Source of the DNA: Candidatus Rokuibacteriota bacterium
Lineage (GTDB): Bacteria > Methylomirabilota > Methylomirabilia > Rokubacteriales > CSP1-6
Length of the DNA: 64,000 bases
Direction of reading: 5' to 3'
Assembly (NCBI GenBank): GCA_016188005.1
Contig: JACPIQ010000075.1
Coordinates: 1 to 64,000, forward strand
The notes beneath the pieces are model-generated. The model ran no database searches. It was not told the DNA's origin and was given only the letters and a program-made list of their open reading frames with translations. Positions 1 through 64,000 of this stretch are shown here, piece by piece. The first letter of the stretch is position 1, and the number at the start of each line of letters is the position of its first letter. The position numbers were made by a program, and so were the translations under genes.

Positions 1-1
1 C

Positions 2-46
2 TTCGCCCTCGAGTACCACCGCCCGGCCGCCGGGCACGGGCACTAG
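2..46 (+). CDS. C-terminal tail of an upstream gene, probably cytochrome c oxidase subunit I (partial)
   Basis: The frame opens at the window edge and ends at a TAG at 44-46, giving only the last 14 residues, with a tail rich in histidine and glycine (ending AAGHGH). Its position directly before a subunit III gene, with an AGGAGG-like ribosome binding site at 46-50 serving the next gene, makes oxidase subunit I the expected neighbour. The identity is inferred from gene order only; the fragment has no diagnostic residues. Confidence 0.45.
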   Translation, partial: FALEYHRPAAGHGH

Positions 47-57
47 GAGGATCGGCC

Positions 58-550
58 GTGGCCGACCACGCCGCGACGCACGCCGCCCACGACCCCAACA
101 TGGGGATCACGGGCATCGACCACCGCAAGATGGGCATGTGGGCCTTCCTCGGCTCGGAGTGCATGTTCTTCGGGTCGCTCATCGGCACCTACCTGTCCTA
201 CAAGGGCAAGAGCGTCAGCGGGCCCACCCCGCACGAGATCCTGAACATCCCCCTCACCTCGGTGAGCGCCTTCGTCCTCCTGATGTCCTCGCTCCTCATG
301 GTGCTGGCGCTGGCGGCCGTCCAGCGCAACGACATGCGGTGGGGGAAGGTCTGGCTCTTCACGACGGCGCTCTTCGGCGCAGGCTTCGTCGGCTTCCAGA
401 TCTACGAGTTCAACCACTTCGTCCACCTCGGGCTCACGCTCCAGACTCGGGCCGCAGGACGCGCTCAAGGTGGAGATCTGCGGCCTGTACTGGCACTTCG
501 TGGACATCGTGTGGATCGCCATCTTCACCCTGGTGTACCTGATCCCGTAG
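58..550 (+). pseudogene. coxC: Cytochrome c oxidase subunit III with internal deletion and frameshift
   Basis: Starts at GTG 58 behind an AGGAGG-like site. The first frame reads as a heme-copper oxidase subunit III: an early GMWAFLGSECMFFG helix, then EFNHFVHLGLTLQT. At about 447 the protein breaks off, and the expected C-terminal end (LGPQDALKVEICGLYWHF, then DIVWIAIFTLVYLIP) continues in another frame up to TAG 548-550. Between the two parts the family normally has roughly 30 more residues, including the conserved FHGAHV helix, and these are absent. So about 90-100 bp, not a multiple of three, are missing. If read straight through, the first frame would run into the downstream subunit IV gene. 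This is either a true deletion or an assembly error; the surrounding oxidase genes look intact. Confidence 0.85.
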
Positions 551-561
551 GAGCCGAGCCC

Positions 562-894
562 ATGGCAGACGCCCACCCCCACACCGCCCTCCACGCCGAG
601 GGGACACACGCGCCCGTGGCCACCTATCTCCGCGTGGCCGTGGTCCTGGCCATCATCACCGCCATCGAGATCGCCGCGCTCTACGTGCCGGGCCTGCCGA
701 CGGCCGCGCTGGTGACGGCGCTCATCGTCTTCTCGGTGCTCAAGTTCGGGCTGGTCGTGGCCTTCTTCATGCACCTGCGCTACGACTCCAGGGTCCTGGC
801 GGCGCTCTTCTTCGGGCCGCTGATGATCGCCTGCGCCATCATCCTGGCGCTCATGGCGCTCTTCAGCGCGTTCCTGATCCTGCCGCGCGCGTAG
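562..894 (+). CDS. Cytochrome c oxidase subunit IV family protein
   Basis: A 110-residue protein with a short histidine-rich N-terminus and three hydrophobic stretches. It contains the pattern KFGLVVAFFMHLRYD, typical of the prokaryotic subunit IV (CyoD/CtaF-like) family. ATG 562 follows the coxC stop by 11 nt. It is a small structural subunit of the terminal oxidase in the inner membrane. It sits in the usual order subunit III, subunit IV, ctaG. The same reading frame is open back into coxC only because of the coxC frameshift, so the start at 562 is preferred over a fused reading. Confidence 0.85.
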   Translation: MADAHPHTALHAEGTHAPVATYLRVAVVLAIITAIEIAALYVPGLPTAALVTALIVFSVLKFGLVVAFFMHLRYDSRVLAALFFGPLMIACAIILALMALFSAFLILPRA

Positions 895-896
895 CC

Positions 897-1763
897 ATGG
901 CGCATGGAGTGCCCCCGGCCGGGGGGCCGCCGCCGCTCGGGCCCGAGGGTTTCGACTGGACCGTGTGGAGCGCCGACCCCGTCGTCGTCTCGGGCCTGGC
1001 GCTGGCCGGGGGCGCCTACCTCGCCGCCACCCTGTGGCGCCGGCGGCTCGACCCGGGCGCCCGCGCCGAGCCGGGCCGGATCCTCGCGTTCGCGTGCGCC
1101 GTGATCGTCCTGGCGGGGTCGCTCACGGGCCCGCTCCACGACCTGGCGGACTACTATCTCTTCAGCGCCCACATGGTCCAGCACCTGTTACTGGCCTTCG
1201 CCATGCCGCCACTGCTCCTGCACGGCACCCCTCCGTGGATGGTCTGGCCGCTCGCCCGCCACCCTGCCGTGCTCCGGCTCGGGCGCGCGCTGACGCGCCC
1301 AAGCGGGGCCTTCGGTGCCTTCAACCTCGTGCTCGTGGCCTGGCACCTCCCACCGCTCTACAATCTGGCCATGGAGGTCCATCCGGTCCACGTGCTCCAG
1401 CACCTCATGATCATGGGGGCCTCCGTGCTGCTCTGGTGGCCGATCCTGTCGCCCACGAGCCGGCTGCCCCGCGCTCCGTACCCGGTGCAGCTCCTCTACC
1501 TCTTCGTCGTGGGCCTCCCCATGGTCGTGGTGTCCATCTTCATCACGATGGCCGACGGGGTCCTCTACCCCTACTACGCGGCTGCCCCGCGGGTGTGGGC
1601 CACCCTGTCCCCGCACGCAGACCAGCACCTGGGCGGCCTCATCATGTGGATCCCTGGAGGTCTCGTGTTCCTCGTGGCCACCTCCGTGGTGTTCTTCCGC
1701 TGGCAGGCCGCCGGCGCCGACGACGTGAGCCTGAGGGCCGTGGAGCCGAGGCATGCCCGCTAG
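897..1763 (+). CDS. ctaG: Cytochrome c oxidase assembly protein, CtaG (caa3) family
   Basis: A 288-residue polytopic membrane protein with about six or seven hydrophobic segments. It has the family-type histidines in HMVQHLLLAFAMPPLLLHG, in the HPVHVLQHLMIMG segment and in the DQHLGGLIMWIPGG segment. The caa3_CtaG family is needed for maturation of caa3 oxidase, probably in copper delivery to subunit I. ATG 897 lies 2 nt after the subunit IV stop. The 3' end overlaps ctaA by 11 nt, which suggests translational coupling. Confidence 0.88.
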   Translation: MAHGVPPAGGPPPLGPEGFDWTVWSADPVVVSGLALAGGAYLAATLWRRRLDPGARAEPGRILAFACAVIVLAGSLTGPLHDLADYYLFSAHMVQHLLLAFAMPPLLLHGTPPWMVWPLARHPAVLRLGRALTRPSGAFGAFNLVLVAWHLPPLYNLAMEVHPVHVLQHLMIMGASVLLWWPILSPTSRLPRAPYPVQLLYLFVVGLPMVVVSIFITMADGVLYPYYAAAPRVWATLSPHADQHLGGLIMWIPGGLVFLVATSVVFFRWQAAGADDVSLRAVEPRHAR

Positions 1764-2673
1764 ACCGCCCCGCGCGCTCGCCTGGGCGGCGGTGGTGGCG
1801 CTCTTCCTGCTCATGGCGCTCGGCAACGTCGTCAGCGCCACCGGCTCGGGTCTGGCCTGCCCGGACTGGCCGCTCTGCCACGGCCGCCTGATTCCACCGC
1901 TCAGACCTGACGTGCTCGTGGAGTACGGGCACAGGCTGGCGGCGGCGATCACCTCGATCCTGCTCGTCAGCACCATCCTGCTCGCCATGCGCCGGCCGCG
2001 GGCCCCGGGCGTGGGGCACACGGGCGGGGCGCTCCTCGTCCTCCTGGGCGTCCAGATCGGTCTCGGCGGAGTGACGGTGCTCCTCCGGCTGCCACATCTC
2101 ATCAGCACCGCGCATCTGGTCACTGCGCTGCTGATCCTCGCCGGGCTCCTGGTGCTCCAGCAGCCGGCGGAGATCCCGGGCCGTGCCGCGTTCCCGGACA
2201 AGGTCAGGCGGCTGGCCGTGGCGGGCCTCGTCGTCCTCCTGGCGCAGCTGGCCCTCGGGGGGTATGTCCGGCACACGGGGGCGGGACTGGCCTGTCCCGA
2301 CTTCCCGCTCTGCAGCGGCGATCTCCTGCCGCGCGGGTGGCTCGCCGTCGCCCACTGGGTCCACCGCTGGCTGGGAATGACGCTGCTGCCCTTCTTCATC
2401 CATCTCGCGCTGGCGGCCCGCCGCACTCCTCTCGCGCGACCGGGGTGGAGCCTGGCGGCGCTCGGGGGGCTGCAGGTGACGCTCGGCATCCTCGCCGTCG
2501 TGCTCCAGCTCCCGCCGGCGGTCCGGGCCGCCCATGCCGCCGTGGGCTACGCGCTCTGGGGCACGCTCGTGTGGTTCAGCCTGCGCGCGGGCGCCTGGCG
2601 CCTCGCCTTCGCCCCGGCGCGGGCGGGGCGCCAGGCAAGGCTCGAGGCCGCGGGGACGGCCCGTGTCTCCTAG
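1753..2673 (+). CDS. ctaA: Heme A synthase, COX15/CtaA family
   Basis: 306 residues with about eight transmembrane helices in two homologous halves. Each half carries a SGLACPDWPLC-like cysteine pair (about residues 32-42 and 177-187). The heme-ligand histidines are visible at H60 (EYGHR), H121 (STAHL), H201/H204 (HWVHRW) and H261 (AAHAAVG). The enzyme oxidises the C8 methyl group of heme O to give heme A for the oxidase encoded just upstream. The start ATG lies inside ctaG, and the end overlaps the GTG of ctaB. Confidence 0.92.
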   Translation: MPARPPRALAWAAVVALFLLMALGNVVSATGSGLACPDWPLCHGRLIPPLRPDVLVEYGHRLAAAITSILLVSTILLAMRRPRAPGVGHTGGALLVLLGVQIGLGGVTVLLRLPHLISTAHLVTALLILAGLLVLQQPAEIPGRAAFPDKVRRLAVAGLVVLLAQLALGGYVRHTGAGLACPDFPLCSGDLLPRGWLAVAHWVHRWLGMTLLPFFIHLALAARRTPLARPGWSLAALGGLQVTLGILAVVLQLPPAVRAAHAAVGYALWGTLVWFSLRAGAWRLAFAPARAGRQARLEAAGTARVS

Positions 2674-3601
2674 GGCCATCGCCGCGCCGGCGCGGGCGCT
2701 CCCGTCGGCGGGGGTGCGGGACCGCGTCGGCGCCTACGCGGAGCTCTCCAAGCTCGGCATCGTGCTGCTCGTCCTCGTCTCGGCCTGCGCCGGCTTCATG
2801 CTGGCGGCTCCCCTCGGCGCGGAGTTCCCGTGGCGGCAGGGCGTCCTGGTCCTCCTGGGGGTGCTGCTCCTGTCCTGCGGCGCCTCCGCGCTCAATCAGG
2901 TGCAGGAACGCGGGCGCGACGCCCTCATGCGACGGACCGTGAACCGGCCGCTCCCCTCGGGCCGCCTCTCGCTGACCCAGGGAACCTTGTTCGCCGCCCT
3001 GGCGCTCGTCACCGGGGCGGTGGTCCTGTGGCTCGGTGTGGGTGGGACGGCCGGCGCCCTGGGGCTCGTCGCGGCCTCGTTCTACAACGGCCTCTACACC
3101 CCGTGGCTCAAGCCGACCTCCCCCTTCGCGGCCGTGCCGGGGGCCGTGCCGGGATCGCTCCCGCCCGTGATCGGCTGGGTGGCCGGCGGCGGATCCCTCA
3201 CCGACGCCGGCGCGCTCATCCTCTTCGGCGTCCTGTTCCTCTGGCAGATGCCCCATTTCTGGGCGCTGGCCCTGCGCTACCGCGCCGACTACGCCGCAGG
3301 GGGCTTCCCCATGGTGTCCGAGGCCGTCGGCGTCGAGGGCACGGCCCGGCTCATCCTCCTCTATGCGCTGGGGCTCACGGCGCTGGCGCTTGCCGCGCCG
3401 AGCTTCGGGCTGGGCGGATGGGCCTCGCTGGCGGCCGCGGCGCTGCTGGGCTGGCGGCTCATCTGGCTGGCGAGCAAGTTCGCGCAGCGGCCCGAGGAGC
3501 AGCGTGGGTGGCTCTCGCTCTTCCTCTTCTCCAACGTCTACCTCCTCCTGTTCTTCGCCGTCCTGGTGGGAGAGCGCCTCGTCCGCCACGCTCTCTCCTG
3601 A
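2663..3601 (+). CDS. ctaB: Protoheme IX farnesyltransferase (heme O synthase)
   Basis: 312 residues from GTG 2663, chosen because the conserved protein starts shortly after it and the codon overlaps the ctaA stop. It is a UbiA-type membrane prenyltransferase. The first substrate motif is N78QVQERGRDALMRRT followed by NRPLPSG; the second conserved segment is YRADYAAGGFPMV. It adds the farnesyl chain to protoheme to form heme O, the substrate of the CtaA encoded before it. It is the last gene of the oxidase cluster; about 200 bp follow before an unrelated low-GC gene. Confidence 0.93.
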   Translation: MSPRAIAAPARALPSAGVRDRVGAYAELSKLGIVLLVLVSACAGFMLAAPLGAEFPWRQGVLVLLGVLLLSCGASALNQVQERGRDALMRRTVNRPLPSGRLSLTQGTLFAALALVTGAVVLWLGVGGTAGALGLVAASFYNGLYTPWLKPTSPFAAVPGAVPGSLPPVIGWVAGGGSLTDAGALILFGVLFLWQMPHFWALALRYRADYAAGGFPMVSEAVGVEGTARLILLYALGLTALALAAPSFGLGGWASLAAAALLGWRLIWLASKFAQRPEEQRGWLSLFLFSNVYLLLFFAVLVGERLVRHALS

Positions 3602-3749
3602 GCCCGCCGCGGGGGCCGGACGACATCGCCAGGCTAGCCGCCTAACGACTGTCGACTCCCGTGGACCGATATGGGCAGCGCCGGCCGTCTTGTCCGACAC
3701 CCGCCGTTCTAGGCGACTATATATACCTTATTATCTAGCTATTTGTCGC

Positions 3750-3804
3750 ATTGTAAACATTGTCACCAACTATGTTTACAATAGCCTTCCGATGCGTTTA
3801 CAAT
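3750..3804 (+). promoter_or_regulatory. GTTTACAAT operator triplet overlapping a promoter
   Basis: ATTGTAAAC at 3750-3758 and GTTTACAAT at 3774-3782 form an inverted repeat. A second GTTTACAAT at 3796-3804 repeats the right arm 22 bp further on, about two helical turns. TTTACA at 3775-3780 and TACAAT at 3799-3804 make a sigma-70-like pair with an 18-bp spacer, so the two direct repeats cover the -35 and -10 boxes. Transcription would begin near 3811, at the ATG itself. The HTH domain of the following protein is the obvious candidate ligand (autoregulation); this is an inference. Confidence 0.6.
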
Positions 3805-3810
3805 ATCGTC

Positions 3811-4869
3811 ATGGCGACTGCGATCAGCGAACTATCCGAAGTACAACGTTTTATCCTAGCGGAGTTACCCAACCACCCACAGGACATCGCAAAGGTGGTT
3901 GGGGAGAAGTTCGGCATCACGCGTCAGGCCGTCGGCCGACATCTCCGCCGCCTCGTTGCACTTGGTCTTCTGACCGCAAAGGGGGAGACAAGAAGCCGAG
4001 AATACACGTTCGCGCTTCTCGGCAAGAGGTCAGCCTGGCTACCAATCACCGAGCAGTTGGAAGAGGACGCCGTCTGGCGAGAGGAAGTTGCGCCGGTCTT
4101 GGCTGGAGTGCCGGGCAACGTGATGGACATCTGTCGATATGGTGTGACGGAGATCGTGAACAACGCGATGGATCATTCCGGCTCGCCAAACGTCAGAGTC
4201 AATGTTGAATACACAGCATCAGAGATCAAGATCATGATCCTCGACGAGGGCATAGGGATCTTCCGAAAGATTAAGGAATACTGTGGCCTGGAGGATGAGC
4301 GACATGCCATCCTTGAGCTATCGAAAGGCAAATTGACTACTGACCCCAATCGGCACACGGGAGAGGGCATCTTCTTCACGTCGAGGATGTTTGACAGCTT
4401 CGGGATTCTCTCCGGCTATCTCTATGTCGGCTGCAGCCGTGGCGGCGGCGACTGGCTACTAGAAGATAGAGAGCACCCGTTCAAAGGGACGTCAGTTCAT
4501 ATGAATATCAGCCCCCTGTCTAATCACACGAATACGGAAGTCTTCGACAAATATGCTACCGATCAGGACGACTACGCTTTCAGTCGCACTCATGTCGTAG
4601 TCGCGTTGGCCCAGCAGTTCCACGGGGAGAAGCTGGTTTCTCGTTCACAGGCCAAGCGCGTCATGGCACGGCTTGAGCGGTTCCGCGAGGTCCTACTGGA
4701 TTTTGCCGGTATGGAAGACGTGGGGCCCGCTTTCGCCGACGAAATCTTCAGAGTCTTTCGGAATGAGCATCCCGAAACCCACATTACCGCGATCAACAGC
4801 AATGATGCCGTCGGAAGGATGATTCGGCGCGCTGAGGCGGGGGCGCGGTCGGAAGAATCAACGAGTTAG
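3811..4869 (+). CDS. HTH / GHKL ATPase / STAS-like (DUF4325) fusion protein
   Basis: 352 residues from ATG 3811, preferred over an upstream in-frame ATG at 3760 that lies inside the operator repeats. Residues about 8-65 form a winged helix (GITRQAVGRHLRRLVALGLL). Residues about 100-235 form a histidine-kinase-like ATPase with N box E114IVNNAMDH, G1 box D145EGIGIF and G2 box H182TGEGIFF. There is no phospho-acceptor histidine domain. Residues about 255-345 match the STAS-like DUF4325 pattern (LVSRSQAKR, LLDFAGMEDVGPAFADEIFR). This gathers, in one chain, parts that resemble an anti-sigma kinase and its antagonist plus a DNA reader. Base composition is about 53% GC in sampled lines, far below its neighbours, with codons such as cta and ata that are rare elsewhere, so it was probably acquired by transfer. 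The true target is unknown. Confidence 0.85.
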   Translation: MATAISELSEVQRFILAELPNHPQDIAKVVGEKFGITRQAVGRHLRRLVALGLLTAKGETRSREYTFALLGKRSAWLPITEQLEEDAVWREEVAPVLAGVPGNVMDICRYGVTEIVNNAMDHSGSPNVRVNVEYTASEIKIMILDEGIGIFRKIKEYCGLEDERHAILELSKGKLTTDPNRHTGEGIFFTSRMFDSFGILSGYLYVGCSRGGGDWLLEDREHPFKGTSVHMNISPLSNHTNTEVFDKYATDQDDYAFSRTHVVVALAQQFHGEKLVSRSQAKRVMARLERFREVLLDFAGMEDVGPAFADEIFRVFRNEHPETHITAINSNDAVGRMIRRAEAGARSEESTS

Positions 4870-5156
4870 GTGTTGCCCCCCCGACACCGTGGACCCGCGT
4901 GGGCCGCAGGGGAAGTACCAGTTAGGCTAGCGCATAGAAGGAGTGACAAGCGCTGCTCCCTCGGCTCCCACGAATCAAACTGAGACACCACCCGCCGCGG
5001 CGGGCTGTTGACAACGACAATTCGCTGCTGCTACGCTCCGCCGCGCGCGAGATCGTACGGTGTCGTGGTCCGCTGTCCTCATCCGCTGCCCCGCCCATCG
5101 GCTCCGTCGCCCGCGACGAGTGCCCGCGTTCGAAGCTGTCCGGGAGGAGAGAGGCC
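4870..5156. other. Intergenic spacer after the low-GC gene
   Basis: About 290 bp of mixed composition. The first half is still relatively AT-rich and shows no gene; the second half carries the promoter at 5008-5037 and the GGGAGGAGA ribosome binding site (5141-5149) of the next operon. No tRNA, integrase or transposase remnant could be recognised here. Confidence 0.5.
5008..5037 (+). promoter_or_regulatory. Sigma-70-like promoter for the catabolic operon
   Basis: A perfect -35 box TTGACA lies at 5008-5013, with TACGCT at 5032-5037 after an 18-bp spacer. It is about 120 bp upstream of the amidohydrolase start and is the only good match in the spacer. The assignment is by sequence pattern only. 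Confidence 0.45.
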
Positions 5157-6026
5157 GTGAGGATCGAGGAGATCGGCGCGATCGACACAGTCGTGAACAT
5201 CTGGACGGAGGAGTCCCTGACGTACCGGCCCAGCTGGCGGCATGCGTTCTTTCTCGACAAGATGAAGTCGAACGCGCAGAACGTCGCCGGCGTCTCGCTG
5301 GAACGCACGATCGAGCTGATGGACGAGGCCGGGATCCGGCGCGGCTTCCTCGTGTCGACCAAGGCGGGCCGGCGTGGCCACCCCTCGACATACCATCTGC
5401 CGTACCGGCTGGTGGCCGACGCCATCCAGAAGTACCCGGAGCGCTTCTCCGGGCTCGCCGGGATCGATCCGTTCGAGGGCATGCAGGGCGTCCGGGAGTT
5501 CGCCCGGGCGGTGACCGAATACGGCTTCATCGGCGCGCACCTCTATCCGCAGTGGTTCGAGCTCGCGCCCGATCACGCCAAGTACTATCCCTTCTACGCG
5601 AAATGTTGCGAGCTCGACGTGCCGGTGCTGATGCACATCGGTCAGTCGATGGTGTACGCGCCGGACTACCCGTGCCGCAGCGTGGGCCGCCCGATCACGC
5701 TGGACTCGGTCGCCTGCGACCTCCCGGAGCTCCGAGTGGTGGCGAGCCACATCGGCATTCCCTGGATCGACGAGATGATCGCGATGGCGTGGAAGCACGC
5801 GAACATCTACATCGCCTCGGACGCGCACAGCCCGAAGTACTGGCCGCCAGCCTTCGTGCACTACCTCAACACCTACGGCTCGGACAAGGTGATGTTCGGC
5901 ACCGACTTCCCGTTGCTGGACTTCAGTCGGACGATGCAGGAGATCAAGGCGCTCGATCTGAGGCCGGAGGTGCTGCCGAAGTTCCTGCGCGACAACGCCG
6001 CGCGGGCGTTCAAGCTGGCGATCTGA
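5157..6026 (+). CDS. Amidohydrolase-2 (ACMSD-like) family protein lacking the N-terminal HxH
   Basis: 289 residues from GTG 5157 behind a good ribosome binding site. The fold is the metal-dependent TIM barrel of the amidohydrolase-2 family: GIDPFEG, GAHLYPQ, LMH160IG, ASH198IG and GTD250FP are in the usual order and spacing. The family normally begins with D-x-H-x-H, which supplies two metal ligands; here the same place reads AIDTVVNIW, with no histidine. The metal site is therefore changed or reduced. Members act as hydrolases, decarboxylases or hydratases on carboxylic acids; the substrate cannot be told. It is the first gene of an operon with a CoA ligase and an acyl-CoA dehydrogenase. Confidence 0.8.
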   Translation: MRIEEIGAIDTVVNIWTEESLTYRPSWRHAFFLDKMKSNAQNVAGVSLERTIELMDEAGIRRGFLVSTKAGRRGHPSTYHLPYRLVADAIQKYPERFSGLAGIDPFEGMQGVREFARAVTEYGFIGAHLYPQWFELAPDHAKYYPFYAKCCELDVPVLMHIGQSMVYAPDYPCRSVGRPITLDSVACDLPELRVVASHIGIPWIDEMIAMAWKHANIYIASDAHSPKYWPPAFVHYLNTYGSDKVMFGTDFPLLDFSRTMQEIKALDLRPEVLPKFLRDNAARAFKLAI

Positions 6027-6034
6027 GGAGCCCG

Positions 6035-7477
6035 ATGCCCCTGTCCGAGGTCTTCCGGCTCCACGCCCGCCTGAGGGGCAGCAAGGTGGCCATCCGGCAG
6101 GGGCCCCGCCGCATCAGCTACCGCTCGCTCGACCGGCTCATCAACGGGGTCTGCTTCGTGCTCGAGGGGCTCGGCGTCCGACGCGGCGACCTGGTCGGGG
6201 TGGCCCTCCGCGACAGCGCGGAGCATCTCATCGTGCTGCTGGCACTGTCGCGGTACGGCGCCGTCATCGTCCCGATCGACTGGCGGTGGAGCGAGAGCGA
6301 GCAGCAGGCCGTCGCGGCCCGTTTCGGCGCCCGGATGGTGCTGATCGACGGCGCGCCTGCAGGCCGGCCCGAGACCTGGCCCGTCATCTCCGCTGCCTGG
6401 TTTTCGGAGACCGATCGGGAGTACCTCGACGACCAGCTCGGCGACGACAGCCCGCTGCTCCTGTCGCTGTCGGCAGGAACCACCGGCCACCCCAAGGGGC
6501 CGTGCGCGACGCACCGCCAGTTCGAGAACCGGTTCATGGCCTACTGGATCGACCTGACGCTGAATGCGCACGACCGGTTCGTCCTCGCCACCCCCCTCTA
6601 TCACGGCGGTGGCCGCGGGTTCGCCCTGGCGATGCTGTTCGCCGGGGCGACCGTGTGCGTCTTTCCGGCGCCGTACAGGCCCCACGAGCTGATCCCGCAC
6701 GTGGCCGAGGTGGACGGCACCGCCACCTTCCTGGTGCCGACGATCCTGCGCCGGCTGCTCGAGAACCGCTTCGACGGCCTCGCCTTCCCCGGCCTCAGGA
6801 AGCTGATCTCGAGCGGCTCGGCCCTCTATCAGGAGGAGCGTGTCGCCGTCAGGCAGCGGCTGACGCCGCACCTCTACGAGATCTACTCGTCGACGGAGGG
6901 CGGGGCGGCGACGGTCACGGGCCCGGAGGAGATGGACCGCTACCCCGACTCCGTGGGGCGCCCGGCCTTCCGGGTGCAGCTCGAGATCGTGGACGACAGC
7001 CACCGTCCCGTCCGGCCCGGCGAAGTCGGCCGGCTGCGATACCGCAGTCCGGCCTCTCCGCAGGGCTACTTCGTGGGCGATTCGTCGGAGGCGTTCAGGG
7101 ACGGTTGGTTCTATCCCGGCGATCTGGCCGCGATGAATGCGGACGGCTTCGTGTTCCTGAAGGGGCGGGCCAAGGACATGATCATCCGCGGTGGCGTCAA
7201 CATCTATCCCGCGGACATCGAGCAGGTGCTGCTCGAGGCCGAGGAGGTGACCGATGCCGCCGTGCTCGGCGTGCCGTCGCGCGAGCTGGGCGAGGAGGTC
7301 GCAGCGTTCGTCGTCGCCTCCTCACCCGTCGAGGCGGCGCAGCTCGTCTCGCTGTGCCGCGCCCGGCTCGCCGCCTACAAGGTGCCGTCAAGGATCTTCT
7401 TCGTGGACAGCCTGCCGAGGAACTCGGCGGGGAAGGTCCTCAAGGCGGAGCTGACACGCCTGGCCGGCGCCGGCTGA
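6035..7477 (+). CDS. Acyl-CoA synthetase (AMP-forming, class I adenylating enzyme)
   Basis: 480 residues from ATG 6035, 8 nt after the amidohydrolase stop. It shows the ATP-binding loop SAGTTGHPKG (about 146-155), the YSSTEGG adenine-binding segment (about 284-290), and the hinge and A8 motif GRAKDMIIRGGVNIYP. The catalytic lysine sits in LPRNSAGK near the C-terminus. The protein is somewhat shorter than typical 500-550-residue acyl-CoA ligases but has all core motifs. It would activate an acid taken up or produced by this island to its CoA thioester, feeding the dehydrogenase encoded next. The acid specificity cannot be read from the sequence. Confidence 0.9.
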   Translation: MPLSEVFRLHARLRGSKVAIRQGPRRISYRSLDRLINGVCFVLEGLGVRRGDLVGVALRDSAEHLIVLLALSRYGAVIVPIDWRWSESEQQAVAARFGARMVLIDGAPAGRPETWPVISAAWFSETDREYLDDQLGDDSPLLLSLSAGTTGHPKGPCATHRQFENRFMAYWIDLTLNAHDRFVLATPLYHGGGRGFALAMLFAGATVCVFPAPYRPHELIPHVAEVDGTATFLVPTILRRLLENRFDGLAFPGLRKLISSGSALYQEERVAVRQRLTPHLYEIYSSTEGGAATVTGPEEMDRYPDSVGRPAFRVQLEIVDDSHRPVRPGEVGRLRYRSPASPQGYFVGDSSEAFRDGWFYPGDLAAMNADGFVFLKGRAKDMIIRGGVNIYPADIEQVLLEAEEVTDAAVLGVPSRELGEEVAAFVVASSPVEAAQLVSLCRARLAAYKVPSRIFFVDSLPRNSAGKVLKAELTRLAGAG

Positions 7478-7508
7478 TCGCCCGAGGCGCCGCCGAGGTC
7501 GACCACGG

Positions 7509-8642
7509 ATGCGGGAAGCGGAGTCCCTGATCATGAACTCCGTCGAGCAGTTCTGTCGCCAGAGGCTCGGGGGAGACGAGGTGCGGCGCCGCGACGAGGC
7601 GCATCAGCCCCCCTACGACCTCGTCCCCGCCATGGCCGAGCTGGGCCTGATCCGGGCCCCCTTCCCCGAGAGCCAGGGCGGTCTCGGCGTGAGCTGGTCC
7701 TTGTTCTGCCGCATCCAGGAGCGGCTCGGCTACCACGCGTACTTCGCCGGATCGATCCTCAATCGCTTCGTCAGCTTCGGAGGCATGCCCATCGCCCTGT
7801 TCGGAAGCGAGGCGCAACGGGCCGCCCTCCTGCCCGAGATCCTGGCGGGGAGGGCGCTGATCGCGCTGGCCCTCAGCGAGCCCGAGGCGGGGTCCGACGC
7901 GCGGGCCGTGCGGACGCGCGCCCGCCGGGACGGAGCCCGGTGGCGGCTCGCGGGGCGGAAGACCTGGATCAGCGACGCCGGCGGCGCCGCCTACCTGCTC
8001 ACCCTCTCCCGCACAGCCGAGGGGCCCGGCCGGGACCACGCGCTGACGGCGTTCCTGGTGCCGGCCCGCGCCAGCGGGATCTCGATGACCGAGCTCCCGA
8101 AGGTCGGCAACAACTGCATGCCGAGCTGGGACATCGGCCTGGACGACGTGCTCGTCGACGATGCCGCCCGGCTCGGGCCGGTCGGCCAGGGATTCGAGGT
8201 GGTGACCGGAACCCTCGGTTTCTCGCGGGCGAGCATGGCAGCCACCGTCACGGGCTGCGCGCAGGCGGCCCTCGACCTGGCGATCGCGCATGCGCAGGAG
8301 CGCCGGCAGTTCGGCCGGCCGATCGTGCAATTCCAGGTGCTGCGGCACCGGCTCGTCGACATGCGGATCGAGGTCGAGAAAGCGCGCGTGCTCGTCTACG
8401 AGCTGGCGCGGCGGATCGATGCCGCCGAGCAGACCGGCGAGCTCTCCGCGATCGCGAAGATCGTCGCGACCGAGGCCCTGCAGTTCGTCACCGAGCACGG
8501 CATGCAGATCCTGGCCAGCGCTGGCTATGCGCGCGAGAGCGCCATGCAGCGGTACTGGCGCGATGCGCGGCTCTACACCTTCGGGGAGGGGACGAATGAG
8601 ATCCAGCGCGAGATCATCGCCGGCCACATGGGCCTGCGCTGA
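7509..8642 (+). CDS. Acyl-CoA dehydrogenase
   Basis: 377 residues, ATG 7509. It has the standard three-part acyl-CoA dehydrogenase layout: N-terminal helices, a beta domain with the FAD/substrate pattern LALSEPEAGSDARAV, and a C-terminal helical domain with RRQFGRPIVQFQ. The conserved end FGEGTNEIQR contains the glutamate that occupies the catalytic-base region in many members. It would oxidise an acyl-CoA to the 2,3-enoyl-CoA, passing electrons to ETF. The place between a CoA ligase and a TAXI binding protein suggests the substrate is an imported acid. Confidence 0.92.
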   Translation: MREAESLIMNSVEQFCRQRLGGDEVRRRDEAHQPPYDLVPAMAELGLIRAPFPESQGGLGVSWSLFCRIQERLGYHAYFAGSILNRFVSFGGMPIALFGSEAQRAALLPEILAGRALIALALSEPEAGSDARAVRTRARRDGARWRLAGRKTWISDAGGAAYLLTLSRTAEGPGRDHALTAFLVPARASGISMTELPKVGNNCMPSWDIGLDDVLVDDAARLGPVGQGFEVVTGTLGFSRASMAATVTGCAQAALDLAIAHAQERRQFGRPIVQFQVLRHRLVDMRIEVEKARVLVYELARRIDAAEQTGELSAIAKIVATEALQFVTEHGMQILASAGYARESAMQRYWRDARLYTFGEGTNEIQREIIAGHMGLR

Positions 8643-8700
8643 TCGCTGTCCGCACCGTCACGAGCATCCAACGTCATCCGTCACACGTCCGGAGGGACTC

Positions 8701-9897
8701 ATGAAGACGAGAGGCTGGGTTGTCGTCGCCGTCTCGGTGACCCTGGTCCTGCTGGCTCTCGCGGCACCTGACTCCGGCGCGCAGCCGAGACCGCCGGGGT
8801 CGATCGTCTTCTCAGGCTACGAGGTCGGCACCAGCACGTACTCGCAGGTCCAGGCGGTGGGCAACGCCATCAACGCCCAGTACGGCACCGCCGTCCGGAC
8901 GCTGCCCTTCGGGGATGCGGTGGGCCGGCTCCTGGCGACCAAGCTCGGCAAGGCCCAGTTCGCGGTCTCCGCCGTGGACTGGCACCTGGCCTTCGAGGGC
9001 TTGTACGATTTCTCGGCGCTCTCGTGGGGACCGCAGGGGCTCGACCTCGTCTGGCAGACGCAGCCCACGGCCCTGGTCACCATGGCGGCCACGAAGAAAT
9101 CTGGGATCAAGACGCCGTACGACGCCAAGGGCAAGCGGGTCGCGCAGATCGCCGGCTCGCCGGCGCTGAACCTCGCCATCCAGGGGTGGCTGGCCTTCGG
9201 CAACCTCACGTTGAACGACGTGAAGGTCGTGACCTTCTCCGGCTATACCCAGAGCATCACCGGTCTCATCAACGGGACCTGCGATGTCGGCTTCGGGTTC
9301 GGCACCACCCCTCAGTACAATGACCTCGACGCCTCCCCGCAGGGACTGGTCTGGGTGCAGCTTCCGTTCTCCGACACCGGTGGATGGGAGCGCATGTTGA
9401 AGGTCGCTCCTCACCTGCAGAAGTTCACCGCCACCAGCGCGGAGTCGGCAGTCGGCGTGACCGCCGCCAACCCCGTGCAGGGCTCGACGTTCGTCAGCCC
9501 GGTCATCGTCGGCTACTCGGGCGCGGTCCCGGACGAGCTGGCCTACTTCTACGTCAAGGCGATCGACGAGCTGTATTCCAGGTACAAGGATTCCTTCCAC
9601 GTCCTGAAGTACTGGACCCTGAAGGAGTCTCTCGTGCCCCAGGGCTTTGCGCCGTATCACCCCGGCGTCGTCAGGTACCTCAAGGAGAAGGGCATCTGGA
9701 ATGCCAGCTTCCAGAAATTCCAGGACGGCATGCTGAAGAGGCGCCAGATCCTCCAGGAAGCCTGGGACAGGACCGTCGCCGAAGGAACCCAGAAGGGCCT
9801 GCCCAGCGGGCAGATCAAGGAGAGCTGGCTGAAGACCCGCCAGGCCGCGCTGGCGGCGCAGCAGCCGACGCATCCGTCGATGTGGTGGCAGCCCTAG
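8701..9897 (+). CDS. TAXI-family TRAP transporter substrate-binding protein
   Basis: 398 residues from ATG 8701, with GGAGGG just upstream. A Sec signal peptide spans about residues 1-27, ending in a small-residue region before QPRPPG. The mature part shows the TAXI pattern: an early GTSTYSQVQAVGNAI, central GKRVAQIAGSPA and INGTCDVGFGFG, and a C-terminal helix-rich region. The periplasmic protein would capture an organic acid and deliver it to the permease, whose gene lies tail-to-tail on the other strand. The last 83 bp overlap the 3' end of that permease gene. Confidence 0.88.
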   Translation: MKTRGWVVVAVSVTLVLLALAAPDSGAQPRPPGSIVFSGYEVGTSTYSQVQAVGNAINAQYGTAVRTLPFGDAVGRLLATKLGKAQFAVSAVDWHLAFEGLYDFSALSWGPQGLDLVWQTQPTALVTMAATKKSGIKTPYDAKGKRVAQIAGSPALNLAIQGWLAFGNLTLNDVKVVTFSGYTQSITGLINGTCDVGFGFGTTPQYNDLDASPQGLVWVQLPFSDTGGWERMLKVAPHLQKFTATSAESAVGVTAANPVQGSTFVSPVIVGYSGAVPDELAYFYVKAIDELYSRYKDSFHVLKYWTLKESLVPQGFAPYHPGVVRYLKEKGIWNASFQKFQDGMLKRRQILQEAWDRTVAEGTQKGLPSGQIKESWLKTRQAALAAQQPTHPSMWWQP

Positions 9898-11839
9898 CGC
9901 GGGCTCGTGCCCGGGCGAGCTTGACTCCGGCAAAGGTGAGCACCGCGATTCCGAGACCGATGAGATCGAGGTACCACAGGGGATAGAAGAACATCAGCCC
10001 TGCGACGAGAAACGCCGTTGCCACGGGCCGGCTCACCGTCCCCACCCCGAGGATATATCGCTCCAGGCTTCCACCGATGAGCGCCACCCCCAGCATGGCC
10101 GTGAGGGAGCTCACGAGGATCTTCCACACCGGCCCCTGCATCACGAGGGATGGATCGATCACGAAGAAGAACGGGATGATGTAGAGGATCAGGCCCAGGC
10201 GCGTGGCCTTCAGCGCGATCTTCATGGGCGGCGCCTCGGCGATCGGAGCGGCCACGAAGCAGCCGACGGCGGTCGGCGGAGTCAGATCGGACAGGAGCCC
10301 CCAGTACAGGATGAACATGTGGGCGGCGATCGGCTCGATGCCGACCCTGACCATGGCGGGCGCGATCGTGATCGCCAGGAAGATGTAGCACGCGGAGGCG
10401 GTCAGGCCGGTGCCCAGGATGAAGCTGGTGACGGCGCAGAACACGAGGAGCAACCACATGTTTCCACCCGCCAGTCTGGTCAGCTCGTAGCTCATCGTGC
10501 CGCCCAGTCCGGTCACGTAGAACGAGCCGATGATGAACCCGACGACACCGAGGATCAGGGTCAGCTCCGCGAGGTACTTCCCCGTGGAGACGATGAACTG
10601 CCCGAGGGTCTTCACGGAGAAGCGGCCGTCGCGCCTGAAGATTCCGTACCCGATCAGGAAGGCGGATGCGTAGAACGGCGCCTCGGCTTGCTGCCGGAAG
10701 TTGAAGAGAGCCACCATCAGGACCGCGAGCGACACGAGATACGGCCAGCCGGTCTTGAGCGTCTTCCCCAGCAGGGTCAGTTGACTGCGGTCGAGGCCTC
10801 TCAGGCCATGCCGAGCCGCAAAGGCATCGGCTTGAACGAACAGACCCCAGTAGTAGAGAACGGTGGGAATCGTCGCCGCCGCGCAGACCGCGGAATACGG
10901 GATCCCGAGCACCATGGCCATGAGGAAGGCCGCAGCCCCCATGATCGGGGGCGACAGCGCCCCTCCGAGCGCTCCGCAGGCCACGAGCGCCCCCGCATAG
11001 TCGCCGGGGTATCCGGTCTTCTTCATGGCCGGGATGATCGTCGTGCCGGTGACGATCACGTTCGACGCTGTGCTCCCGGTGAAGATCCCGAAGAGTCCGG
11101 TCGCGACGATCGAGACCTTGGCCACTCCTCCTCTCACCGTCCCCATGAGGGCGAGTGCGAACTCGAGGAAGAACTTGCCGGCCCCCGTGTACTCGAGCGC
11201 GGCCCCGAACACGATGTAGCCGAAGACCAGCTGACCGATCACCTGCATGGGCACGCCCATGACACTGGCGTTGCTGATGAAGTGATAGGCGGCCAGTCCA
11301 CCGAAGGAGAATGCCGGCGGGCCCCAGAGCATTCCAGGAAGGAAAGGGGCCAGCAGGGGATACACGGAGAAGAACGCCGCCAGCAGGACCAGCCACGATC
11401 CGCCGGCCCGCCTCCCGCCTTCCATCAGGATGATCCACAGGAGGATGGACATGACCACCGCCTGTGGAGGCGGAGCCATGCTCCAGCCCTGAGTGACGAC
11501 GTCGTAACCGTGCCACGAGAGGTACAGGCCGCATCCGAAGACGGCAAGAAACATCAGCCAGTCGTACCAGGGAACCCTTCGTCTCTCCGCGCCTTCCCTG
11601 GCCCGGTAGAAGAGGAACCCGAGCGAGCCATAGATCGCCAGGATGCTGTACAGGTAGGAGGTGTCGATCGGCACGGGCACCAGATTCAGGCGGAAGGTGT
11701 AGCTCACGCCAACGAGCAGCCCGGCGGCGCTGAGAACCAGGGCCACGACCTGGAACACCCGCTCGCCGGTCCCGCCGGGCTCCGCGGTCACTGCGCGTCC
11801 CGCTGGCTGGCGGAGGACCAAGGGGCTGTCACCGGTCAC
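9815..11839 (-). CDS. TRAP transporter permease, fused small and large subunits (TAXI type)
   Basis: About 674 residues from GTG 11839; GTG 11791 is an equally possible start, since neither has a strong ribosome binding site. It has many hydrophobic helices: a DctQ-like N-terminal set, then the DctM-like large domain with FGIFTGSTASNVIVTGT, CGALGGALSPPIMGAAAF and SDLTPPTAVGCFVAAPIAEA. It uses an ion gradient to drive uptake of the acid bound by the TAXI protein. The C-terminal tail after GVKLARARAR is low-complexity and is simply the antisense of the binding-protein gene, as if the original stop codon had been lost. Translation may be coupled to the preceding TPP-enzyme remnant, which it overlaps by 11 nt. 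Confidence 0.88.
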   Translation of the reverse strand: MTGDSPLVLRQPAGRAVTAEPGGTGERVFQVVALVLSAAGLLVGVSYTFRLNLVPVPIDTSYLYSILAIYGSLGFLFYRAREGAERRRVPWYDWLMFLAVFGCGLYLSWHGYDVVTQGWSMAPPPQAVVMSILLWIILMEGGRRAGGSWLVLLAAFFSVYPLLAPFLPGMLWGPPAFSFGGLAAYHFISNASVMGVPMQVIGQLVFGYIVFGAALEYTGAGKFFLEFALALMGTVRGGVAKVSIVATGLFGIFTGSTASNVIVTGTTIIPAMKKTGYPGDYAGALVACGALGGALSPPIMGAAAFLMAMVLGIPYSAVCAAATIPTVLYYWGLFVQADAFAARHGLRGLDRSQLTLLGKTLKTGWPYLVSLAVLMVALFNFRQQAEAPFYASAFLIGYGIFRRDGRFSVKTLGQFIVSTGKYLAELTLILGVVGFIIGSFYVTGLGGTMSYELTRLAGGNMWLLLVFCAVTSFILGTGLTASACYIFLAITIAPAMVRVGIEPIAAHMFILYWGLLSDLTPPTAVGCFVAAPIAEAPPMKIALKATRLGLILYIIPFFFVIDPSLVMQGPVWKILVSSLTAMLGVALIGGSLERYILGVGTVSRPVATAFLVAGLMFFYPLWYLDLIGLGIAVLTFAGVKLARARARARAATTSTDASAAAPPARPGGSSASSP

Positions 11840-12140
11840 CCGGCGCGCCCGCGCCCGGCCGTTGGTACCTGGGCAGACGCCGCAGCGGCATGAAGTACCG
11901 TGGTCGTGACATCCGGCCCACCGGCACCTCGACCAGGACGGGGCGGTCCATCTCGATCGCCTGGTCGACAAGGTCGCCGGCCTCGAGCGGCTCCCGGGCG
12001 CGGAGCCCCACCACGCCGAAGGCATCGGCGAGCTTCATGAAGTCCGGGTTGCGAACGCCGCCACCGGCGCAGCACACGACGCGCACGCCCTCGCGGAGCA
12101 GCGACGTCACCAGCGCCTCACCGCCGATCATCCTGGCCAT
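11829..12140 (-). pseudogene. Remnant of a thiamine-diphosphate enzyme (acetolactate-synthase-like), internally deleted
   Basis: This 103-codon frame joins two ends of a large enzyme. The first 25 or so residues (MIGGEALVTSLLREGVRVV) match the normal N-terminus of acetolactate-synthase-like TPP enzymes. From NPDFMKLADAFGV through RPVLVEVPVG it matches their C-terminal TPP-binding end. Some 450 residues between them are missing, including the ThDP glycine motif. The junction is in frame, so a short protein could be made, but it cannot be an active enzyme. It lies between the racemase-like gene and the TRAP permease on the same strand. Confidence 0.7.
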
Positions 12141-12195
12141 CGGCCCCTCCCTCGGACGCCCCCCGTGCCTCGCGCGGCCGGCGGTCGGTGCCGGA

Positions 12196-12993
12196 CTAGT
12201 GCTCGATCCTGAATACGGGCCGGTAGGCCGCGAAGGTCTCCTCGAGAAGCTCGCGTCCCGGGTGGCCGTAGACCCCCAGCTTCCTCGACACCTCGACGCC
12301 GATCTTCTTCAGGTCGGCGAGCATCTCGGCGGCCTTCACCAGCACGCTGATCGTATCCAGCACCAGGACATCGTCGAGCGTGGTCAGCCCCGTCCTGTAG
12401 GCCGCGGTGGCGAGGAAGGCCGGATTCGGCACGATGACCGAGGCCCCGTCGGCGATGGCCTTCCGCGCGGCCACCGCGAACCGCCCTGTGATCTGCGCGG
12501 GGTTCGTGAGAGCCAGCGCCACCTCCTCCTCGGTGGCGGGGAAGAAGTAGTTGCCACGGAGATGCTTGCTCTCCAGCCCGTACCGCACCACCTGCTGCCT
12601 GTACTTCTCGCAGAAGTGGGCCGAGATCGAGACGATGGCGAACAGCTCGCCCAGCATCGCAGCGAGGTGATAGCTGGTCTGGCTGATGCCGACCACCGGG
12701 ATGCCGAGCATCTCCCGTCCTTCCTCCAGCCCCGTATCCGAGGTGCAGCCGATGGCGAAGACGTCGTAGCCTTCCTTCTCGGCCCGGAGCATGTTGTTCA
12801 GTACCTGGATCTTGTGGTAGTAGGTGACCGACTTGAAGCGATCGATCTCCCGCATCATCACCGGCAGCCCGGTCACGTAGATCTCAGTGTCCGGTCGCGC
12901 TGCCCTCCGGCACTGCTCCTCGAGCGTCTTGCCATATGCCTCGAAGGTCTCCTCGTACCGATACGAGCTTGCACTCTGGTACCAGATCCTCAT
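12196..12993 (-). CDS. Asp/Glu/hydantoin racemase superfamily protein with one catalytic cysteine
   Basis: 265 residues, ATG 12993. The first active-site cysteine is present (IGC83TSDTGLEEG) and the fold pattern fits: GIPVVGISQTSYHL, and FAIVSISAHF as the second lobe. The second conserved cysteine of racemases (usually in GCG or GCT) is replaced by N-P-A in VIVPN190PAFLA. A one-cysteine protein should not racemise by the two-base mechanism; isomerase, decarboxylase or hydrolase activity is possible. It shares the strand with the permease and the second CoA ligase. Confidence 0.78.
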   Translation of the reverse strand: MRIWYQSASSYRYEETFEAYGKTLEEQCRRAARPDTEIYVTGLPVMMREIDRFKSVTYYHKIQVLNNMLRAEKEGYDVFAIGCTSDTGLEEGREMLGIPVVGISQTSYHLAAMLGELFAIVSISAHFCEKYRQQVVRYGLESKHLRGNYFFPATEEEVALALTNPAQITGRFAVAARKAIADGASVIVPNPAFLATAAYRTGLTTLDDVLVLDTISVLVKAAEMLADLKKIGVEVSRKLGVYGHPGRELLEETFAAYRPVFRIEH

Positions 12994-13047
12994 GTGCGCT
13001 CCTTATGGCCGTGGCCGGTTCCCGCGCCGCTCCGTCGCGGAGCCCCC

Positions 13048-14583
13048 TCAGGCCCGCACGGCACGGGCCCGCTCCTGGTCGCGCAGGACCCGGCGCAGGA
13101 GCTTGCCGTTGGCCAGCTTGGGCAGCTCCTCCACGAACGCCACCGCGCGAGGCACCTTGAAGCTGGCGAGGCGGTCCCGGCAGCCGGCGATCACGGCCTC
13201 GGCGGTCGTGGACGTGCCGGCCCTGAGGACGACGAAGGCCTTGACGATCTCGCCCTTGACCGGGTCTGGCGCGCCGACCACGGCCGCCTCGTAGACCTCC
13301 GGCATCGTGTACAGGATCTCTTCCACCTCGCGCGGGTAGACGTTGTAGCCGGCGGTGATGATCAGATCGTCCTTGCGATCGACCAGGAAGTAGAAGCCGT
13401 CGGTGTCCTCGTAGGCGAGGTCGCCGGTGTGGAACCACCCTCCCCGGTAGTCGTGCGCGGTCTTGCTGGGCAGACGCCAGAAGCCGGGCGGGATCGACGG
13501 GCCGCGCGCGAGCAGCTCGCCGACCGCGCCAGCCGCGACGGGATGGCCTTCCTCGTCGACGATGGCCATCTCCATCTCGGGAAAGGGCAGACGCTTGCCG
13601 AGGGAGCCGTACCGCTGCGGCGCCGTGGGCTCCCAGAGGGGAGAGGTGGTCGAGGCCCAGCCGGTGCAGCCATACCAGTCGACGACGACGACTCCGGTGC
13701 GGGCGATGAACTCCCGCTGGACCTCGACGGGGATGGGGGCGCCACCCACCACCGCCAGGCGGAGCGAGGTGAGGTCTCGCCGCTCCAGGTCGACATCGCG
13801 GGTGAGGTAGACGTACATGGTCGGCACCCCGGAGAAGACCGTGATGCGCTCGCCCTCGATCCGCCGTGCGACCTCCTCCACGTCCCACCGGGGAAGCAGG
13901 CGCAGGGTCGCGCCGGTGGCGCAGGCCACCAGGGTCATCATCAGGCCGAAGGTGTGAAAGATGGGCAGCACCATGAGGTGGCGGTCGTCCTGGCGGAGCT
14001 GCCAGACCTGGACGTGCCACTGCATCATGCCGACCCACCAGTTGCGGTGAGTGATCATCACGCCCTTGGCCCGGCCGGTGGTCCCGGAGGTGTAGTGAAG
14101 GGCGCAGAGATCGTCCGGGTCGCGCTCGACCAGCACCGGGGCGGCGGGTCGGGGCACCAGGTCGGCGAGGCGATGGCTCCCGAAGGGGACGGTGTCGCCC
14201 GCGACGACGAGGTGCTCGAGCTGCGGCGCATCGGGCCAGGCCACGTCCAGGAGCGGCAGGAACTCGGGATCGGCGATGATCACCCGGGAGGCGGCATTGC
14301 GCAGCACGTAGGAGATCTCGTCCTGCCTGTACATGGTGTTCAGCGGCGAGGCGGCCGCACCCGCCTTGATCGCCGCCCAGTAGCTCACCAGGAAGGCGAT
14401 GGAGTTCGGCAGCATGATGCTGACCCGGTCGCCGGGGCGCACACCGAGGGCCTGGAGGGCTGCGGCGAGGTTGTCGGTCTGCCGGTCCAGCTCGCGCCAG
14501 GTCAGGCTCTCCTCGCCGAAACAGACAGCCGCCTTCTCCGGCAGGCGCCGGGCGTTGTCCACCAGATAGTGAGCCAGGTTCAT
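13048..14583 (-). CDS. Long-chain-type acyl-CoA synthetase (AMP-forming)
   Basis: 511 residues, ATG 14583. All class I adenylation motifs are present: HYTSGTTGRAKGVMITH (ATP loop), GWFHTGDLAYEDTDG, VDRKDDLIITAGYNVYPRE (A8), and LPKLANGK with the catalytic lysine. It begins with the typical MNLAHYLVDNARRLPEKAAV segment of FadD-like ligases. It is the first gene of the minus-strand half of the catabolic island and a second, more typical CoA ligase beside the one at 6035-7477. The two share little beyond the motifs, so they probably act on different acids. Confidence 0.9.
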   Translation of the reverse strand: MNLAHYLVDNARRLPEKAAVCFGEESLTWRELDRQTDNLAAALQALGVRPGDRVSIMLPNSIAFLVSYWAAIKAGAAASPLNTMYRQDEISYVLRNAASRVIIADPEFLPLLDVAWPDAPQLEHLVVAGDTVPFGSHRLADLVPRPAAPVLVERDPDDLCALHYTSGTTGRAKGVMITHRNWWVGMMQWHVQVWQLRQDDRHLMVLPIFHTFGLMMTLVACATGATLRLLPRWDVEEVARRIEGERITVFSGVPTMYVYLTRDVDLERRDLTSLRLAVVGGAPIPVEVQREFIARTGVVVVDWYGCTGWASTTSPLWEPTAPQRYGSLGKRLPFPEMEMAIVDEEGHPVAAGAVGELLARGPSIPPGFWRLPSKTAHDYRGGWFHTGDLAYEDTDGFYFLVDRKDDLIITAGYNVYPREVEEILYTMPEVYEAAVVGAPDPVKGEIVKAFVVLRAGTSTTAEAVIAGCRDRLASFKVPRAVAFVEELPKLANGKLLRRVLRDQERARAVRA

Positions 14584-14714
14584 GGCAAGTCGCTCCTCAC
14601 GTCGGCCAGCGGAGAGGTTGAGCCACGGGACGCGCCCCCTCTCTCCGGATGAGTGGGGCGGTGCTCCCCGGGGGGAGTCTAGAGCCTATTTCGGGGCTTG
14701 GGAAGAGGGGCGAT

Positions 14715-14744
14715 TGGCCAGCGGGCGGGATGTTCTGGTATCCT
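14715..14744 (+). promoter_or_regulatory. Promoter of ugd with extended -10
   Basis: TTGGCC at 14715-14720 and TATCCT at 14739-14744 are 18 bp apart. TG at 14736-14737 gives an extended -10 element. A GGGAGGAG ribosome binding site and ATG 14768 follow. This spacer (14584-14767) separates the divergent CoA ligase and ugd genes and holds nothing else recognisable. Confidence 0.55.
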
Positions 14745-14767
14745 GAAGGCCCTGTGCGGGAGGAGCC

Positions 14768-16078
14768 ATGAACATCTGCGTCGTGGGAACGGGGTACGTC
14801 GGGCTGGTGACGGGCGCCGTGTTCGCCGACCTGGGCAACGATGTCGTATGCGTGGACAAGGTGGCCGGGAAGATCGAGGGGCTCCAGGCCGGGCGCATGC
14901 CCATCTACGAGCCCGGGCTCGAGGAGATGGTCGCCCGCAACCTGAGCGACGGCCGGCTCGCGTTCACCGTCGACCTGCCCGCGGCCGTGCGCCAGGCCGA
15001 CGTCATCTTCATCGCCGTGGGCACGCCGTCCCAGGACAACGGCGAGACGGATCTCTCCCAGGTGGAGACCGTCGCGACCGAGATCGGCCGGGCCATGGAC
15101 CGCTACAAGGTGGTGGTCAACAAGTCCACCGTGCCCGTCGGCACGGGCGAGCTCGTGCGGGAAACCATCGCGCGCAGCCAGCCGAGGCCCGTGGACTTCG
15201 ACGTGGTGTCGAATCCTGAGTTCCTGCGCGAGGGCTCCGCCATCGAGGACACCTTGCGCCCGGACCGCATCGTGATCGGAGCGCCGACGCAGCAGGTGGC
15301 CATGACCCTCGTGGAGCTCTACGCTCCGCTCGAGCGTCCCATGATCATCACCGACCTGCCTTCGGCGGAGGTGATCAAGTACGCCTCCAACGCCTTCCTG
15401 GCGGCGAAGATCTCCTTCATCAACGCGATCGCCAACATCTGCGAGGCCGCCGGCGCGGACGTGGGCCAGGTGACGAAGGGCATGGGGCTCGACTCGCGGA
15501 TCGGCCCGGCCTTCCTCCAGGCGGGGCTGGGCTACGGCGGCTCGTGCTTCCCCAAGGACGTGGCCTCGCTGATCCACACCGCGGGCCGCCCCGGCTACGA
15601 CTTCAAGCTGCTGAGGTCGGTGGTCGAGATCAACCGGGAGCGCGCCGCGCTCCTGCTCGAGGCGATGCGCAAGGCCCTGGGCCCCATCGACAGCCAGACC
15701 GTCGCGGTCCTCGGGCTGGCCTTCAAGCCCAACACGGACGACATGCGCGAGGCCCGGAGCGTGGAGGTCATCGGGCTGCTCCGGGGGGCCGGCGCCGCCG
15801 TGAGGGCCTACGATCCTGTGGCCACGGACAACGCGCGCCCGCTTCTCCCGGCGGACGTCACCTTCTGCGCCTCACCCTACGAGGCGGCCGACGGGGCCGA
15901 CGCCCTGGTCCTCGTCACCGAGTGGAACGAGTTCAGGTTCCTGAACCTGGAGCGCCTGCGCGCCGCGCTCCGCCGTCCCGTCATCTTCGACGGGCGCAAT
16001 CTCTGGGAGCCCGAGCGTATGCGGCGGCTGGGCTTCGAGTACCACTCCGTCGGGCGCAAGCCCGTGCTGCCGTCCTGA
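14768..16078 (+). CDS. ugd: UDP-glucose/GDP-mannose 6-dehydrogenase
   Basis: 436 residues, ATG 14768 behind GGGAGGAG. It has a Rossmann N-terminus (VVGTGYVG, residues 6-12), the [13 protein letters not shown] segment in the central domain and the active-site cysteine C260 in GGSCFPKD. The C-terminal UDP-binding domain has [12 protein letters not shown]. It oxidises UDP-glucose to UDP-glucuronate with two NAD+. The next gene resembles UDP-glucuronate decarboxylase, which would use this product, so the two give a UDP-xylose-type branch for surface polysaccharide. Confidence 0.93.
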
Positions 16079-16089
16079 GGGAAGCTGGC

Positions 16090-16119
16090 GTGAGGGCCCT
16101 GGTCACCGGCGGCGCGGGG
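16090..16119 (+). repeat. Truncated duplicate of the start of the SDR gene at 16272
   Basis: These 30 nt match 16272-16301 with one mismatch. They contain the GTG start and the codons for the first part of the Rossmann glycine motif, and then stop. The copy is followed by hairpins instead of the rest of the gene. It is one member of a pattern seen again at 17236. Confidence 0.8.
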
Positions 16120-16129
16120 GATGTCCACA

Positions 16130-16165
16130 GGGGCTGGGCACCCGGACTGGCGCCCGCCCAGCCCC
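16130..16165. repeat. REP-like hairpin, copy 1
   Basis: A perfect 10-bp stem GGGGCTGGGC / GCCCAGCCCC encloses a 16-nt loop ACCCGGACTGGCGCCC. Copies 2 and 3 have the same loop length and nearly the same loop, but different stem sequences that still pair, so the structure rather than the primary sequence is kept. Confidence 0.75.
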
Positions 16166-16219
16166 GCCGGAACTCCCCACCGCCGACGGTCCCTCGCGCG
16201 ATCTCAGGCGTTGTCACCC

Positions 16220-16253
16220 GGCATGGGCACCCGGGCTGCCGCCCGCCCGTGCC
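16220..16253. repeat. REP-like hairpin, copy 2
   Basis: The stem GGCATGGGC / GCCCGTGCC (9 bp with one G-T pair) encloses loop ACCCGGGCTGCCGCCC. The loop can fold further as an ACCC bulge, GGGC/GCCC inner stem and TGCC tetraloop. The 10-nt direct repeat GTCACCCGGC occurs at 16213-16222 and again at 16262-16271, just before the gene start. Confidence 0.75.
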
Positions 16254-16271
16254 TGCGATGGGTCACCCGGC

Positions 16272-17207
16272 GTGAGGGTCCTGGTCACCGGCGGCGCGGG
16301 GTTCATCGGGTCGCATCTCTGCGACTTCCTGCTCGCCAGGGGGTGCGAGGTTCTCTGCGTCGACAACCTCCTGACGGGCACTGTGGACAACATCGCGCAT
16401 ATCCGTGACGGGCGCTTCCTCTTCGTCAAGCACGACGTGACCAACTACATCGTGGTGGACGGGCCGCTCGACTACGTGCTCCACGTCGCGAGCCCCGCCT
16501 CCCCCATCGATTACCTCGAGCTGCCCATCCAGACGCTCAAGGTCGGCGCGCTGGGCACCCACAAGGCGCTCGGGCTGGCGAAGGCGCGGCAGGCGAAGTT
16601 CCTCCTGGCGTCCACCTCCGAGGTCTACGGGGACCCGTTGGTGCACCCGCAGCGAGAGGACTACTGGGGAAACGTGAACCCGGTGGGACCGCGCGGCGTG
16701 TACGACGAGGCGAAGCGCTTCGCCGAGGCGATGACCATGGCCTACCATCGCTTCCACGCAGTGGACACACGCATCGTGCGCATCTTCAACACCTACGGCC
16801 CCCGCATGCGGCTCACCGACGGCCGGGCCGTTCCCACCTTCATCCGCCAGGCGCTGCGCAACGAGCCGCTCACGGTGAACGGGGATGGCTCGCAGACCCG
16901 GTCGTTCACGTACGTCTCGGACCTCGTGGAAGGGATCTGGCGGCTCATGAGCGCGCCGGTGAACGAGCCCGTGAACATCGGGAACCCGCGCGAGATGACG
17001 CTCCTCGAGCTGGCAAAGACCATCCTCCGGCTGTCGGGCTCCAGGAGCGAGATCGTCTTCACCCCCTTGCCCGTGGACGACCCGAAGGTGCGGCAGCCGG
17101 ACATCGCCAGGGCGCGGCGGCTCCTGGGCTGGGAGCCGGTCGTCGCGGTGGAGGACGGGCTCCGGGAGACGATCGAGTGGTACCGGGGCCGTGGGCAGCA
17201 GTCGTGA
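16272..17207 (+). CDS. UDP-glucuronate decarboxylase-like SDR (NAD-dependent sugar epimerase/dehydratase)
   Basis: 311 residues from GTG 16272. It is an extended SDR with [10 protein letters not shown] at the N-terminus and [15 protein letters not shown], the latter typical of UDP-xylose synthases. Further matches are STSEVYGDP, the catalytic Y-x-x-x-K in [11 protein letters not shown], and NTYGPRM. The neighbouring ugd supplies UDP-glucuronate, which supports decarboxylation to UDP-xylose as the reaction; this remains a family-level call. The 5' end is preceded by a truncated copy of itself and two REP-like hairpins. Confidence 0.87.
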
Positions 17208-17214
17208 CGATGCA

Positions 17215-17264
17215 GCCGGCGGCGGGTCCAACGGCTTGAAGATCCTCGTCACGGGCGGCGCGGG
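17215..17264 (+). repeat. Truncated duplicate of the start of the SDR gene at 17325
   Basis: This block repeats 17304-17353. The last 29 nt, from the TTG start codon through the first glycine codons, are identical, and the 21 nt upstream are similar. As at 16090, the copy ends within the Rossmann glycine motif and is followed by a hairpin of the same family. Confidence 0.8.
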
Positions 17265-17272
17265 ATCACCAA

Positions 17273-17306
17273 GGCACGGGCACCCGGGCTGTCGCCCGCC
17301 CGTGCC
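17273..17306. repeat. REP-like hairpin, copy 3
   Basis: A perfect 9-bp stem GGCACGGGC / GCCCGTGCC surrounds loop ACCCGGGCTGTCGCCC. The loop differs from copy 2 at a single position. It lies between the truncated and the full copy of the next gene's start. Confidence 0.78.
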
Positions 17307-17324
17307 GGCGGCGGACCCAGCGCG

Positions 17325-18254
17325 TTGAAGATCCTCGTCACGGGCGGCGCGGGGTTCATCGGCTCGCATGTGGTGGATGCGTTCGTGCGGGCGGGGCACA
17401 CGGTGACGGTGGTGGACAATCTCGCCACGGGCAGCCTGGCCTGGGTGAACCCCGGAGCCGCGTTCCGCCGTCTCGATCTGCGGAGCGCGCGCTTGGGCGA
17501 TCTCTTCGAGGCCGAGCGTCCCGAGGTGGTCGCCCATCTGGCGGCCCAGGCGGCGGTGAGCCGGTCCGTCGCGGATCCGGCGTTCGACGCCAGCGTGAAC
17601 ATCCTGGGCGGCCTCAACCTGCTGGACTGCTGCCGCCGGGTCGGCGTTCGACGCATCATCTACTCGTCCAGCGGAGGCGCAGGCTACGGGGACACCGACG
17701 TGATCCCGACGCCGGAGGGGCACCCCCTCGTGCCTGCCTCCCCCTACGGCATCGCCAAGGTGGCGATGGAGCATTACCTGACCGCCCTGGGCAGCATCCA
17801 CGGCATCAGCGGCGTCTCCCTGCGGTACGCCAACGTCTACGGGCCGCGCCAGAACCCCGCAGGCGAGGCGGGAGTGGTGGCGATCTTCAGCCACCGCCTG
17901 CTCACGGGACAGGGGCCGGTGATCAACGGCGACGGGGAGCAGACTCGCGACTACGTCTTCGTCGAAGACGTGGCGGACGCGAACCTGCGCGCGCTCGAGC
18001 GCGCCACCGTGACGGGCGGCATCAACATCGGCACGGGTGTCGAGACCTCCGTCAACGACCTCTATGCGCGGCTGGCGCGCGTGGCGGGCGGGACGACGCC
18101 GGCCGCGCACGGGCCCGCTCGCCCCGGCGAGCAGCGCCGCAGCTGCCTCGATCCGGGCCTGGCCGCGCGCGCACTCGGCTGGCGGCCCACGGTGTCGCTC
18201 GACGAGGGCCTCGCCCGCACCTTCGAGTCCTTCAAGAAGGAGTTCCGCCCATGA
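17325..18254 (+). CDS. NAD-dependent nucleotide-sugar epimerase (UDP-glucose 4-epimerase-like SDR)
   Basis: 309 residues from TTG 17325; no ATG or GTG precedes the glycine motif [15 protein letters not shown], so TTG is the likely start. Other marks are VVDNLATGS, the YSSSGGAGYGD serine region, the catalytic tyrosine and lysine in SPYGIAKVAMEHYL, and RYANVYGPRQNP. It fits GalE-type epimerases but its substrate is not certain. The stop overlaps the ATG of the small Trm112-like gene (ATGA). Confidence 0.85.
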   Translation: MKILVTGGAGFIGSHVVDAFVRAGHTVTVVDNLATGSLAWVNPGAAFRRLDLRSARLGDLFEAERPEVVAHLAAQAAVSRSVADPAFDASVNILGGLNLLDCCRRVGVRRIIYSSSGGAGYGDTDVIPTPEGHPLVPASPYGIAKVAMEHYLTALGSIHGISGVSLRYANVYGPRQNPAGEAGVVAIFSHRLLTGQGPVINGDGEQTRDYVFVEDVADANLRALERATVTGGINIGTGVETSVNDLYARLARVAGGTTPAAHGPARPGEQRRSCLDPGLAARALGWRPTVSLDEGLARTFESFKKEFRP

Positions 18255-18421
18255 TCGACGAAGATCTCCGCTCCATCCTGGCGTGCCCTGCCTGCAAGGG
18301 CAACCTCCTCTTCGAGGAGACGCGCATCATCTGCCCGGCCTGCAAGAAGGCCTACCCCATCCGCGACGGCATCCCCGTGATGCTCATCGGCGAGGCGGAG
18401 CCCTGGACACCGCCAGCGTAA
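18251..18421 (+). CDS. Trm112-like small zinc-ribbon protein
   Basis: 56 residues, ATG 18251 overlapping the epimerase stop. It has two C-x-x-C pairs (LACPACKGNL and IICPACKKAYP) followed by IRDGIPVML, the classic pattern of the Trm112/YcaR family. Bacterial members are thought to assist methyltransferases or sit beside sugar-nucleotide genes; no role can be fixed here. It is too short to stand out as an ORF but is very well conserved in pattern. Confidence 0.85.
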   Translation: MIDEDLRSILACPACKGNLLFEETRIICPACKKAYPIRDGIPVMLIGEAEPWTPPA

Positions 18422-19482
18422 CCGCCGTCATCCTGGCCGGTGGCCAGGGCACGCGGCTCCGCCCGCTCACGTCCCACCGGCCCAAGCCCATCGTCCCGCT
18501 GCTCAACGTCCCTTTCCTCGCCTACCAGCTCGCCCTCCTCCGCCAGCACGGGATCCGGGACGTCGTCCTCTCCTGCTCCTACATGGTGGAGGAGGTGCGC
18601 GAGGCCATGGGAGACGGGGACCGGTACGGCGTGAGACTCGGCTACGCCGTCGAGGCCGAGCCGCTGGGCACGGCCGGCGGAGTGCGCAACGCTGTGGATC
18701 TCGTGGGCGGGCTCGTGGTGGTCCTGAACGGGGACGTCCTCACCGACGTCGACCTGGGCGCGATGCTGCGCTTTCACGCCGACCGGCGTGCGGCGGCCAC
18801 GATCTACCTCACCCGCGTGCCCGATCCCTCGGCCTACGGCCTGGTGGAGCTCGGCGCGGAGGGGCGCATCCTGCGCTTCATCGAGAAGCCGGACGCCGCG
18901 CAGATCACCACCGACACGATCAACGCGGGCGCCTACATCCTCGAGCGGCAGCTCCTGGACCGGATCCCGGCGGGGCGCATGGTGTCCGTCGAGCGGGAGT
19001 TCTTCCCCGGACTCCTGGCCGACCGCATTCCGTTCTTCGGGTGGGTGGCTGACCACTACTGGCTCGACATCGGCAGCCCCGCCAAGTACCGGCAGGGTCA
19101 GCTGGACCTCCTGGCCAGGCGCGTCGCCACCACCGTGAGCCCGGTGGGGGCGCTGGCGGATGGAGGCCTCTCCGCCGAGGACATCGTCATGGAGTCGGGG
19201 GCGAGCGTCGCGGGCCCGGCGCTGATCGGCGCCGGCAGCCGGCTCGGGGCCGGCTGCCGCGTGGGGCCTGCCGCTGTCCTCGGGCCCGGGTGCGCCGTGG
19301 GCGCCGGCGCCGCCGTGGCGGGCGCCATCCTGTGGGACGGCGTCTCCATCGGTGACCGCGCGGTGCTCCAGGACTGCATCGTCGCGAGCGGGGCCCGGAT
19401 CGGCGCCGGCGCCCACGTCGGAGCGGGCGTGGTGCTGGAGGCCGGGGCCGTGGTGGCCGACCAGGCGCGCCTGGCGCGGTAG
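18403..19482 (+). CDS. Sugar nucleotidyltransferase with C-terminal hexapeptide repeats
   Basis: About 360 residues. The nucleotide-binding motif [13 protein letters not shown], then [20 protein letters not shown] (metal aspartate) and FIEKPD identify an NTP-transferase such as mannose-1-phosphate guanylyltransferase. From about residue 265 there are left-handed beta-helix hexapeptides ([24 protein letters not shown]). No ATG, GTG or TTG stands in frame near the conserved start. CTG 18403, overlapping the Trm112-like gene, is proposed and may use coupled translation; the true start is unsure. Confidence 0.82.
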
Positions 19483-19509
19483 CCTCGATCCCCGTCCCGT
19501 CCGCTGGCG

Positions 19510-19518
19510 TGTTATCCT
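19510..19518 (+). promoter_or_regulatory. Extended -10 promoter of lepA
   Basis: TG-T-TATCCT occupies 19510-19518, with the -10 hexamer at 19513-19518. The lepA ATG is at 19526, only 7 nt further on, so the transcript would have almost no 5' leader. No convincing -35 box is present, as often seen with extended -10 elements. Confidence 0.4.
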
Positions 19519-19525
19519 GCACTGG

Positions 19526-21316
19526 ATGGCCACCGAGCTGATCCGCAACTTCTCCATCGTCGCCCACATCGACCACGGCAAGTCCACCCTGGCGGACCGC
19601 CTGCTCTCACTGACGGGAACCATGGACGCCAAGAAGGCCGTGGGACAGGTGCTGGACTCCATGGATCTGGAGAAGGAGCGCGGCATCACCATCAAGGCCC
19701 ACACGGTCCGCCTCCTCTACACGGCCCGCGACGGGAAGGAGTACACGCTGAACCTGATCGACACGCCGGGGCACGTGGACTTCTCCTACGAGGTCTCGCG
19801 CTCGCTGGCCGCCTGCGAGGGCGCCATCCTCATCGTCGACGCCGCCCAGGGGGTCGAGGCCCAGACCCTGGCCAACTTCTACCTGGCCGTGGACGGCGGC
19901 CTCGAGGTCGTCCCGGTGATCAACAAGATCGACCTCCCGGCGGCCGATCTGGAGGGGACGCGGCGGCAGATCACCGAGATCCTGGGGCTGGACGGGGACG
20001 AGGCGATCCCCATTTCCGCCAAGCACGGGACCAACGTGGTGGATGTCCTGGAGGCCATCGTCGCGCGCGTCCCGCCGCCCACGGGCGACCCGGAGGCACC
20101 GCTCAAGGCGCTGGTCTTCGACTCCTTCTACGACTCCTACCAGGGCGTGGTGGTGTACGTGCGGCTCCTGGACGGGCGGGTGCGCGCCGGGCTGCGCGTC
20201 CTGCTCATGTCCAACGGCAAGACCTGCGAGGTCCAGCAGGTGGGGATCTTCGCGCCCGACATGCGGCCGGTCGGGGAGCTGTCCGCGGGGCAGGTGGGCT
20301 ACCTCACGGCCTCCATCAAGCGGGTGGCCGACGCCAAGATGGGCGAGACCATCACCGATGCGCTCACGCCCACGGCTGCGCCGTGTCCGGGCTACCGCGA
20401 CGCCAAGGCCATGGTCTTCGCTGGCCTCTACCCCATCGAGGACACGGACTACGAGGGCCTGCGCGACGCCCTCGAGAAGCTGCGGCTCAACGACTCTGCC
20501 CTGAGCTTCGAGCCGGAGACCTCGCTGGCGCTCGGCTACGGCTTCCGCTGCGGCTTCCTCGGCATGCTCCATCTCGAGATCGTGCAGGAGCGGCTGGAGC
20601 GTGAGTTCAACCTCTCGCTGATCGTCACGGCCCCCAGCGTGCGCTTCAAGGTGGTCACCACAGAGGGCGAGACGCTGGAGGTGGAGAACCCCGCGAAGCT
20701 GCCGCCGCCGGACAGGATCGAGCGCCTGGAGGAACCCTACGTCCGGGGCTCCATCCTCGTCCCCACGGAGTTCATGACGGCCATCTACAAGCTGGCGCAG
20801 GACAAGCGCGGCGAGCACCGCTCGCTGGAGTACCTGGGCAAGCGGGTGCACATCCTCTTCGACTTCCCGCTGAGCGAGATCGTCGTGGACTTCTATGACA
20901 AGCTCAAGTCCGTCTCCAAGGGCTACGCCTCCTTCGACTACGAGTTCCTGGAGTTCCGGCCCTCGGAGCTGGCGAAGCTCGACATCCTGCTCAACGGCGA
21001 TCCCGTCGACGCCCTCAGCGTCATCGTGCACCGGGAGAAGGCCTACGAGAAGGGCAAGGCGCTGACCGAGAAGCTGCGCGGGGTCATCCCGCGCCAGCTC
21101 TACGAGGTGGCGATCCAGGCCGCCATCGGCAGCCGGGTCATCGCGCGGGAGACGGTCAAGGCCATGGGCAAGAACGTCACCGCCAAGTGCTACGGCGGGG
21201 ACATCACGCGGAAGCGCAAGCTGCTGGAGAAGCAGAAGGAAGGGAAGAAGCGCATGAAACAGATCGGCAAGGTCGAGGTCCCGCAGGAGGCCTTCCTGTC
21301 GGTGCTGAAGAGCTGA
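19526..21316 (+). CDS. lepA: Elongation factor 4 (LepA GTPase)
   Basis: 596 residues, the usual length for the family. The start at ATG 19526 puts the G1 motif AHIDHGKST at residues 13-21. G2 (ERGITIKAH), G3 (DTPGHVDF) and G4 (NKIDLP) follow. The LepA-specific C-terminus ends with [18 protein letters not shown] and [20 protein letters not shown]. It is a ribosome-bound translational GTPase that back-translocates or remodels stalled ribosomes. The stop overlaps the lepB start by one base. Confidence 0.96.
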
Positions 21317-21993
21317 TGGCCATGAGGGACAGCGAGAGTCGCCCCGAGACGCAGGCCGTGGTCGCCGGGCAGGCGGCGAGACCCCGCCGGAAGTCCCAGG
21401 TCCGCGAGTACAGCGAGGCCATCGTCGTCGCAGTGCTCCTGGCGCTCGTGATCCGCGCCTTCGTGGTCCAGGCGTTCACGATCCCCTCGGGCTCCATGAT
21501 GGACACGCTCCTGGTGGGCGACTACATCCTGGTGAACAAGTTCCTCTTCGGGCCCGAGATTCCCTTCACGGACACGCACCTGCCCGGCTTCCGGGATCCG
21601 GCGCGCGGTGACGTCATCGTCTTCAAGTACCCCAACGACGAGTCGCGGGACTTCATCAAGCGCATCGTGGCCCTGGGTGGCGAGACCGTGCAGGTCAGGG
21701 ACAACCGCGTGTACGTCAACGGCCGGTCCGTGGACGAGCCCTACGTGCGGCCGGGCTCCGTGCCGACCGCCACGTCCGGTCACTGCGGCTACCTCTACGC
21801 CTGCGAGCCGACCGTCGTGCCCCCGGGCTCCTACTTCGTCATGGGCGACAACCGCGACAACTCCCAGGACAGCCGGTACTGGGGGTTCGTCAAGCGCGAG
21901 AAGATTCGCGGCAAGGCCTTTCTCATCTACTGGTCGTGGAACGGAGACCGGCATTGGCTGCGCTGGCGCCGGCTGGGGAACTGGCTCCCGTAA
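21316..21993 (+). CDS. lepB: Signal peptidase I
   Basis: 225 residues, ATG 21316 overlapping the lepA stop (TGATG). One N-terminal membrane anchor lies at about 34-52. The catalytic serine S60 is in IPSGSMMDTL and the lysine K115 in RDFIKRIVALGGE. The end has GDNRDNSQDSRYWGFV. It cleaves Sec and Tat signal peptides at the outer face of the inner membrane. The lepA-lepB order is common in bacteria. Confidence 0.95.
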   Translation: MAMRDSESRPETQAVVAGQAARPRRKSQVREYSEAIVVAVLLALVIRAFVVQAFTIPSGSMMDTLLVGDYILVNKFLFGPEIPFTDTHLPGFRDPARGDVIVFKYPNDESRDFIKRIVALGGETVQVRDNRVYVNGRSVDEPYVRPGSVPTATSGHCGYLYACEPTVVPPGSYFVMGDNRDNSQDSRYWGFVKREKIRGKAFLIYWSWNGDRHWLRWRRLGNWLP

Positions 21994-23156
21994 GGAGCTC
22001 TGCGCCTGCCACGCTGTGGACCCCGCGGGGCACGGCGCTCGGCGTCTACGTCCACGTCCCCTTCTGCGCCAGCCGCTGCGGCTACTGCTCCTTCAATACC
22101 GCCCCGTACCGGGAGGCGGCGGTGCCGCGGTATCTCGCGGCGCTCGGCCGCGAGATCGACCTGGCGGGGGCGGCCCCCTGGAGCGTCTCCGCGGCGGTCT
22201 CCACGGTCTTCTTCGGCGGCGGCACCCCCTCGCTCCTGACTCCCTCGGAGCTCGGCGCGATCCTGGAGCGTCTCCGCACGCGCTTCCGGGTGGTCCCCGA
22301 CGCCGAGATCACGGTCGAGTGCAATCCGGACAGCGCGTCGCGGGAGCGGCTGTCCGGCTACCGCGACTCGGGCGTGAACCGCATCAGCCTGGGAGTCCAG
22401 AGCCTGGACGACCAGGTGCTCGCCGCGCTGGACCGCGCCCACTCGGCCGCGCAGGCCCGCGCCGCCTTCGACGCCGCGCGCCGGGCCGGCTTCGACAACG
22501 TCAGCGCCGACCTGATCTACGGGCTCCCCGGGCTCGACGCGGCCACGTGGGAGCGGACCGTCCGGAGTCTCCTCGACTGGGGGCCCGAGCACCTCTCGGC
22601 CTACGCGCTCACGCTGGACGAGGGCAGCCGCTGGCACGCGGCGGGGAGCATCGGCCTCCCGGCCGAGGAGAGCGTGGCCGAGCAGTACCGGGAGCTCGCG
22701 CGCCTGGCGGCGGCGGCCGGCTTCGAGCACTACGAGATCTCCAATTACGCCCGCGCCGGACGGCGCTCCGCGCACAATCAGATCTACTGGCGCGGCCAGG
22801 AGTACCTCGCGCTGGGCCCGGGGGCCTGCGGCTTCCTGGGCGACACCCGCTACGGCAACGTCAAGGCCACCGAGCGCTACTGCGCCACGCTCGAGGCCGG
22901 GGCGCTCCCCGTGGCGAGCCAGGAGACGCTCACCGCGCGCCTGCGCCTCGCCGAGCGGCTCATCCTGGGGCTCAGGCTCGGCGACGGCATCCCCGAGGCC
23001 TGGCTGGCAGAGCGGGTGGCCCTCGAGCCGGGGCGCCTCCCCACGCTGCTCGAGACCTGGCGGGAGCGGGGGCTCCTCGTGAGCGCCCACGGGCGCCTGC
23101 GCCTCAGCGAGGCCGGCTTCCTGCTTTCCGACGCGCTGTTCGTGGAGCTGCTGTAG
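21936..23156 (+). CDS. hemW: Radical SAM heme chaperone HemW (formerly oxygen-independent coproporphyrinogen oxidase-like)
   Basis: 406 residues from ATG 21936, which overlaps lepB by 58 nt; no other standard start lies between it and the conserved GVYVHVPFC. The radical SAM cluster motif is C44ASRCGYC51. FFGGGTPSLL, VECNPDS, NRISLGVQSLDD and the C-terminal EISNYAR segment match HemW. The CxxxCxxC is followed by S-F rather than the extra cysteine of true HemN, supporting the chaperone role. Confidence 0.9.
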   Translation: MERRPALAALAPAGELAPVRSSAPATLWTPRGTALGVYVHVPFCASRCGYCSFNTAPYREAAVPRYLAALGREIDLAGAAPWSVSAAVSTVFFGGGTPSLLTPSELGAILERLRTRFRVVPDAEITVECNPDSASRERLSGYRDSGVNRISLGVQSLDDQVLAALDRAHSAAQARAAFDAARRAGFDNVSADLIYGLPGLDAATWERTVRSLLDWGPEHLSAYALTLDEGSRWHAAGSIGLPAEESVAEQYRELARLAAAAGFEHYEISNYARAGRRSAHNQIYWRGQEYLALGPGACGFLGDTRYGNVKATERYCATLEAGALPVASQETLTARLRLAERLILGLRLGDGIPEAWLAERVALEPGRLPTLLETWRERGLLVSAHGRLRLSEAGFLLSDALFVELL

Positions 23157-23165
23157 GGAGTCGTG

Positions 23166-23171
23166 TAGGAT
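23166..23171 (+). promoter_or_regulatory. Possible -10 element of hrcA
   Basis: TAGGAT at 23166-23171, preceded by TG, lies 12 nt before the hrcA ATG. It resembles the close-set promoters of lepA and grpE. No CIRCE inverted repeat (TTAGCACTC type) is visible here or before grpE. Confidence 0.3.
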
Positions 23172-23183
23172 ACGAACCGAACC

Positions 23184-24233
23184 ATGCTGGATCCCAGCCT
23201 GAACGAGCGCCACCGCCAAGTTCTCCTGGCCGTGATCGCAGAGTACGTGGAGAGCGCCGAACCCGTGGGCTCCCGCTCCGTCGCGCGGCGGCACATGCGC
23301 GGCCTGTCCCCGGCCACGATCCGCAACGTCATGGCGGACCTGGAGGAGATGGGGTACCTCAGCCATCCGCACACCTCGGCGGGCCGGGTCCCCACCGACA
23401 AGGCCTACCGCTTCTACGTGGACGCGCTGCACCGCGTGCCCTGGGTGGGCGCCGGGGCGACCCCCGTCCGCCAGGAGTCGCCCCCGGGGCCGCCCAGCGG
23501 CGCCGAGCAGCTCATGGCCGAGACCCCCGCCCAGCTGTCCGTGGGGACGCACATGACGGGGATCCTGCTGGCCCCTCCACTCAAGCAGACGGCGCTGGAC
23601 CGTATCGAGGTCGTGCGGCTGGGCGACGGCCGCGCCCTGGCGGTTGTCGTGACGGACACCGGCTGGGTCACGACCCAGGCGATCACGGTGGACACCCCGC
23701 TGGTGCCTGACGAGCTCCGCGAGATCGGCCGCACCCTGACGCGCCGCTACCGCGGGAAGACCTTCCAGGAGATCGTCGACGACCTGGCGGCGCCCGCCGA
23801 CCCCCTGGATCCCCTGTGGACGCGCGGCCGGCCGATCCTCGACCAGATCGTCTCGCTCCTCCGCGCCCGGACGCTCTACGTCAGCGGCGCCATCAACATC
23901 CTGGACCACCCGGATCTCTCGGATGTGGCCACCATGCGGGGCCTGCTGCGCGCCTTCGAGGAGAAGGCGCGCCTGATCGACCTCCTTTCCCGCATGGCGC
24001 AGGAGCGCGGGATCCAGGTGGTCATCGGCGAGGAGAACCCCGTGGAAGGGATGCGGGAGTGCAGCCTTATCACCTCCACGTACACATACCGCGACCACGT
24101 CCTCGGCGTGCTGGGGGTGGTGGGGCCGCGCCGCATGCCCTATTCGGACGTCATCTCGCTGGTGGACGAGACGGCGCGGCTCGTGTCGAGCTCGCTGTCC
24201 CGCGTGCGCCGCGAGCTTTATCTCCCCCTCTGA
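23184..24233 (+). CDS. hrcA: Heat-inducible transcription repressor HrcA
   Basis: 349 residues, ATG 23184. The N-terminal winged helix is clear: PVGSRSVARRHMRGLSPATI, then LEEMGYLSHPHTSAGRVPT. A GAF-like middle domain and the C-terminal ITSTYTYRDHVLGVLGVVGP with RMPYSDVI follow. HrcA normally binds CIRCE operators of groE and dnaK operons. Since no CIRCE was found before hrcA, grpE or dnaJ in this window, its targets are probably elsewhere. Confidence 0.93.
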   Translation: MLDPSLNERHRQVLLAVIAEYVESAEPVGSRSVARRHMRGLSPATIRNVMADLEEMGYLSHPHTSAGRVPTDKAYRFYVDALHRVPWVGAGATPVRQESPPGPPSGAEQLMAETPAQLSVGTHMTGILLAPPLKQTALDRIEVVRLGDGRALAVVVTDTGWVTTQAITVDTPLVPDELREIGRTLTRRYRGKTFQEIVDDLAAPADPLDPLWTRGRPILDQIVSLLRARTLYVSGAINILDHPDLSDVATMRGLLRAFEEKARLIDLLSRMAQERGIQVVIGEENPVEGMRECSLITSTYTYRDHVLGVLGVVGPRRMPYSDVISLVDETARLVSSSLSRVRRELYLPL

Positions 24234-24278
24234 CGTCCCCCCGACAGGCCCCGGGGGCGTCGCGCCCCGGACAGGCTC

Positions 24279-24287
24279 TGCTATAAT
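24279..24287 (+). promoter_or_regulatory. Extended -10 promoter of grpE
   Basis: A perfect TATAAT at 24282-24287 is preceded by TG and one base (extended -10). The grpE ATG begins 12 nt after it, so the leader would be only a few bases long and has no Shine-Dalgarno sequence. Confidence 0.5.
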
Positions 24288-24298
24288 CAAGCACTGTC

Positions 24299-24880
24299 AT
24301 GAGCGAACACGACACGAAGCCCGACGACACGGTCGTTCCACCCGATTCCCCCGACGGGGCGGCGCCCGACCCCGGGAGCGAGCTCCGCCAGCTCCGCGAG
24401 GCGCTCGAGGCCAAGACACGGCAGGCCGAGGCCAACTGGGAGCGCTACGTCCGCACGGTGGCCGAGTACGACAACGCGCGCAAGCGCGCCGCCCGCGACC
24501 GCGAGGAGTACATCCGCACCGCCAACGAGACGCTCCTGCGCGAGCTCCTGCCCGTCCTCGACAACTTCGACCGGGCGCTCCAGGCCGCGCGAGGCGATGC
24601 CGGCGCCGCCGCGGTCACCGCGGGCGTCGAGCTGATCCAGCGGGAGTTGCTGCGCGTGCTGGAGAAGGTCGGCGTCACGCCCTTCGTATCTCTGGGAGCT
24701 GTCTTCGATCCCGAGCGCCACGAAGCCATCGCCCGCGTCCCGGCCTCGGGCGAGCCGGAGATGACCGTGGTCGGCGAGACGGCGCGGGGCTACCTGCTGC
24801 ACGGCCGCGTGCTGCGCCCGGCCATGGTGACGGTCGCCATGACGCCCGAGCCCGACCCTCCGTCCGGCGACTCCTCGTAA
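24299..24880 (+). CDS. grpE: Nucleotide exchange factor GrpE
   Basis: 193 residues, ATG 24299. An acidic N-terminus is followed by a long charged helix (about 25-80, coiled coil) and the domain with ELLPVLDNFDRAL, GVELIQRELLRVLEKVGV and FDPERHEAI. The end GYLLHGRVLRPAMVTVA is the GrpE signature. It releases ADP from DnaK. dnaJ follows after 3 nt; dnaK itself is not in the cluster, which normally reads hrcA-grpE-dnaK-dnaJ. Confidence 0.94.
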   Translation: MSEHDTKPDDTVVPPDSPDGAAPDPGSELRQLREALEAKTRQAEANWERYVRTVAEYDNARKRAARDREEYIRTANETLLRELLPVLDNFDRALQAARGDAGAAAVTAGVELIQRELLRVLEKVGVTPFVSLGAVFDPERHEAIARVPASGEPEMTVVGETARGYLLHGRVLRPAMVTVAMTPEPDPPSGDSS

Positions 24881-24883
24881 CCG

Positions 24884-25987
24884 GTGGCCGCCAAGAACTT
24901 CTACGCCGTCCTCGGCGTGCCCAGGCAGGCCGACGATGCCGAGCTGAAGAAGGCCTACCGCAAGCTCGCCCGGATGTACCACCCCGACAAGAATCCCGGG
25001 GACAAGGTGTCCGAGGAGCGTTTCAAGGAGATCAACGAGGCCTACGCGGTCCTGTCGGATCCGGACAAGCGCGCCCAGTACGATCGCTTCGGCACCGTGT
25101 CCGGCCCCGCCAGCCAGGGCGGCCCCGGCGACATGGGCTTCGGCAGCATCTTCGAGGATCTCTTCGAGGGCTTCTTCGGCCAGCAGGAGCGGGGGCGCCG
25201 CACCCGCGCGCGCCGCGGGGACCACCTCCGCTACGACCTCGAGGTCTCGCTGGAGGAGGCCGCCGAGGGGCTCGAGACCAAGCTGCAGATCCCCCGCCAC
25301 GAGACCTGTGAGACGTGCCGGGGTTCGGGGCAGCAGGCGGGCACCTCGCCGGAGGTGTGTGGGAGCTGCCGGGGCCAGGGGCAGGTGCGCTTCTCCCAGG
25401 GCTTCCTCACGGTGGCGCGCCCGTGCCCGCAATGCGGCGGGGAGGGGCGCATCAACCGGGCCCCGTGCCGTGACTGCCACGGTCAGGGCCGGCAGCGGAA
25501 GGAGCGGCTGCTCAAGATCACCATTCCCGCCGGCGTCGAGGACGGCAACCAGCTGCGCCTGTCGGGCGAGGGCGAGAGCGGGCTCTTCGGCGGCCCGGCC
25601 GGCGACCTGTTCGTGGTGCTCCACGTGAAACCCCACGAGATCTTCGTCCGGCACGGCGCGGATCTCCTCTGCGAGCTCCCCCTCGGCTTCCCGCAGGCGG
25701 CCCTCGGCGACCAGGTCGAGGTTCCGGTGCTCGGCGGAAAGGCCACGCTCACGGTGCCTCCGGGCACGCAGCCTGGCCAGCAGCTCCGCCTCAAGGGCAA
25801 GGGCATGCCGCACCTCAGGGGGCGCGGGCGCGGCGATACCGTGTACCAGGTGGTCATCGAGGTCCCGACGCGTCTCACCGCGCGACAGCGGGAGCTCCTC
25901 GAGGAATTCAAGCAGGTCTCGAAGGACGAGTCCGGACCGCTTCTGTCCTCGTTCGTCGAGCGGATGAAGGGGCTCTTCGGCTCCTGA
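24884..25987 (+). CDS. dnaJ: Chaperone protein DnaJ
   Basis: 367 residues, GTG 24884. The J domain has the HPD motif at residues 33-35 (MYHPDKNPG). A short glycine/phenylalanine region follows, then four C-x-x-C-x-G-x-G zinc repeats ([32 protein letters not shown]) and the substrate-binding C-terminal domains. It is a full-length type I Hsp40 that stimulates the DnaK ATPase. The stop overlaps the prmA ATG by one base. Confidence 0.95.
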
Positions 25988-26871
25988 TGGGATTCTGGGC
26001 GCTCCGGATCCCGGCGGCGCCGGAGACCGCCGAGGGGCTCACCAACTTCCTCTGGGAGCAGGGCGCGCTGGGAGTGGTGGAGGAGGAGGCGGCGGGCGAG
26101 TCCCCGCGCCTCCGAGCCTTCTTCCCCGAGTCCACCTCCGCCCCCGCGCTCGTGGCGGCCGTGGGCGACTACCAGGAGTCGCTGGCCGCCCTCGGCCTGC
26201 TGCCAGCGCCCGCGCCCGTCGAGATCGAGCGGCTCCTCGAGGAGGCCTGGGCCAGCGCCTGGCAGCAGGCCTTCCCGCCGCGCGCGGTGGGCGAGCGCCT
26301 CATCGTCGTGCCGCCGTGGGAGGTCTCGTCCAACGCGCTGGCGCCGCGGCTGCCCGTGGTCATCCAGCCAGGGCGAGCTTTCGGGACGGGCCAGCATGGC
26401 AGCACGGAAGGCTGCCTCGTCCTCCTGGAGAAGGCGATCGGGGGTCGGCGGCCCGGGGTCGTGCTGGACATCGGCACGGGCACGGGGATCCTCGCCGTGG
26501 CGGCGGCGAGGCTCGGCGCCCCCGGGGTCTGTGCCATCGACGTGGACCCCGACGCCGTCGGCGCCGCGCGCGAGAACGCGCAGCGGAACGGTTGTGCCGG
26601 GAAGATCCAGGTCGCCCTCGGCGGCCCCGAGTCCCTGCGGAGGACGGCCGCCTTCGACCTCGTGCTCGCCAATCTCCTGACCCGGGCCCATCTCACGCTG
26701 GCCCCTCACTACGCGCGCCTCCTGGCCACCGGGGGCGCGCTCGTCCTGGGGGGGATGCTCGCGGGGGAGGAGCCGGAGGTTGCCGGCGCTCTCTCCCCGA
26801 ACGGGCTCGTCCTGGACGCCTCGATCGAGATCGACGGCTGGGTCTCGCTGCTCCTGCACCGGGAGCCCTGA
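25987..26871 (+). CDS. prmA: Ribosomal protein L11 methyltransferase
   Basis: 294 residues, ATG 25987. The N-terminal substrate domain has the expected EEAWASAWQQAFPP segment. The SAM-binding domain has FGTGQHGSTEGCL, VLDIGTGTGILAVAAARLGA, CAIDVDPDA and DLVLANLLT. It trimethylates L11. Placement after dnaJ and before rsmE is a common bacterial gene order. Confidence 0.93.
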   Translation: MGFWALRIPAAPETAEGLTNFLWEQGALGVVEEEAAGESPRLRAFFPESTSAPALVAAVGDYQESLAALGLLPAPAPVEIERLLEEAWASAWQQAFPPRAVGERLIVVPPWEVSSNALAPRLPVVIQPGRAFGTGQHGSTEGCLVLLEKAIGGRRPGVVLDIGTGTGILAVAAARLGAPGVCAIDVDPDAVGAARENAQRNGCAGKIQVALGGPESLRRTAAFDLVLANLLTRAHLTLAPHYARLLATGGALVLGGMLAGEEPEVAGALSPNGLVLDASIEIDGWVSLLLHREP

Positions 26872-26878
26872 GTCCTCG

Positions 26879-27658
26879 GTGCCGAGCTTCTATCTCCGCG
26901 CCGAGGCGGTGAGCGGTCCGCGCGTCACCTTCGACGCGCAGGAGACCCGCCACCTCGCCCGCGTGCTCCGTCTCGCACCGGGCGACGTGGTGCAAGCCGT
27001 GGACGGGCAGGGACAGGAGCTCACCGTGAGGCTCACGCGCGTGGACGCGCGGTCGGCGGAGGGCCTGATCCTGGGCCGCGAGGGGCGCCAGCGGGAGTCG
27101 CCGCTCCACCTCACGCTCGTGCAGGGGCTCCCCAAGGGGGCCAAGCTGGAGACGATCATCCGCATGGCCACGGAGCTGGGCGTCAGCCGTGTGGTGCCGG
27201 TGGTCACCGAGCGCACCGTGGTGCGGACGGATGCGGTGCGCCGCGCTGGACGCCTCGACCGCTGGCAGCGCGTGGCCCGCGAGGCGGCCAAGCAATGCGG
27301 GCGCACGGTGATCCCGGAGGTCGCCGCCGCGCGCCCGCTGGCGGAGTGGCTCCACGAAGGGCGCCCGGACGGGCTCTTGCTCTGCCTCTGGGAGGAGGAG
27401 CACGCCCTGCTGGCGGACCGGCTCCCGCCCCCGCCGGTCTCCGTCGCCACGCTCGTCGTGGGACCCGAGGGCGGGCTCGCCGCGGGCGAGGTCGACGCAC
27501 TCGGGGCGGCCGGCGCCGTCACGGCGAGCCTGGGCGGGCGGGTGCTCAGGACCGAGACGGCGGGGCCCGTGGGGCTGGCGCTGCTGCAGGCGCGCTACGG
27601 TGACCTCGGTGGCGCTTCCTCGGCGGGCCCGGAGGCTCGTCCCTCAGCGGGCGGCTGA
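26879..27658 (+). CDS. rsmE: 16S rRNA (uracil-1498-N3)-methyltransferase
   Basis: 259 residues from GTG 26879, 7 nt after prmA; this start gives the usual N-terminus PSFYLRAEAV. It has the N-terminal PUA-like part with ETRHLARVLRLAPGD. The SPOUT knot has VVGPEGGLAAGEV and ASLGGRVLRTETAG. It methylates U1498 in the decoding region of 16S rRNA. Confidence 0.92.
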   Translation: MPSFYLRAEAVSGPRVTFDAQETRHLARVLRLAPGDVVQAVDGQGQELTVRLTRVDARSAEGLILGREGRQRESPLHLTLVQGLPKGAKLETIIRMATELGVSRVVPVVTERTVVRTDAVRRAGRLDRWQRVAREAAKQCGRTVIPEVAAARPLAEWLHEGRPDGLLLCLWEEEHALLADRLPPPPVSVATLVVGPEGGLAAGEVDALGAAGAVTASLGGRVLRTETAGPVGLALLQARYGDLGGASSAGPEARPSAGG

Positions 27659-27672
27659 GGCAGCCGATCAAG

Positions 27673-27690
27673 TGTCACGGAAATGAGACA
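27673..27690. promoter_or_regulatory. TGTC-N10-GACA inverted repeat before lpxC
   Basis: TGTCAC at 27673-27678 and GAGACA at 27685-27690 form an imperfect dyad of the TGTCNC/GNGACA type bound by several NtrC-family activators. Two such regulators are encoded in this window. No good sigma-54 -24/-12 promoter is visible downstream, so function is doubtful. The rest of spacer 27659-27831 has only a possible 34-codon frame (27683-27787) with no recognisable product. Confidence 0.25.
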
Positions 27691-27831
27691 GGTGGCGGAA
27701 TCGCGCGTGTCTTCGATGCCACAGCAGAGCGGCGACCAAGCCCTGCGTGAGACCGATATCGCCAATGACATCAGCGCGTTCCGGTGAATGACGCCCTGTG
27801 GCAGCGAGATTGCAGCTCTGCCCCCCGGGTC

Positions 27832-28761
27832 ATGGATTCCCAGCGAACGATCCGGAGGAAGATCAGCGTAGAAGGCGTCGGGCTCCACACGGGCGAGCCG
27901 GTCCGGCTCACCCTCTCCCCCGCCGCATCCGACACCGGCATCCTCTTCCGCGCCGCGGACGGCACGCTGATTCCCGCGAACACCGAGCATGTGGTCAACT
28001 CCCACTTCGCCACGACCCTCGGCGCCTTCGGCGTGAGAGTGCGGACCGTGGAGCACCTGATGGCGGCCGCGCACGGTCTGGGCATCGACAATCTGCTGGT
28101 TGACGTGAACGGCGACGAGCTGCCCGCCCTGGACGGCAGCGCCAGCGGCTTCGTGGAGATGCTCGAGCAGGCCGGGCGGGTGTCGCTGGCCGTACCGCGC
28201 CAGACTCTCTCCATCGACACGGGTATCCGCGTCGAGTAGGGGGACCGCTTCATCCAGGTGGTGCCCTCGGAGACCTTCCGCATCAGCTACACGCTCGACC
28301 ACGACCATCCGGTCATCGGGCTCCAGGTCGCGTCCGTGGAGATCACCGAGGCCGCCTTCGTGGACGAGCTGGCGCCGGCCCGCACCTACGGGTTCCTGCG
28401 GGACGTGGGGGCGATGCGGCGGAACGGTCTGGCCCGCGGCGGCTCCCTCGACAACGCCGTCGTGGTGGGGAAGCGCTCGGTGCTCAACGACAGCCTCCGC
28501 TTCCCGGACGAGTTCGTCCGCCACAAGATCCTGGACCTCGTGGGCGACCTCTTCCTCCTGGGCCGCGCGCTCGTGGGGCACGTGGTCGCGCGCAACGCCG
28601 GGCACGCGCTCAACTACCGGCTGCTCGTGGCGATCCAGGAGGCGACGGCCGCCGGGCGCCGCCGGGCCCGCCGGCGGACCGCGACGGCGCTCGCCCCGGA
28701 CGCGGCGCCGGCCACCCTCGAGCGCGCCCACCCCGCGATCCCCGGGCTCGCGTCCCTGTAG
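27832..28761 (+). pseudogene. lpxC: UDP-3-O-acyl-N-acetylglucosamine deacetylase interrupted by an in-frame TAG
   Basis: Read as one frame from ATG 27832 it gives a 309-residue LpxC: RTIRRKISVEGVGLHTGEPV, TVEHLMAAAHGLGIDN with the first zinc histidine, DELPALDGSA, then RTYGFLRDV, FVRHKILDLVGDLFLLG (zinc histidine and aspartate) and GHVVARNAGH. Codon 136 (28237-28239) is TAG where the family has glutamate (pattern IRVE-E-GDRFIQVVPSE), and the frame is otherwise perfect on both sides. TAG ends many other genes here, so it is a true stop codon. LpxC is the committed step of Lipid A synthesis and normally essential; a single-base sequencing error, a recent mutation or readthrough are all possible. 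Confidence 0.88.
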
Positions 28762-28824
28762 CGGGCCCTCGCCGGCCACGCCGGGGGGGCCCCGACTTCC
28801 TCCGCCCGCCGGGAAGGCCGACGC

Positions 28825-28830
28825 TATAAT
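28825..28830 (+). promoter_or_regulatory. TATAAT promoter element of the DUF4390-ntrY-ntrX operon
   Basis: A perfect TATAAT ends 6 nt before the GTG 28837, so the RNA would start on or next to the start codon (leaderless). No clear -35 box is seen in the GC-rich sequence upstream. Confidence 0.5.
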
Positions 28831-28836
28831 GGGGCC

Positions 28837-29421
28837 GTGTTTCTGCACCCTCGATGCCTGTTACGGCTCGGCCTCCTGCTCGTCGTGGCGGGGGCGGCGC
28901 TGGTCGCGCCCGGGGCCGCCGAGGCCGAGATCAGGATCAGCAACCTGTCGGTCTTCCTGAACGATTACGACGTCACCGTCCAGGTCGTGCTGCTCAGCGC
29001 CGTCCCGCCGGCCTTGCACGAGAGCCTGCACAGCGGCGTGGCCACCCACGTGCGCTTCAACGTGGAGCTCTGGCAGTACAGCCGGTTCTGGGTGGAGCGC
29101 CGGATCCAGACGCGCGCCGTGGAGCGGCAGCTCACCTACAACGTGTTGACCAAGGAGTACAAGGTCGCCTCCGTGGCCGGGGAGCAGCGGGAGCCGTACC
29201 TCACCAAGAACCTGCGTGAGGCGCAACGGGTGCTGTCCGATCTGAGGGTGGCGCGGCTGGCGCCGGCCTCCGCCCTCGACGCCCAGGAGCTCTACTACGT
29301 GCGCGTGCGGGCGGATGTCTCGCTCGGCGGGGTGAACTCCTGGGTGGCGCGCATGGCCGGGGACGCCGCCGAGACGCCGTGGGTGCAGTCGAGCCTGCTG
29401 ACGGTGAGCCGGAGCCAGTGA
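28837..29421 (+). CDS. DUF4390 domain protein, exported
   Basis: 194 residues from GTG 28837. A Sec signal peptide covers about residues 1-29 (leucine/alanine-rich core, then EAEIRI). The mature part is beta-strand-rich and matches the DUF4390 pattern: VFLNDYDVTVQVVL, FNVELWQYSRFW, LTYNVLTKEY and ELYYVRVRADVS. The family is found before NtrY-like kinases in many Proteobacteria-like genomes, as here, where the stop overlaps the kinase start. Its function is unknown; a periplasmic partner of the sensor is plausible. Confidence 0.82.
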   Translation: MFLHPRCLLRLGLLLVVAGAALVAPGAAEAEIRISNLSVFLNDYDVTVQVVLLSAVPPALHESLHSGVATHVRFNVELWQYSRFWVERRIQTRAVERQLTYNVLTKEYKVASVAGEQREPYLTKNLREAQRVLSDLRVARLAPASALDAQELYYVRVRADVSLGGVNSWVARMAGDAAETPWVQSSLLTVSRSQ

Positions 29422-31658
29422 TGCCACTGCTCCAGGGCCGGCCGGGCGAGCAGGGCAAGCGCAAGCGCAACCTGCTGATCATCAGCGGGATCCTCGTCCT
29501 GCTGGTGGTCGGCACCGTGTTCGAGGTGGGGATCCGGACTCCGCAGATCCCGCTCGCCTCCAACCTCCTGGTGCTGGCGCTGCTCAACCTGAACCTGGTC
29601 GTCTTCCTGCTGCTGCTGGTCCTCCTGTTCCGCAACCTGGTGAAGCTCTCGTTCGAGCGCCGCCAGAAGGTCATCGGCGCGCGCTTCAAGGCCAAGCTCG
29701 TGCTGGCCTTCCTCTCCCTCGCGCTGACCCCAGGCATCCTGATCTTCATCATCGCGTCCAACTTCATCACGACCTCCATCGAGGGGTGGTTCAAGCCCCA
29801 GGTCGAGCGGCCGCTGGACCAGGCCCTGGAGGTGGCGCAGGCGTACTACCAGACGCTCGAGGGCACGGCGCTCAGGCACGCCCGTTACATCGCGCGCGTG
29901 GCGGAGCGGGAGGAGCTCCTGGCCGACCAGCGGCGCGAGGCGCTCGCCGCCTTCCTCGAGGAGCAGCGGGACCGACTCGGGCTGTCGGCCATCACGATCT
30001 TCGACCGGAACGGGCAGGAGCAGTTCCACGCCAAGGATCCTGGGCTCTCCGCCCTCCGGGCCCGCTCCATGCACAAGGACAAGGTCGCGCAGGGGCTCAG
30101 CGGGCAGGAGGTGACCACGGTCCACGAGCTGGACCGGGGCGACATGATCCAGGCCGTGGTCCCGGTGCGCGACTCGGACCGCCGGGTGCAGGGCGCCCTG
30201 GTGGTGTCCAGCCACGTGAGCCAGCGGCTCGAGAACCGCCTGCGGGGCATCAGCCAGGCCTTCCAGGAATACAAGCAGCTCAAGCTGCTCAAGAACCCCA
30301 TCAAGGGCATCTACATCCTGCTGTTCCTGCTCATGACGCTCATCATCGTGTTCTCGGCCACCTGGTTCGGTCTCTATCTCGCCCGGGGCATCACGGACCC
30401 GATCCAGATGCTGGCGGAGGGCACACGCGAGGTCGCCGCCGGCAACCTCGCCTACCAGGTGCAGGTGCGCGCCGACGACGAGATCGGGACCCTCGTGGAC
30501 TCCTTCAACCGGATGACGCGGGATCTCTTCTCCTCCAAGGCCAAGCTGGAGGAGGCTTACCTGGACCTGCAGGCCAAGCACGGCGAGATGGAGATGCGCC
30601 GCCGCTACACCGAGACCGTCCTGGAAGCCGTCGCCACCGGGGTCGTCTCCCTGGATCCCGCGGGACGCGTGACCACCATCAACAGCGCCGCCGAGCGGAT
30701 GCTTGGCATCCCCGCACGCGAGGCGCTCGGGCAGCCCGACTCCGCCGTCTTCCGCCGGCCCGAGTTCGGGGACATCGCGGCCCTGATCAAGCGCATGGCG
30801 CGGCTCAAGGAGGGGACGGTCGAGCGCGAGGTGCATCTCCGGCGCGACGGCCAGGCCATCACGCTCCTGTCCTCGGCCACCGCCCTCCGGGGTCCAGACG
30901 GGACCGACATGGGGTTGGTGCTGGTGTTCGACGATCTGACCGAGCTCCTGAAGGCCCAGCGGCTCGCCGCGTGGCGGGAGGTCGCCCAGCGCATCGCTCA
31001 CGAGATCAAGAACCCGCTCACGCCGATCCAGCTGTCCGCCCAGCGCCTGAGGCGCCGGCTCGCCGGAGACGGGAGCCTCGAGGAGAAGCGGCTGCTGGAG
31101 GAGGCCACGGCCACGATCATCCAGGAGGTGGACGGGCTCAAGCAGCTGGTGGACGAGTTCTCCCGCTTTGCGCGCATGCCCGCCCTGTCGCTCCGGCCCA
31201 CGGACCTGGCCCGGCTCCTCGATGGGGTGATCGTCCTGTACCGCGAGTCGCATCCGGCCCTCACCATCACGTCGGCGTTCTCCCCCGACCTGCCGCAGAT
31301 CGAGGTGGATCCCAACCAGATCAAGCGTGCCGTCCTGAACCTGGTGGACAATGCCGTGGAGGCTGTGGGCCAGTCCGGCGAGGTGACCGTCGAGACCGTC
31401 TGGCTCCCCGAGGCGCGGCGGGCGCGCATCGTCGTCGCCGACACGGGACCAGGCATCGCCCAGGAGGACCGCGAGCGGCTCTTCCTGCCGTACTTCTCCA
31501 CGAAAGCCACGGGCATGGGGCTCGGGCTCCCCATCGTCCACCAGATCGTGACCGACCACGGCGGCACCATCTGGCTCGAGGACAACCTGCCGCAGGGCAG
31601 CCGTTTCGTCCTCGAGCTGCCGGCGGGCCGGCTCGCGCCCGCCGCGGTCGAGGCCTGA
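29421..31658 (+). CDS. ntrY: NtrY-like sensor histidine kinase
   Basis: 745 residues from ATG 29421 (TGATG overlap). Helices near 17-35, 45-70 and 93-112 precede a large periplasmic domain (about 115-290). A further helix (about 295-320) leads into a HAMP domain (ITDPIQMLAEGTREVAAGNL), a PAS domain, the HisKA motif with H527 in RIAHEIKNPLTPIQ, and the ATPase with NLVDNAVEA and DTGPGIA. This is the NtrY architecture. It phosphorylates the regulator encoded next. The signal is unknown; NtrY/NtrX systems link to nitrogen, redox or envelope control. Confidence 0.9.
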   Translation: MPLLQGRPGEQGKRKRNLLIISGILVLLVVGTVFEVGIRTPQIPLASNLLVLALLNLNLVVFLLLLVLLFRNLVKLSFERRQKVIGARFKAKLVLAFLSLALTPGILIFIIASNFITTSIEGWFKPQVERPLDQALEVAQAYYQTLEGTALRHARYIARVAEREELLADQRREALAAFLEEQRDRLGLSAITIFDRNGQEQFHAKDPGLSALRARSMHKDKVAQGLSGQEVTTVHELDRGDMIQAVVPVRDSDRRVQGALVVSSHVSQRLENRLRGISQAFQEYKQLKLLKNPIKGIYILLFLLMTLIIVFSATWFGLYLARGITDPIQMLAEGTREVAAGNLAYQVQVRADDEIGTLVDSFNRMTRDLFSSKAKLEEAYLDLQAKHGEMEMRRRYTETVLEAVATGVVSLDPAGRVTTINSAAERMLGIPAREALGQPDSAVFRRPEFGDIAALIKRMARLKEGTVEREVHLRRDGQAITLLSSATALRGPDGTDMGLVLVFDDLTELLKAQRLAAWREVAQRIAHEIKNPLTPIQLSAQRLRRRLAGDGSLEEKRLLEEATATIIQEVDGLKQLVDEFSRFARMPALSLRPTDLARLLDGVIVLYRESHPALTITSAFSPDLPQIEVDPNQIKRAVLNLVDNAVEAVGQSGEVTVETVWLPEARRARIVVADTGPGIAQEDRERLFLPYFSTKATGMGLGLPIVHQIVTDHGGTIWLEDNLPQGSRFVLELPAGRLAPAAVEA

Positions 31659-31677
31659 CGGGAGCGCCCGCTGACCC

Positions 31678-33045
<1,368 letters not shown>

Positions 33046-33081
33046 GCCGGCGCCCGACGCTCCGTGCCCGGCGGCATGCCG

Positions 33082-33858
33082 TCAGTCGTCCCGGCGGCCA
33101 GTCCGGGCCTGGCGGCTCATGGCGTGGAGCGCAGCCCCCACCAGGGCCACGCCGGCCGCGCTCCCGACCCCAACGGCCGCCAGCACCCACAGCGCTCCGC
33201 CCCCCTCGCGCCGGGCGTCGTGCCTGGCCCGCTCGCGCGCCGTCATCTCGCTGATCCCCTCGCGGATCCGGTCCATGAGGGCGCGGCCCTCGTCCGTGAG
33301 GACCACCCGGACCGCCGCGGCCTCGCCCTCGTGTCGGCGAAGCTCGATGGTTCGGTGGAGCTCGGCCAGCTTGGCGGAGATGAGCGGCTGGAGGGCGTCG
33401 AGGCGCTCTCGCTGCCCCGGCCGAGCGGCAAGTCCGACCCGCAGCTCCCGCTGCCGCTCCCACAGGGCGGCGAGGGCGTCCTGGTAGGGCTCGAGGTAAC
33501 GCTCGTCCCCCGTGAGGAGGTAGCCGCGCTGCCCCGTCTCGGCGTCCTTCAGCAGGGACAGGAAGGCGTTCAGCCGCTCGACGTTGACGAGTGTCCCCTC
33601 GACCCGGCGGGTCGCGTCGATGAACATCAGCGTGCCGTCGACGGCGACGACCGCAGTGACGATGACCAGGGCGAGCCCGACCCAGAGAAGGTGGACCGCC
33701 CGTCGCGAGTCGACGCGCACGGGGGGCATCGGGCCACGGTCCCGGTAGTCACGTCGGCGCAGCCCCGCCGGCCGGGCTGGCGCCGCCGGGATCCGGGCGA
33801 GGTCTCCGGGCCCGGCCGGCTTGCGCTCATCCATCGTCCGATCATACATACCCGCCAT
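33082..33858 (-). CDS. CHASE3-domain membrane protein without an output domain
   Basis: 258 residues; ATG 33834 (MDERKPAG) is an alternative start. A transmembrane helix at about 55-80 precedes a CHASE3 sensor domain (LLKDAETGQRGYLLTGDERYL, about 95-215). A second helix at about 225-248 is followed by only ten residues. CHASE3 normally feeds a kinase, cyclase or chemotaxis domain, all absent here. It is divergent from the pyr operon promoter. It may act through a separate partner or be a truncated receptor. Confidence 0.75.
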   Translation of the reverse strand: MAGMYDRTMDERKPAGPGDLARIPAAPARPAGLRRRDYRDRGPMPPVRVDSRRAVHLLWVGLALVIVTAVVAVDGTLMFIDATRRVEGTLVNVERLNAFLSLLKDAETGQRGYLLTGDERYLEPYQDALAALWERQRELRVGLAARPGQRERLDALQPLISAKLAELHRTIELRRHEGEAAAVRVVLTDEGRALMDRIREGISEMTARERARHDARREGGGALWVLAAVGVGSAAGVALVGAALHAMSRQARTGRRDD

Positions 33859-33862
33859 GCTC

Positions 33863-33891
33863 TTGACACGCTGGAGGTCTGAGGGTAGGGT
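33863..33891 (+). promoter_or_regulatory. Promoter of the pyr operon
   Basis: TTGACA at 33863-33868 and TAGGGT at 33886-33891 are separated by exactly 17 bp. Transcription would start near 33898, just before the PyrR-binding hairpin. It is the strongest promoter match in this part of the window. Confidence 0.65.
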
Positions 33892-33893
33892 GA

Positions 33894-34576
<683 letters not shown>

Positions 34577-34577
<1 letters not shown>

Positions 34578-34875
34578 TCGGCGAGCCGCAGCCGCAGGCG
34601 AGGCGAGCGGAGATGGTCATCCCCCGAGCGGAGCGAGGCGGCGAGCCGCAGCCCGCAATGCGAGGCGCAGCCGAAGGCGAGCCGAGCCCAAGGATCCCAA
34701 GAGCGCGAAGCGCGCCGAGGCGAGCGGAGATGGTCATCCCCCGAGCGGAGCGAGGCGGCGAGCCGCAGCCCGCAATGCGAGACGCAGCCGAAGGCGAGCC
34801 GAGCCCAAGGATCCCAGGAGCGCGAAGCGCGCCGAGGCGAGCGGAGATGGCAATCCCCCGAGCGGAGCGAGGTCG
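34577..34875 (+). repeat. 117-bp tandem repeats of the GAGCGGAGCGAGG family between pyrR and pyrB
   Basis: Two full 117-bp units and a partial third (the same block starts at 34604, 34721 and 34838) fill the spacer. Each holds the core CCCCCGAGCGGAGCGAGG and GGCGAGCCGCAGCC. A unit of 117 bp is 39 codons. One frame stays open from ATG 34574, overlapping the pyrR stop, to 34924, inside pyrB, with 116 codons reading GEPQP and [10 protein letters not shown] repeatedly. Whether it is translated is not known. The same repeat is fused into rimM at 60038-60112 in the same frame. Confidence 0.85.
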
Positions 34876-34896
34876 ATGGACCAGAGGAGCCGGGCC

Positions 34897-35819
<923 letters not shown>

Positions 35820-35823
<4 letters not shown>

Positions 35824-37094
35824 GCCTGCTCATCCGTCAGGGTCGCATCGTGGATCCGGCCGGCGGGATCGATGGCATCCAGGACGTGCTCGTGGCGGAC
35901 GGGCGGATCGTCAAGGTGGGCCCGGGCCTCACGGCGCCCCCGGGCGCCCAGGTCATCGACGCGGCGGGGAAGGTCGTCTGCCCGGGCTTCATCGACATCC
36001 ACGTCCACCTGCGCGAGCCCGGCTTCGAGTACAAGGAGACGGTGGCGAGCGGCACCCGCGCGGCGGCGGCCGGCGGCTTCACCGCCGTGGCCTGCATGGC
36101 CAACACCTTCCCGGTCAACGACAACCGCGCCGTCACCGACTACATCCTCGCCAAGGCCCGCGTGGAGGGCGTCGTGCGCGTCTACCCCATCGGCGCCGTC
36201 ACGCGGGGGCTTCGCGGGGAGCAGCTGGCGGAGCTGGCGGAGCAGGCCGAGGCCGGCTGCGTGGCCTTCTCCGACGACGGCGAGTGCGTCATGAACGCCG
36301 CGCTGTACCGGCGCGCCATGGAGTACGCGCTCCCCTTCGGGACGCCGCTCATCAGCCACGCCGAGGACTGCCACCTGGCGCACGGCGGCGTCATGCACGA
36401 GGGACTCGTCTCCACCGAGCTCGGCCTGACGGGGCAGCCCGCGGCGGCCGAGGATGTGATGGTCGCCCGGGACATCCTCCTGGCGGAGCTCACGGGGGCC
36501 CATGTCCACATCGCCCACATCTCCACGGCCGGCGCCGTGCGGCTCGTGCGTGACGGCAAGGCCCGCGGCATCCGCGTGACGGCCGAGGTGACCCCGCACC
36601 ATCTGCTGCTCACGGACGAAGCGGTGCGCGACTACGACCCGAACACGAAGATGCAGCCGCCGCTGCGCAGCAAGGGCGACGTGGAGGCCGTGCTGGAGGG
36701 GCTCCTGGACGGCACCATCGACTGCGTGGCCACCGACCACGCCCCGCATGCCCAGTCCGAGAAGGAGGGCGAGTTCGCGGCGGCCGCCAACGGCGTCGTC
36801 GGCCTCGAGACGGCCGTCCCGCTCCTGCTGGACCGGCTCGTGCGGCCCGGCCGCCTCGACCTCGCCACCTTCGTGGCGCGTCTGTCCTCGGGCCCCGCCC
36901 GCGTCCTCGGCCTGCCGGGCGGCAGCCTCGCGTCCGGGGCCGCTGCGGACATCACCATCCTGGACCTCGAGCGCCCCTTCGCCGTGGACCCCGGCCTCTT
37001 CCGCTCGCGGAGCCGCAACACGCCCTTCCGGGGCCTGACGGGCACGGGAGCGCCGGTCATGACCATCGTCGGCGGCACGGTGGTCGCGCCATGA
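35820..37094 (+). CDS. pyrC: Dihydroorotase
   Basis: 424 residues, ATG 35820 (class I type, long form). The metal ligands are in [33 protein letters not shown] and [11 protein letters not shown]. The ring-closing enzyme makes dihydroorotate from carbamoyl-aspartate. It overlaps pyrB and carA by 4 nt on each side, so translation of the three is probably coupled. Confidence 0.95.
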
Positions 37095-38218
37095 CCGAGA
37101 CGCTGCTGGCGCTGGCCGACGGGCGCCTCTTCCGGGGCGAGCCCTGCGGGGCCGTGGGGGAGGCCCACGGGGAAGTCGTGTTCAACACCGCGATGACGGG
37201 CTACCAGGAGATCATGACCGACCCCTCGTACCGGGGACAGCTCGTCTGCATGACCTATCCGCTCATCGGTAACTACGGCGTCAACCCGGAAGACGTCGAG
37301 TCCCGACGGCCATGGCTCGGCGGGCTCATCGTCAAGGAGGCCTGCCCCTACCCCTCCTCGTGGCGCGGGCGGATGTCGCTCGACGGCTACATGAAGGAGC
37401 ACGGGATCGTCGGCATCCAGGGCATCGACACCCGCGCGCTGACCCGCCACCTCCGCGACCGGGGCGCCCAGGAGGGCATCATCTCCTCCACGGAGGGCGA
37501 CCACGCCCGGCTGGTGGAGCGGGCGCGGGCGCTGCCGGGCCTGGTTGGCCGAGACCTCGTGCGGGAGGTGACGGCGGACACGCCCCGGGGCTGGGGAGAG
37601 GGGACCTGGGATCTCCGCCGCGGCTACGCGGAGCCGCCGGCGCCGCGCTTCCGCGTCGTCGCCTTCGACGCGGGCATCAAGAACAATATCCTGCGCCGGC
37701 TCGCCTCGCTCGGCTGCGCGCTCCAGGTGGTGCCGGCCGGGACCCCCGCCGAGCAGATCCTCGAGATGCGGCCCCACGGCCTCTTCCTCTCCAACGGCCC
37801 GGGCGACCCGGAGCCGGTGCAGTACCTGATCCGGACGGTGCGGAGCCTCTTCGGCCGGCTGCCGATCTTCGGCATCTGCCTCGGCCATCAGATCCTGGGG
37901 CTCGCCTTCGGCGGGACGACCTACAAGCTCAAGTTCGGTCATCACGGCGCCAACCACCCGGTGCAGAACCTGCTGACCGGCGGCGTCGAGATCACCTCCC
38001 AGAACCACGGCTTCGCGGTGGACCCGGGCTCGATCGCGCGCTTCGGGGTCGAGCCGACCCACGTGAGCCTGAACGACGGCACCTCCGAGGGGATGCGCCA
38101 CCGGGAGCTGCCCATCTTCTCCGTGCAGTACCACCCCGAGGCCTCCCCCGGTCCGCACGACGCCGACTACCTCTTCCGGGACTTCATTGCGCTGATGGCA
38201 GGCGAGCAAGGAGGCTGA
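37091..38218 (+). CDS. carA: Carbamoyl-phosphate synthase small subunit
   Basis: 375 residues. The N-terminal domain has VVFNTAMTGYQEIMTDPSY. The C-terminal class I glutaminase has the catalytic cysteine in FGICLGHQILGLA and histidine and glutamate in YHPEASPGPHD. It supplies ammonia from glutamine to CarB through the complex. It is separated from carB by a small unknown gene, which is unusual. Confidence 0.95.
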   Translation: MTETLLALADGRLFRGEPCGAVGEAHGEVVFNTAMTGYQEIMTDPSYRGQLVCMTYPLIGNYGVNPEDVESRRPWLGGLIVKEACPYPSSWRGRMSLDGYMKEHGIVGIQGIDTRALTRHLRDRGAQEGIISSTEGDHARLVERARALPGLVGRDLVREVTADTPRGWGEGTWDLRRGYAEPPAPRFRVVAFDAGIKNNILRRLASLGCALQVVPAGTPAEQILEMRPHGLFLSNGPGDPEPVQYLIRTVRSLFGRLPIFGICLGHQILGLAFGGTTYKLKFGHHGANHPVQNLLTGGVEITSQNHGFAVDPGSIARFGVEPTHVSLNDGTSEGMRHRELPIFSVQYHPEASPGPHDADYLFRDFIALMAGEQGG

Positions 38219-38225
38219 CCTCTCC

Positions 38226-38495
38226 ATGCCGAAGTATTTGATCTCGTACCGCAAGACCGAGGAGTCGGGACAGAAGCCCGAGTGGGCCAGCTTCACCACC
38301 GAGAGCGAGCTGTCGCTGGAGGCCCACGCCGTCAAGGAGCGCGTCGAGAAGCGCATGGGCGTGCTCGGCGAGAAGCTCTGGGGCAAGGGCGAGGTCGTGT
38401 GGGTGGGCTCGGGCCGCCTGGACGACGTGCTCTACAAGCGGGAGGAGGCCGCGCCGGAGGTCTCCATCATCTACGGGCTCGTCGTGGGCGGATAG
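38226..38495 (+). CDS. Conserved-looking small protein of unknown function inserted between carA and carB
   Basis: 89 residues, ATG 38226, 7 nt after carA and 6 nt before carB. Codon use and GC match the operon, and the frame has a typical soluble composition with no signal peptide or membrane helix. It has a predicted alpha/beta look: an N-terminal strand (KYLISYRK), a helix (LEAHAVKERVEKRMGVLG), then VVWVGSGRLDD and a C-terminal VSIIYGLVVGG strand. No family was recognised. The tight spacing suggests it is co-translated with the carbamoyl-phosphate synthase subunits. Confidence 0.75.
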   Translation: MPKYLISYRKTEESGQKPEWASFTTESELSLEAHAVKERVEKRMGVLGEKLWGKGEVVWVGSGRLDDVLYKREEAAPEVSIIYGLVVGG

Positions 38496-38501
38496 ACCGC
38501 C

Positions 38502-41700
<3,199 letters not shown>

Positions 41701-41714
<14 letters not shown>

Positions 41715-42423
41715 CCCCCGCGGCCGGCTCATCGTGGCCCTGGATGTGGACAGCCTCGACGCCGCCGGGAGGCTCATGGACCGGCTGGAGGGCCTCGTGC
41801 GGCGATTCAAGATCGGCTCCCAGCTCTTCACCGCCTGCGGTCCGGCGGCGGTGGAGGCCGTGCACAAGCGCGGCGCCGAGGTCTTCCTCGACCTCAAGTT
41901 CCACGACATCCCGAGCAGCGTGGCCGGGGCCGCGCGGGAGGCCGCGCGCCTGGGCGTCTTCATGTTCAACGTCCACGCCTCCGGAGGCCGCGCGATGATG
42001 CAGGCGGCGGCCGGCGCCGCGGCGGCGGCGACTCCGCCCGGGGCGCGGCGCCCGCTCGCGCTCGCCGTGACCGTGCTGACGAGCCTGGACCGGGCGGCGC
42101 TCCAGCGGGAGCTCCGGGTGGCCTCGTCGGTGGAGGGGCATGTGCTCCACCTGGCCGGCCTCGCCCGCGCCGCCGGACTCGACGGCTGCGTGGCCTCGCC
42201 CGGCGAGATCGCCCCGCTCAGGAACCACCTGGGCGCGGGCTGGGTGATCGTGACGCCAGGGGTGCGCCCGGCGGGCAGCGATCCGCACGATCAGTCGCGC
42301 GTGGCCACTCCCGCGGCGGCCGCCCGCGCTGGGGCCCACTACCTGATCGTTGGCCGGCCCATCACCGCTGCCCCCGACCCGGCCGCCGCCGCCCGCGCCA
42401 TCCTCCACGACATCTCCCCCTGA
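41701..42423 (+). CDS. pyrF: Orotidine 5'-phosphate decarboxylase
   Basis: 240 residues, ATG 41701 overlapping carB by 14 nt. The family motif is [17 protein letters not shown] (catalytic lysine and aspartate). An N-terminal IVALDVDS and C-terminal [21 protein letters not shown] with [11 protein letters not shown] complete the barrel. It catalyses the last step to UMP. The stop is 22 nt before the start of pyrE. Confidence 0.95.
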
Positions 42424-42445
42424 CCTTCACCCGCCCCGCCCTCCG

Positions 42446-43327
42446 ATGAGCGCCGCAGGCGCGAAGAGGCCCAACCGCAAAGCGAAATCCTCCACGTTCA
42501 AGCACCATGGTCAGAGCGCCGCAGGCGCGAAGAGGCCCAACCGCAAGGCGAAATCCTCCACGTTCAAGCGCCATGGTCAGAGCGCCGCAGGCGCGAAGAG
42601 GCCAAACCGCAAAGCGAAATCCTCCACGTTCAAGCACCATGGTCAGAGCGCCGCAGGCGCGAAGAGGCCAAACCGCAAAGCGAAATCCTCCACGTTCAAG
42701 CGCCATGGTCAGAGCGCCGCAGGCGCGACCCACGCGGCCCTGATCCGCCGGCTCTTCGAGATCGGGGCCCTGCGCTTCGGCGAGTTCACCCTCAAGTCCG
42801 GGATCACGTCGCCCTTCTACATCGACCTCCGCGTCGTCATCTCCCACCCCGACGTGCTGGCGCGGATCGGAGCGCTCATGGCGGAGGCCGTCTCGCGCTG
42901 CCGGGCCGACCGCATCGCCGGCATCCCCTACGCCGGGTTGCCGCTCGCCGTGGCCACGAGTCTGGCCGGCAATTTCCCGCTCATCTACCCGCGGCGGGAG
43001 GAGAAGGCCTACGGCACGAGGAAGCGGATCGAGGGGCTCCACGAGCCGGGCGAGCAGGTCGTCGTCATCGACGACATCGTCACCGATGGGGCGAGCAAGT
43101 TCGAGGCGATCCAGCCGCTGGAGGAGGCGGGGCTCGTGGTCAAGGACCTCGTGATCCTCATCGACCGCGAGCAGGGCGGCCGCGAGCGGCTGGCCGCCAG
43201 GGGCTACGCGCTCCACGCCGTGCTCACGATCTCCGAGTGCCTGGACGAGCTCACGCGGGCGGGGCTCCTCCCGGCCGGGCTTTCGCGGACGGCCCGGGAG
43301 TTCGTCCGCGCCACCCGGTTCGCCTGA
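42446..43327 (+). CDS. pyrE: Orotate phosphoribosyltransferase with four N-terminal 22-residue repeats
   Basis: 293 residues from ATG 42446. The first 88 residues after Met are four copies of a 22-residue unit ([18 protein letters not shown], then HHGQ or RHGQ), encoded by 66-bp tandem DNA repeats; a fifth partial copy leads into [20 protein letters not shown]. From there the enzyme is normal: [23 protein letters not shown], and the PRPP loop [13 protein letters not shown]. There is no ATG, GTG or TTG in frame between 42449 and the enzyme domain, so the repeats must be translated if a standard start is used. The extension is very basic (lysine/arginine-rich). Confidence 0.93.
42449..42712 (+). 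repeat. 66-bp tandem repeat, four units, inside the pyrE coding sequence
   Basis: Units start at 42449, 42515, 42581 and 42647. Units 1 and 3 encode HHGQ and units 2 and 4 RHGQ, which suggests that a two-unit block was itself doubled. Few other differences exist, so expansion was recent. GC is visibly lower (near 58%) than the surrounding sequence. Confidence 0.92.
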
Positions 43328-43854
43328 TGCGCCGCTCGATGGACGAGGTGGGAGAAATCCTGGTGGACGAGGCCACCATCCGCCAGGAGGTGGCCCGGCT
43401 GGGCGCGGAGATCTCCAGCGACTACGCCGGCAGGCAGCCCCACCTCGTCGGCGTCCTCAAGGGAGCGGCCGTCTTCATCGCCGACCTCGCGCGCGCGCTC
43501 ACGGTGCCCGCTACCCTGGACTTCATCTCCATCGTGCCTTACGGCGAGGTCACCGCGTCCGGGGTCGTTCGCATCCGCAAGGACCTGGACGATCCGATCG
43601 AGGGCAAGGACGTCATCGTGGTGGAAGGCATCTGCGCCAGCGGGCTCTCTCTCGCTTACCTCCTGCGCAACTTCGAGACGCGCCACCCGGCCTCGCTCCG
43701 GGTCTGCGCGTTCGTCGCCAAGCGGCGGCCGCGCCCCCCGGACCTCGTGCTCGACTACGTCGGACGCGAGATCCCCGACGCCTTCGTGGTCGGCTACGGC
43801 CTCGACGCCCAGGAGCGCTACCGGCATCTGCCCTACATCGCCCGGCTGGGGTAG
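43327..43854 (+). CDS. Hypoxanthine-phosphoribosyltransferase-like protein with altered PRPP loop
   Basis: 175 residues, ATG 43327 overlapping the pyrE stop (TGATG). The fold pattern is that of HPRT: DYAGRQPHLVGVLKGAAVFI, VRIRKDLDDPIEGKDV, and the C-terminal DYVGREIPDAFVVGYGLD. The PRPP-binding loop, normally V-E-D-I-I-D-T/S-G-L, here reads VE100GICASGL. The second acidic residue is glycine, and the aspartate that acts as general base in the family is alanine. It may be inactive as a transferase and serve as a regulator; this is inferred from the motif only. It is the last gene of the pyr operon. Confidence 0.8.
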   Translation: MRRSMDEVGEILVDEATIRQEVARLGAEISSDYAGRQPHLVGVLKGAAVFIADLARALTVPATLDFISIVPYGEVTASGVVRIRKDLDDPIEGKDVIVVEGICASGLSLAYLLRNFETRHPASLRVCAFVAKRRPRPPDLVLDYVGREIPDAFVVGYGLDAQERYRHLPYIARLG

Positions 43855-43903
43855 CGCCCGGGCCTGCGGACGTCTCGCGCTCGCGGGCGCCAGGGCGCGC
43901 GCG

Positions 43904-44299
43904 TCAGTCGTGCCAGTGGCCCTCGAAGTGATGCTTGAGCTCGTGCAGCAGGGCGTAGGGATCCGGCGTGGAGACGACCACGTTCTCGCCGGGGAGGTAG
44001 CAGCCGTGGATGCGGCCGGTCGGCCGCCGCTCGAGCCCCATGGTCGACCGCAGACGACAGAGGAAGTCCACTTCCGGCTGAGGACGGATCAAGACCCTCA
44101 GGGGCCCGATCCGGTACAGGTCGCCCTTGAGCCCGGCGGCGGCCGGAGTGAGCTGCTCGTCAGGGGGGACGAGGAACTCGGTCCCGTGGCGCGGGTCAGG
44201 TCCCGTCGTGGCGCATCCCGCGACCACGAGAGCTGAAAGGGCGAGCAGCGCCGCCTGCCCCGCCCATCGCCTGCGCCCCACGTCGTCCCCCCTGGCCAT
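43904..44299 (-). CDS. Small lipoprotein with an HExxH metal-binding motif
   Basis: 131 residues, ATG 44299. The signal peptide ends in the lipobox VVAGC29, so the protein should be lipid-anchored. Near the C-terminus is H119-E-L-K-H-H, followed by further histidines at 128 and 130, a zinc-protease-like HExxH pattern. The protein is too short for a known peptidase domain. The conserved-looking middle has YRIGPLRVLIRP and GRIHGCYLP. No family was recognised. Confidence 0.65.
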   Translation of the reverse strand: MARGDDVGRRRWAGQAALLALSALVVAGCATTGPDPRHGTEFLVPPDEQLTPAAAGLKGDLYRIGPLRVLIRPQPEVDFLCRLRSTMGLERRPTGRIHGCYLPGENVVVSTPDPYALLHELKHHFEGHWHD

Positions 44300-44375
44300 C
44301 CGTCTGCGTCTCCCAAGGGGGTGGTAGCAATCGGGGTGCCGGGGACGTCCGAGAGGTGGTCGAGGAACAAACGTC

Positions 44376-44390
44376 CTCTCTATCAGAGAG
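44376..44390. promoter_or_regulatory. Perfect 15-bp palindrome CTCTCT-ATC-AGAGAG
   Basis: It lies in the 235-bp spacer between the lipoprotein gene and the response regulator gene (44300-44534), upstream of the lipoprotein start. It could be a regulator site. Nothing else was recognised in this spacer. Confidence 0.25.
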
Positions 44391-44534
44391 TTGCGATGCT
44401 GCTCTCGGGCTGAGGCAGGGGGACGGCTCGGGATTGATGCGACGCCCTCTGTCGGCGACGCCAGAGTCTGGCCAGCACGCTATGGTGTCCTTGCCAGAGC
44501 GGGCCGTGAGATCTGGAAGCGGGCGTCGGGCGGC

Positions 44535-45929
44535 CTACGACCCCTTGAAGTCGGCGCCCGCGATTCCATACCGCCGCATCTTGAGGTGCAGGGTCTTGTA
44601 GTCGGTTCTGAGGAGCCGGGCGGCCTCGCTCTTGTTCCCGCGGGTGCCCCCCAGCGCCAGGCGGATGGCCAGCTGCTCGGCCTCGGCGGCGCCCATGGCG
44701 CCGAGCTCTCTGAGCGAGCGGCCCCCGAGTCCGTCGGGGGAGGGGACCGCCCCGCCGCGTCCCCCCTCGGCCCCGCCGAGGCGCAGGTGCTCGGGCAGGA
44801 GCAGGCCGTTGCTCAGCAGCACGGCCTGGCGAATGGCGTTCCGGAGCTCGCGGGCGTTGCCCGGCCACGGGTGGCGCAGCAGGAGCTCGCTCGCGGCCTC
44901 CGAGATGCCGTGCACGGGCCGGCGCAGCTCCATGGATGCCTCGTCGAGAAAGCGCCGGGCGAGGAAAGCGATGTCCTCCCGGCGCTCGCGCAGCGGCGGC
45001 AGTGCGATCGTGAACTCGTTCAGTCGATAGAAGAGGTCCTGGCGGAACCGGCCCGCCCGCGCCTCGCGCTCCAGAGGGGCGTTGGAGGCGGCGAGGATCC
45101 TGGCGTCCACTGGAACCGGACGCGTGGCGCCGAGGGGTTGCACCTGCCGCTCCTGGACGGCTCGCAGGAGCTTGGCCTGGGTGGGCAGCGGCAGGTTGCC
45201 GATCTCGTCCAGGAACAGGCTCCCGCCCCCGGCAGCCTGGAAGTAGCCGTCCTTTCGCCTGTCGGCCCCGGTGAAGGCACCGCGCTCGTGGCCGAAGAGC
45301 TCTGATTCGATGAGCGTCTCGGGAACGGCCCCGCAGTCGAGGGCCACGAAGGGGCGCGTGCGGCGGGGGCTCTGCCCATGGATCGCCCGCGCGACCAGCT
45401 CCTTGCCCGTTCCGGTCTCGCCCAGGATGAGGACGCTGAAATTCGACTCGGCGACCTGCAGTACCCGACGTATGACGCCCGCGACAGCATCGCTCGGCCC
45501 CATCTGCCGGCGGAGCGCTCCCCCTGCTCCCACCTCGGCGCTCAGCTCCTGGACCCGCGCCAGCAGACCGGTGTGCTCCAGCGCTCGCTGAACGCGCAGG
45601 GCGAGGTCTTCGAGGTCGAAGGGCTTGACGAGGTAGTCGTAGGCCCCCAGGCGCATGGCCTGGACCGCGGTGGGGACGTCGGAGTGCGAGGTCAGGACGA
45701 TGATGCAGGCCTCGGGCGCGATGCGCCTGAGCTCCGGGAGCGCCTCCAGGCCGCCGAGCCTCGGCATGTTGAGGTCCAGCAGCGCCACGGGTGGACGGTC
45801 CAGCTGCATCCGCTCCAGCGCCACCTGGCCGTCCTCGGCGGTGACCACCTCGAAACCGCGGGTCTCGAAGAACTCGCCGAGGAGGGCGCGGACCTGGTAC
45901 TCGTCATCCACGATGAGGATCCTGGGCAT
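44535..45929 (-). CDS. Sigma-54-dependent response regulator (NtrC family)
   Basis: 464 residues from ATG 45929 (MPRILIVDDE); a GTG at 45965 would add 12 residues that do not fit the receiver fold. The receiver has D8/D9 and D52 (LLDLNMPRLGG). The AAA+ domain has GETGTGKE, GAFTGADR, and a Fis-type HTH at the end (GNKSEAARLLRTDYKTLHLKMRRYGI). No histidine kinase is next to it; the partner may be the NtrY-like kinase or lie outside. It stands between the ABC importer and the lipoprotein on the same strand. Confidence 0.9.
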   Translation of the reverse strand: MPRILIVDDEYQVRALLGEFFETRGFEVVTAEDGQVALERMQLDRPPVALLDLNMPRLGGLEALPELRRIAPEACIIVLTSHSDVPTAVQAMRLGAYDYLVKPFDLEDLALRVQRALEHTGLLARVQELSAEVGAGGALRRQMGPSDAVAGVIRRVLQVAESNFSVLILGETGTGKELVARAIHGQSPRRTRPFVALDCGAVPETLIESELFGHERGAFTGADRRKDGYFQAAGGGSLFLDEIGNLPLPTQAKLLRAVQERQVQPLGATRPVPVDARILAASNAPLEREARAGRFRQDLFYRLNEFTIALPPLRERREDIAFLARRFLDEASMELRRPVHGISEAASELLLRHPWPGNARELRNAIRQAVLLSNGLLLPEHLRLGGAEGGRGGAVPSPDGLGGRSLRELGAMGAAEAEQLAIRLALGGTRGNKSEAARLLRTDYKTLHLKMRRYGIAGADFKGS

Positions 45930-45969
45930 GCACACAGACTCGCACAGGAGGCCGGGCGGCGTCACGTTC

Positions 45970-46785
45970 TCAGCGCTTCTGGTATTCCGGCCGCCAGCGC
46001 AGGAGGCGGCTCTCCACCTGCTTGATGCCCAGCGCCATCACGATGCCGATGACGCCCAGCACCATGAGCGCCACCATCATGTCCGCGGCGTTCAGCGTGC
46101 CGAGGGACTGGATGATCAGGTAGCCGAGGCCGCCGCCGGACTCCCCCCCGATGAACTCCCCCACCACGACCCCGATGAGCGCGAAGGAGATGGACGGGGT
46201 CAGGGAGGCGAAGGTCCAGGCCAGCGCCGAGGGGACGATGACGGTCCGCATGATCTGCGCCTCGCTCGCCCCGAGGAAGCGTGCCGAGTGGATCAGGTCG
46301 GCGTCCACGCTGCGGGCACCCTGGAAGGTGTTGAAGAACACGATGAAGAAGACGATGGTCCAGGCCAGCACGATCTTCGCGAGGAGCCCGAAGCCGAAGA
46401 TCATGGTGATGAGGGGCACCAGCGCGATGCGCGGCAGCGAGTTGAACGCGATGATGTAGGGCTCGAAGATCCCGGCCAGGCGGTCATTCCGCCCCAGCAC
46501 GAGTCCCGCGACGAAGCCCGTGGAGATGCCCACGAGAAAGCCCCAGACGGTGGACTGCACGGTGGAGAGCGCCATGGCCCAGATGGTGAGCCGCACCTGG
46601 TCGGAGGACAGGTAGGCGAGGCGCCGGGCGATCGCCGACGGCCGGCTGATGAAGAACGGGTCGATCCAGTAGAGCCCCGGCGTCTTCGAGAGCGCCTTGA
46701 TGCCGGTGAGGTATTCCCAGGCGCCCAGGAAGGCCACGAGGAGAGCCAGGCGCCAGGCCAGCACGGTCCACCGGTCCCGGGTCAC
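45970..46785 (-). CDS. ABC transporter permease (nitrate/sulfonate/taurine type)
   Basis: 271 residues, about six membrane helices. The EAA loop reads GASEAQIMRTVIVPSALAW, with STVQSTVWGFLVGISTGFVAGLVLG earlier. This fits SsuC/TauC/NrtB-like permeases. Its start overlaps the end of the ATPase gene by 4 nt. With the two upstream genes it forms a complete importer. Confidence 0.9.
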   Translation of the reverse strand: MTRDRWTVLAWRLALLVAFLGAWEYLTGIKALSKTPGLYWIDPFFISRPSAIARRLAYLSSDQVRLTIWAMALSTVQSTVWGFLVGISTGFVAGLVLGRNDRLAGIFEPYIIAFNSLPRIALVPLITMIFGFGLLAKIVLAWTIVFFIVFFNTFQGARSVDADLIHSARFLGASEAQIMRTVIVPSALAWTFASLTPSISFALIGVVVGEFIGGESGGGLGYLIIQSLGTLNAADMMVALMVLGVIGIVMALGIKQVESRLLRWRPEYQKR

Positions 46786-47573
46786 GAGGCCCTCTCCTGC
46801 AGCTCCTCACCCAGGGCGTGCCAAATCTCGCCGTACTCCCGCAGGTACTCGTCGGTCTCCCGGAGCTTGATCACGTCGCGGGGACGTGGCAGTCGCACGT
46901 CGTAGATCAGCTTGATCCGCCCGGGCCGGCGCGTCATGACGACGACCCGGTCGGCCAGCGTGATGGCCTCCGAGAGGTCGTGCGTGACGAAGACGACGGT
47001 CTGGTGCCTGGCCTCCCAGAGCGCCAGCAGCTCGGCGTGCAGGGTGAGCTTGGTGTGGGTGTCCAGCGCGCCGAAGGGCTCGTCCATCAGGAGGATCTCG
47101 GGGTTGACGATCAGCGATCGCATCAGGGCCACCCGCTGCCGCATGCCGCCGGAGAGCGTGGCCGGGAAGGCGTCCTCGAAGCCCTGGAGGCCGGCCAGGG
47201 CGATGGCCTGGCGGACCCGGCGCGCGCGCTCGTCGGCCGCCACGCTCCGGTACTCGAGCCCGAGGGCGATGTTGCGCTCCACGCTGCGCCAGGGGAAGAC
47301 GGTGTCCTTCTGGAAGACGTAGCCCACCTGGGGCGCAGGGCGCCCGACCACGGGCTCGCCGTCCACCAGGATCTGACCTCCGGACGGCGCCACCAGGGCG
47401 CCGATCATGTTGAGGATGGTGGACTTGCCGCACCCGGAGGGGCCCACGATGGCGACGAACTCCTCGTCGCGGACATCGAAGGAGACGCGGTCCACCGCGG
47501 GGATCTGCCGAGGCCCCTGGACGAAGGTCTTCGAGAGGTCTTGGATCGCGATGCGGACGCGGGGTGCGGCCAC
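46782..47573 (-). CDS. ABC transporter ATP-binding protein (nitrate/sulfonate type)
   Basis: 263 residues from GTG 47573, 2 nt after the stop of the binding-protein gene; the longer upstream frame lies inside that gene. Walker A is GPSGCGKST (44-52), then Q-loop YVFQKDTVFPW, signature LSGGMRQRVALMR, Walker B ILLMDEPFGALD and the H-loop THDLSEA. It energises import through the membrane protein encoded next. Confidence 0.93.
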   Translation of the reverse strand: MAAPRVRIAIQDLSKTFVQGPRQIPAVDRVSFDVRDEEFVAIVGPSGCGKSTILNMIGALVAPSGGQILVDGEPVVGRPAPQVGYVFQKDTVFPWRSVERNIALGLEYRSVAADERARRVRQAIALAGLQGFEDAFPATLSGGMRQRVALMRSLIVNPEILLMDEPFGALDTHTKLTLHAELLALWEARHQTVVFVTHDLSEAITLADRVVVMTRRPGRIKLIYDVRLPRPRDVIKLRETDEYLREYGEIWHALGEELQERAS

Positions 47574-47575
47574 TC

Positions 47576-48670
47576 TCAGGACTTGTACTTCGCCTGCGCC
47601 TTCTTGACGAAGCTCATGTCCACCGCCCGGGTATAGGGGATGGGCTTGTCCAGCGCGGTGGGCACCCACACCTTGATGCCGCGCTCGTAGTCCTTCTCCT
47701 CGATCAGGAAGTCCCAGTCGAAGATGGTCTTGTAGTACCGGACCGACTCCAGCACCACCTCACGCTTGAAGGTGTCCATGTAGGGCCGGTGGAGCAGATC
47801 CACGATCTCGTCGTTCTTCGCCCTGTGGATCCACTGCTGCGCCCGATAGCAGGCGTTCACGTACGCCTGGACCAGGTCCGGGGACTTCTCGATGGTCTCC
47901 TTGAGGACGTATCCCACGGTGACGGGGATGGGGCCGCCGAAGACGCTGTTCCAGGACTTCTCGTCGGCGATGTCGTAGATGGGCCGGCCGAACCCTTCCT
48001 GGACGGCTGCCGCCTGCCACTCGGTCACGGCCATGATGGCGTCGAACTTGCCGGCCTTGAGCCCGCCCAGGATGGTGGTGGAGGCCCCGCCCCCCACCCA
48101 GTCGACGTGGTCGTTGACAGTCCTTCCGTCGGCGGCCTTCGTGTTCTTCAGCACGTAGACCCCGTAGACGTAGGTGCCGGAGCCGATGGCGGTGGCCGCG
48201 ATGACGGCCTTGCGGCCCACGAGCTTCTGGTCCGCGAGGGACTCGACGCTCTTGACGCCGCGGTCGAAGAGCTCCTTGCGGACCACGATGTTGGCGTAGG
48301 AACAACGGGTGTCGGTGGCGAAGATCATGAGGGCGTCCTTGCCCTTCTCGCTGATCTTGAGCGGGTGGTTCGAGTCGCCCAGGGCGAACAGCACCTGGCC
48401 GGCGGCCAGGGCCTGGACGACCTTGGCGCCGCCGCCCGGGACGACGAAGTCGGGCGTCCTCACGCCCTCCTCCTCGAAGAACTTCTTCTGCGCGGCCACG
48501 AGATGCTGGCCGTACACGAAGGTCGACACGCTGTGAGAGGCCGTGATGGGCTTGAGAGCCTGGGCCCGACCGGCGACCGGCAGGCCGCCCACCGTGAGAG
48601 CGGCGCCAGCCAGGCTGGCGGCTTCGAGGAAGTGACGGCGCGTGAGGTTCCGGGGGTCCGTCGTGCTCAT
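47576..48670 (-). CDS. ABC transporter substrate-binding protein, NMT1/SsuA-like, Tat-exported
   Basis: 364 residues, ATG 48670. A twin-arginine signal (LTRRHFLEAASLAGAAL) with a cleavage region at GRAQA marks Tat export. The mature protein has the NMT1/thiazole-precursor-like pattern FFEEEGVRTPDFV, GGGAKVVQALAAGQVLFA and KAVIAATAIGSGTYVYG. The family binds sulfonates, nitrate, pyrimidine precursors or aromatic acids; the ligand cannot be told. It is the first gene of the importer operon. Confidence 0.88.
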   Translation of the reverse strand: MSTTDPRNLTRRHFLEAASLAGAALTVGGLPVAGRAQALKPITASHSVSTFVYGQHLVAAQKKFFEEEGVRTPDFVVPGGGAKVVQALAAGQVLFALGDSNHPLKISEKGKDALMIFATDTRCSYANIVVRKELFDRGVKSVESLADQKLVGRKAVIAATAIGSGTYVYGVYVLKNTKAADGRTVNDHVDWVGGGASTTILGGLKAGKFDAIMAVTEWQAAAVQEGFGRPIYDIADEKSWNSVFGGPIPVTVGYVLKETIEKSPDLVQAYVNACYRAQQWIHRAKNDEIVDLLHRPYMDTFKREVVLESVRYYKTIFDWDFLIEEKDYERGIKVWVPTALDKPIPYTRAVDMSFVKKAQAKYKS

Positions 48671-48803
48671 CGTCTCTCTCCGGGTTGGCCGCCGGGAATC
48701 GGGACACCCCCGGCGGTGGGTGGTTGCTCGACGATCTACCGCGTCCCGCCCGAACTCTACACGCCGGCGGCGGCGCTGTCAACGGCGGAAACGCTCGAAC
48801 GCA

Positions 48804-48832
48804 TTGACAGAAAAGGTCTTTTGGGCTACCCT
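48804..48832 (+). promoter_or_regulatory. Promoter of the yicC-gmk-rpoZ-coaBC operon
   Basis: TTGACA at 48804-48809 and TACCCT at 48827-48832 are 17 bp apart, followed by the yicC ATG at 48886. The rest of spacer 48671-48885, between the divergent ABC operon and yicC, shows no gene. Confidence 0.6.
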
Positions 48833-48885
48833 CCATCAATGGCAGCGCCCGACTTGCTTCCCACTCCGGACGCCCAGAGGCCATC

Positions 48886-49770
48886 ATGATCCGCAGCATG
48901 ACGGGGTACGGCCGGGCGGAGGTGTCCGGGGCGCGGCTGGCGGTCACAGTCGAGTGCAAGGCGGTAAATCATCGGCATCTCGACATCGCCCTCAGACTCC
49001 CTCGACTCCTCACCGCTTTCGAGCCCGATGTCCGGCGGCTGATCCAGGCGGGCGTCCAGCGGGGGCGCGTGGACGTCAGCGCGACGCTGACCCCGGCTGC
49101 GGGGTTGGCGCAGAATCCCCTGACTCTCAACACGGATCAGGCGCGAGAGTACGCCACAGCGGCCAAGCGCCTGGCAGATGACCTGAGCCTCCCCGGGGGA
49201 CCCCGCCTGGAGTGGCTCCTGGGACAGCCGGGCGTCCTCTCCCGCGAGGATCAGCCGGCCGTGCCGCCCGAGGAGGGCTGGGCCCTCCTGGCGCAGGCGC
49301 TGACCCAGGCGCTCGGCGACATGATTGCCCGGCGTGAGGCCGAGGGCAAGGCGCTCTGCCAGGAGCTGTTCGCGCACCACGGGACCCTGGCGTCCCAGGT
49401 CGCGCTCATGGTCGAGCGGGCGCCCGTGGCGGTGGAGCGCCGCGGCGCACGCCTGCGGGAGCGCCTGCAGGCGCTGCTCGGGGAGACACCGCTCGACGAA
49501 GGGCGCCTGGCCATGGAGGTGGCGGTGTGGGCCGAGCGCTCGGACATCAGCGAGGAGCTGGCGCGGTTGCAGGCCCACCTCGCCCAGCTGAGCGCCCTGC
49601 TGGACCACGGCGGAGCGGTGGGGCGGACGCTGGACTTCCTGATCCAGGAGATCAACCGGGAGGTGAACACAGTGGGGGCCAAGGCCGACGACCTCGAGAT
49701 CTCGCGGGCCGTGATCGCCGCCAAGTCGACCCTGGAGAGGCTCCGCGAGCAGGTGCAGAATCTCGAGTAA
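48886..49770 (+). CDS. yicC: YicC-family endoribonuclease
   Basis: 294 residues, ATG 48886. It begins with the family hallmark IRSMTGYGRAEV, then VECKAVNHRHLDIALRLPR. The C-terminal DUF1732 part has EISEELARLQAHLAQLSALL and FLIQEINREVNTVGAKADD. YicC proteins are RNases acting on small RNAs or rRNA in characterised members. The stop overlaps the gmk ATG (TAATG). Confidence 0.92.
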   Translation: MIRSMTGYGRAEVSGARLAVTVECKAVNHRHLDIALRLPRLLTAFEPDVRRLIQAGVQRGRVDVSATLTPAAGLAQNPLTLNTDQAREYATAAKRLADDLSLPGGPRLEWLLGQPGVLSREDQPAVPPEEGWALLAQALTQALGDMIARREAEGKALCQELFAHHGTLASQVALMVERAPVAVERRGARLRERLQALLGETPLDEGRLAMEVAVWAERSDISEELARLQAHLAQLSALLDHGGAVGRTLDFLIQEINREVNTVGAKADDLEISRAVIAAKSTLERLREQVQNLE

Positions 49771-50390
49771 TGGAGCTGATCAAGCGGCGCGGCGCCCTCG
49801 TGGTCGTCTCGGCCCCGTCCGGGGCGGGCAAGACGACGCTGTGCCACGAGGTGCGTTCCGTCGTGCCCGATCTCTACTATTCGGTGTCCTACACGACGCG
49901 GGCCCCGCGCTCGGGGGAGCGGAACGGCCGGGACTTCCACTTCGTGACGGCGTCGGAGTTCACGGTCCTGCGGGAGCGCGACGAGCTGGCCGAGTGGGCA
50001 CAGGTGCACGGCCACCTCTACGGGACCCCGGCCCGGGCGCTGGAGGGCGCGCTGTCGCGGGGGCTCGACGTGCTGCTCGACATCGACACCCACGGGGCCC
50101 GACAGCTGCGCCAGCGATACCCGGAGGCGGTCTCCGTGTTCATCATGGCGCCGTCGCTGGCTGAGCTGGACGCGCGGTTGCGCGAGCGGAAGAGCGATGC
50201 GCCGGGCGACATCGCCCGGCGCCTGGCGCGGGCGCGCGAGGAGATGGCCGCCTGGCGCGAGTACCATTACCTGATCATCAACCGGGACGTGAAGGACGCC
50301 GTGGACCAGCTCGCCACCATCATCCAGGCCGAGCGCTGTCGCACGAGTCGACTCACACTCAGATTCCCGGACGTGGAGGTGCCCGAGTGA
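49770..50390 (+). CDS. gmk: Guanylate kinase
   Basis: 206 residues from ATG 49770. The P-loop is SAPSGAGKTTL, the GMP-binding region SVSYTTRAPRSGERNGRDFHF, with a conserved LLDIDTHGARQLR. It converts GMP to GDP. The yicC-gmk-rpoZ-coaBC order is widely conserved, which supports the start and function. Confidence 0.95.
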   Translation: MELIKRRGALVVVSAPSGAGKTTLCHEVRSVVPDLYYSVSYTTRAPRSGERNGRDFHFVTASEFTVLRERDELAEWAQVHGHLYGTPARALEGALSRGLDVLLDIDTHGARQLRQRYPEAVSVFIMAPSLAELDARLRERKSDAPGDIARRLARAREEMAAWREYHYLIINRDVKDAVDQLATIIQAERCRTSRLTLRFPDVEVPE

Positions 50391-50602
50391 TGCCGTTCCC
50401 ATCGCTGGAGAAGTCCCTCAACAAGGTCTCGAACCGCTACCTGCTCGTCGTCCTGGCCGCCAAGCGCGCCCGCCAGCTGAATCGCGGCGCGGCGCCGCAG
50501 ATCGAGAGCCGGCACAAGAAGCCCACCAGCGTCTCGCTGGAGGAGATCGCCGACGGCAAGGTGGGCTATCGCGTGAAGGAAGACGACTCCGCCAAGTCCT
50601 GA
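50387..50602 (+). CDS. rpoZ: DNA-directed RNA polymerase omega subunit
   Basis: 71 residues from GTG 50387 (ATG 50390 is equally possible). It contains NRYLLVVLAAKRARQLNRGA, the RpoZ signature, followed by KKPTSVSLEEIADGKV. It stabilises the beta-prime subunit. It overlaps gmk and is followed by coaBC after 4 nt. Confidence 0.93.
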   Translation: MMPFPSLEKSLNKVSNRYLLVVLAAKRARQLNRGAAPQIESRHKKPTSVSLEEIADGKVGYRVKEDDSAKS

Positions 50603-50606
50603 CGGC

Positions 50607-51857
50607 ATGACTGTCGCCGGAAAGGAGCTGATCCTCGGGGTCACCGGCAGCATCGCCGCCTACAAGGCGGCGTACCTGCTCCGGGAGCTGCGGCGCGCGG
50701 GTGCGCAGGTCACGGTGGTGACGACATCTCACGCCGAGCGGTTCGTGGGCGCGCTCACCTGGCGGACGCTGTCCGGCCGGCCCGTGCTCTCGGATCTCTT
50801 CGATCCCCGGAGCGAGGAGGCGGTGGAGCACGTGGGCCTGGCCGAGCGGGCGGATGCCGTGATCGTGGCGCCCGCCACCGCCAGCATCCTGGCCAAGGCC
50901 GCCCACGGGCTGGCGGATGATTTCCTCTCGACGCTGCTGCTGGCGGCGCGCTGTCCCGTGCTCATGGCGCCGGCCATGGACGGCGGCATGTGGGCCCACC
51001 CCGCCACCGCGGCGAGCGTGGCCACGCTCCGCGCCCGCGGCGTCACCGTGCTCGAGCCGGAGTCCGGCGAGCTCGCCTCGGGCCTGGCCGGCAAGGGACG
51101 GCTGCCGGAGGTGGAGGCCCTCCTCGAGGCGATTCACCGCCTCTTGACCCCGGCGCGGGACCTGGCCGCCGACCGCGTCCTGGTCACGTCGGGGCCTACG
51201 CGCGAGGCCATCGATCCGGTGCGCTACCTCTCCAACCGCTCCTCGGGGAAGATGGGGCACGCTGTGGCGACGGCAGCCCTCCGCCGCGGGGCCGAGGTCG
51301 TCCTGATCTCCGGGCCCACCTCCCTCACACCGCCGCCCGGGGCCGTGTACGTCCCGGTGCAAACGGCCGAGGAGATGCGCGAAGCCGCGCTCCAGCAGCT
51401 CGAGTCGGTCACGATCGTCATCAAGGCGGCCGCGGTGGCCGACTACCGTGTCAAGGAGCCGCGCGCCAGCAAGATCAAGTCCTCGAAGACCGAAGGACTC
51501 ACGCTGGAGCTGGTCCCGAACCCTGACATCCTCAAGGAGCTGGCGGCCCGACGGGGCCGCGCCTTCATCGTGGGATTCGCCGCGGAGACCAGCGAGGTGC
51601 GCGCCTACGGGGCGGAGAAGCTCCGCTCGAAGGGGATCGATCTCCTGGTCGTGAACGACGTGAGCCAGCGGGGCATCGGCTTCGAGTCGGACGACAATCA
51701 GGTGCTGCTGCTGGATCGCTGGGGCGGCGCCGTCGAGGTGCCCCGCATGAGCAAGCTGGCGGTGGCCGGCGCCATCCTCGACCGGATCCTGGCCCTCCGG
51801 GCCGCCGTGGCCCCCGCGCCCGATCCCGCCAGACCCGAGCGCCGTCCTCGCCCCTGA
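50607..51857 (+). CDS. coaBC: Bifunctional phosphopantothenoylcysteine decarboxylase / phosphopantothenate-cysteine ligase
   Basis: 416 residues, ATG 50607. The N-terminal flavoprotein CoaC has LGVTGSIAAYKA, EHVGLAERADAVIVAPATAS and the PAMDGGMW segment (family usually PAMN). The C-terminal CoaB has VLVTSGPTREAIDPVRYLSN, RSSGKMGHAVA and AVADYRVKEP, with the KIK motif at SKIKS. It performs two consecutive steps of coenzyme A synthesis. Confidence 0.93.
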   Translation: MTVAGKELILGVTGSIAAYKAAYLLRELRRAGAQVTVVTTSHAERFVGALTWRTLSGRPVLSDLFDPRSEEAVEHVGLAERADAVIVAPATASILAKAAHGLADDFLSTLLLAARCPVLMAPAMDGGMWAHPATAASVATLRARGVTVLEPESGELASGLAGKGRLPEVEALLEAIHRLLTPARDLAADRVLVTSGPTREAIDPVRYLSNRSSGKMGHAVATAALRRGAEVVLISGPTSLTPPPGAVYVPVQTAEEMREAALQQLESVTIVIKAAAVADYRVKEPRASKIKSSKTEGLTLELVPNPDILKELAARRGRAFIVGFAAETSEVRAYGAEKLRSKGIDLLVVNDVSQRGIGFESDDNQVLLLDRWGGAVEVPRMSKLAVAGAILDRILALRAAVAPAPDPARPERRPRP

Positions 51858-51878
51858 GCGAGCCACGGCGCGCAGACC

Positions 51879-52562
51879 ATGGATGACCGGGCGTTCCTCG
51901 CCGACGTGCTCCGTGACCTGGGCCAGACCCTGCGCCACCACCGGGATCTGGGCCTGACGGAGATCTCCCTCGAGCGGCCGGCGTTCCCCGCTCCCGCCGA
52001 GTCGCTCTCGGCCCAGGAGGCAGCGCTCCGGGGCTGCACGCGGTGCAAGCTCTGCAGGAGCCGCAGCACGGTCGTCTTCGGCTCGGGCAACCCGCGCGCC
52101 CACCTCCTGGTCGTGGGCGAGGGGCCCGGCGAGGAGGAGGACCGGCAGGGCAAGCCGTTCGTCGGGCGCGCGGGCCAGCTCCTGACCCGGATGCTCCAGT
52201 CCGTGGGCTTCGACCGCGAGCGCGACTGCTACATCGCCAACGTCGTCAAGTGTCGCCCCGAGCGGAACCGGAACCCGGAGCCCGACGAGGTGGCGGCATG
52301 CAACCCGTTCCTCACCGCTCAGGTGGACACGATCCAGCCGGCGGTGATCCTGGCCCTGGGCAACTTCGCGGCGCAGACGCTTCTCGGGACGAAGGAAGGG
52401 ATCACCAAGCTCCGCGGCCGCGTCTACGAGTACCGGTCGAGCGTGCTCGTGCCCACCTTCCATCCGGCCTTTCTCCTGAGGAACCCGGGCCAGGAGTTCA
52501 AGCGCATGGCCTGGGACGACCTCAAGCTGGCCCGCCGGGAGTGGGAACGCCTCACTGGATGA
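51879..52562 (+). CDS. Uracil-DNA glycosylase, family 4 (Fe-S)
   Basis: 227 residues, ATG 51879. The iron-sulfur cysteines are C56 and C59 (CTRCKLC), C125 (VVKCRPERNRNPEPDE) and C141. The catalytic loop is GEGPGEEEDRQGKPFVG and the C-terminal loop is FHPAFLLRNP. It removes uracil from DNA. The N-terminal 50 residues are an extra segment without known motifs. It overlaps the PriA-like gene by ATGA. Confidence 0.92.
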   Translation: MDDRAFLADVLRDLGQTLRHHRDLGLTEISLERPAFPAPAESLSAQEAALRGCTRCKLCRSRSTVVFGSGNPRAHLLVVGEGPGEEEDRQGKPFVGRAGQLLTRMLQSVGFDRERDCYIANVVKCRPERNRNPEPDEVAACNPFLTAQVDTIQPAVILALGNFAAQTLLGTKEGITKLRGRVYEYRSSVLVPTFHPAFLLRNPGQEFKRMAWDDLKLARREWERLTG

Positions 52563-54340
52563 TCGCAGAGGTCGTCTTCGATCTCCCCCTCCGACGCTCC
52601 CTCGTCTATCTCGTCCCCGATGGCCTGCCCCTCCTGCCCGGGCAGCGTGTCAGAGCGCCCCTGGCGGGACGGACGCGCGTGGGCGTCGTGGTGGATGTGC
52701 GGCGGGAGGATCGCGTCGGGCTCAAGCCCATCACGGCGGCCGTGGAGCCCGTCCCCATCCTGTCCCGCACCATGCTCGATCTCGGGCGCTGGGTCGCGCA
52801 GGAGAGCCTCTCTTCGCCGGGCGCCACGCTCGCGGCCCTGCTGCCTCCGCTTCCGCCTGGAACGAGCGGCGAGAGCGTGGCCCCGCCCCCCGGGGCACGC
52901 CAGGCCGCGCCGATCCCGCCCGAGCTGTGGGTGGACGCGGCCCGGGAATCGAGGCTCGTGGAGCGGCTCGGCGGCGAGGTGGGCACGAGCCTCGTCATCG
53001 CCCCCGACATCGAGGGCGCGGCCCGCTGGGCGGAACTGCTGGACGCCGCCCGGCTCGACAGCGGCGTGCCCGAGGCGCCGCGGCGGGCGGCCTGGTTCGG
53101 CGGCGCCCGCGGCCGCCCCCGCATCCTGGTGGGCACACGCTCGGCTCTCTTCGCGCCGCTGGCCCCGCCGGCGACGCTCGTGCTCTTGGACGAGCACGAT
53201 CCCGCTCACAAGCCGCCCGGCCCGCCGCGCATGCACTCGCGGGATGTGCTGGTGGAACGGGCCCGCCTCGAGGGCAGCCGGCTCCTCCTGCTCTCGGCGA
53301 CGCCGTCGGTGGAGACCTGGTGGCGCGCTGACAGCCGCCACCTCGCCCGTCGGGAGTCGGCGCCCGGCCCCTGGCCCGAGGTGATCACGGCCGACACGCG
53401 GGGCATCCTGAGACACCACCCGCTCACGCTGCCGCTCACCCGCGCCATCGAGGAGATGTCGCGCCGCGGCCGGCGCACGGCCCTCGTGGTGTCGCGCGAG
53501 GCGGCTGCGCTGGGCTGCGACGAGTGCGGTGCGGCGTTCCGCTGCCCGGACTGCGGGGTGGCCCTGGCCCTTTCCCGCCGGGACGCGCGGCTCACGTGCC
53601 GGATCTGCTCGCGCGTCGCCTCCCTTCCCGCCGTCTGCCCGGGCTGCGGAGGGCATCGGCTCTCCCCCTTCGGCTGGGGCGCAGAGCGCGTCGAGGCTTC
53701 GCTGCGCAGGCGCTTCCCGCGGCTCGCCGTCTCCCGCGCGGCCGGCTCCCGGCCCGACCCAAAGGCGGACGTCCTGATCGGGACGGCGGGATTGCTCCGC
53801 GGGGCGCCCCCTGGAAGCCTCGGCTGCGTCGGGTTCGTGGCCGTCGACCGGCTCCTCCGCATGCCGGACTTCCGGGCGGGCGAGCGGGCCTTCGCGAGCC
53901 TGTGGGCCGCCGCCGAGGCGGTGGGCTCCGACGGCCGCGTCATCGTGCAGACGCTCCACCCGGAGCACTACGCCCTCCGCGCCGTGAAGGAGCAGTCCCG
54001 GACGGGCTTCTACGCGAGCGAGCTCAAGTTCCGGGCCGAGCTGGGCTATCCCCCATTTCGGCGCCTCTGCCTCGTCTCGATCCATGGGCGGAGCGAGGAA
54101 GGCGCGCGCGCGCTGGCCACGGAGTGCGCTGGCGCCCTCCGCGGGATCCCGGGGCTCACCGTCTACCCCGCGGCGGCCCGGGGAGGGCCGGGCGCCCGGC
54201 GACCGCTCTGGCGCTTCGCCGTCAAGGGGCCGGCCGACCTGCCCGGGCTCGTCGCCGAGCCGCTGCGACCGGTGCTCGAGCGGGGGCGCCGCGCAAGCGG
54301 TGTGGTAGAAGTGGAGATGGACCCGCTCTCCCTGGCGTGA
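52559..54340 (+). CDS. priA: Primosomal protein N' (PriA), apparently without Walker A
   Basis: 593 residues, shorter than the roughly 730 of E. coli PriA. The N-terminal 3'-DNA-binding domain (VVFDLPLRRSLVYLVP) and eight zinc cysteines in four C-x-x-C pairs (CDECGAAFRCPDC, CRICSRVASLPAVCPGC) are conserved, as is LLLSATPSVETWW. The P-loop G-x-T-G-S-G-K-T normally found after about residue 120 is absent; the corresponding stretch reads RLGGEVGTSLVIAPD, and the DEEH box is LDEHDPAH. It is probably a non-helicase PriA that loads the replisome structurally, as reported for actinobacterial homologues. Confidence 0.87.
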   Translation: MIAEVVFDLPLRRSLVYLVPDGLPLLPGQRVRAPLAGRTRVGVVVDVRREDRVGLKPITAAVEPVPILSRTMLDLGRWVAQESLSSPGATLAALLPPLPPGTSGESVAPPPGARQAAPIPPELWVDAARESRLVERLGGEVGTSLVIAPDIEGAARWAELLDAARLDSGVPEAPRRAAWFGGARGRPRILVGTRSALFAPLAPPATLVLLDEHDPAHKPPGPPRMHSRDVLVERARLEGSRLLLLSATPSVETWWRADSRHLARRESAPGPWPEVITADTRGILRHHPLTLPLTRAIEEMSRRGRRTALVVSREAAALGCDECGAAFRCPDCGVALALSRRDARLTCRICSRVASLPAVCPGCGGHRLSPFGWGAERVEASLRRRFPRLAVSRAAGSRPDPKADVLIGTAGLLRGAPPGSLGCVGFVAVDRLLRMPDFRAGERAFASLWAAAEAVGSDGRVIVQTLHPEHYALRAVKEQSRTGFYASELKFRAELGYPPFRRLCLVSIHGRSEEGARALATECAGALRGIPGLTVYPAAARGGPGARRPLWRFAVKGPADLPGLVAEPLRPVLERGRRASGVVEVEMDPLSLA

Positions 54341-54385
54341 GGGCAGCGCCCGGCGCGCGAGCGGCGAGAAAGGAGCTGGCCGGGT

Positions 54386-54907
54386 ATGGCTGTGTTGACG
54401 GTGCGGCGCTATGGCGACCCCATCCTCAGGCAGAAGGCCACGCCCGTGGCCGCCGTGACGCCGGACATCACGGCGATCATGGACGACATGGTCGAGACCA
54501 TGTTCCAGCAGGTGGGCATCGGGCTGGCAGCGCCGCAGGTCGGAATCCTTCTCCGCCTCATCGCCATGGACGACGGCACGGGAGGCGCGCGGCTCCTCGT
54601 GAACCCGGTCATCGTCGACAGGCGCGGCTCCCTGCGCGCGGAGGAGGGCTGTCTCTCCCTGCCGGGCATCTTCGCCGAGGTGGAGCGGAGCGAACGGGTG
54701 CGGGTGGAGGCGCTGGGCGGGGACGGCGCGCCGATCTCGTTCGAGGCGAGCGGCCTCCACGCGCGCGTGATCCAGCATGAGGTCGACCACCTGGACGGCG
54801 TCCTGTTCATCGACCACCTGCCCCCGGTCGCCCGCGATCGCATCAAGAAGCGCATCCAGAAGGAGGGGCTGCCCGAGGCGGCCCCCCACCACGCCTTCGC
54901 GCTCTAG
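54386..54907 (+). CDS. def: Peptide deformylase
   Basis: 173 residues, ATG 54386 preceded by GAAAGGAGC. The three motifs are complete: GIGLAAPQVG, EGCLSLPG (metal cysteine) and QHEVDHLDG (metal histidines and catalytic glutamate). It removes the formyl group from new proteins. A long palindrome separates it from fmt, its functional partner. Confidence 0.95.
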   Translation: MAVLTVRRYGDPILRQKATPVAAVTPDITAIMDDMVETMFQQVGIGLAAPQVGILLRLIAMDDGTGGARLLVNPVIVDRRGSLRAEEGCLSLPGIFAEVERSERVRVEALGGDGAPISFEASGLHARVIQHEVDHLDGVLFIDHLPPVARDRIKKRIQKEGLPEAAPHHAFAL

Positions 54908-54935
54908 AAGGGACGCGGGACGACATCGCAGGTCG

Positions 54936-55046
54936 CTCAAGAAGGTCCAGATGCGAGGCGGCGCCCGACGGCCGCACGCGAGGCGTACTCTCTGTACGTT
55001 GAGCGTGCGGCCGAGGGCGCCAACGAAGCAGATGGGCCTTTTTCAG
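54936..55046. repeat. 111-bp imperfect palindrome between def and fmt
   Basis: Two arms of about 53 nt are centred at 54991 with the apex GTAC-TCTCT-GTAC. The outer ends pair as CTCAAGAAGG / CCTTTTTCAG and inner blocks as CGGCCGCACGC / GCGTGCGGCCG. It ends in a run of five T. Comparable palindromes are dispersed in other GC-rich genomes. It may be a MITE- or REP-like element that also terminates transcription. Confidence 0.8.
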
Positions 55047-55066
55047 CGGCCGGCTAGGGGCCGCGG

Positions 55067-55996
55067 GTGCGGGTTCTCTTTTTCGGGACGCCCGACTTCG
55101 CCCTGCCCACGCTCGAGGCGCTGCTGGCGGCCCACGAGGTGGTCGGCGTCGTCACTCAGCCGGACAGGCCCGCGGGGCGGGGACAGCGCCTCCAGCCCTC
55201 TCCAGTCAAGCGGCGCGCCGTGGCGGCAGGCCTCTCCGTGCTGCAGCCGGCGCGTCTGCGCGATCCCGGCTGGCCCGAGCGCCTCGCCACCCTCCACGCC
55301 GAGGTCGCCGTCGTCGTGGCTTTCGGTCAGATCCTCCCCGGAGCCGTGCTCGACGTGCCCGGGCGCGGCTCCATCAACGTGCACGCCTCGCTCCTGCCGC
55401 GCTACCGGGGCGCCGCGCCCATCGCCTGGGCCATCATCCGCGGCGAGGTGGAGACGGGAATCACCACCTTCCGGATGGACCCGGGAATGGACACGGGCGA
55501 TCTCCTCCTCCAGGAGCGCGTGCCCATCCCCAGCGAGGAGACCGCCGGCGAGCTGGCGGTGCGACTCGCGCGCCTGGGCGCGGCGGTGCTCCTCCGGACC
55601 CTCGAGCGGCTGGACCCGCTCGCCCCAATCCCCCAGGATCACGCGGCCGCCACCTTCGCGCCCCGGCTCCGGAAGGCGGACGGCTGGCTGCGGCTCGGCG
55701 AGCCGGCGCCCGGCCTCGTCAATCGGGTCCGCGGCTGCAACCCCTGGCCCGGCGCGGCGATGATGACGCCCGGGGGCCGCCTCCTGATCTGGCGCGCCAC
55801 GGCAGGGCCGGCCACCGTCGCGGCCGCACCCGGCACGCTGGTCGCCGCCGGCGACGGGGCCATCGGCGTGACCACGGGCGACGGGCTCCTGCTGCCTACC
55901 GAGGTGCAGCCGGAGAACCGCAAGGCCATGCGGTGGGAGGACTTCCTCCACGGCGCCCGGCTCACCCCCGGCGCCCGCCTCACCGAGATCTCGTGA
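55067..55996 (+). CDS. fmt: Methionyl-tRNA formyltransferase
   Basis: 309 residues from GTG 55067. It has VLFFGTPDFALPTLEAL, QPDRPAGRGQRL, the catalytic region INVHASLLPRYRGAAPI and TGITTFRMDPGMDTGDLL. The C-terminal anticodon-side domain follows. It formylates the initiator Met-tRNA. The stop overlaps the rsmB GTG (GTGA). Confidence 0.95.
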   Translation: MRVLFFGTPDFALPTLEALLAAHEVVGVVTQPDRPAGRGQRLQPSPVKRRAVAAGLSVLQPARLRDPGWPERLATLHAEVAVVVAFGQILPGAVLDVPGRGSINVHASLLPRYRGAAPIAWAIIRGEVETGITTFRMDPGMDTGDLLLQERVPIPSEETAGELAVRLARLGAAVLLRTLERLDPLAPIPQDHAAATFAPRLRKADGWLRLGEPAPGLVNRVRGCNPWPGAAMMTPGGRLLIWRATAGPATVAAAPGTLVAAGDGAIGVTTGDGLLLPTEVQPENRKAMRWEDFLHGARLTPGARLTEIS

Positions 55997-57351
55997 CTCC
56001 CGTTCTGCGGGCGGGACCCGTGTCGCAGGGGCGCTTCGAGGCCCTCGGGATTCTGGTACGCGTGGAGGAGGACCGGGCCTTTGCCGACATCGCGCTCGAG
56101 CATGCCCTCGAGAAGGCGAGGCTCGAGACGAGGGAGGCCGCGCTCTGCACCGAGATCGTCTACGGCACGCTGCGCTGGCAGCGGCAGCTGGACTGGCGCC
56201 TGGCACCCTACCTGCGCCGCCCCTTGGCCAGGCTCGACCCGTGGGTACGGATGCTGCTGCGCCTCACGGCCTATCAGCTCCTCTTCCTCGACCGCATCCC
56301 TCGCTGGGCAGCCGTCGACGAGGCGGTGAGCCTCGCCAGGCTCAAGTCGCGCACTCCCGGGCCGGCCGAGTTCGTCAACGCCGTGCTCCGCTCTCTCACC
56401 CGGGCGCCGGCGCCGCCCCCGCTGCCGGAATCGCCTGCGGCCTCTGCCGGCGTGCGCTGGTCCTTCCCCGACTGGCTCGCCGCCCGCTGGATCGCCCGCT
56501 ATGGCCGGCAGGAGGCGGAGGCCTTGATGGCGGCGCTGGATGAGCGCCCGCCTCTCACCGTGCGCGCGAACACGCTGCGCTGCTCCCGCGACGTCCTGGC
56601 CGCGCGGCTGCGCGACGAGGAGCTGGTCGAGACCCGCCCTACGGCACTGGCCCCCGAGGGACTCGCCGTCGAGCGGGGGAGCCCAGGGCGGTGGAGAGCC
56701 TTCGCCGACGGCTGGTGCACTGTCCAGGACGAGGCCTCGATGCTCATCGCCCGACTCGTCGCCCCCCGCCCGGGGGACGTCGTGGCCGACACCTGCGCGG
56801 CCCCCGGGACCAAGGCCACCCACCTGGCCCAGCTCATGGACAATCGCGGCGTGATCATCGCGATGGATCCCCAGGCGGCCCGGCTGCGGCTCGTGGCGAA
56901 GTCGGCGACCCGGCTCGGCCTCACGATCGTCGAGTGTCACACCGGCCCCGTGGAGACGCTCGCGAAGGGGTGGAGGGGGCGCTGCGACCGCGTGCTCGTG
57001 GACGCGCCGTGCTCCAATCTGGGCGTCCTCCGCCGCAATCCAGAGGTGAAGTGGCGGCGCACGGAGGACGACCTGCGGCGGCTCCAGCAGAAGCAGCGCG
57101 CCATCCTGGCCGCGGCGGCCTCGCTCGCCAAGCCTGGAGGGCGGCTCGTCTACGCCACGTGCTCGCTCGAGCCCGAGGAGAACGAGGACGTCGTCCGGCC
57201 CTTTCTCGAGGGCCATCCGGACTGGCACATCGACCCCCCCGCTGAGTTTCCCGTGGCAGCCGACGCTCTGGGTATCGTGCGGCTCCTCCCGCATGTCCAC
57301 GGCACCGACGGGTTCAGCGCGATCCGCCTGCGGCGACTCGCCTCCGCGTAG
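55993..57351 (+). CDS. rsmB: 16S rRNA (cytosine-967-C5)-methyltransferase
   Basis: 452 residues from GTG 55993, overlapping fmt. The N-terminal NusB-like RNA-binding domain spans about 10-145, the SAM-binding core has DTCAAPGTKATHLAQ, and the two catalytic cysteines are in VDAPCSNLGVLRRNPE and YATCSLEPEENE. It methylates C967 of 16S rRNA. The fmt-rsmB-rpe order is common. Confidence 0.94.
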   Translation: MTPVLRAGPVSQGRFEALGILVRVEEDRAFADIALEHALEKARLETREAALCTEIVYGTLRWQRQLDWRLAPYLRRPLARLDPWVRMLLRLTAYQLLFLDRIPRWAAVDEAVSLARLKSRTPGPAEFVNAVLRSLTRAPAPPPLPESPAASAGVRWSFPDWLAARWIARYGRQEAEALMAALDERPPLTVRANTLRCSRDVLAARLRDEELVETRPTALAPEGLAVERGSPGRWRAFADGWCTVQDEASMLIARLVAPRPGDVVADTCAAPGTKATHLAQLMDNRGVIIAMDPQAARLRLVAKSATRLGLTIVECHTGPVETLAKGWRGRCDRVLVDAPCSNLGVLRRNPEVKWRRTEDDLRRLQQKQRAILAAAASLAKPGGRLVYATCSLEPEENEDVVRPFLEGHPDWHIDPPAEFPVAADALGIVRLLPHVHGTDGFSAIRLRRLASA

Positions 57352-57409
57352 CCCCGGCCACCGGGTCGGGCAGTTTGCAGCGGCACAACCGGTCGAGTAT
57401 GGTGAGGGC

Positions 57410-58072
57410 GTGATCAAGATCGCGCCCAGCATCCTCTCGGCCGACTTCGCCGCGCTGGGCGACGCCGTCGCGCGCGTGGAGGCGGCGGGGGCCGATCTGA
57501 TCCACGTGGACGTGATGGACGGCCATTTCGTCCCGAATCTCACAATCGGTCCGCCCGTCATCGAGTCCATCCGCAAGCGGGCGCGGCTGCCGCTGGACGT
57601 CCACCTCATGATCGAGGAGCCTGAGCGCTGGGTGGAGACGTACGTACGCGCCGGCGCTGATCTCCTGACGGTGCATGTCGAGGCATGCCCCCACCTGCAG
57701 CGCTGCCTCTCCCAGATCAGGGAGGCGGGGGCCATGGCCGGGGTAGCGCTCAACCCCGGAACTTCCCCCGGAATCCTCGACTATCTCCTCGATGACCTGG
57801 ATCTTGTCCTGGTCATGTCGGTGAATCCTGGGTTCGGGGGGCAGGCCTTCATTCCCTCTTCCTGCGCAAAGGTGAGGCAAGTAAGGGCTTTGACCGGCCG
57901 GCGGGCCGTGGAACTGTCCGTGGATGGGGGGATCAGGCAGGAGCATGCTGCCCCCCTGGCAGCGGCCGGGGCCAGCGTGCTCGTGGCTGGCTCGGCCATC
58001 TTCGGCACGGCCGACCCCGGGCAGGCGGTGAGAGAGCTGAGAAGTGCTGCGGAAGTAGTGAAATTGGCTTGA
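57410..58072 (+). CDS. rpe: Ribulose-phosphate 3-epimerase
   Basis: 220 residues from GTG 57410. It has IAPSILSADFAALGD, HVDVMDGHFVPNLTIGP, HLMIEEPERW, VMSVNPGFGGQAFIP and VDGGIRQEHA, all standard for the epimerase barrel. It interconverts ribulose 5-phosphate and xylulose 5-phosphate in the pentose phosphate pathway. Confidence 0.96.
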   Translation: MIKIAPSILSADFAALGDAVARVEAAGADLIHVDVMDGHFVPNLTIGPPVIESIRKRARLPLDVHLMIEEPERWVETYVRAGADLLTVHVEACPHLQRCLSQIREAGAMAGVALNPGTSPGILDYLLDDLDLVLVMSVNPGFGGQAFIPSSCAKVRQVRALTGRRAVELSVDGGIRQEHAAPLAAAGASVLVAGSAIFGTADPGQAVRELRSAAEVVKLA

Positions 58073-58097
58073 CTTTTCCTTTCCTCGCAGTTATCGT
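58069..58097 (+). promoter_or_regulatory. Promoter of the ffh-rpsP-rimM-trmD-rplS operon
   Basis: TTGACT at 58069-58074 and TATCGT at 58092-58097 are 17 bp apart in an unusually AT-rich 60-bp stretch between rpe and ffh. The ATG of ffh is at 58132. Confidence 0.6.
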
Positions 58098-58131
58098 TTG
58101 AGTTTCCAGGACCAAATTTTCTGGAACAGCA

Positions 58132-59475
58132 ATGTTCGAGAGCCTCACCACTCGTCTGACCGGAATCTTCGACCGGCTCCGCGGATACGGCCGGCTGACG
58201 GAGGAGAATATCCAGGAGGCCCTCCGCGAGGTGCGGGTGGCGCTTCTCGAGGCCGACGTCAACTTCAAGGTCGCCAAGGCCTTCGTCGAGCGAGTCAGGG
58301 ACAAGGCCCTGGGGCAAGACGTGCTCAAGTCGCTCACCCCGGGGCAGCAGGTGGTCAAGGTGGTGCGCGACGAGCTGGTGGAACTCCTGGGCGGCTCGGG
58401 CCATCGTCTCGCAGCGGCCCCTCACCCGCCCACCGTCATCATGCTCGTGGGCTTGCAGGGATCGGGCAAGACGACGACCGCGGCCAAGCTGGCCCGCCAT
58501 TTCCAGAAGCAGGGACAGCACCCGGTCCTGGCCTCGGCCGATGTCTATCGGCCCGCCGCCATAGACCAGCTCAAGACGCTGGGGGCCCAGCTGGGAATCC
58601 CCGCGCTCGGGGAGACGACGCAGAGGCCCGTGGCCATCTGCCGGCAGGCCCGCGACGAGGCGGCGCAGCAGGGGCTGTCGCCCCTGATCCTCGACACGGC
58701 GGGGCGGCTGCACATCGACGAGGAGATGCTGGAGGAGCTGCGGCAGATCAAGCGAGAGGTCGCCCCGCACCACATCCTGCTCGTGGTGGACGCCATGACG
58801 GGGCAGGATGCCGTCACCGTGGCCGACCGCTTCAACCAGGCCGTGGGAGTGGACGCCATCGTGCTCACGAAGATGGACGGCGACGCGCGCGGGGGGGCGG
58901 CCCTGTCGGTGCGCGAGGTGACGGGGCGCCCCATCGCGTTCGTGGGCGTGGGCGAGAAGACGGACGCCCTGGAGCCATTTCACCCTGACCGGCTGGCGCA
59001 GCGGATCCTCGGCATGGGCGACGTCCTCTCGCTCGTGGAGCGGGCCCAGGCCGCGGTGGACCAGACCCAGGCCGAGGCCCTGGCGCGGAAGATCCGCGAG
59101 GAGAGCTTCACCCTGGAGGACTTCGCCCAGCAGCTCCGGCAGCTCCGCTCCATGGGGCCGCTCGAGCAGATCCTGGACATGGTGCCGTTCTTCAAGGGCT
59201 CCAAGGGCATGCCCAGGGAGCTCCAGGGGGAGGAGCACGAGCTCCGGAGGTTCGAGGCGATCATCGCCTCCATGACGCCGGCGGAGCGGACCGTGCCGGC
59301 GATCATCAACGGCAGCCGCCGCGCCCGCATCGCCAGGGGCAGCGGCACGTCGGTGTCGGACGTGAACCGGCTGCTCAAGCAGCACGCGCAGCTCAAGAAG
59401 ATGATGAAGGGGCTCAAGCATATGGAGGGGCGGATGGGCAAGCTCAAGAGCGCGCTCCCGTTCCTCCCGCAATGA
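58132..59475 (+). CDS. ffh: Signal recognition particle protein Ffh
   Basis: 447 residues, ATG 58132. N domain, then G domain with GLQGSGKTTTAAKLA, DVYRPAAIDQL, DTAGRLHID and TKMDGDARGG. A methionine-rich M domain follows with the RNA-binding helix RIARGSGTSVSDVNRLLKQ. It directs membrane proteins to the translocon. The 4.5S RNA gene was not found in this window. Confidence 0.96.
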   Translation: MFESLTTRLTGIFDRLRGYGRLTEENIQEALREVRVALLEADVNFKVAKAFVERVRDKALGQDVLKSLTPGQQVVKVVRDELVELLGGSGHRLAAAPHPPTVIMLVGLQGSGKTTTAAKLARHFQKQGQHPVLASADVYRPAAIDQLKTLGAQLGIPALGETTQRPVAICRQARDEAAQQGLSPLILDTAGRLHIDEEMLEELRQIKREVAPHHILLVVDAMTGQDAVTVADRFNQAVGVDAIVLTKMDGDARGGAALSVREVTGRPIAFVGVGEKTDALEPFHPDRLAQRILGMGDVLSLVERAQAAVDQTQAEALARKIREESFTLEDFAQQLRQLRSMGPLEQILDMVPFFKGSKGMPRELQGEEHELRRFEAIIASMTPAERTVPAIINGSRRARIARGSGTSVSDVNRLLKQHAQLKKMMKGLKHMEGRMGKLKSALPFLPQ

Positions 59476-59499
59476 CCACACCGAGAACGAGGTGATCCA

Positions 59500-59748
59500 G
59501 TGGCAGTCCACATCCGACTGAGACGGACGGGCACGACGAAGAAGCCGGCGTACCGCGTGGTGGTGGCCGACTCCCGGGCAGCCCGGGACGGACGGTTCAT
59601 CGAGGTCATCGGGCACTACAACCCGCTGACCCATCCGCCAACCATCAAGATCGAGGCCGAGAAGGCCTCGGCGTGGCTCAAGAAGGGCGCACAGCCGTCG
59701 AACACCGTGAAGAGCCTCCTCGCCCGGGTGGGCGTCAGGAACGAGTAG
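59500..59748 (+). CDS. rpsP: 30S ribosomal protein S16
   Basis: 82 residues from GTG 59500. The sequence [20 protein letters not shown], then [19 protein letters not shown], is diagnostic. It follows ffh by 24 nt in the usual ribosomal/tRNA-modification operon. Confidence 0.96.
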
Positions 59749-59800
59749 CGGTCCGTGCGAGCCGAGCGAGGCAGCGCGCGCATGCGGCGGGAGCGGGGTC

Positions 59801-60031
59801 ATGAGGGAGCTCGTGGAGGTCATTGCTCGGGCCCTGGTCGATGATCCTTCGAAGGTGCAGGTGAACGAGGTGCAGAGCGAGACGTTGACCGTGATCGAGC
59901 TGCGGGTGGGACCCGGCGAGCTGGGCAAGGTCATCGGGAAACAGGGTCGGATAGCCCGCGCCATCCGCACGATCCTCAACGCCAACGCCACAAAGCTCAG
60001 ACGGCGGGCGGTGCTCGAGATCCTTGAGTGA
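59801..60031 (+). CDS. khpA: KH-domain RNA-binding protein KhpA
   Basis: 76 residues, ATG 59801 with GGAGCGGGG upstream. The KH motif is [18 protein letters not shown]. KhpA binds many RNAs with KhpB in characterised species. It stands in the conserved rpsP-khpA-rimM-trmD order. The stop overlaps the TTG proposed for rimM. Confidence 0.92.
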
Positions 60032-60623
60032 CGAGTCCGGCGAGCCGCAGCCGCAGGCGAGGCGAGCGGAGATGGAAGTCCCCCGAGCGGAGCGAGGCGG
60101 CGAGCCGCAGCCCCTGGTAGCGATCGGCGAACTGCTGCGGCCTCACGGGCTCAGGGGCGAGGTGAGGGTCCGGCCGCTGACGGACCGCCCGCGGGAGCGC
60201 TTCGAGAGGCTGTGCGCCTGCGTCCTGTGGGAGCCTGCCACCGATGGACGCCAGCGATGCCGGATCGTCTCGCGCCGCTTCGACGCGGACGGCGTGCTGA
60301 TCCGGCTGGAGGGAGTGGAGTCGCCGGAGGCGGCCCGCCCGCTCTGCGGCCGGCTCCTGGCAGTGCCGAGGGCCGAAGCGCTCCCGCCGGGGCCGGGGCG
60401 GTTCTACCCCTGGCAGCTCGAGGGCGCTGTCGTGGAGACGCGGGAAGGACGGCGGCTGGGCACCTTCCTCCGCGTGGAAGGCTCGCCGGCGCAGCCCCTG
60501 TGGGTGATCGGCGACGGTGAGCGGGAGTGGTTGCTCCCGGCGGTGGCGGACTTCGTGGTCGAGGTGGACGTGGCGGCGGGCCGGGTCGTGGCGGATCCGC
60601 CGGAGGGGCTCCTGGAGCTGTGA
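60024..60623 (+). CDS. rimM: Ribosome maturation factor RimM with a repeat-derived N-terminal extension
   Basis: 199 residues from TTG 60024, which overlaps khpA by 8 nt; ATG 60072 inside the repeat is the alternative. The RimM domain itself begins at [18 protein letters not shown], followed by the PRC-barrel with [12 protein letters not shown]. Residues about 6-30 ([25 protein letters not shown]) are the translation of a GAGCGGAGCGAGG-type DNA repeat. No standard start codon lies between the repeat and the domain, so at least part of it is translated. RimM helps assemble the 30S head. Confidence 0.9.
60038..60112 (+). repeat. GAGCGGAGCGAGG-family repeat inside the rimM 5' end
   Basis: These 75 bp are nearly identical to the block at 34577-34651 in the pyrR-pyrB spacer, differing mainly at the few bases after GAGATGG. 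The reading frame that is open in both places is the same. Confidence 0.88.
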
Positions 60624-61366
60624 GGATCGACATCGTCACGCTGTTCCCGGGACTGCTCGAGGGCGCGCTCGGGGAGTCGATCCTGGGCCGCGCGCGGGAG
60701 CGCGGGCTCGTGGAGATCCGCCTCCACAACCTGCGGGATCACGGTCAGGGCCGACACCAGGTGACGGACGATGCGCCCTTCGGCGGCGGCGGGGGCATGA
60801 TCCTGAAGACCGAGCCCCTGGCGGCCTGCATCGCGGCGGTCCGGGGACCCGACTCTCGGGTGATTCTCCTGGACCCGGCGGGGCGGCGCTTCACCCAGGA
60901 CAGAGCCGGGGAGCTGGCGCAGCGTCCGCACCTGGTGCTGGTGTGCGGACGCTACGAGGGAGTGGACGAGCGGGTGCGAGAGCACCTGGTGGACGAGGAG
61001 CTGTCCATCGGCGACTACGTCCTCTCGGGCGGCGAGCCGGCGGCCCTGGTGGTGACGGACGCGGTGGTGCGACTCCTTCCGGGCGTGCTCGGCCAGGAGG
61101 CCGCGCCCGAGCAGGACTCGTTCGCGCGCGGCCTGCTCGAGCACCCGCAGTACACACGACCCGAGCGCTTCGACCGGTGGGAGGTTCCGCCCGTGCTCCT
61201 CTCGGGAGATCACGGCCGGATCGAGCGGTGGCGCCGGGTCATGTCCGTATGGCGGACATGGCAGCGCCGGCGGGAGCTGCTGGAAACAGCGGATCTCTCG
61301 CCGGAAGAGCAGAAGTGGGTGGCTGGGTTCAGCCAGGGCCGAACGCCCTCAGACTATCTCAGGTAA
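60620..61366 (+). CDS. trmD: tRNA (guanine-37-N1)-methyltransferase
   Basis: 248 residues from GTG 60620, overlapping the rimM stop. It starts with [16 protein letters not shown]. The knot region has [27 protein letters not shown] and [17 protein letters not shown], and the C-terminal HPQYTRPE segment matches. It methylates G37 to keep the reading frame. Confidence 0.96.
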
Positions 61367-61381
61367 GGAGCGAAGAGGCAC

Positions 61382-61762
61382 ATGGAAGCGATCCGACTCG
61401 TCGACGCGGCACAGCTCAAGAAGGACCGCGGGGGGTTCGCGCCCGGAGACACGGTGAAGGTGTCGGTGAAGGTCGTGGAGGGTGAGAAGGAGCGGCTGCA
61501 GGCCTTCGAGGGCGTCGTGATCCGGAAGCGGGGCGGCGGCGCCAGCGCCTCGTTCACGGTGCGGCGGATTTCGTACGGCGTGGGCGTGGAGCGCACCTTC
61601 CCGCTCCACTCGCCGCGGATCGACAGGATCCAGGTGATGAAGCGCGCGGTGGTGCGCCGCGCCAAGCTCTACTATCTCCGCCAGCTGGCGGGCAAGGCGG
61701 CCCGGCTCAAGGAGAAACGGTTCGTCCAGGTGCCGGCCTCCGGGGAGACGCAGTCCACCTGA
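61382..61762 (+). CDS. rplS: 50S ribosomal protein L19
   Basis: 126 residues, ATG 61382 with AAGGAG upstream. It has [40 protein letters not shown] and the C-terminal [17 protein letters not shown]. It sits at the subunit interface. It follows trmD by 15 nt in the conserved order. Confidence 0.96.
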
Positions 61763-61826
61763 GGGCTCGGCCACGGCTGCGCCCTATCGCTTCGAGCGGC
61801 TGGCCTGGCGTCGCGGCCTCACCCGG

Positions 61827-62399
61827 GTGGCTGGCGTGGACGAGGCGGGGCGGGGGCCGCTGGCGGGACCCGTGGTCGCCGCCGCGGTGATCCTGACTCC
61901 CGGGCGCCCCATCGAGGGGCTGGACGACTCGAAGCGCTTCGCCCCTGCCGACCGGGAGCGGCTCTTCGAGCTGATCCGCGAGCGGGCGGCGGCGGTGGGC
62001 GTGGGGGCGGCGGATGCGGCGACCATCGACCGGGTGAACATCCTGGAGGCCACGCGCCTGGCCATGGGGCAAGCCCTCGCGGGGCTTGGCGTGGAGCCGG
62101 AACTGGTACTGACCGATTACGTGAGACTGCGGGGCATCGGATGCCCGCAGCGCAACCTGGTGGGAGGAGATCGGCGGTCTGCCACGGTAGCGGCCGCCTC
62201 GATCATTGCCAAGGTGACGCGCGACCGGATCATGGAGGCGCTGGATCGAGAGTATCCGGCGTACGGCTTCGGCCGGCACAAGGGCTACCCGACAGCCGCC
62301 CACCGGCGGGCGATCCTGGAGAAGGGGCCCTGCCCCCTGCACCGCATGAGCTTCCGCGGAGTGGGGCGCCAGGGCGAGCTATTCGAGGAACCGGCGTGA
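61827..62399 (+). CDS. rnhB: Ribonuclease HII
   Basis: 190 residues from GTG 61827. The motif GVDEAGRGPLAGPVVAAAV has the first catalytic Asp and Glu, and the later DYVRLRGIG and ASIIAKVTRDRIM follow. Homology seems to begin earlier (YRFERLAWRRGLTRV reads in frame from about 61785), but no ATG, GTG or TTG exists there, so either the protein is short or translation starts at a rare codon such as CTG 61800. It removes ribonucleotides from DNA. Confidence 0.9.
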   Translation: MAGVDEAGRGPLAGPVVAAAVILTPGRPIEGLDDSKRFAPADRERLFELIRERAAAVGVGAADAATIDRVNILEATRLAMGQALAGLGVEPELVLTDYVRLRGIGCPQRNLVGGDRRSATVAAASIIAKVTRDRIMEALDREYPAYGFGRHKGYPTAAHRRAILEKGPCPLHRMSFRGVGRQGELFEEPA

Positions 62400-62431
62400 C
62401 GTGGGATCTCGTGTCGATGAAGGAGTGAGGC

Positions 62432-62812
62432 GTGCCTACTGACACTCGGAGAGCCACAGGGATCAGGGGGGAGGAGGAGGCCGCGCGCTTCCTGGCGCGC
62501 TGCGGCTACGCCATCCTGGACAAGAACGTCCGGACGAGGGCAGGCGAGATCGACCTCGTCGCCAAGCAGGGCAAGACCCTCGTCTTCGTCGAGGTCAAGA
62601 CGCGCAAGGACCTCGCGGGCGATCCGCCCCAGGCGGGCGTCAACACGCGCAAGCAGAACCGGCTTGGGAAGCTCGCGCACGGCTACCTGAAACTCAAGCG
62701 GATGGGCGAGACACCCTGCCGCTTCGACGTCGTGGCGGTGATCGTCAACGACGACGGGGGCGTCAAGGCGATCCGCCACATCCCCAACGCCTTCTCCGTC
62801 GCGGCCTGGTAG
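62432..62812 (+). CDS. yraN: YraN-family (UPF0102) endonuclease-like protein
   Basis: 126 residues from GTG 62432. It has GEEEAARFLARCGYAILDKN, RAGEIDLVAKQGKTLVFVEV-type catalytic segment (E, D and E-x-K) and FDVVAVI. The family has the restriction-endonuclease-like fold and follows rnhB in many genomes; its role is not settled. Confidence 0.9.
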   Translation: MPTDTRRATGIRGEEEAARFLARCGYAILDKNVRTRAGEIDLVAKQGKTLVFVEVKTRKDLAGDPPQAGVNTRKQNRLGKLAHGYLKLKRMGETPCRFDVVAVIVNDDGGVKAIRHIPNAFSVAAW

Positions 62813-62939
62813 TGCGAGCCGAGGCGGGCCGCCCGCCGAGGCGAGCGCATATGGCAGATCCCCCGAGCGGAGCGAGGCTGCGAGCCGAGGCGGGCCGCCC
62901 GCCGAGGCGAGCGAAGGGGGTGAGGGAGGAATACGCGCC
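62813..62939 (+). repeat. GAGCGGAGCGAGG-family repeat in the yraN-dapA spacer
   Basis: A 35-nt block beginning TGCGAGCCGAGGCGGGCC is perfectly repeated at 62813-62847 and 62879-62913, 66 bp apart. Between the copies is the core CCCCCGAGCGGAGCGAGG that is shared with the pyrR-pyrB and rimM repeats. A 30-codon frame from ATG 62851 ends with TGA overlapping the next ATG, so it could act as a coupled leader. Here the frame relative to the core differs from that in rimM. Confidence 0.8.
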
Positions 62940-63866
62940 ATGACGAGCGAGCTTCGCTTCAGCGGCTGCATTCCGGCCAACCTGCTGCCCTTCCGGGCCG
63001 ACCTCGAGATCGACGAGCCGGCGTACCGGAAGCATCTGCGCTGGCTCGCCGACACCCGCGGCGTCACCGCCATCGTGGCCAATGGGCATGCCGCCGAGGT
63101 CTCCTCCCTCTCCCGTGACGAGCGGAAGCGGGCGCTGACCCTGGCGCTGGACGAGGTCGCGGGTAAGGTTCCGGTCATCGCGGGCGTCTACGCCGATGGC
63201 ACACACGAGGCCATCGAACTCGCGCTGGACGCGAGGGCCGCGGGGGTCGCGGGTCTCCTGGTCTTCCCGCCCACCATCTTCATGTGGGGAGCTCAGGTGA
63301 AACCCGACATGGTGCTGCGCCACTTCACGGCGCTCGCCGACCGGGTGGACCTCCCGCTGATCGTCTTCGAGTACCCGCCGGCGTCCGGCATCGGCTACAG
63401 CCCCGAGACGCTCGGCGCGCTCTGCAAGATTCCTTCCGTGGTCGGGGTCAAGGACTGGTCCAACGACATCGTGGCCTACGAGAGGAACCTCCGCGCGCTG
63501 CGCGCCGCCGGCCGGCCCGTGGCCATGCTCTCCTCCTTCACGATGTCGCTCATGGCGACCTTCCTGCTCGGCGCCGACGGCTGCATCTCGGGCATGGGCA
63601 GCGTGGCGGCCGATCTCCAGGCCGAGCTCTTCGCCGCCGTCCAGGCGGGGGACGTGGCCTCCGCCCGGCGCGTGAACGATCGCCTGGCCCCGCTGGTGGG
63701 GGTCTTCTACGCCCCGCCGTTCGTGGACATGCACAACCGCATGAAGGAGGCCCTGGCCATCCTGGGGCGTATCCCGGCCGCGTACGTGCGCCCGCCGCTG
63801 ACGCCGATCGCCGACGAGGAGCGTCAGCGCATCCGCCTGGCGCTCCGCGAGGCCGGGATCCTGTGA
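62940..63866 (+). CDS. Dihydrodipicolinate synthase (DapA) family aldolase/lyase
   Basis: 308 residues, ATG 62940. The (beta/alpha)8 fold of the DapA/NAL family is seen in SGCIPANLLPFRADLEID, VTAIVANGHAAEVSSLSRDE, VFEYPPASGIGYS (tyrosine) and VVGVKDWSND, where the lysine should form the Schiff base. The usual N-terminal GTxG/TTG signature is changed (ANGHAAE), so the substrate probably is not that of true DapA. These proteins act on 2-keto acids. Confidence 0.85.
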   Translation: MTSELRFSGCIPANLLPFRADLEIDEPAYRKHLRWLADTRGVTAIVANGHAAEVSSLSRDERKRALTLALDEVAGKVPVIAGVYADGTHEAIELALDARAAGVAGLLVFPPTIFMWGAQVKPDMVLRHFTALADRVDLPLIVFEYPPASGIGYSPETLGALCKIPSVVGVKDWSNDIVAYERNLRALRAAGRPVAMLSSFTMSLMATFLLGADGCISGMGSVAADLQAELFAAVQAGDVASARRVNDRLAPLVGVFYAPPFVDMHNRMKEALAILGRIPAAYVRPPLTPIADEERQRIRLALREAGIL

Positions 63867-63879
63867 GCCGTACACGGCC

Positions 63880-64000
63880 GTGACACCGGCGGAACGGGAG
63901 GACGCGATCCGGCGCTACGCCCGGGGGCCCGCGCTGTTGCGGGCGACGCTGGCGCCCGTGCCCGCGGAGGCCAGGACGTGGCGCCCCGCCCCCGGGGAGT
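63880..64000 (+). CDS. Start of a DinB-like protein (partial)
   Basis: Only 40 codons from GTG 63880 to the window edge. The segment RRYARGPALLRATLAPVPAE, then RTWRPAPGE, resembles the first helix and turn of DinB-superfamily proteins (metal-dependent thiol transferase-like four-helix bundles). The call is based on this short piece only. Confidence 0.55.
   Translation, partial: MTPAEREDAIRRYARGPALLRATLAPVPAEARTWRPAPGE

Follow-up and report, generated by a model that had tools for sequence, protein, structure and literature searches.

Can a whole regulatory switch be carried by one gene together with its own operator? This question is raised by a gene in the window, the whole stretch of 64,000 nucleotides analysed here, which encodes a DNA-binding domain, an ATPase and a STAS-like domain in a single chain. 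The initial annotation described a 352-residue protein with a winged helix, a GHKL ATPase without a phospho-acceptor domain and a DUF4325 domain, which is borne out by Pfam and by the ORF at 3811-4869. The features considered are as follows:

3609..13038, no strand assigned: 9.4-kb segment missing from the corresponding position in G002, a genome of the same genus (genome comparison)
3750..3758, minus strand: operator repeat 1, GTTTACAAT, inverted (exact-copy search)
3774..3782, plus strand: operator repeat 2, GTTTACAAT, containing a -35-like TTTACA (3775-3780)
3796..3804, plus strand: operator repeat 3, GTTTACAAT, containing a -10-like TACAAT (3799-3804)
3811..4869, plus strand: gene for the wHTH–GHKL ATPase–DUF4325 (STAS-like) protein, 352 aa (ORF list, Pfam)
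3832..4017, plus strand: winged-helix DNA-binding domain, residues ~8-69 (MarR/ArsR matches), with the recognition helix at residues ~38-50
4015..4521, plus strand: GHKL (Bergerat) ATPase domain, residues ~69-237 (SpoIIAB structural match, conservation)
4573..4845, plus strand: DUF4325 STAS-like domain, residues ~255-345 (Pfam, conservation, predicted structure)

The gene, its promoter and its setting

In the Pfam scan, DUF4325 (PF14213) matched residues 280-334 with an E value of 4e-15 and 55.6 bits, above the Pfam cut-off of 23, and HATPase_c_2 matched residues 88-197 (E 7e-7). The MarR-type winged helix at residues 14-56 (E 6e-6) fell narrowly below its curated cut-off; the winged-helix matches are consistent with the earlier suggestion that the first domain can bind DNA. 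No HisKA-type dimerisation or phospho-acceptor His domain was found in the protein by the Pfam and NCBIfam scans, which speaks against a two-component histidine kinase. The PADLOC and NCBIfam matches of the protein itself were also discarded, as they are wHTH or HATPase cross-matches lying far under the cut-offs where these are given. The domain set is common to most or all of 79 aligned homologues, and the order HTH–GHKL–STAS-like is kept in them (Pfam, alignment).

The sequence GTTTACAAT occurs exactly three times in the 64 kb, always upstream of this gene, while 0.01 copies are expected and none of 100 shuffles reached three. TTTACA and TACAAT form a -35/-10 pair with an 18-bp spacer; the latter ends 6 nt ahead of the ATG, which makes it likely that the transcript is leaderless. 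It had been noted that three half-sites lie on the -35 and -10: the three exact copies are there, and just two of them overlie these elements. The inverted orientation of the first copy is unusual among homologues and breaks a pure direct-repeat picture.

The gene has 55.4% GC (GC3 65%) and its operator region about 40% GC, while the next gene, which we read from its translation as an amidohydrolase, has a GC3 of 93%. Positions 4001-5000 make up the lowest-GC 1-kb bin of the window (56%), all other bins being at 64% or more; this agrees with the initial annotation, which had singled out the gene as the only one of about 53% GC, except that the true value is 55.4%. In G002, the end of ctaB (window 3608) runs straight on into window 13039, which places the gene at the left edge of a variable 9.4-kb segment. 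The other ORFs of 3609-13038 read as amidohydrolase, AMP-dependent ligase, acyl-CoA dehydrogenase and TAXI/TRAP transporter genes, and no integrase was noticed among them. No sigma factor gene was seen adjoining the gene within the window.

Operator conservation, spread and mobility of the family

A scan of one genome per species found at least 567 loci encoding the protein, distributed in Chloroflexota, Planctomycetota, Nitrospirota, Cyanobacteriota, Pseudomonadota and other phyla; the best 80 of these at least 567 loci share 46-52% identity. Among 60 relatives, its own genome included, five carry a homologue, and a quick tree, on which the phylogeny rests, mixes the phyla, with 24 label changes where 14 would be the minimum. 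The foreign origin suggested from composition is thus joined by support for horizontal transfer.

With a weight matrix, the motif (consensus AAnGTTKACAAW) was detected in 91 of 106 upstream regions, and 79 of the 106 have two or more sites. In total, 241 sites were counted in these regions against 6-15 in shuffled sets, counts that lean upward because the matrix was trained on the same upstream regions. The untrained pattern TKACAAT is present in 74 regions, with 0.05 expected per 260 bp. Site pairs are spaced by 22 bp (75 pairs) or 21 bp (46 pairs) and almost always share the same orientation; triads are asymmetric, with 21 and then 22 bp in 32 of 53, and the last repeat begins a median of 23 bp ahead of the start codon. 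The homologue check proposed in the initial annotation therefore returned the same domain order with the operator motif kept, and the autoregulation proposed there is favoured by the conservation of an operator at the gene's own promoter.

Among the 23 homologues in which the motif is weak or missing, nine carry direct repeats at about 21-22 bp (p <= 0.01 against simple base shuffles), some of which differ greatly in sequence from the main motif. Alternative repeats with this 21-22 bp spacing are AAGTTGTAAAT in L057 (upstream of 6001), TGTTTACAT in L097, ATGCGTTCGC in L109 and TATAGTTAA in L102-L104; the alternative repeats belong to relatives with an altered HTH or a lost motif. All 74 proteins with at least two sites keep R38 of the recognition helix, a residue that six of the 16 without sites have lost. 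At repeat position 3, residue 42 explains roughly half of the G-versus-T variance, and outside a large Pseudomonadota-rich clade the mean T fraction is 0.22 with Asn42 and 0.63 otherwise; this covariation is partly a clade effect, relatedness being not fully removed. Taken together, recognition-helix residues appear to track the operator motif.

The self-contained character claimed for the gene held up, as no conserved partner was found at about 80 loci: no neighbour recurs among the roughly 1,080 flanking ORFs predicted with a simple ORF caller, neighbour orientation is random, and the 150 nearest neighbours of 80 loci fall into 218 Pfam families, none of them in more than three of the 150 proteins. 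The neighbours had also been proposed as a place to look for defence or prophage genes; no defence family recurs among those of the 80 loci, so that a defence-island partner was rejected, and the PADLOC neighbour matches (DRT, GajB, Cas1, Mads), counted without a background control, are scattered. Collections of 50,697 phage records and 72,556 plasmid records gave no match, and the gene was rejected as a phage or plasmid gene. Relatives occur on 25 IMG/VR contigs, some of which carry a more distant subfamily (L089/L090, L097/L098, L101-L107).

Close pairs of homologues in different places share the operator and the gene alone (about 1.1 kb) with unrelated flanks, such as L027/L070, L046/L067, L049/L019 and L049/L047, and L087/L091 share the operator, the gene and one distant stretch. 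These pairs point to single-gene mobility with sharp edges. In a Woeseiaceae MAG (L064:5832-7102), the homologue is an integron gene cassette between near-identical attC sites, whose ends lie at 4803, 5872 and 7090 (three copies in 13 kb); L070 has core-site-like ends, but its contig breaks off. The integrase search in four cassette-candidate genomes covered integron integrases and other tyrosine recombinases without telling them apart. For the window copy, a simple core-site test found no attC downstream within 3501-5400, and an integron origin was rejected for want of an attC pair. The link to mobile elements or phages that had been suggested thus comes down to the integron cassette in L064, the sole vehicle identified. 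Judging from these comparisons, the gene seems to travel as a one-gene unit with its own operator.

A candidate one-chain switch and its alternatives

The predicted ATPase domain superimposes on SpoIIAB with a Z of 13.1 and an rmsd of 2.7 over 131 residues. E114 (the equivalent of SpoIIAB E46), N118, H122, D145, G147, G149, G184 and G186 are invariant in 106 sequences, so that both the SpoIIAB-type GHKL fold and the intact N, G1 and G2 boxes of the anti-sigma kinases SpoIIAB and RsbW are present. The full-length model (pTM 0.72) was built from just five sequences; the structure search with it covered the ATPase and HTH parts, and the C-terminal domain was modelled alone (pLDDT 84). The leading matches of this domain are the STAS proteins RsbS (Z 7.2), RsfB (6.9) and SpoIIAA (6.9), and VIA-align ranks STAS proteins or the STAS portions of SLC26-type transporters highest, at a Z of up to 7.2 (rmsd 2.9 over 82). 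A STAS-like C-terminal part, as proposed earlier, is therefore what the model predicts, although a Z of about 7 is of modest strength. Profile comparison with true STAS antagonists gave no significant match, and the domain aligns in register with DSSG proteins, where the profile match is likewise not significant alone.

The place of the SpoIIAA phospho-serine (Ser58) is occupied by A307. Across 106 sequences this position is Ala in 87, Gly in 12, Ser in four and Pro in three; phosphorylation at the canonical serine, and with it the phosphorylated STAS residue envisaged in the initial annotation, is rejected because 99 of the 106 have Ala or Gly. The motif SRSxAxR (residues 277-283, window 4639-4659) and F308 are invariant in the domain. 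SRSxAxR forms the start of the helix preceding the A307 place; in STAS folds, the start of that helix and the phospho-serine face one end of the domain. Speculatively, the motif might serve for docking or as a relocated or unusual phospho-acceptor.

We consider it an evenly balanced proposition that the gene is an autoregulated one-gene switch, a one-chain relative of the anti-sigma-kinase/STAS switches. The winged helix would bind GTTKACAAT repeats that lie over its own promoter in one orientation, at a spacing of about two helical turns, and the bound protein would repress its own transcription, as the conservation of the operator suggests. The GHKL domain, with a full ATP site and SpoIIAB fold, would have the in-chain STAS-like domain as its partner, and the two parts, both on one chain, may bind each other by analogy with SpoIIAB–SpoIIAA and CapK–CapS. 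The SpoIIAB–SpoIIAA contact joins unlike surfaces; since, in addition, the direct repeats of the operator follow one another at about two turns, the likeliest arrangement would be head-to-tail, with the STAS part of each protomer docked on the ATPase of its neighbour along the DNA. Whether such an array holds may be set by ATP or by a stress ligand that is sensed between these domains. Because the canonical STAS residue is non-phosphorylatable, the switch would work by nucleotide-dependent docking, not by the classical phospho-serine. The one-component partner switch proposed earlier is accordingly kept in its single chain, own operator and solitary gene, and given up in its phospho-STAS version. 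Comparison of homologues speaks for the operator architecture, the intact ATP site, the STAS-like fold, the solitary status and the mobility; that all of this amounts to a phylum-crossing single-gene switch, assembled head-to-tail on a 21/22-bp operator, working without a phospho-serine and mobile with its operator, is a more tentative proposal.

A somewhat unlikely alternative is an autorepressed kinase or effector, in which the HTH sets dosage only and the GHKL domain has a host protein as its target in trans, for instance a STAS antagonist that it phosphorylates; the protein would then resemble a CapK or VapK minus its own partner gene. CapK is such a kinase (PMC13373217), all ATP-site residues, E114 included, are invariant here, the genomes of relatives hold STAS proteins with a DSSG serine, and the own genome yields no second operator. 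However, no partner gene lies nearby at about 80 loci, whereas capS directly follows capK in all 443 reported capK genes (PMC13373217); moreover, an invariant H182 replaces SpoIIAB R105 (alignment by eye), and the in-chain STAS-like domain is left unexplained.

The regulon was addressed by pattern searches, which degenerate sites escape. A near-exact search of the own genome places the tandem pattern solely at the promoter of the window gene, and allowing up to three mismatches adds two further places against two control hits. In G055, G008 and G016 it is confined to the contig of the homologue. Across 30 genomes reached via homologues, tandem sites cluster at the homologue's promoter, the remaining hits resemble the reversed-pattern control (14 hits), and no second site stands clearly above it; overall, tandem sites elsewhere in the own genome and 34 others are near background. 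A conventional transcription factor that controls a small regulon through degenerate or single sites, its ATPase–STAS part being a ligand or energy sensor, could draw on the 21 single TTKACAAT sites of the own genome, but is distinctly unlikely given these tandem results. Returning to the one-chain switch, since no second operator was found, its output beyond its own level would probably be protein-borne, e.g., docking on or phosphorylating a host STAS-type protein, and not a regulon. This is the weakest step of the model, and as a self-only transcription factor is unusual, an output may have been missed.

A selfish or protective cassette (addiction or anti-mobile-element) silenced by autorepression is very improbable: the operator-plus-gene pairs in unrelated places, the L064 cassette and the patchy presence among relatives would suit it, but the protein has no toxin-like or antitoxin-like part, no defence neighbour recurs, and plasmid and phage collections hold none.

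Comparison with known systems

One chain of this protein appears to hold a complete regulatory switch, and the HTH–GHKL–STAS-like architecture appeared in no paper found in a literature search outside preprints. As far as checked, neither of the two papers found to name DUF4325, a STAS-like domain of unknown function significantly matched in 79 of 79 homologues, characterises it. Because this widespread family of uncharacterised regulators comes with an operator at hand, one gene and 60 bp of promoter would suffice for direct tests of the domain's function and of one-chain partner switching. If true, head-to-tail STAS–ATPase docking on DNA would be a new way to build a cooperative operator complex. 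Single-gene mobility with an own operator further prompts one to ask what benefit under selection a self-regulator brings without an evident target. Self-promoting integron cassettes offer a parallel, as the L064 copy lies between attC sites and the operator-plus-gene unit of about 1.1 kb is alike, but most copies, including that of the window, show no attC.

SpoIIAB–SpoIIAA and RsbW–RsbV share with the window protein the GHKL fold with its ATP site and the STAS-like fold. Unlike it, they are separate proteins with a sigma factor output and no DNA-binding domain, and they possess the canonical STAS serine that is missing here.

The nearest known system, and the nearest working model, is CapK and CapS, in which CapK (HTH–STAS–GHKL) phosphorylates CapS (STAS–wHTH), an immune-operon repressor, upon ssDNA (PMC13373217, EMBO J 2026); DUF4325 is not mentioned in that paper. 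The likeness covers the same three domain types with a SpoIIAB-type GHKL, repressor sites over promoters including the own one, oligomeric binding and the logic of a stress switch, binding being presumed for the window protein. The differences are that CapK and CapS are two proteins and the window system is one; that the order is HTH–STAS–GHKL in CapK and HTH–GHKL–STAS here; that capS lies immediately 3' of capK, whereas an amidohydrolase follows here and no neighbour recurs in homologues; and that CapS has a conserved phospho-serine in contrast to A307. In addition, CapS sites are TTAA palindromes and those here are direct GTTKACAAT repeats, and CapKS heads immune operons, whereas the window gene is solitary.
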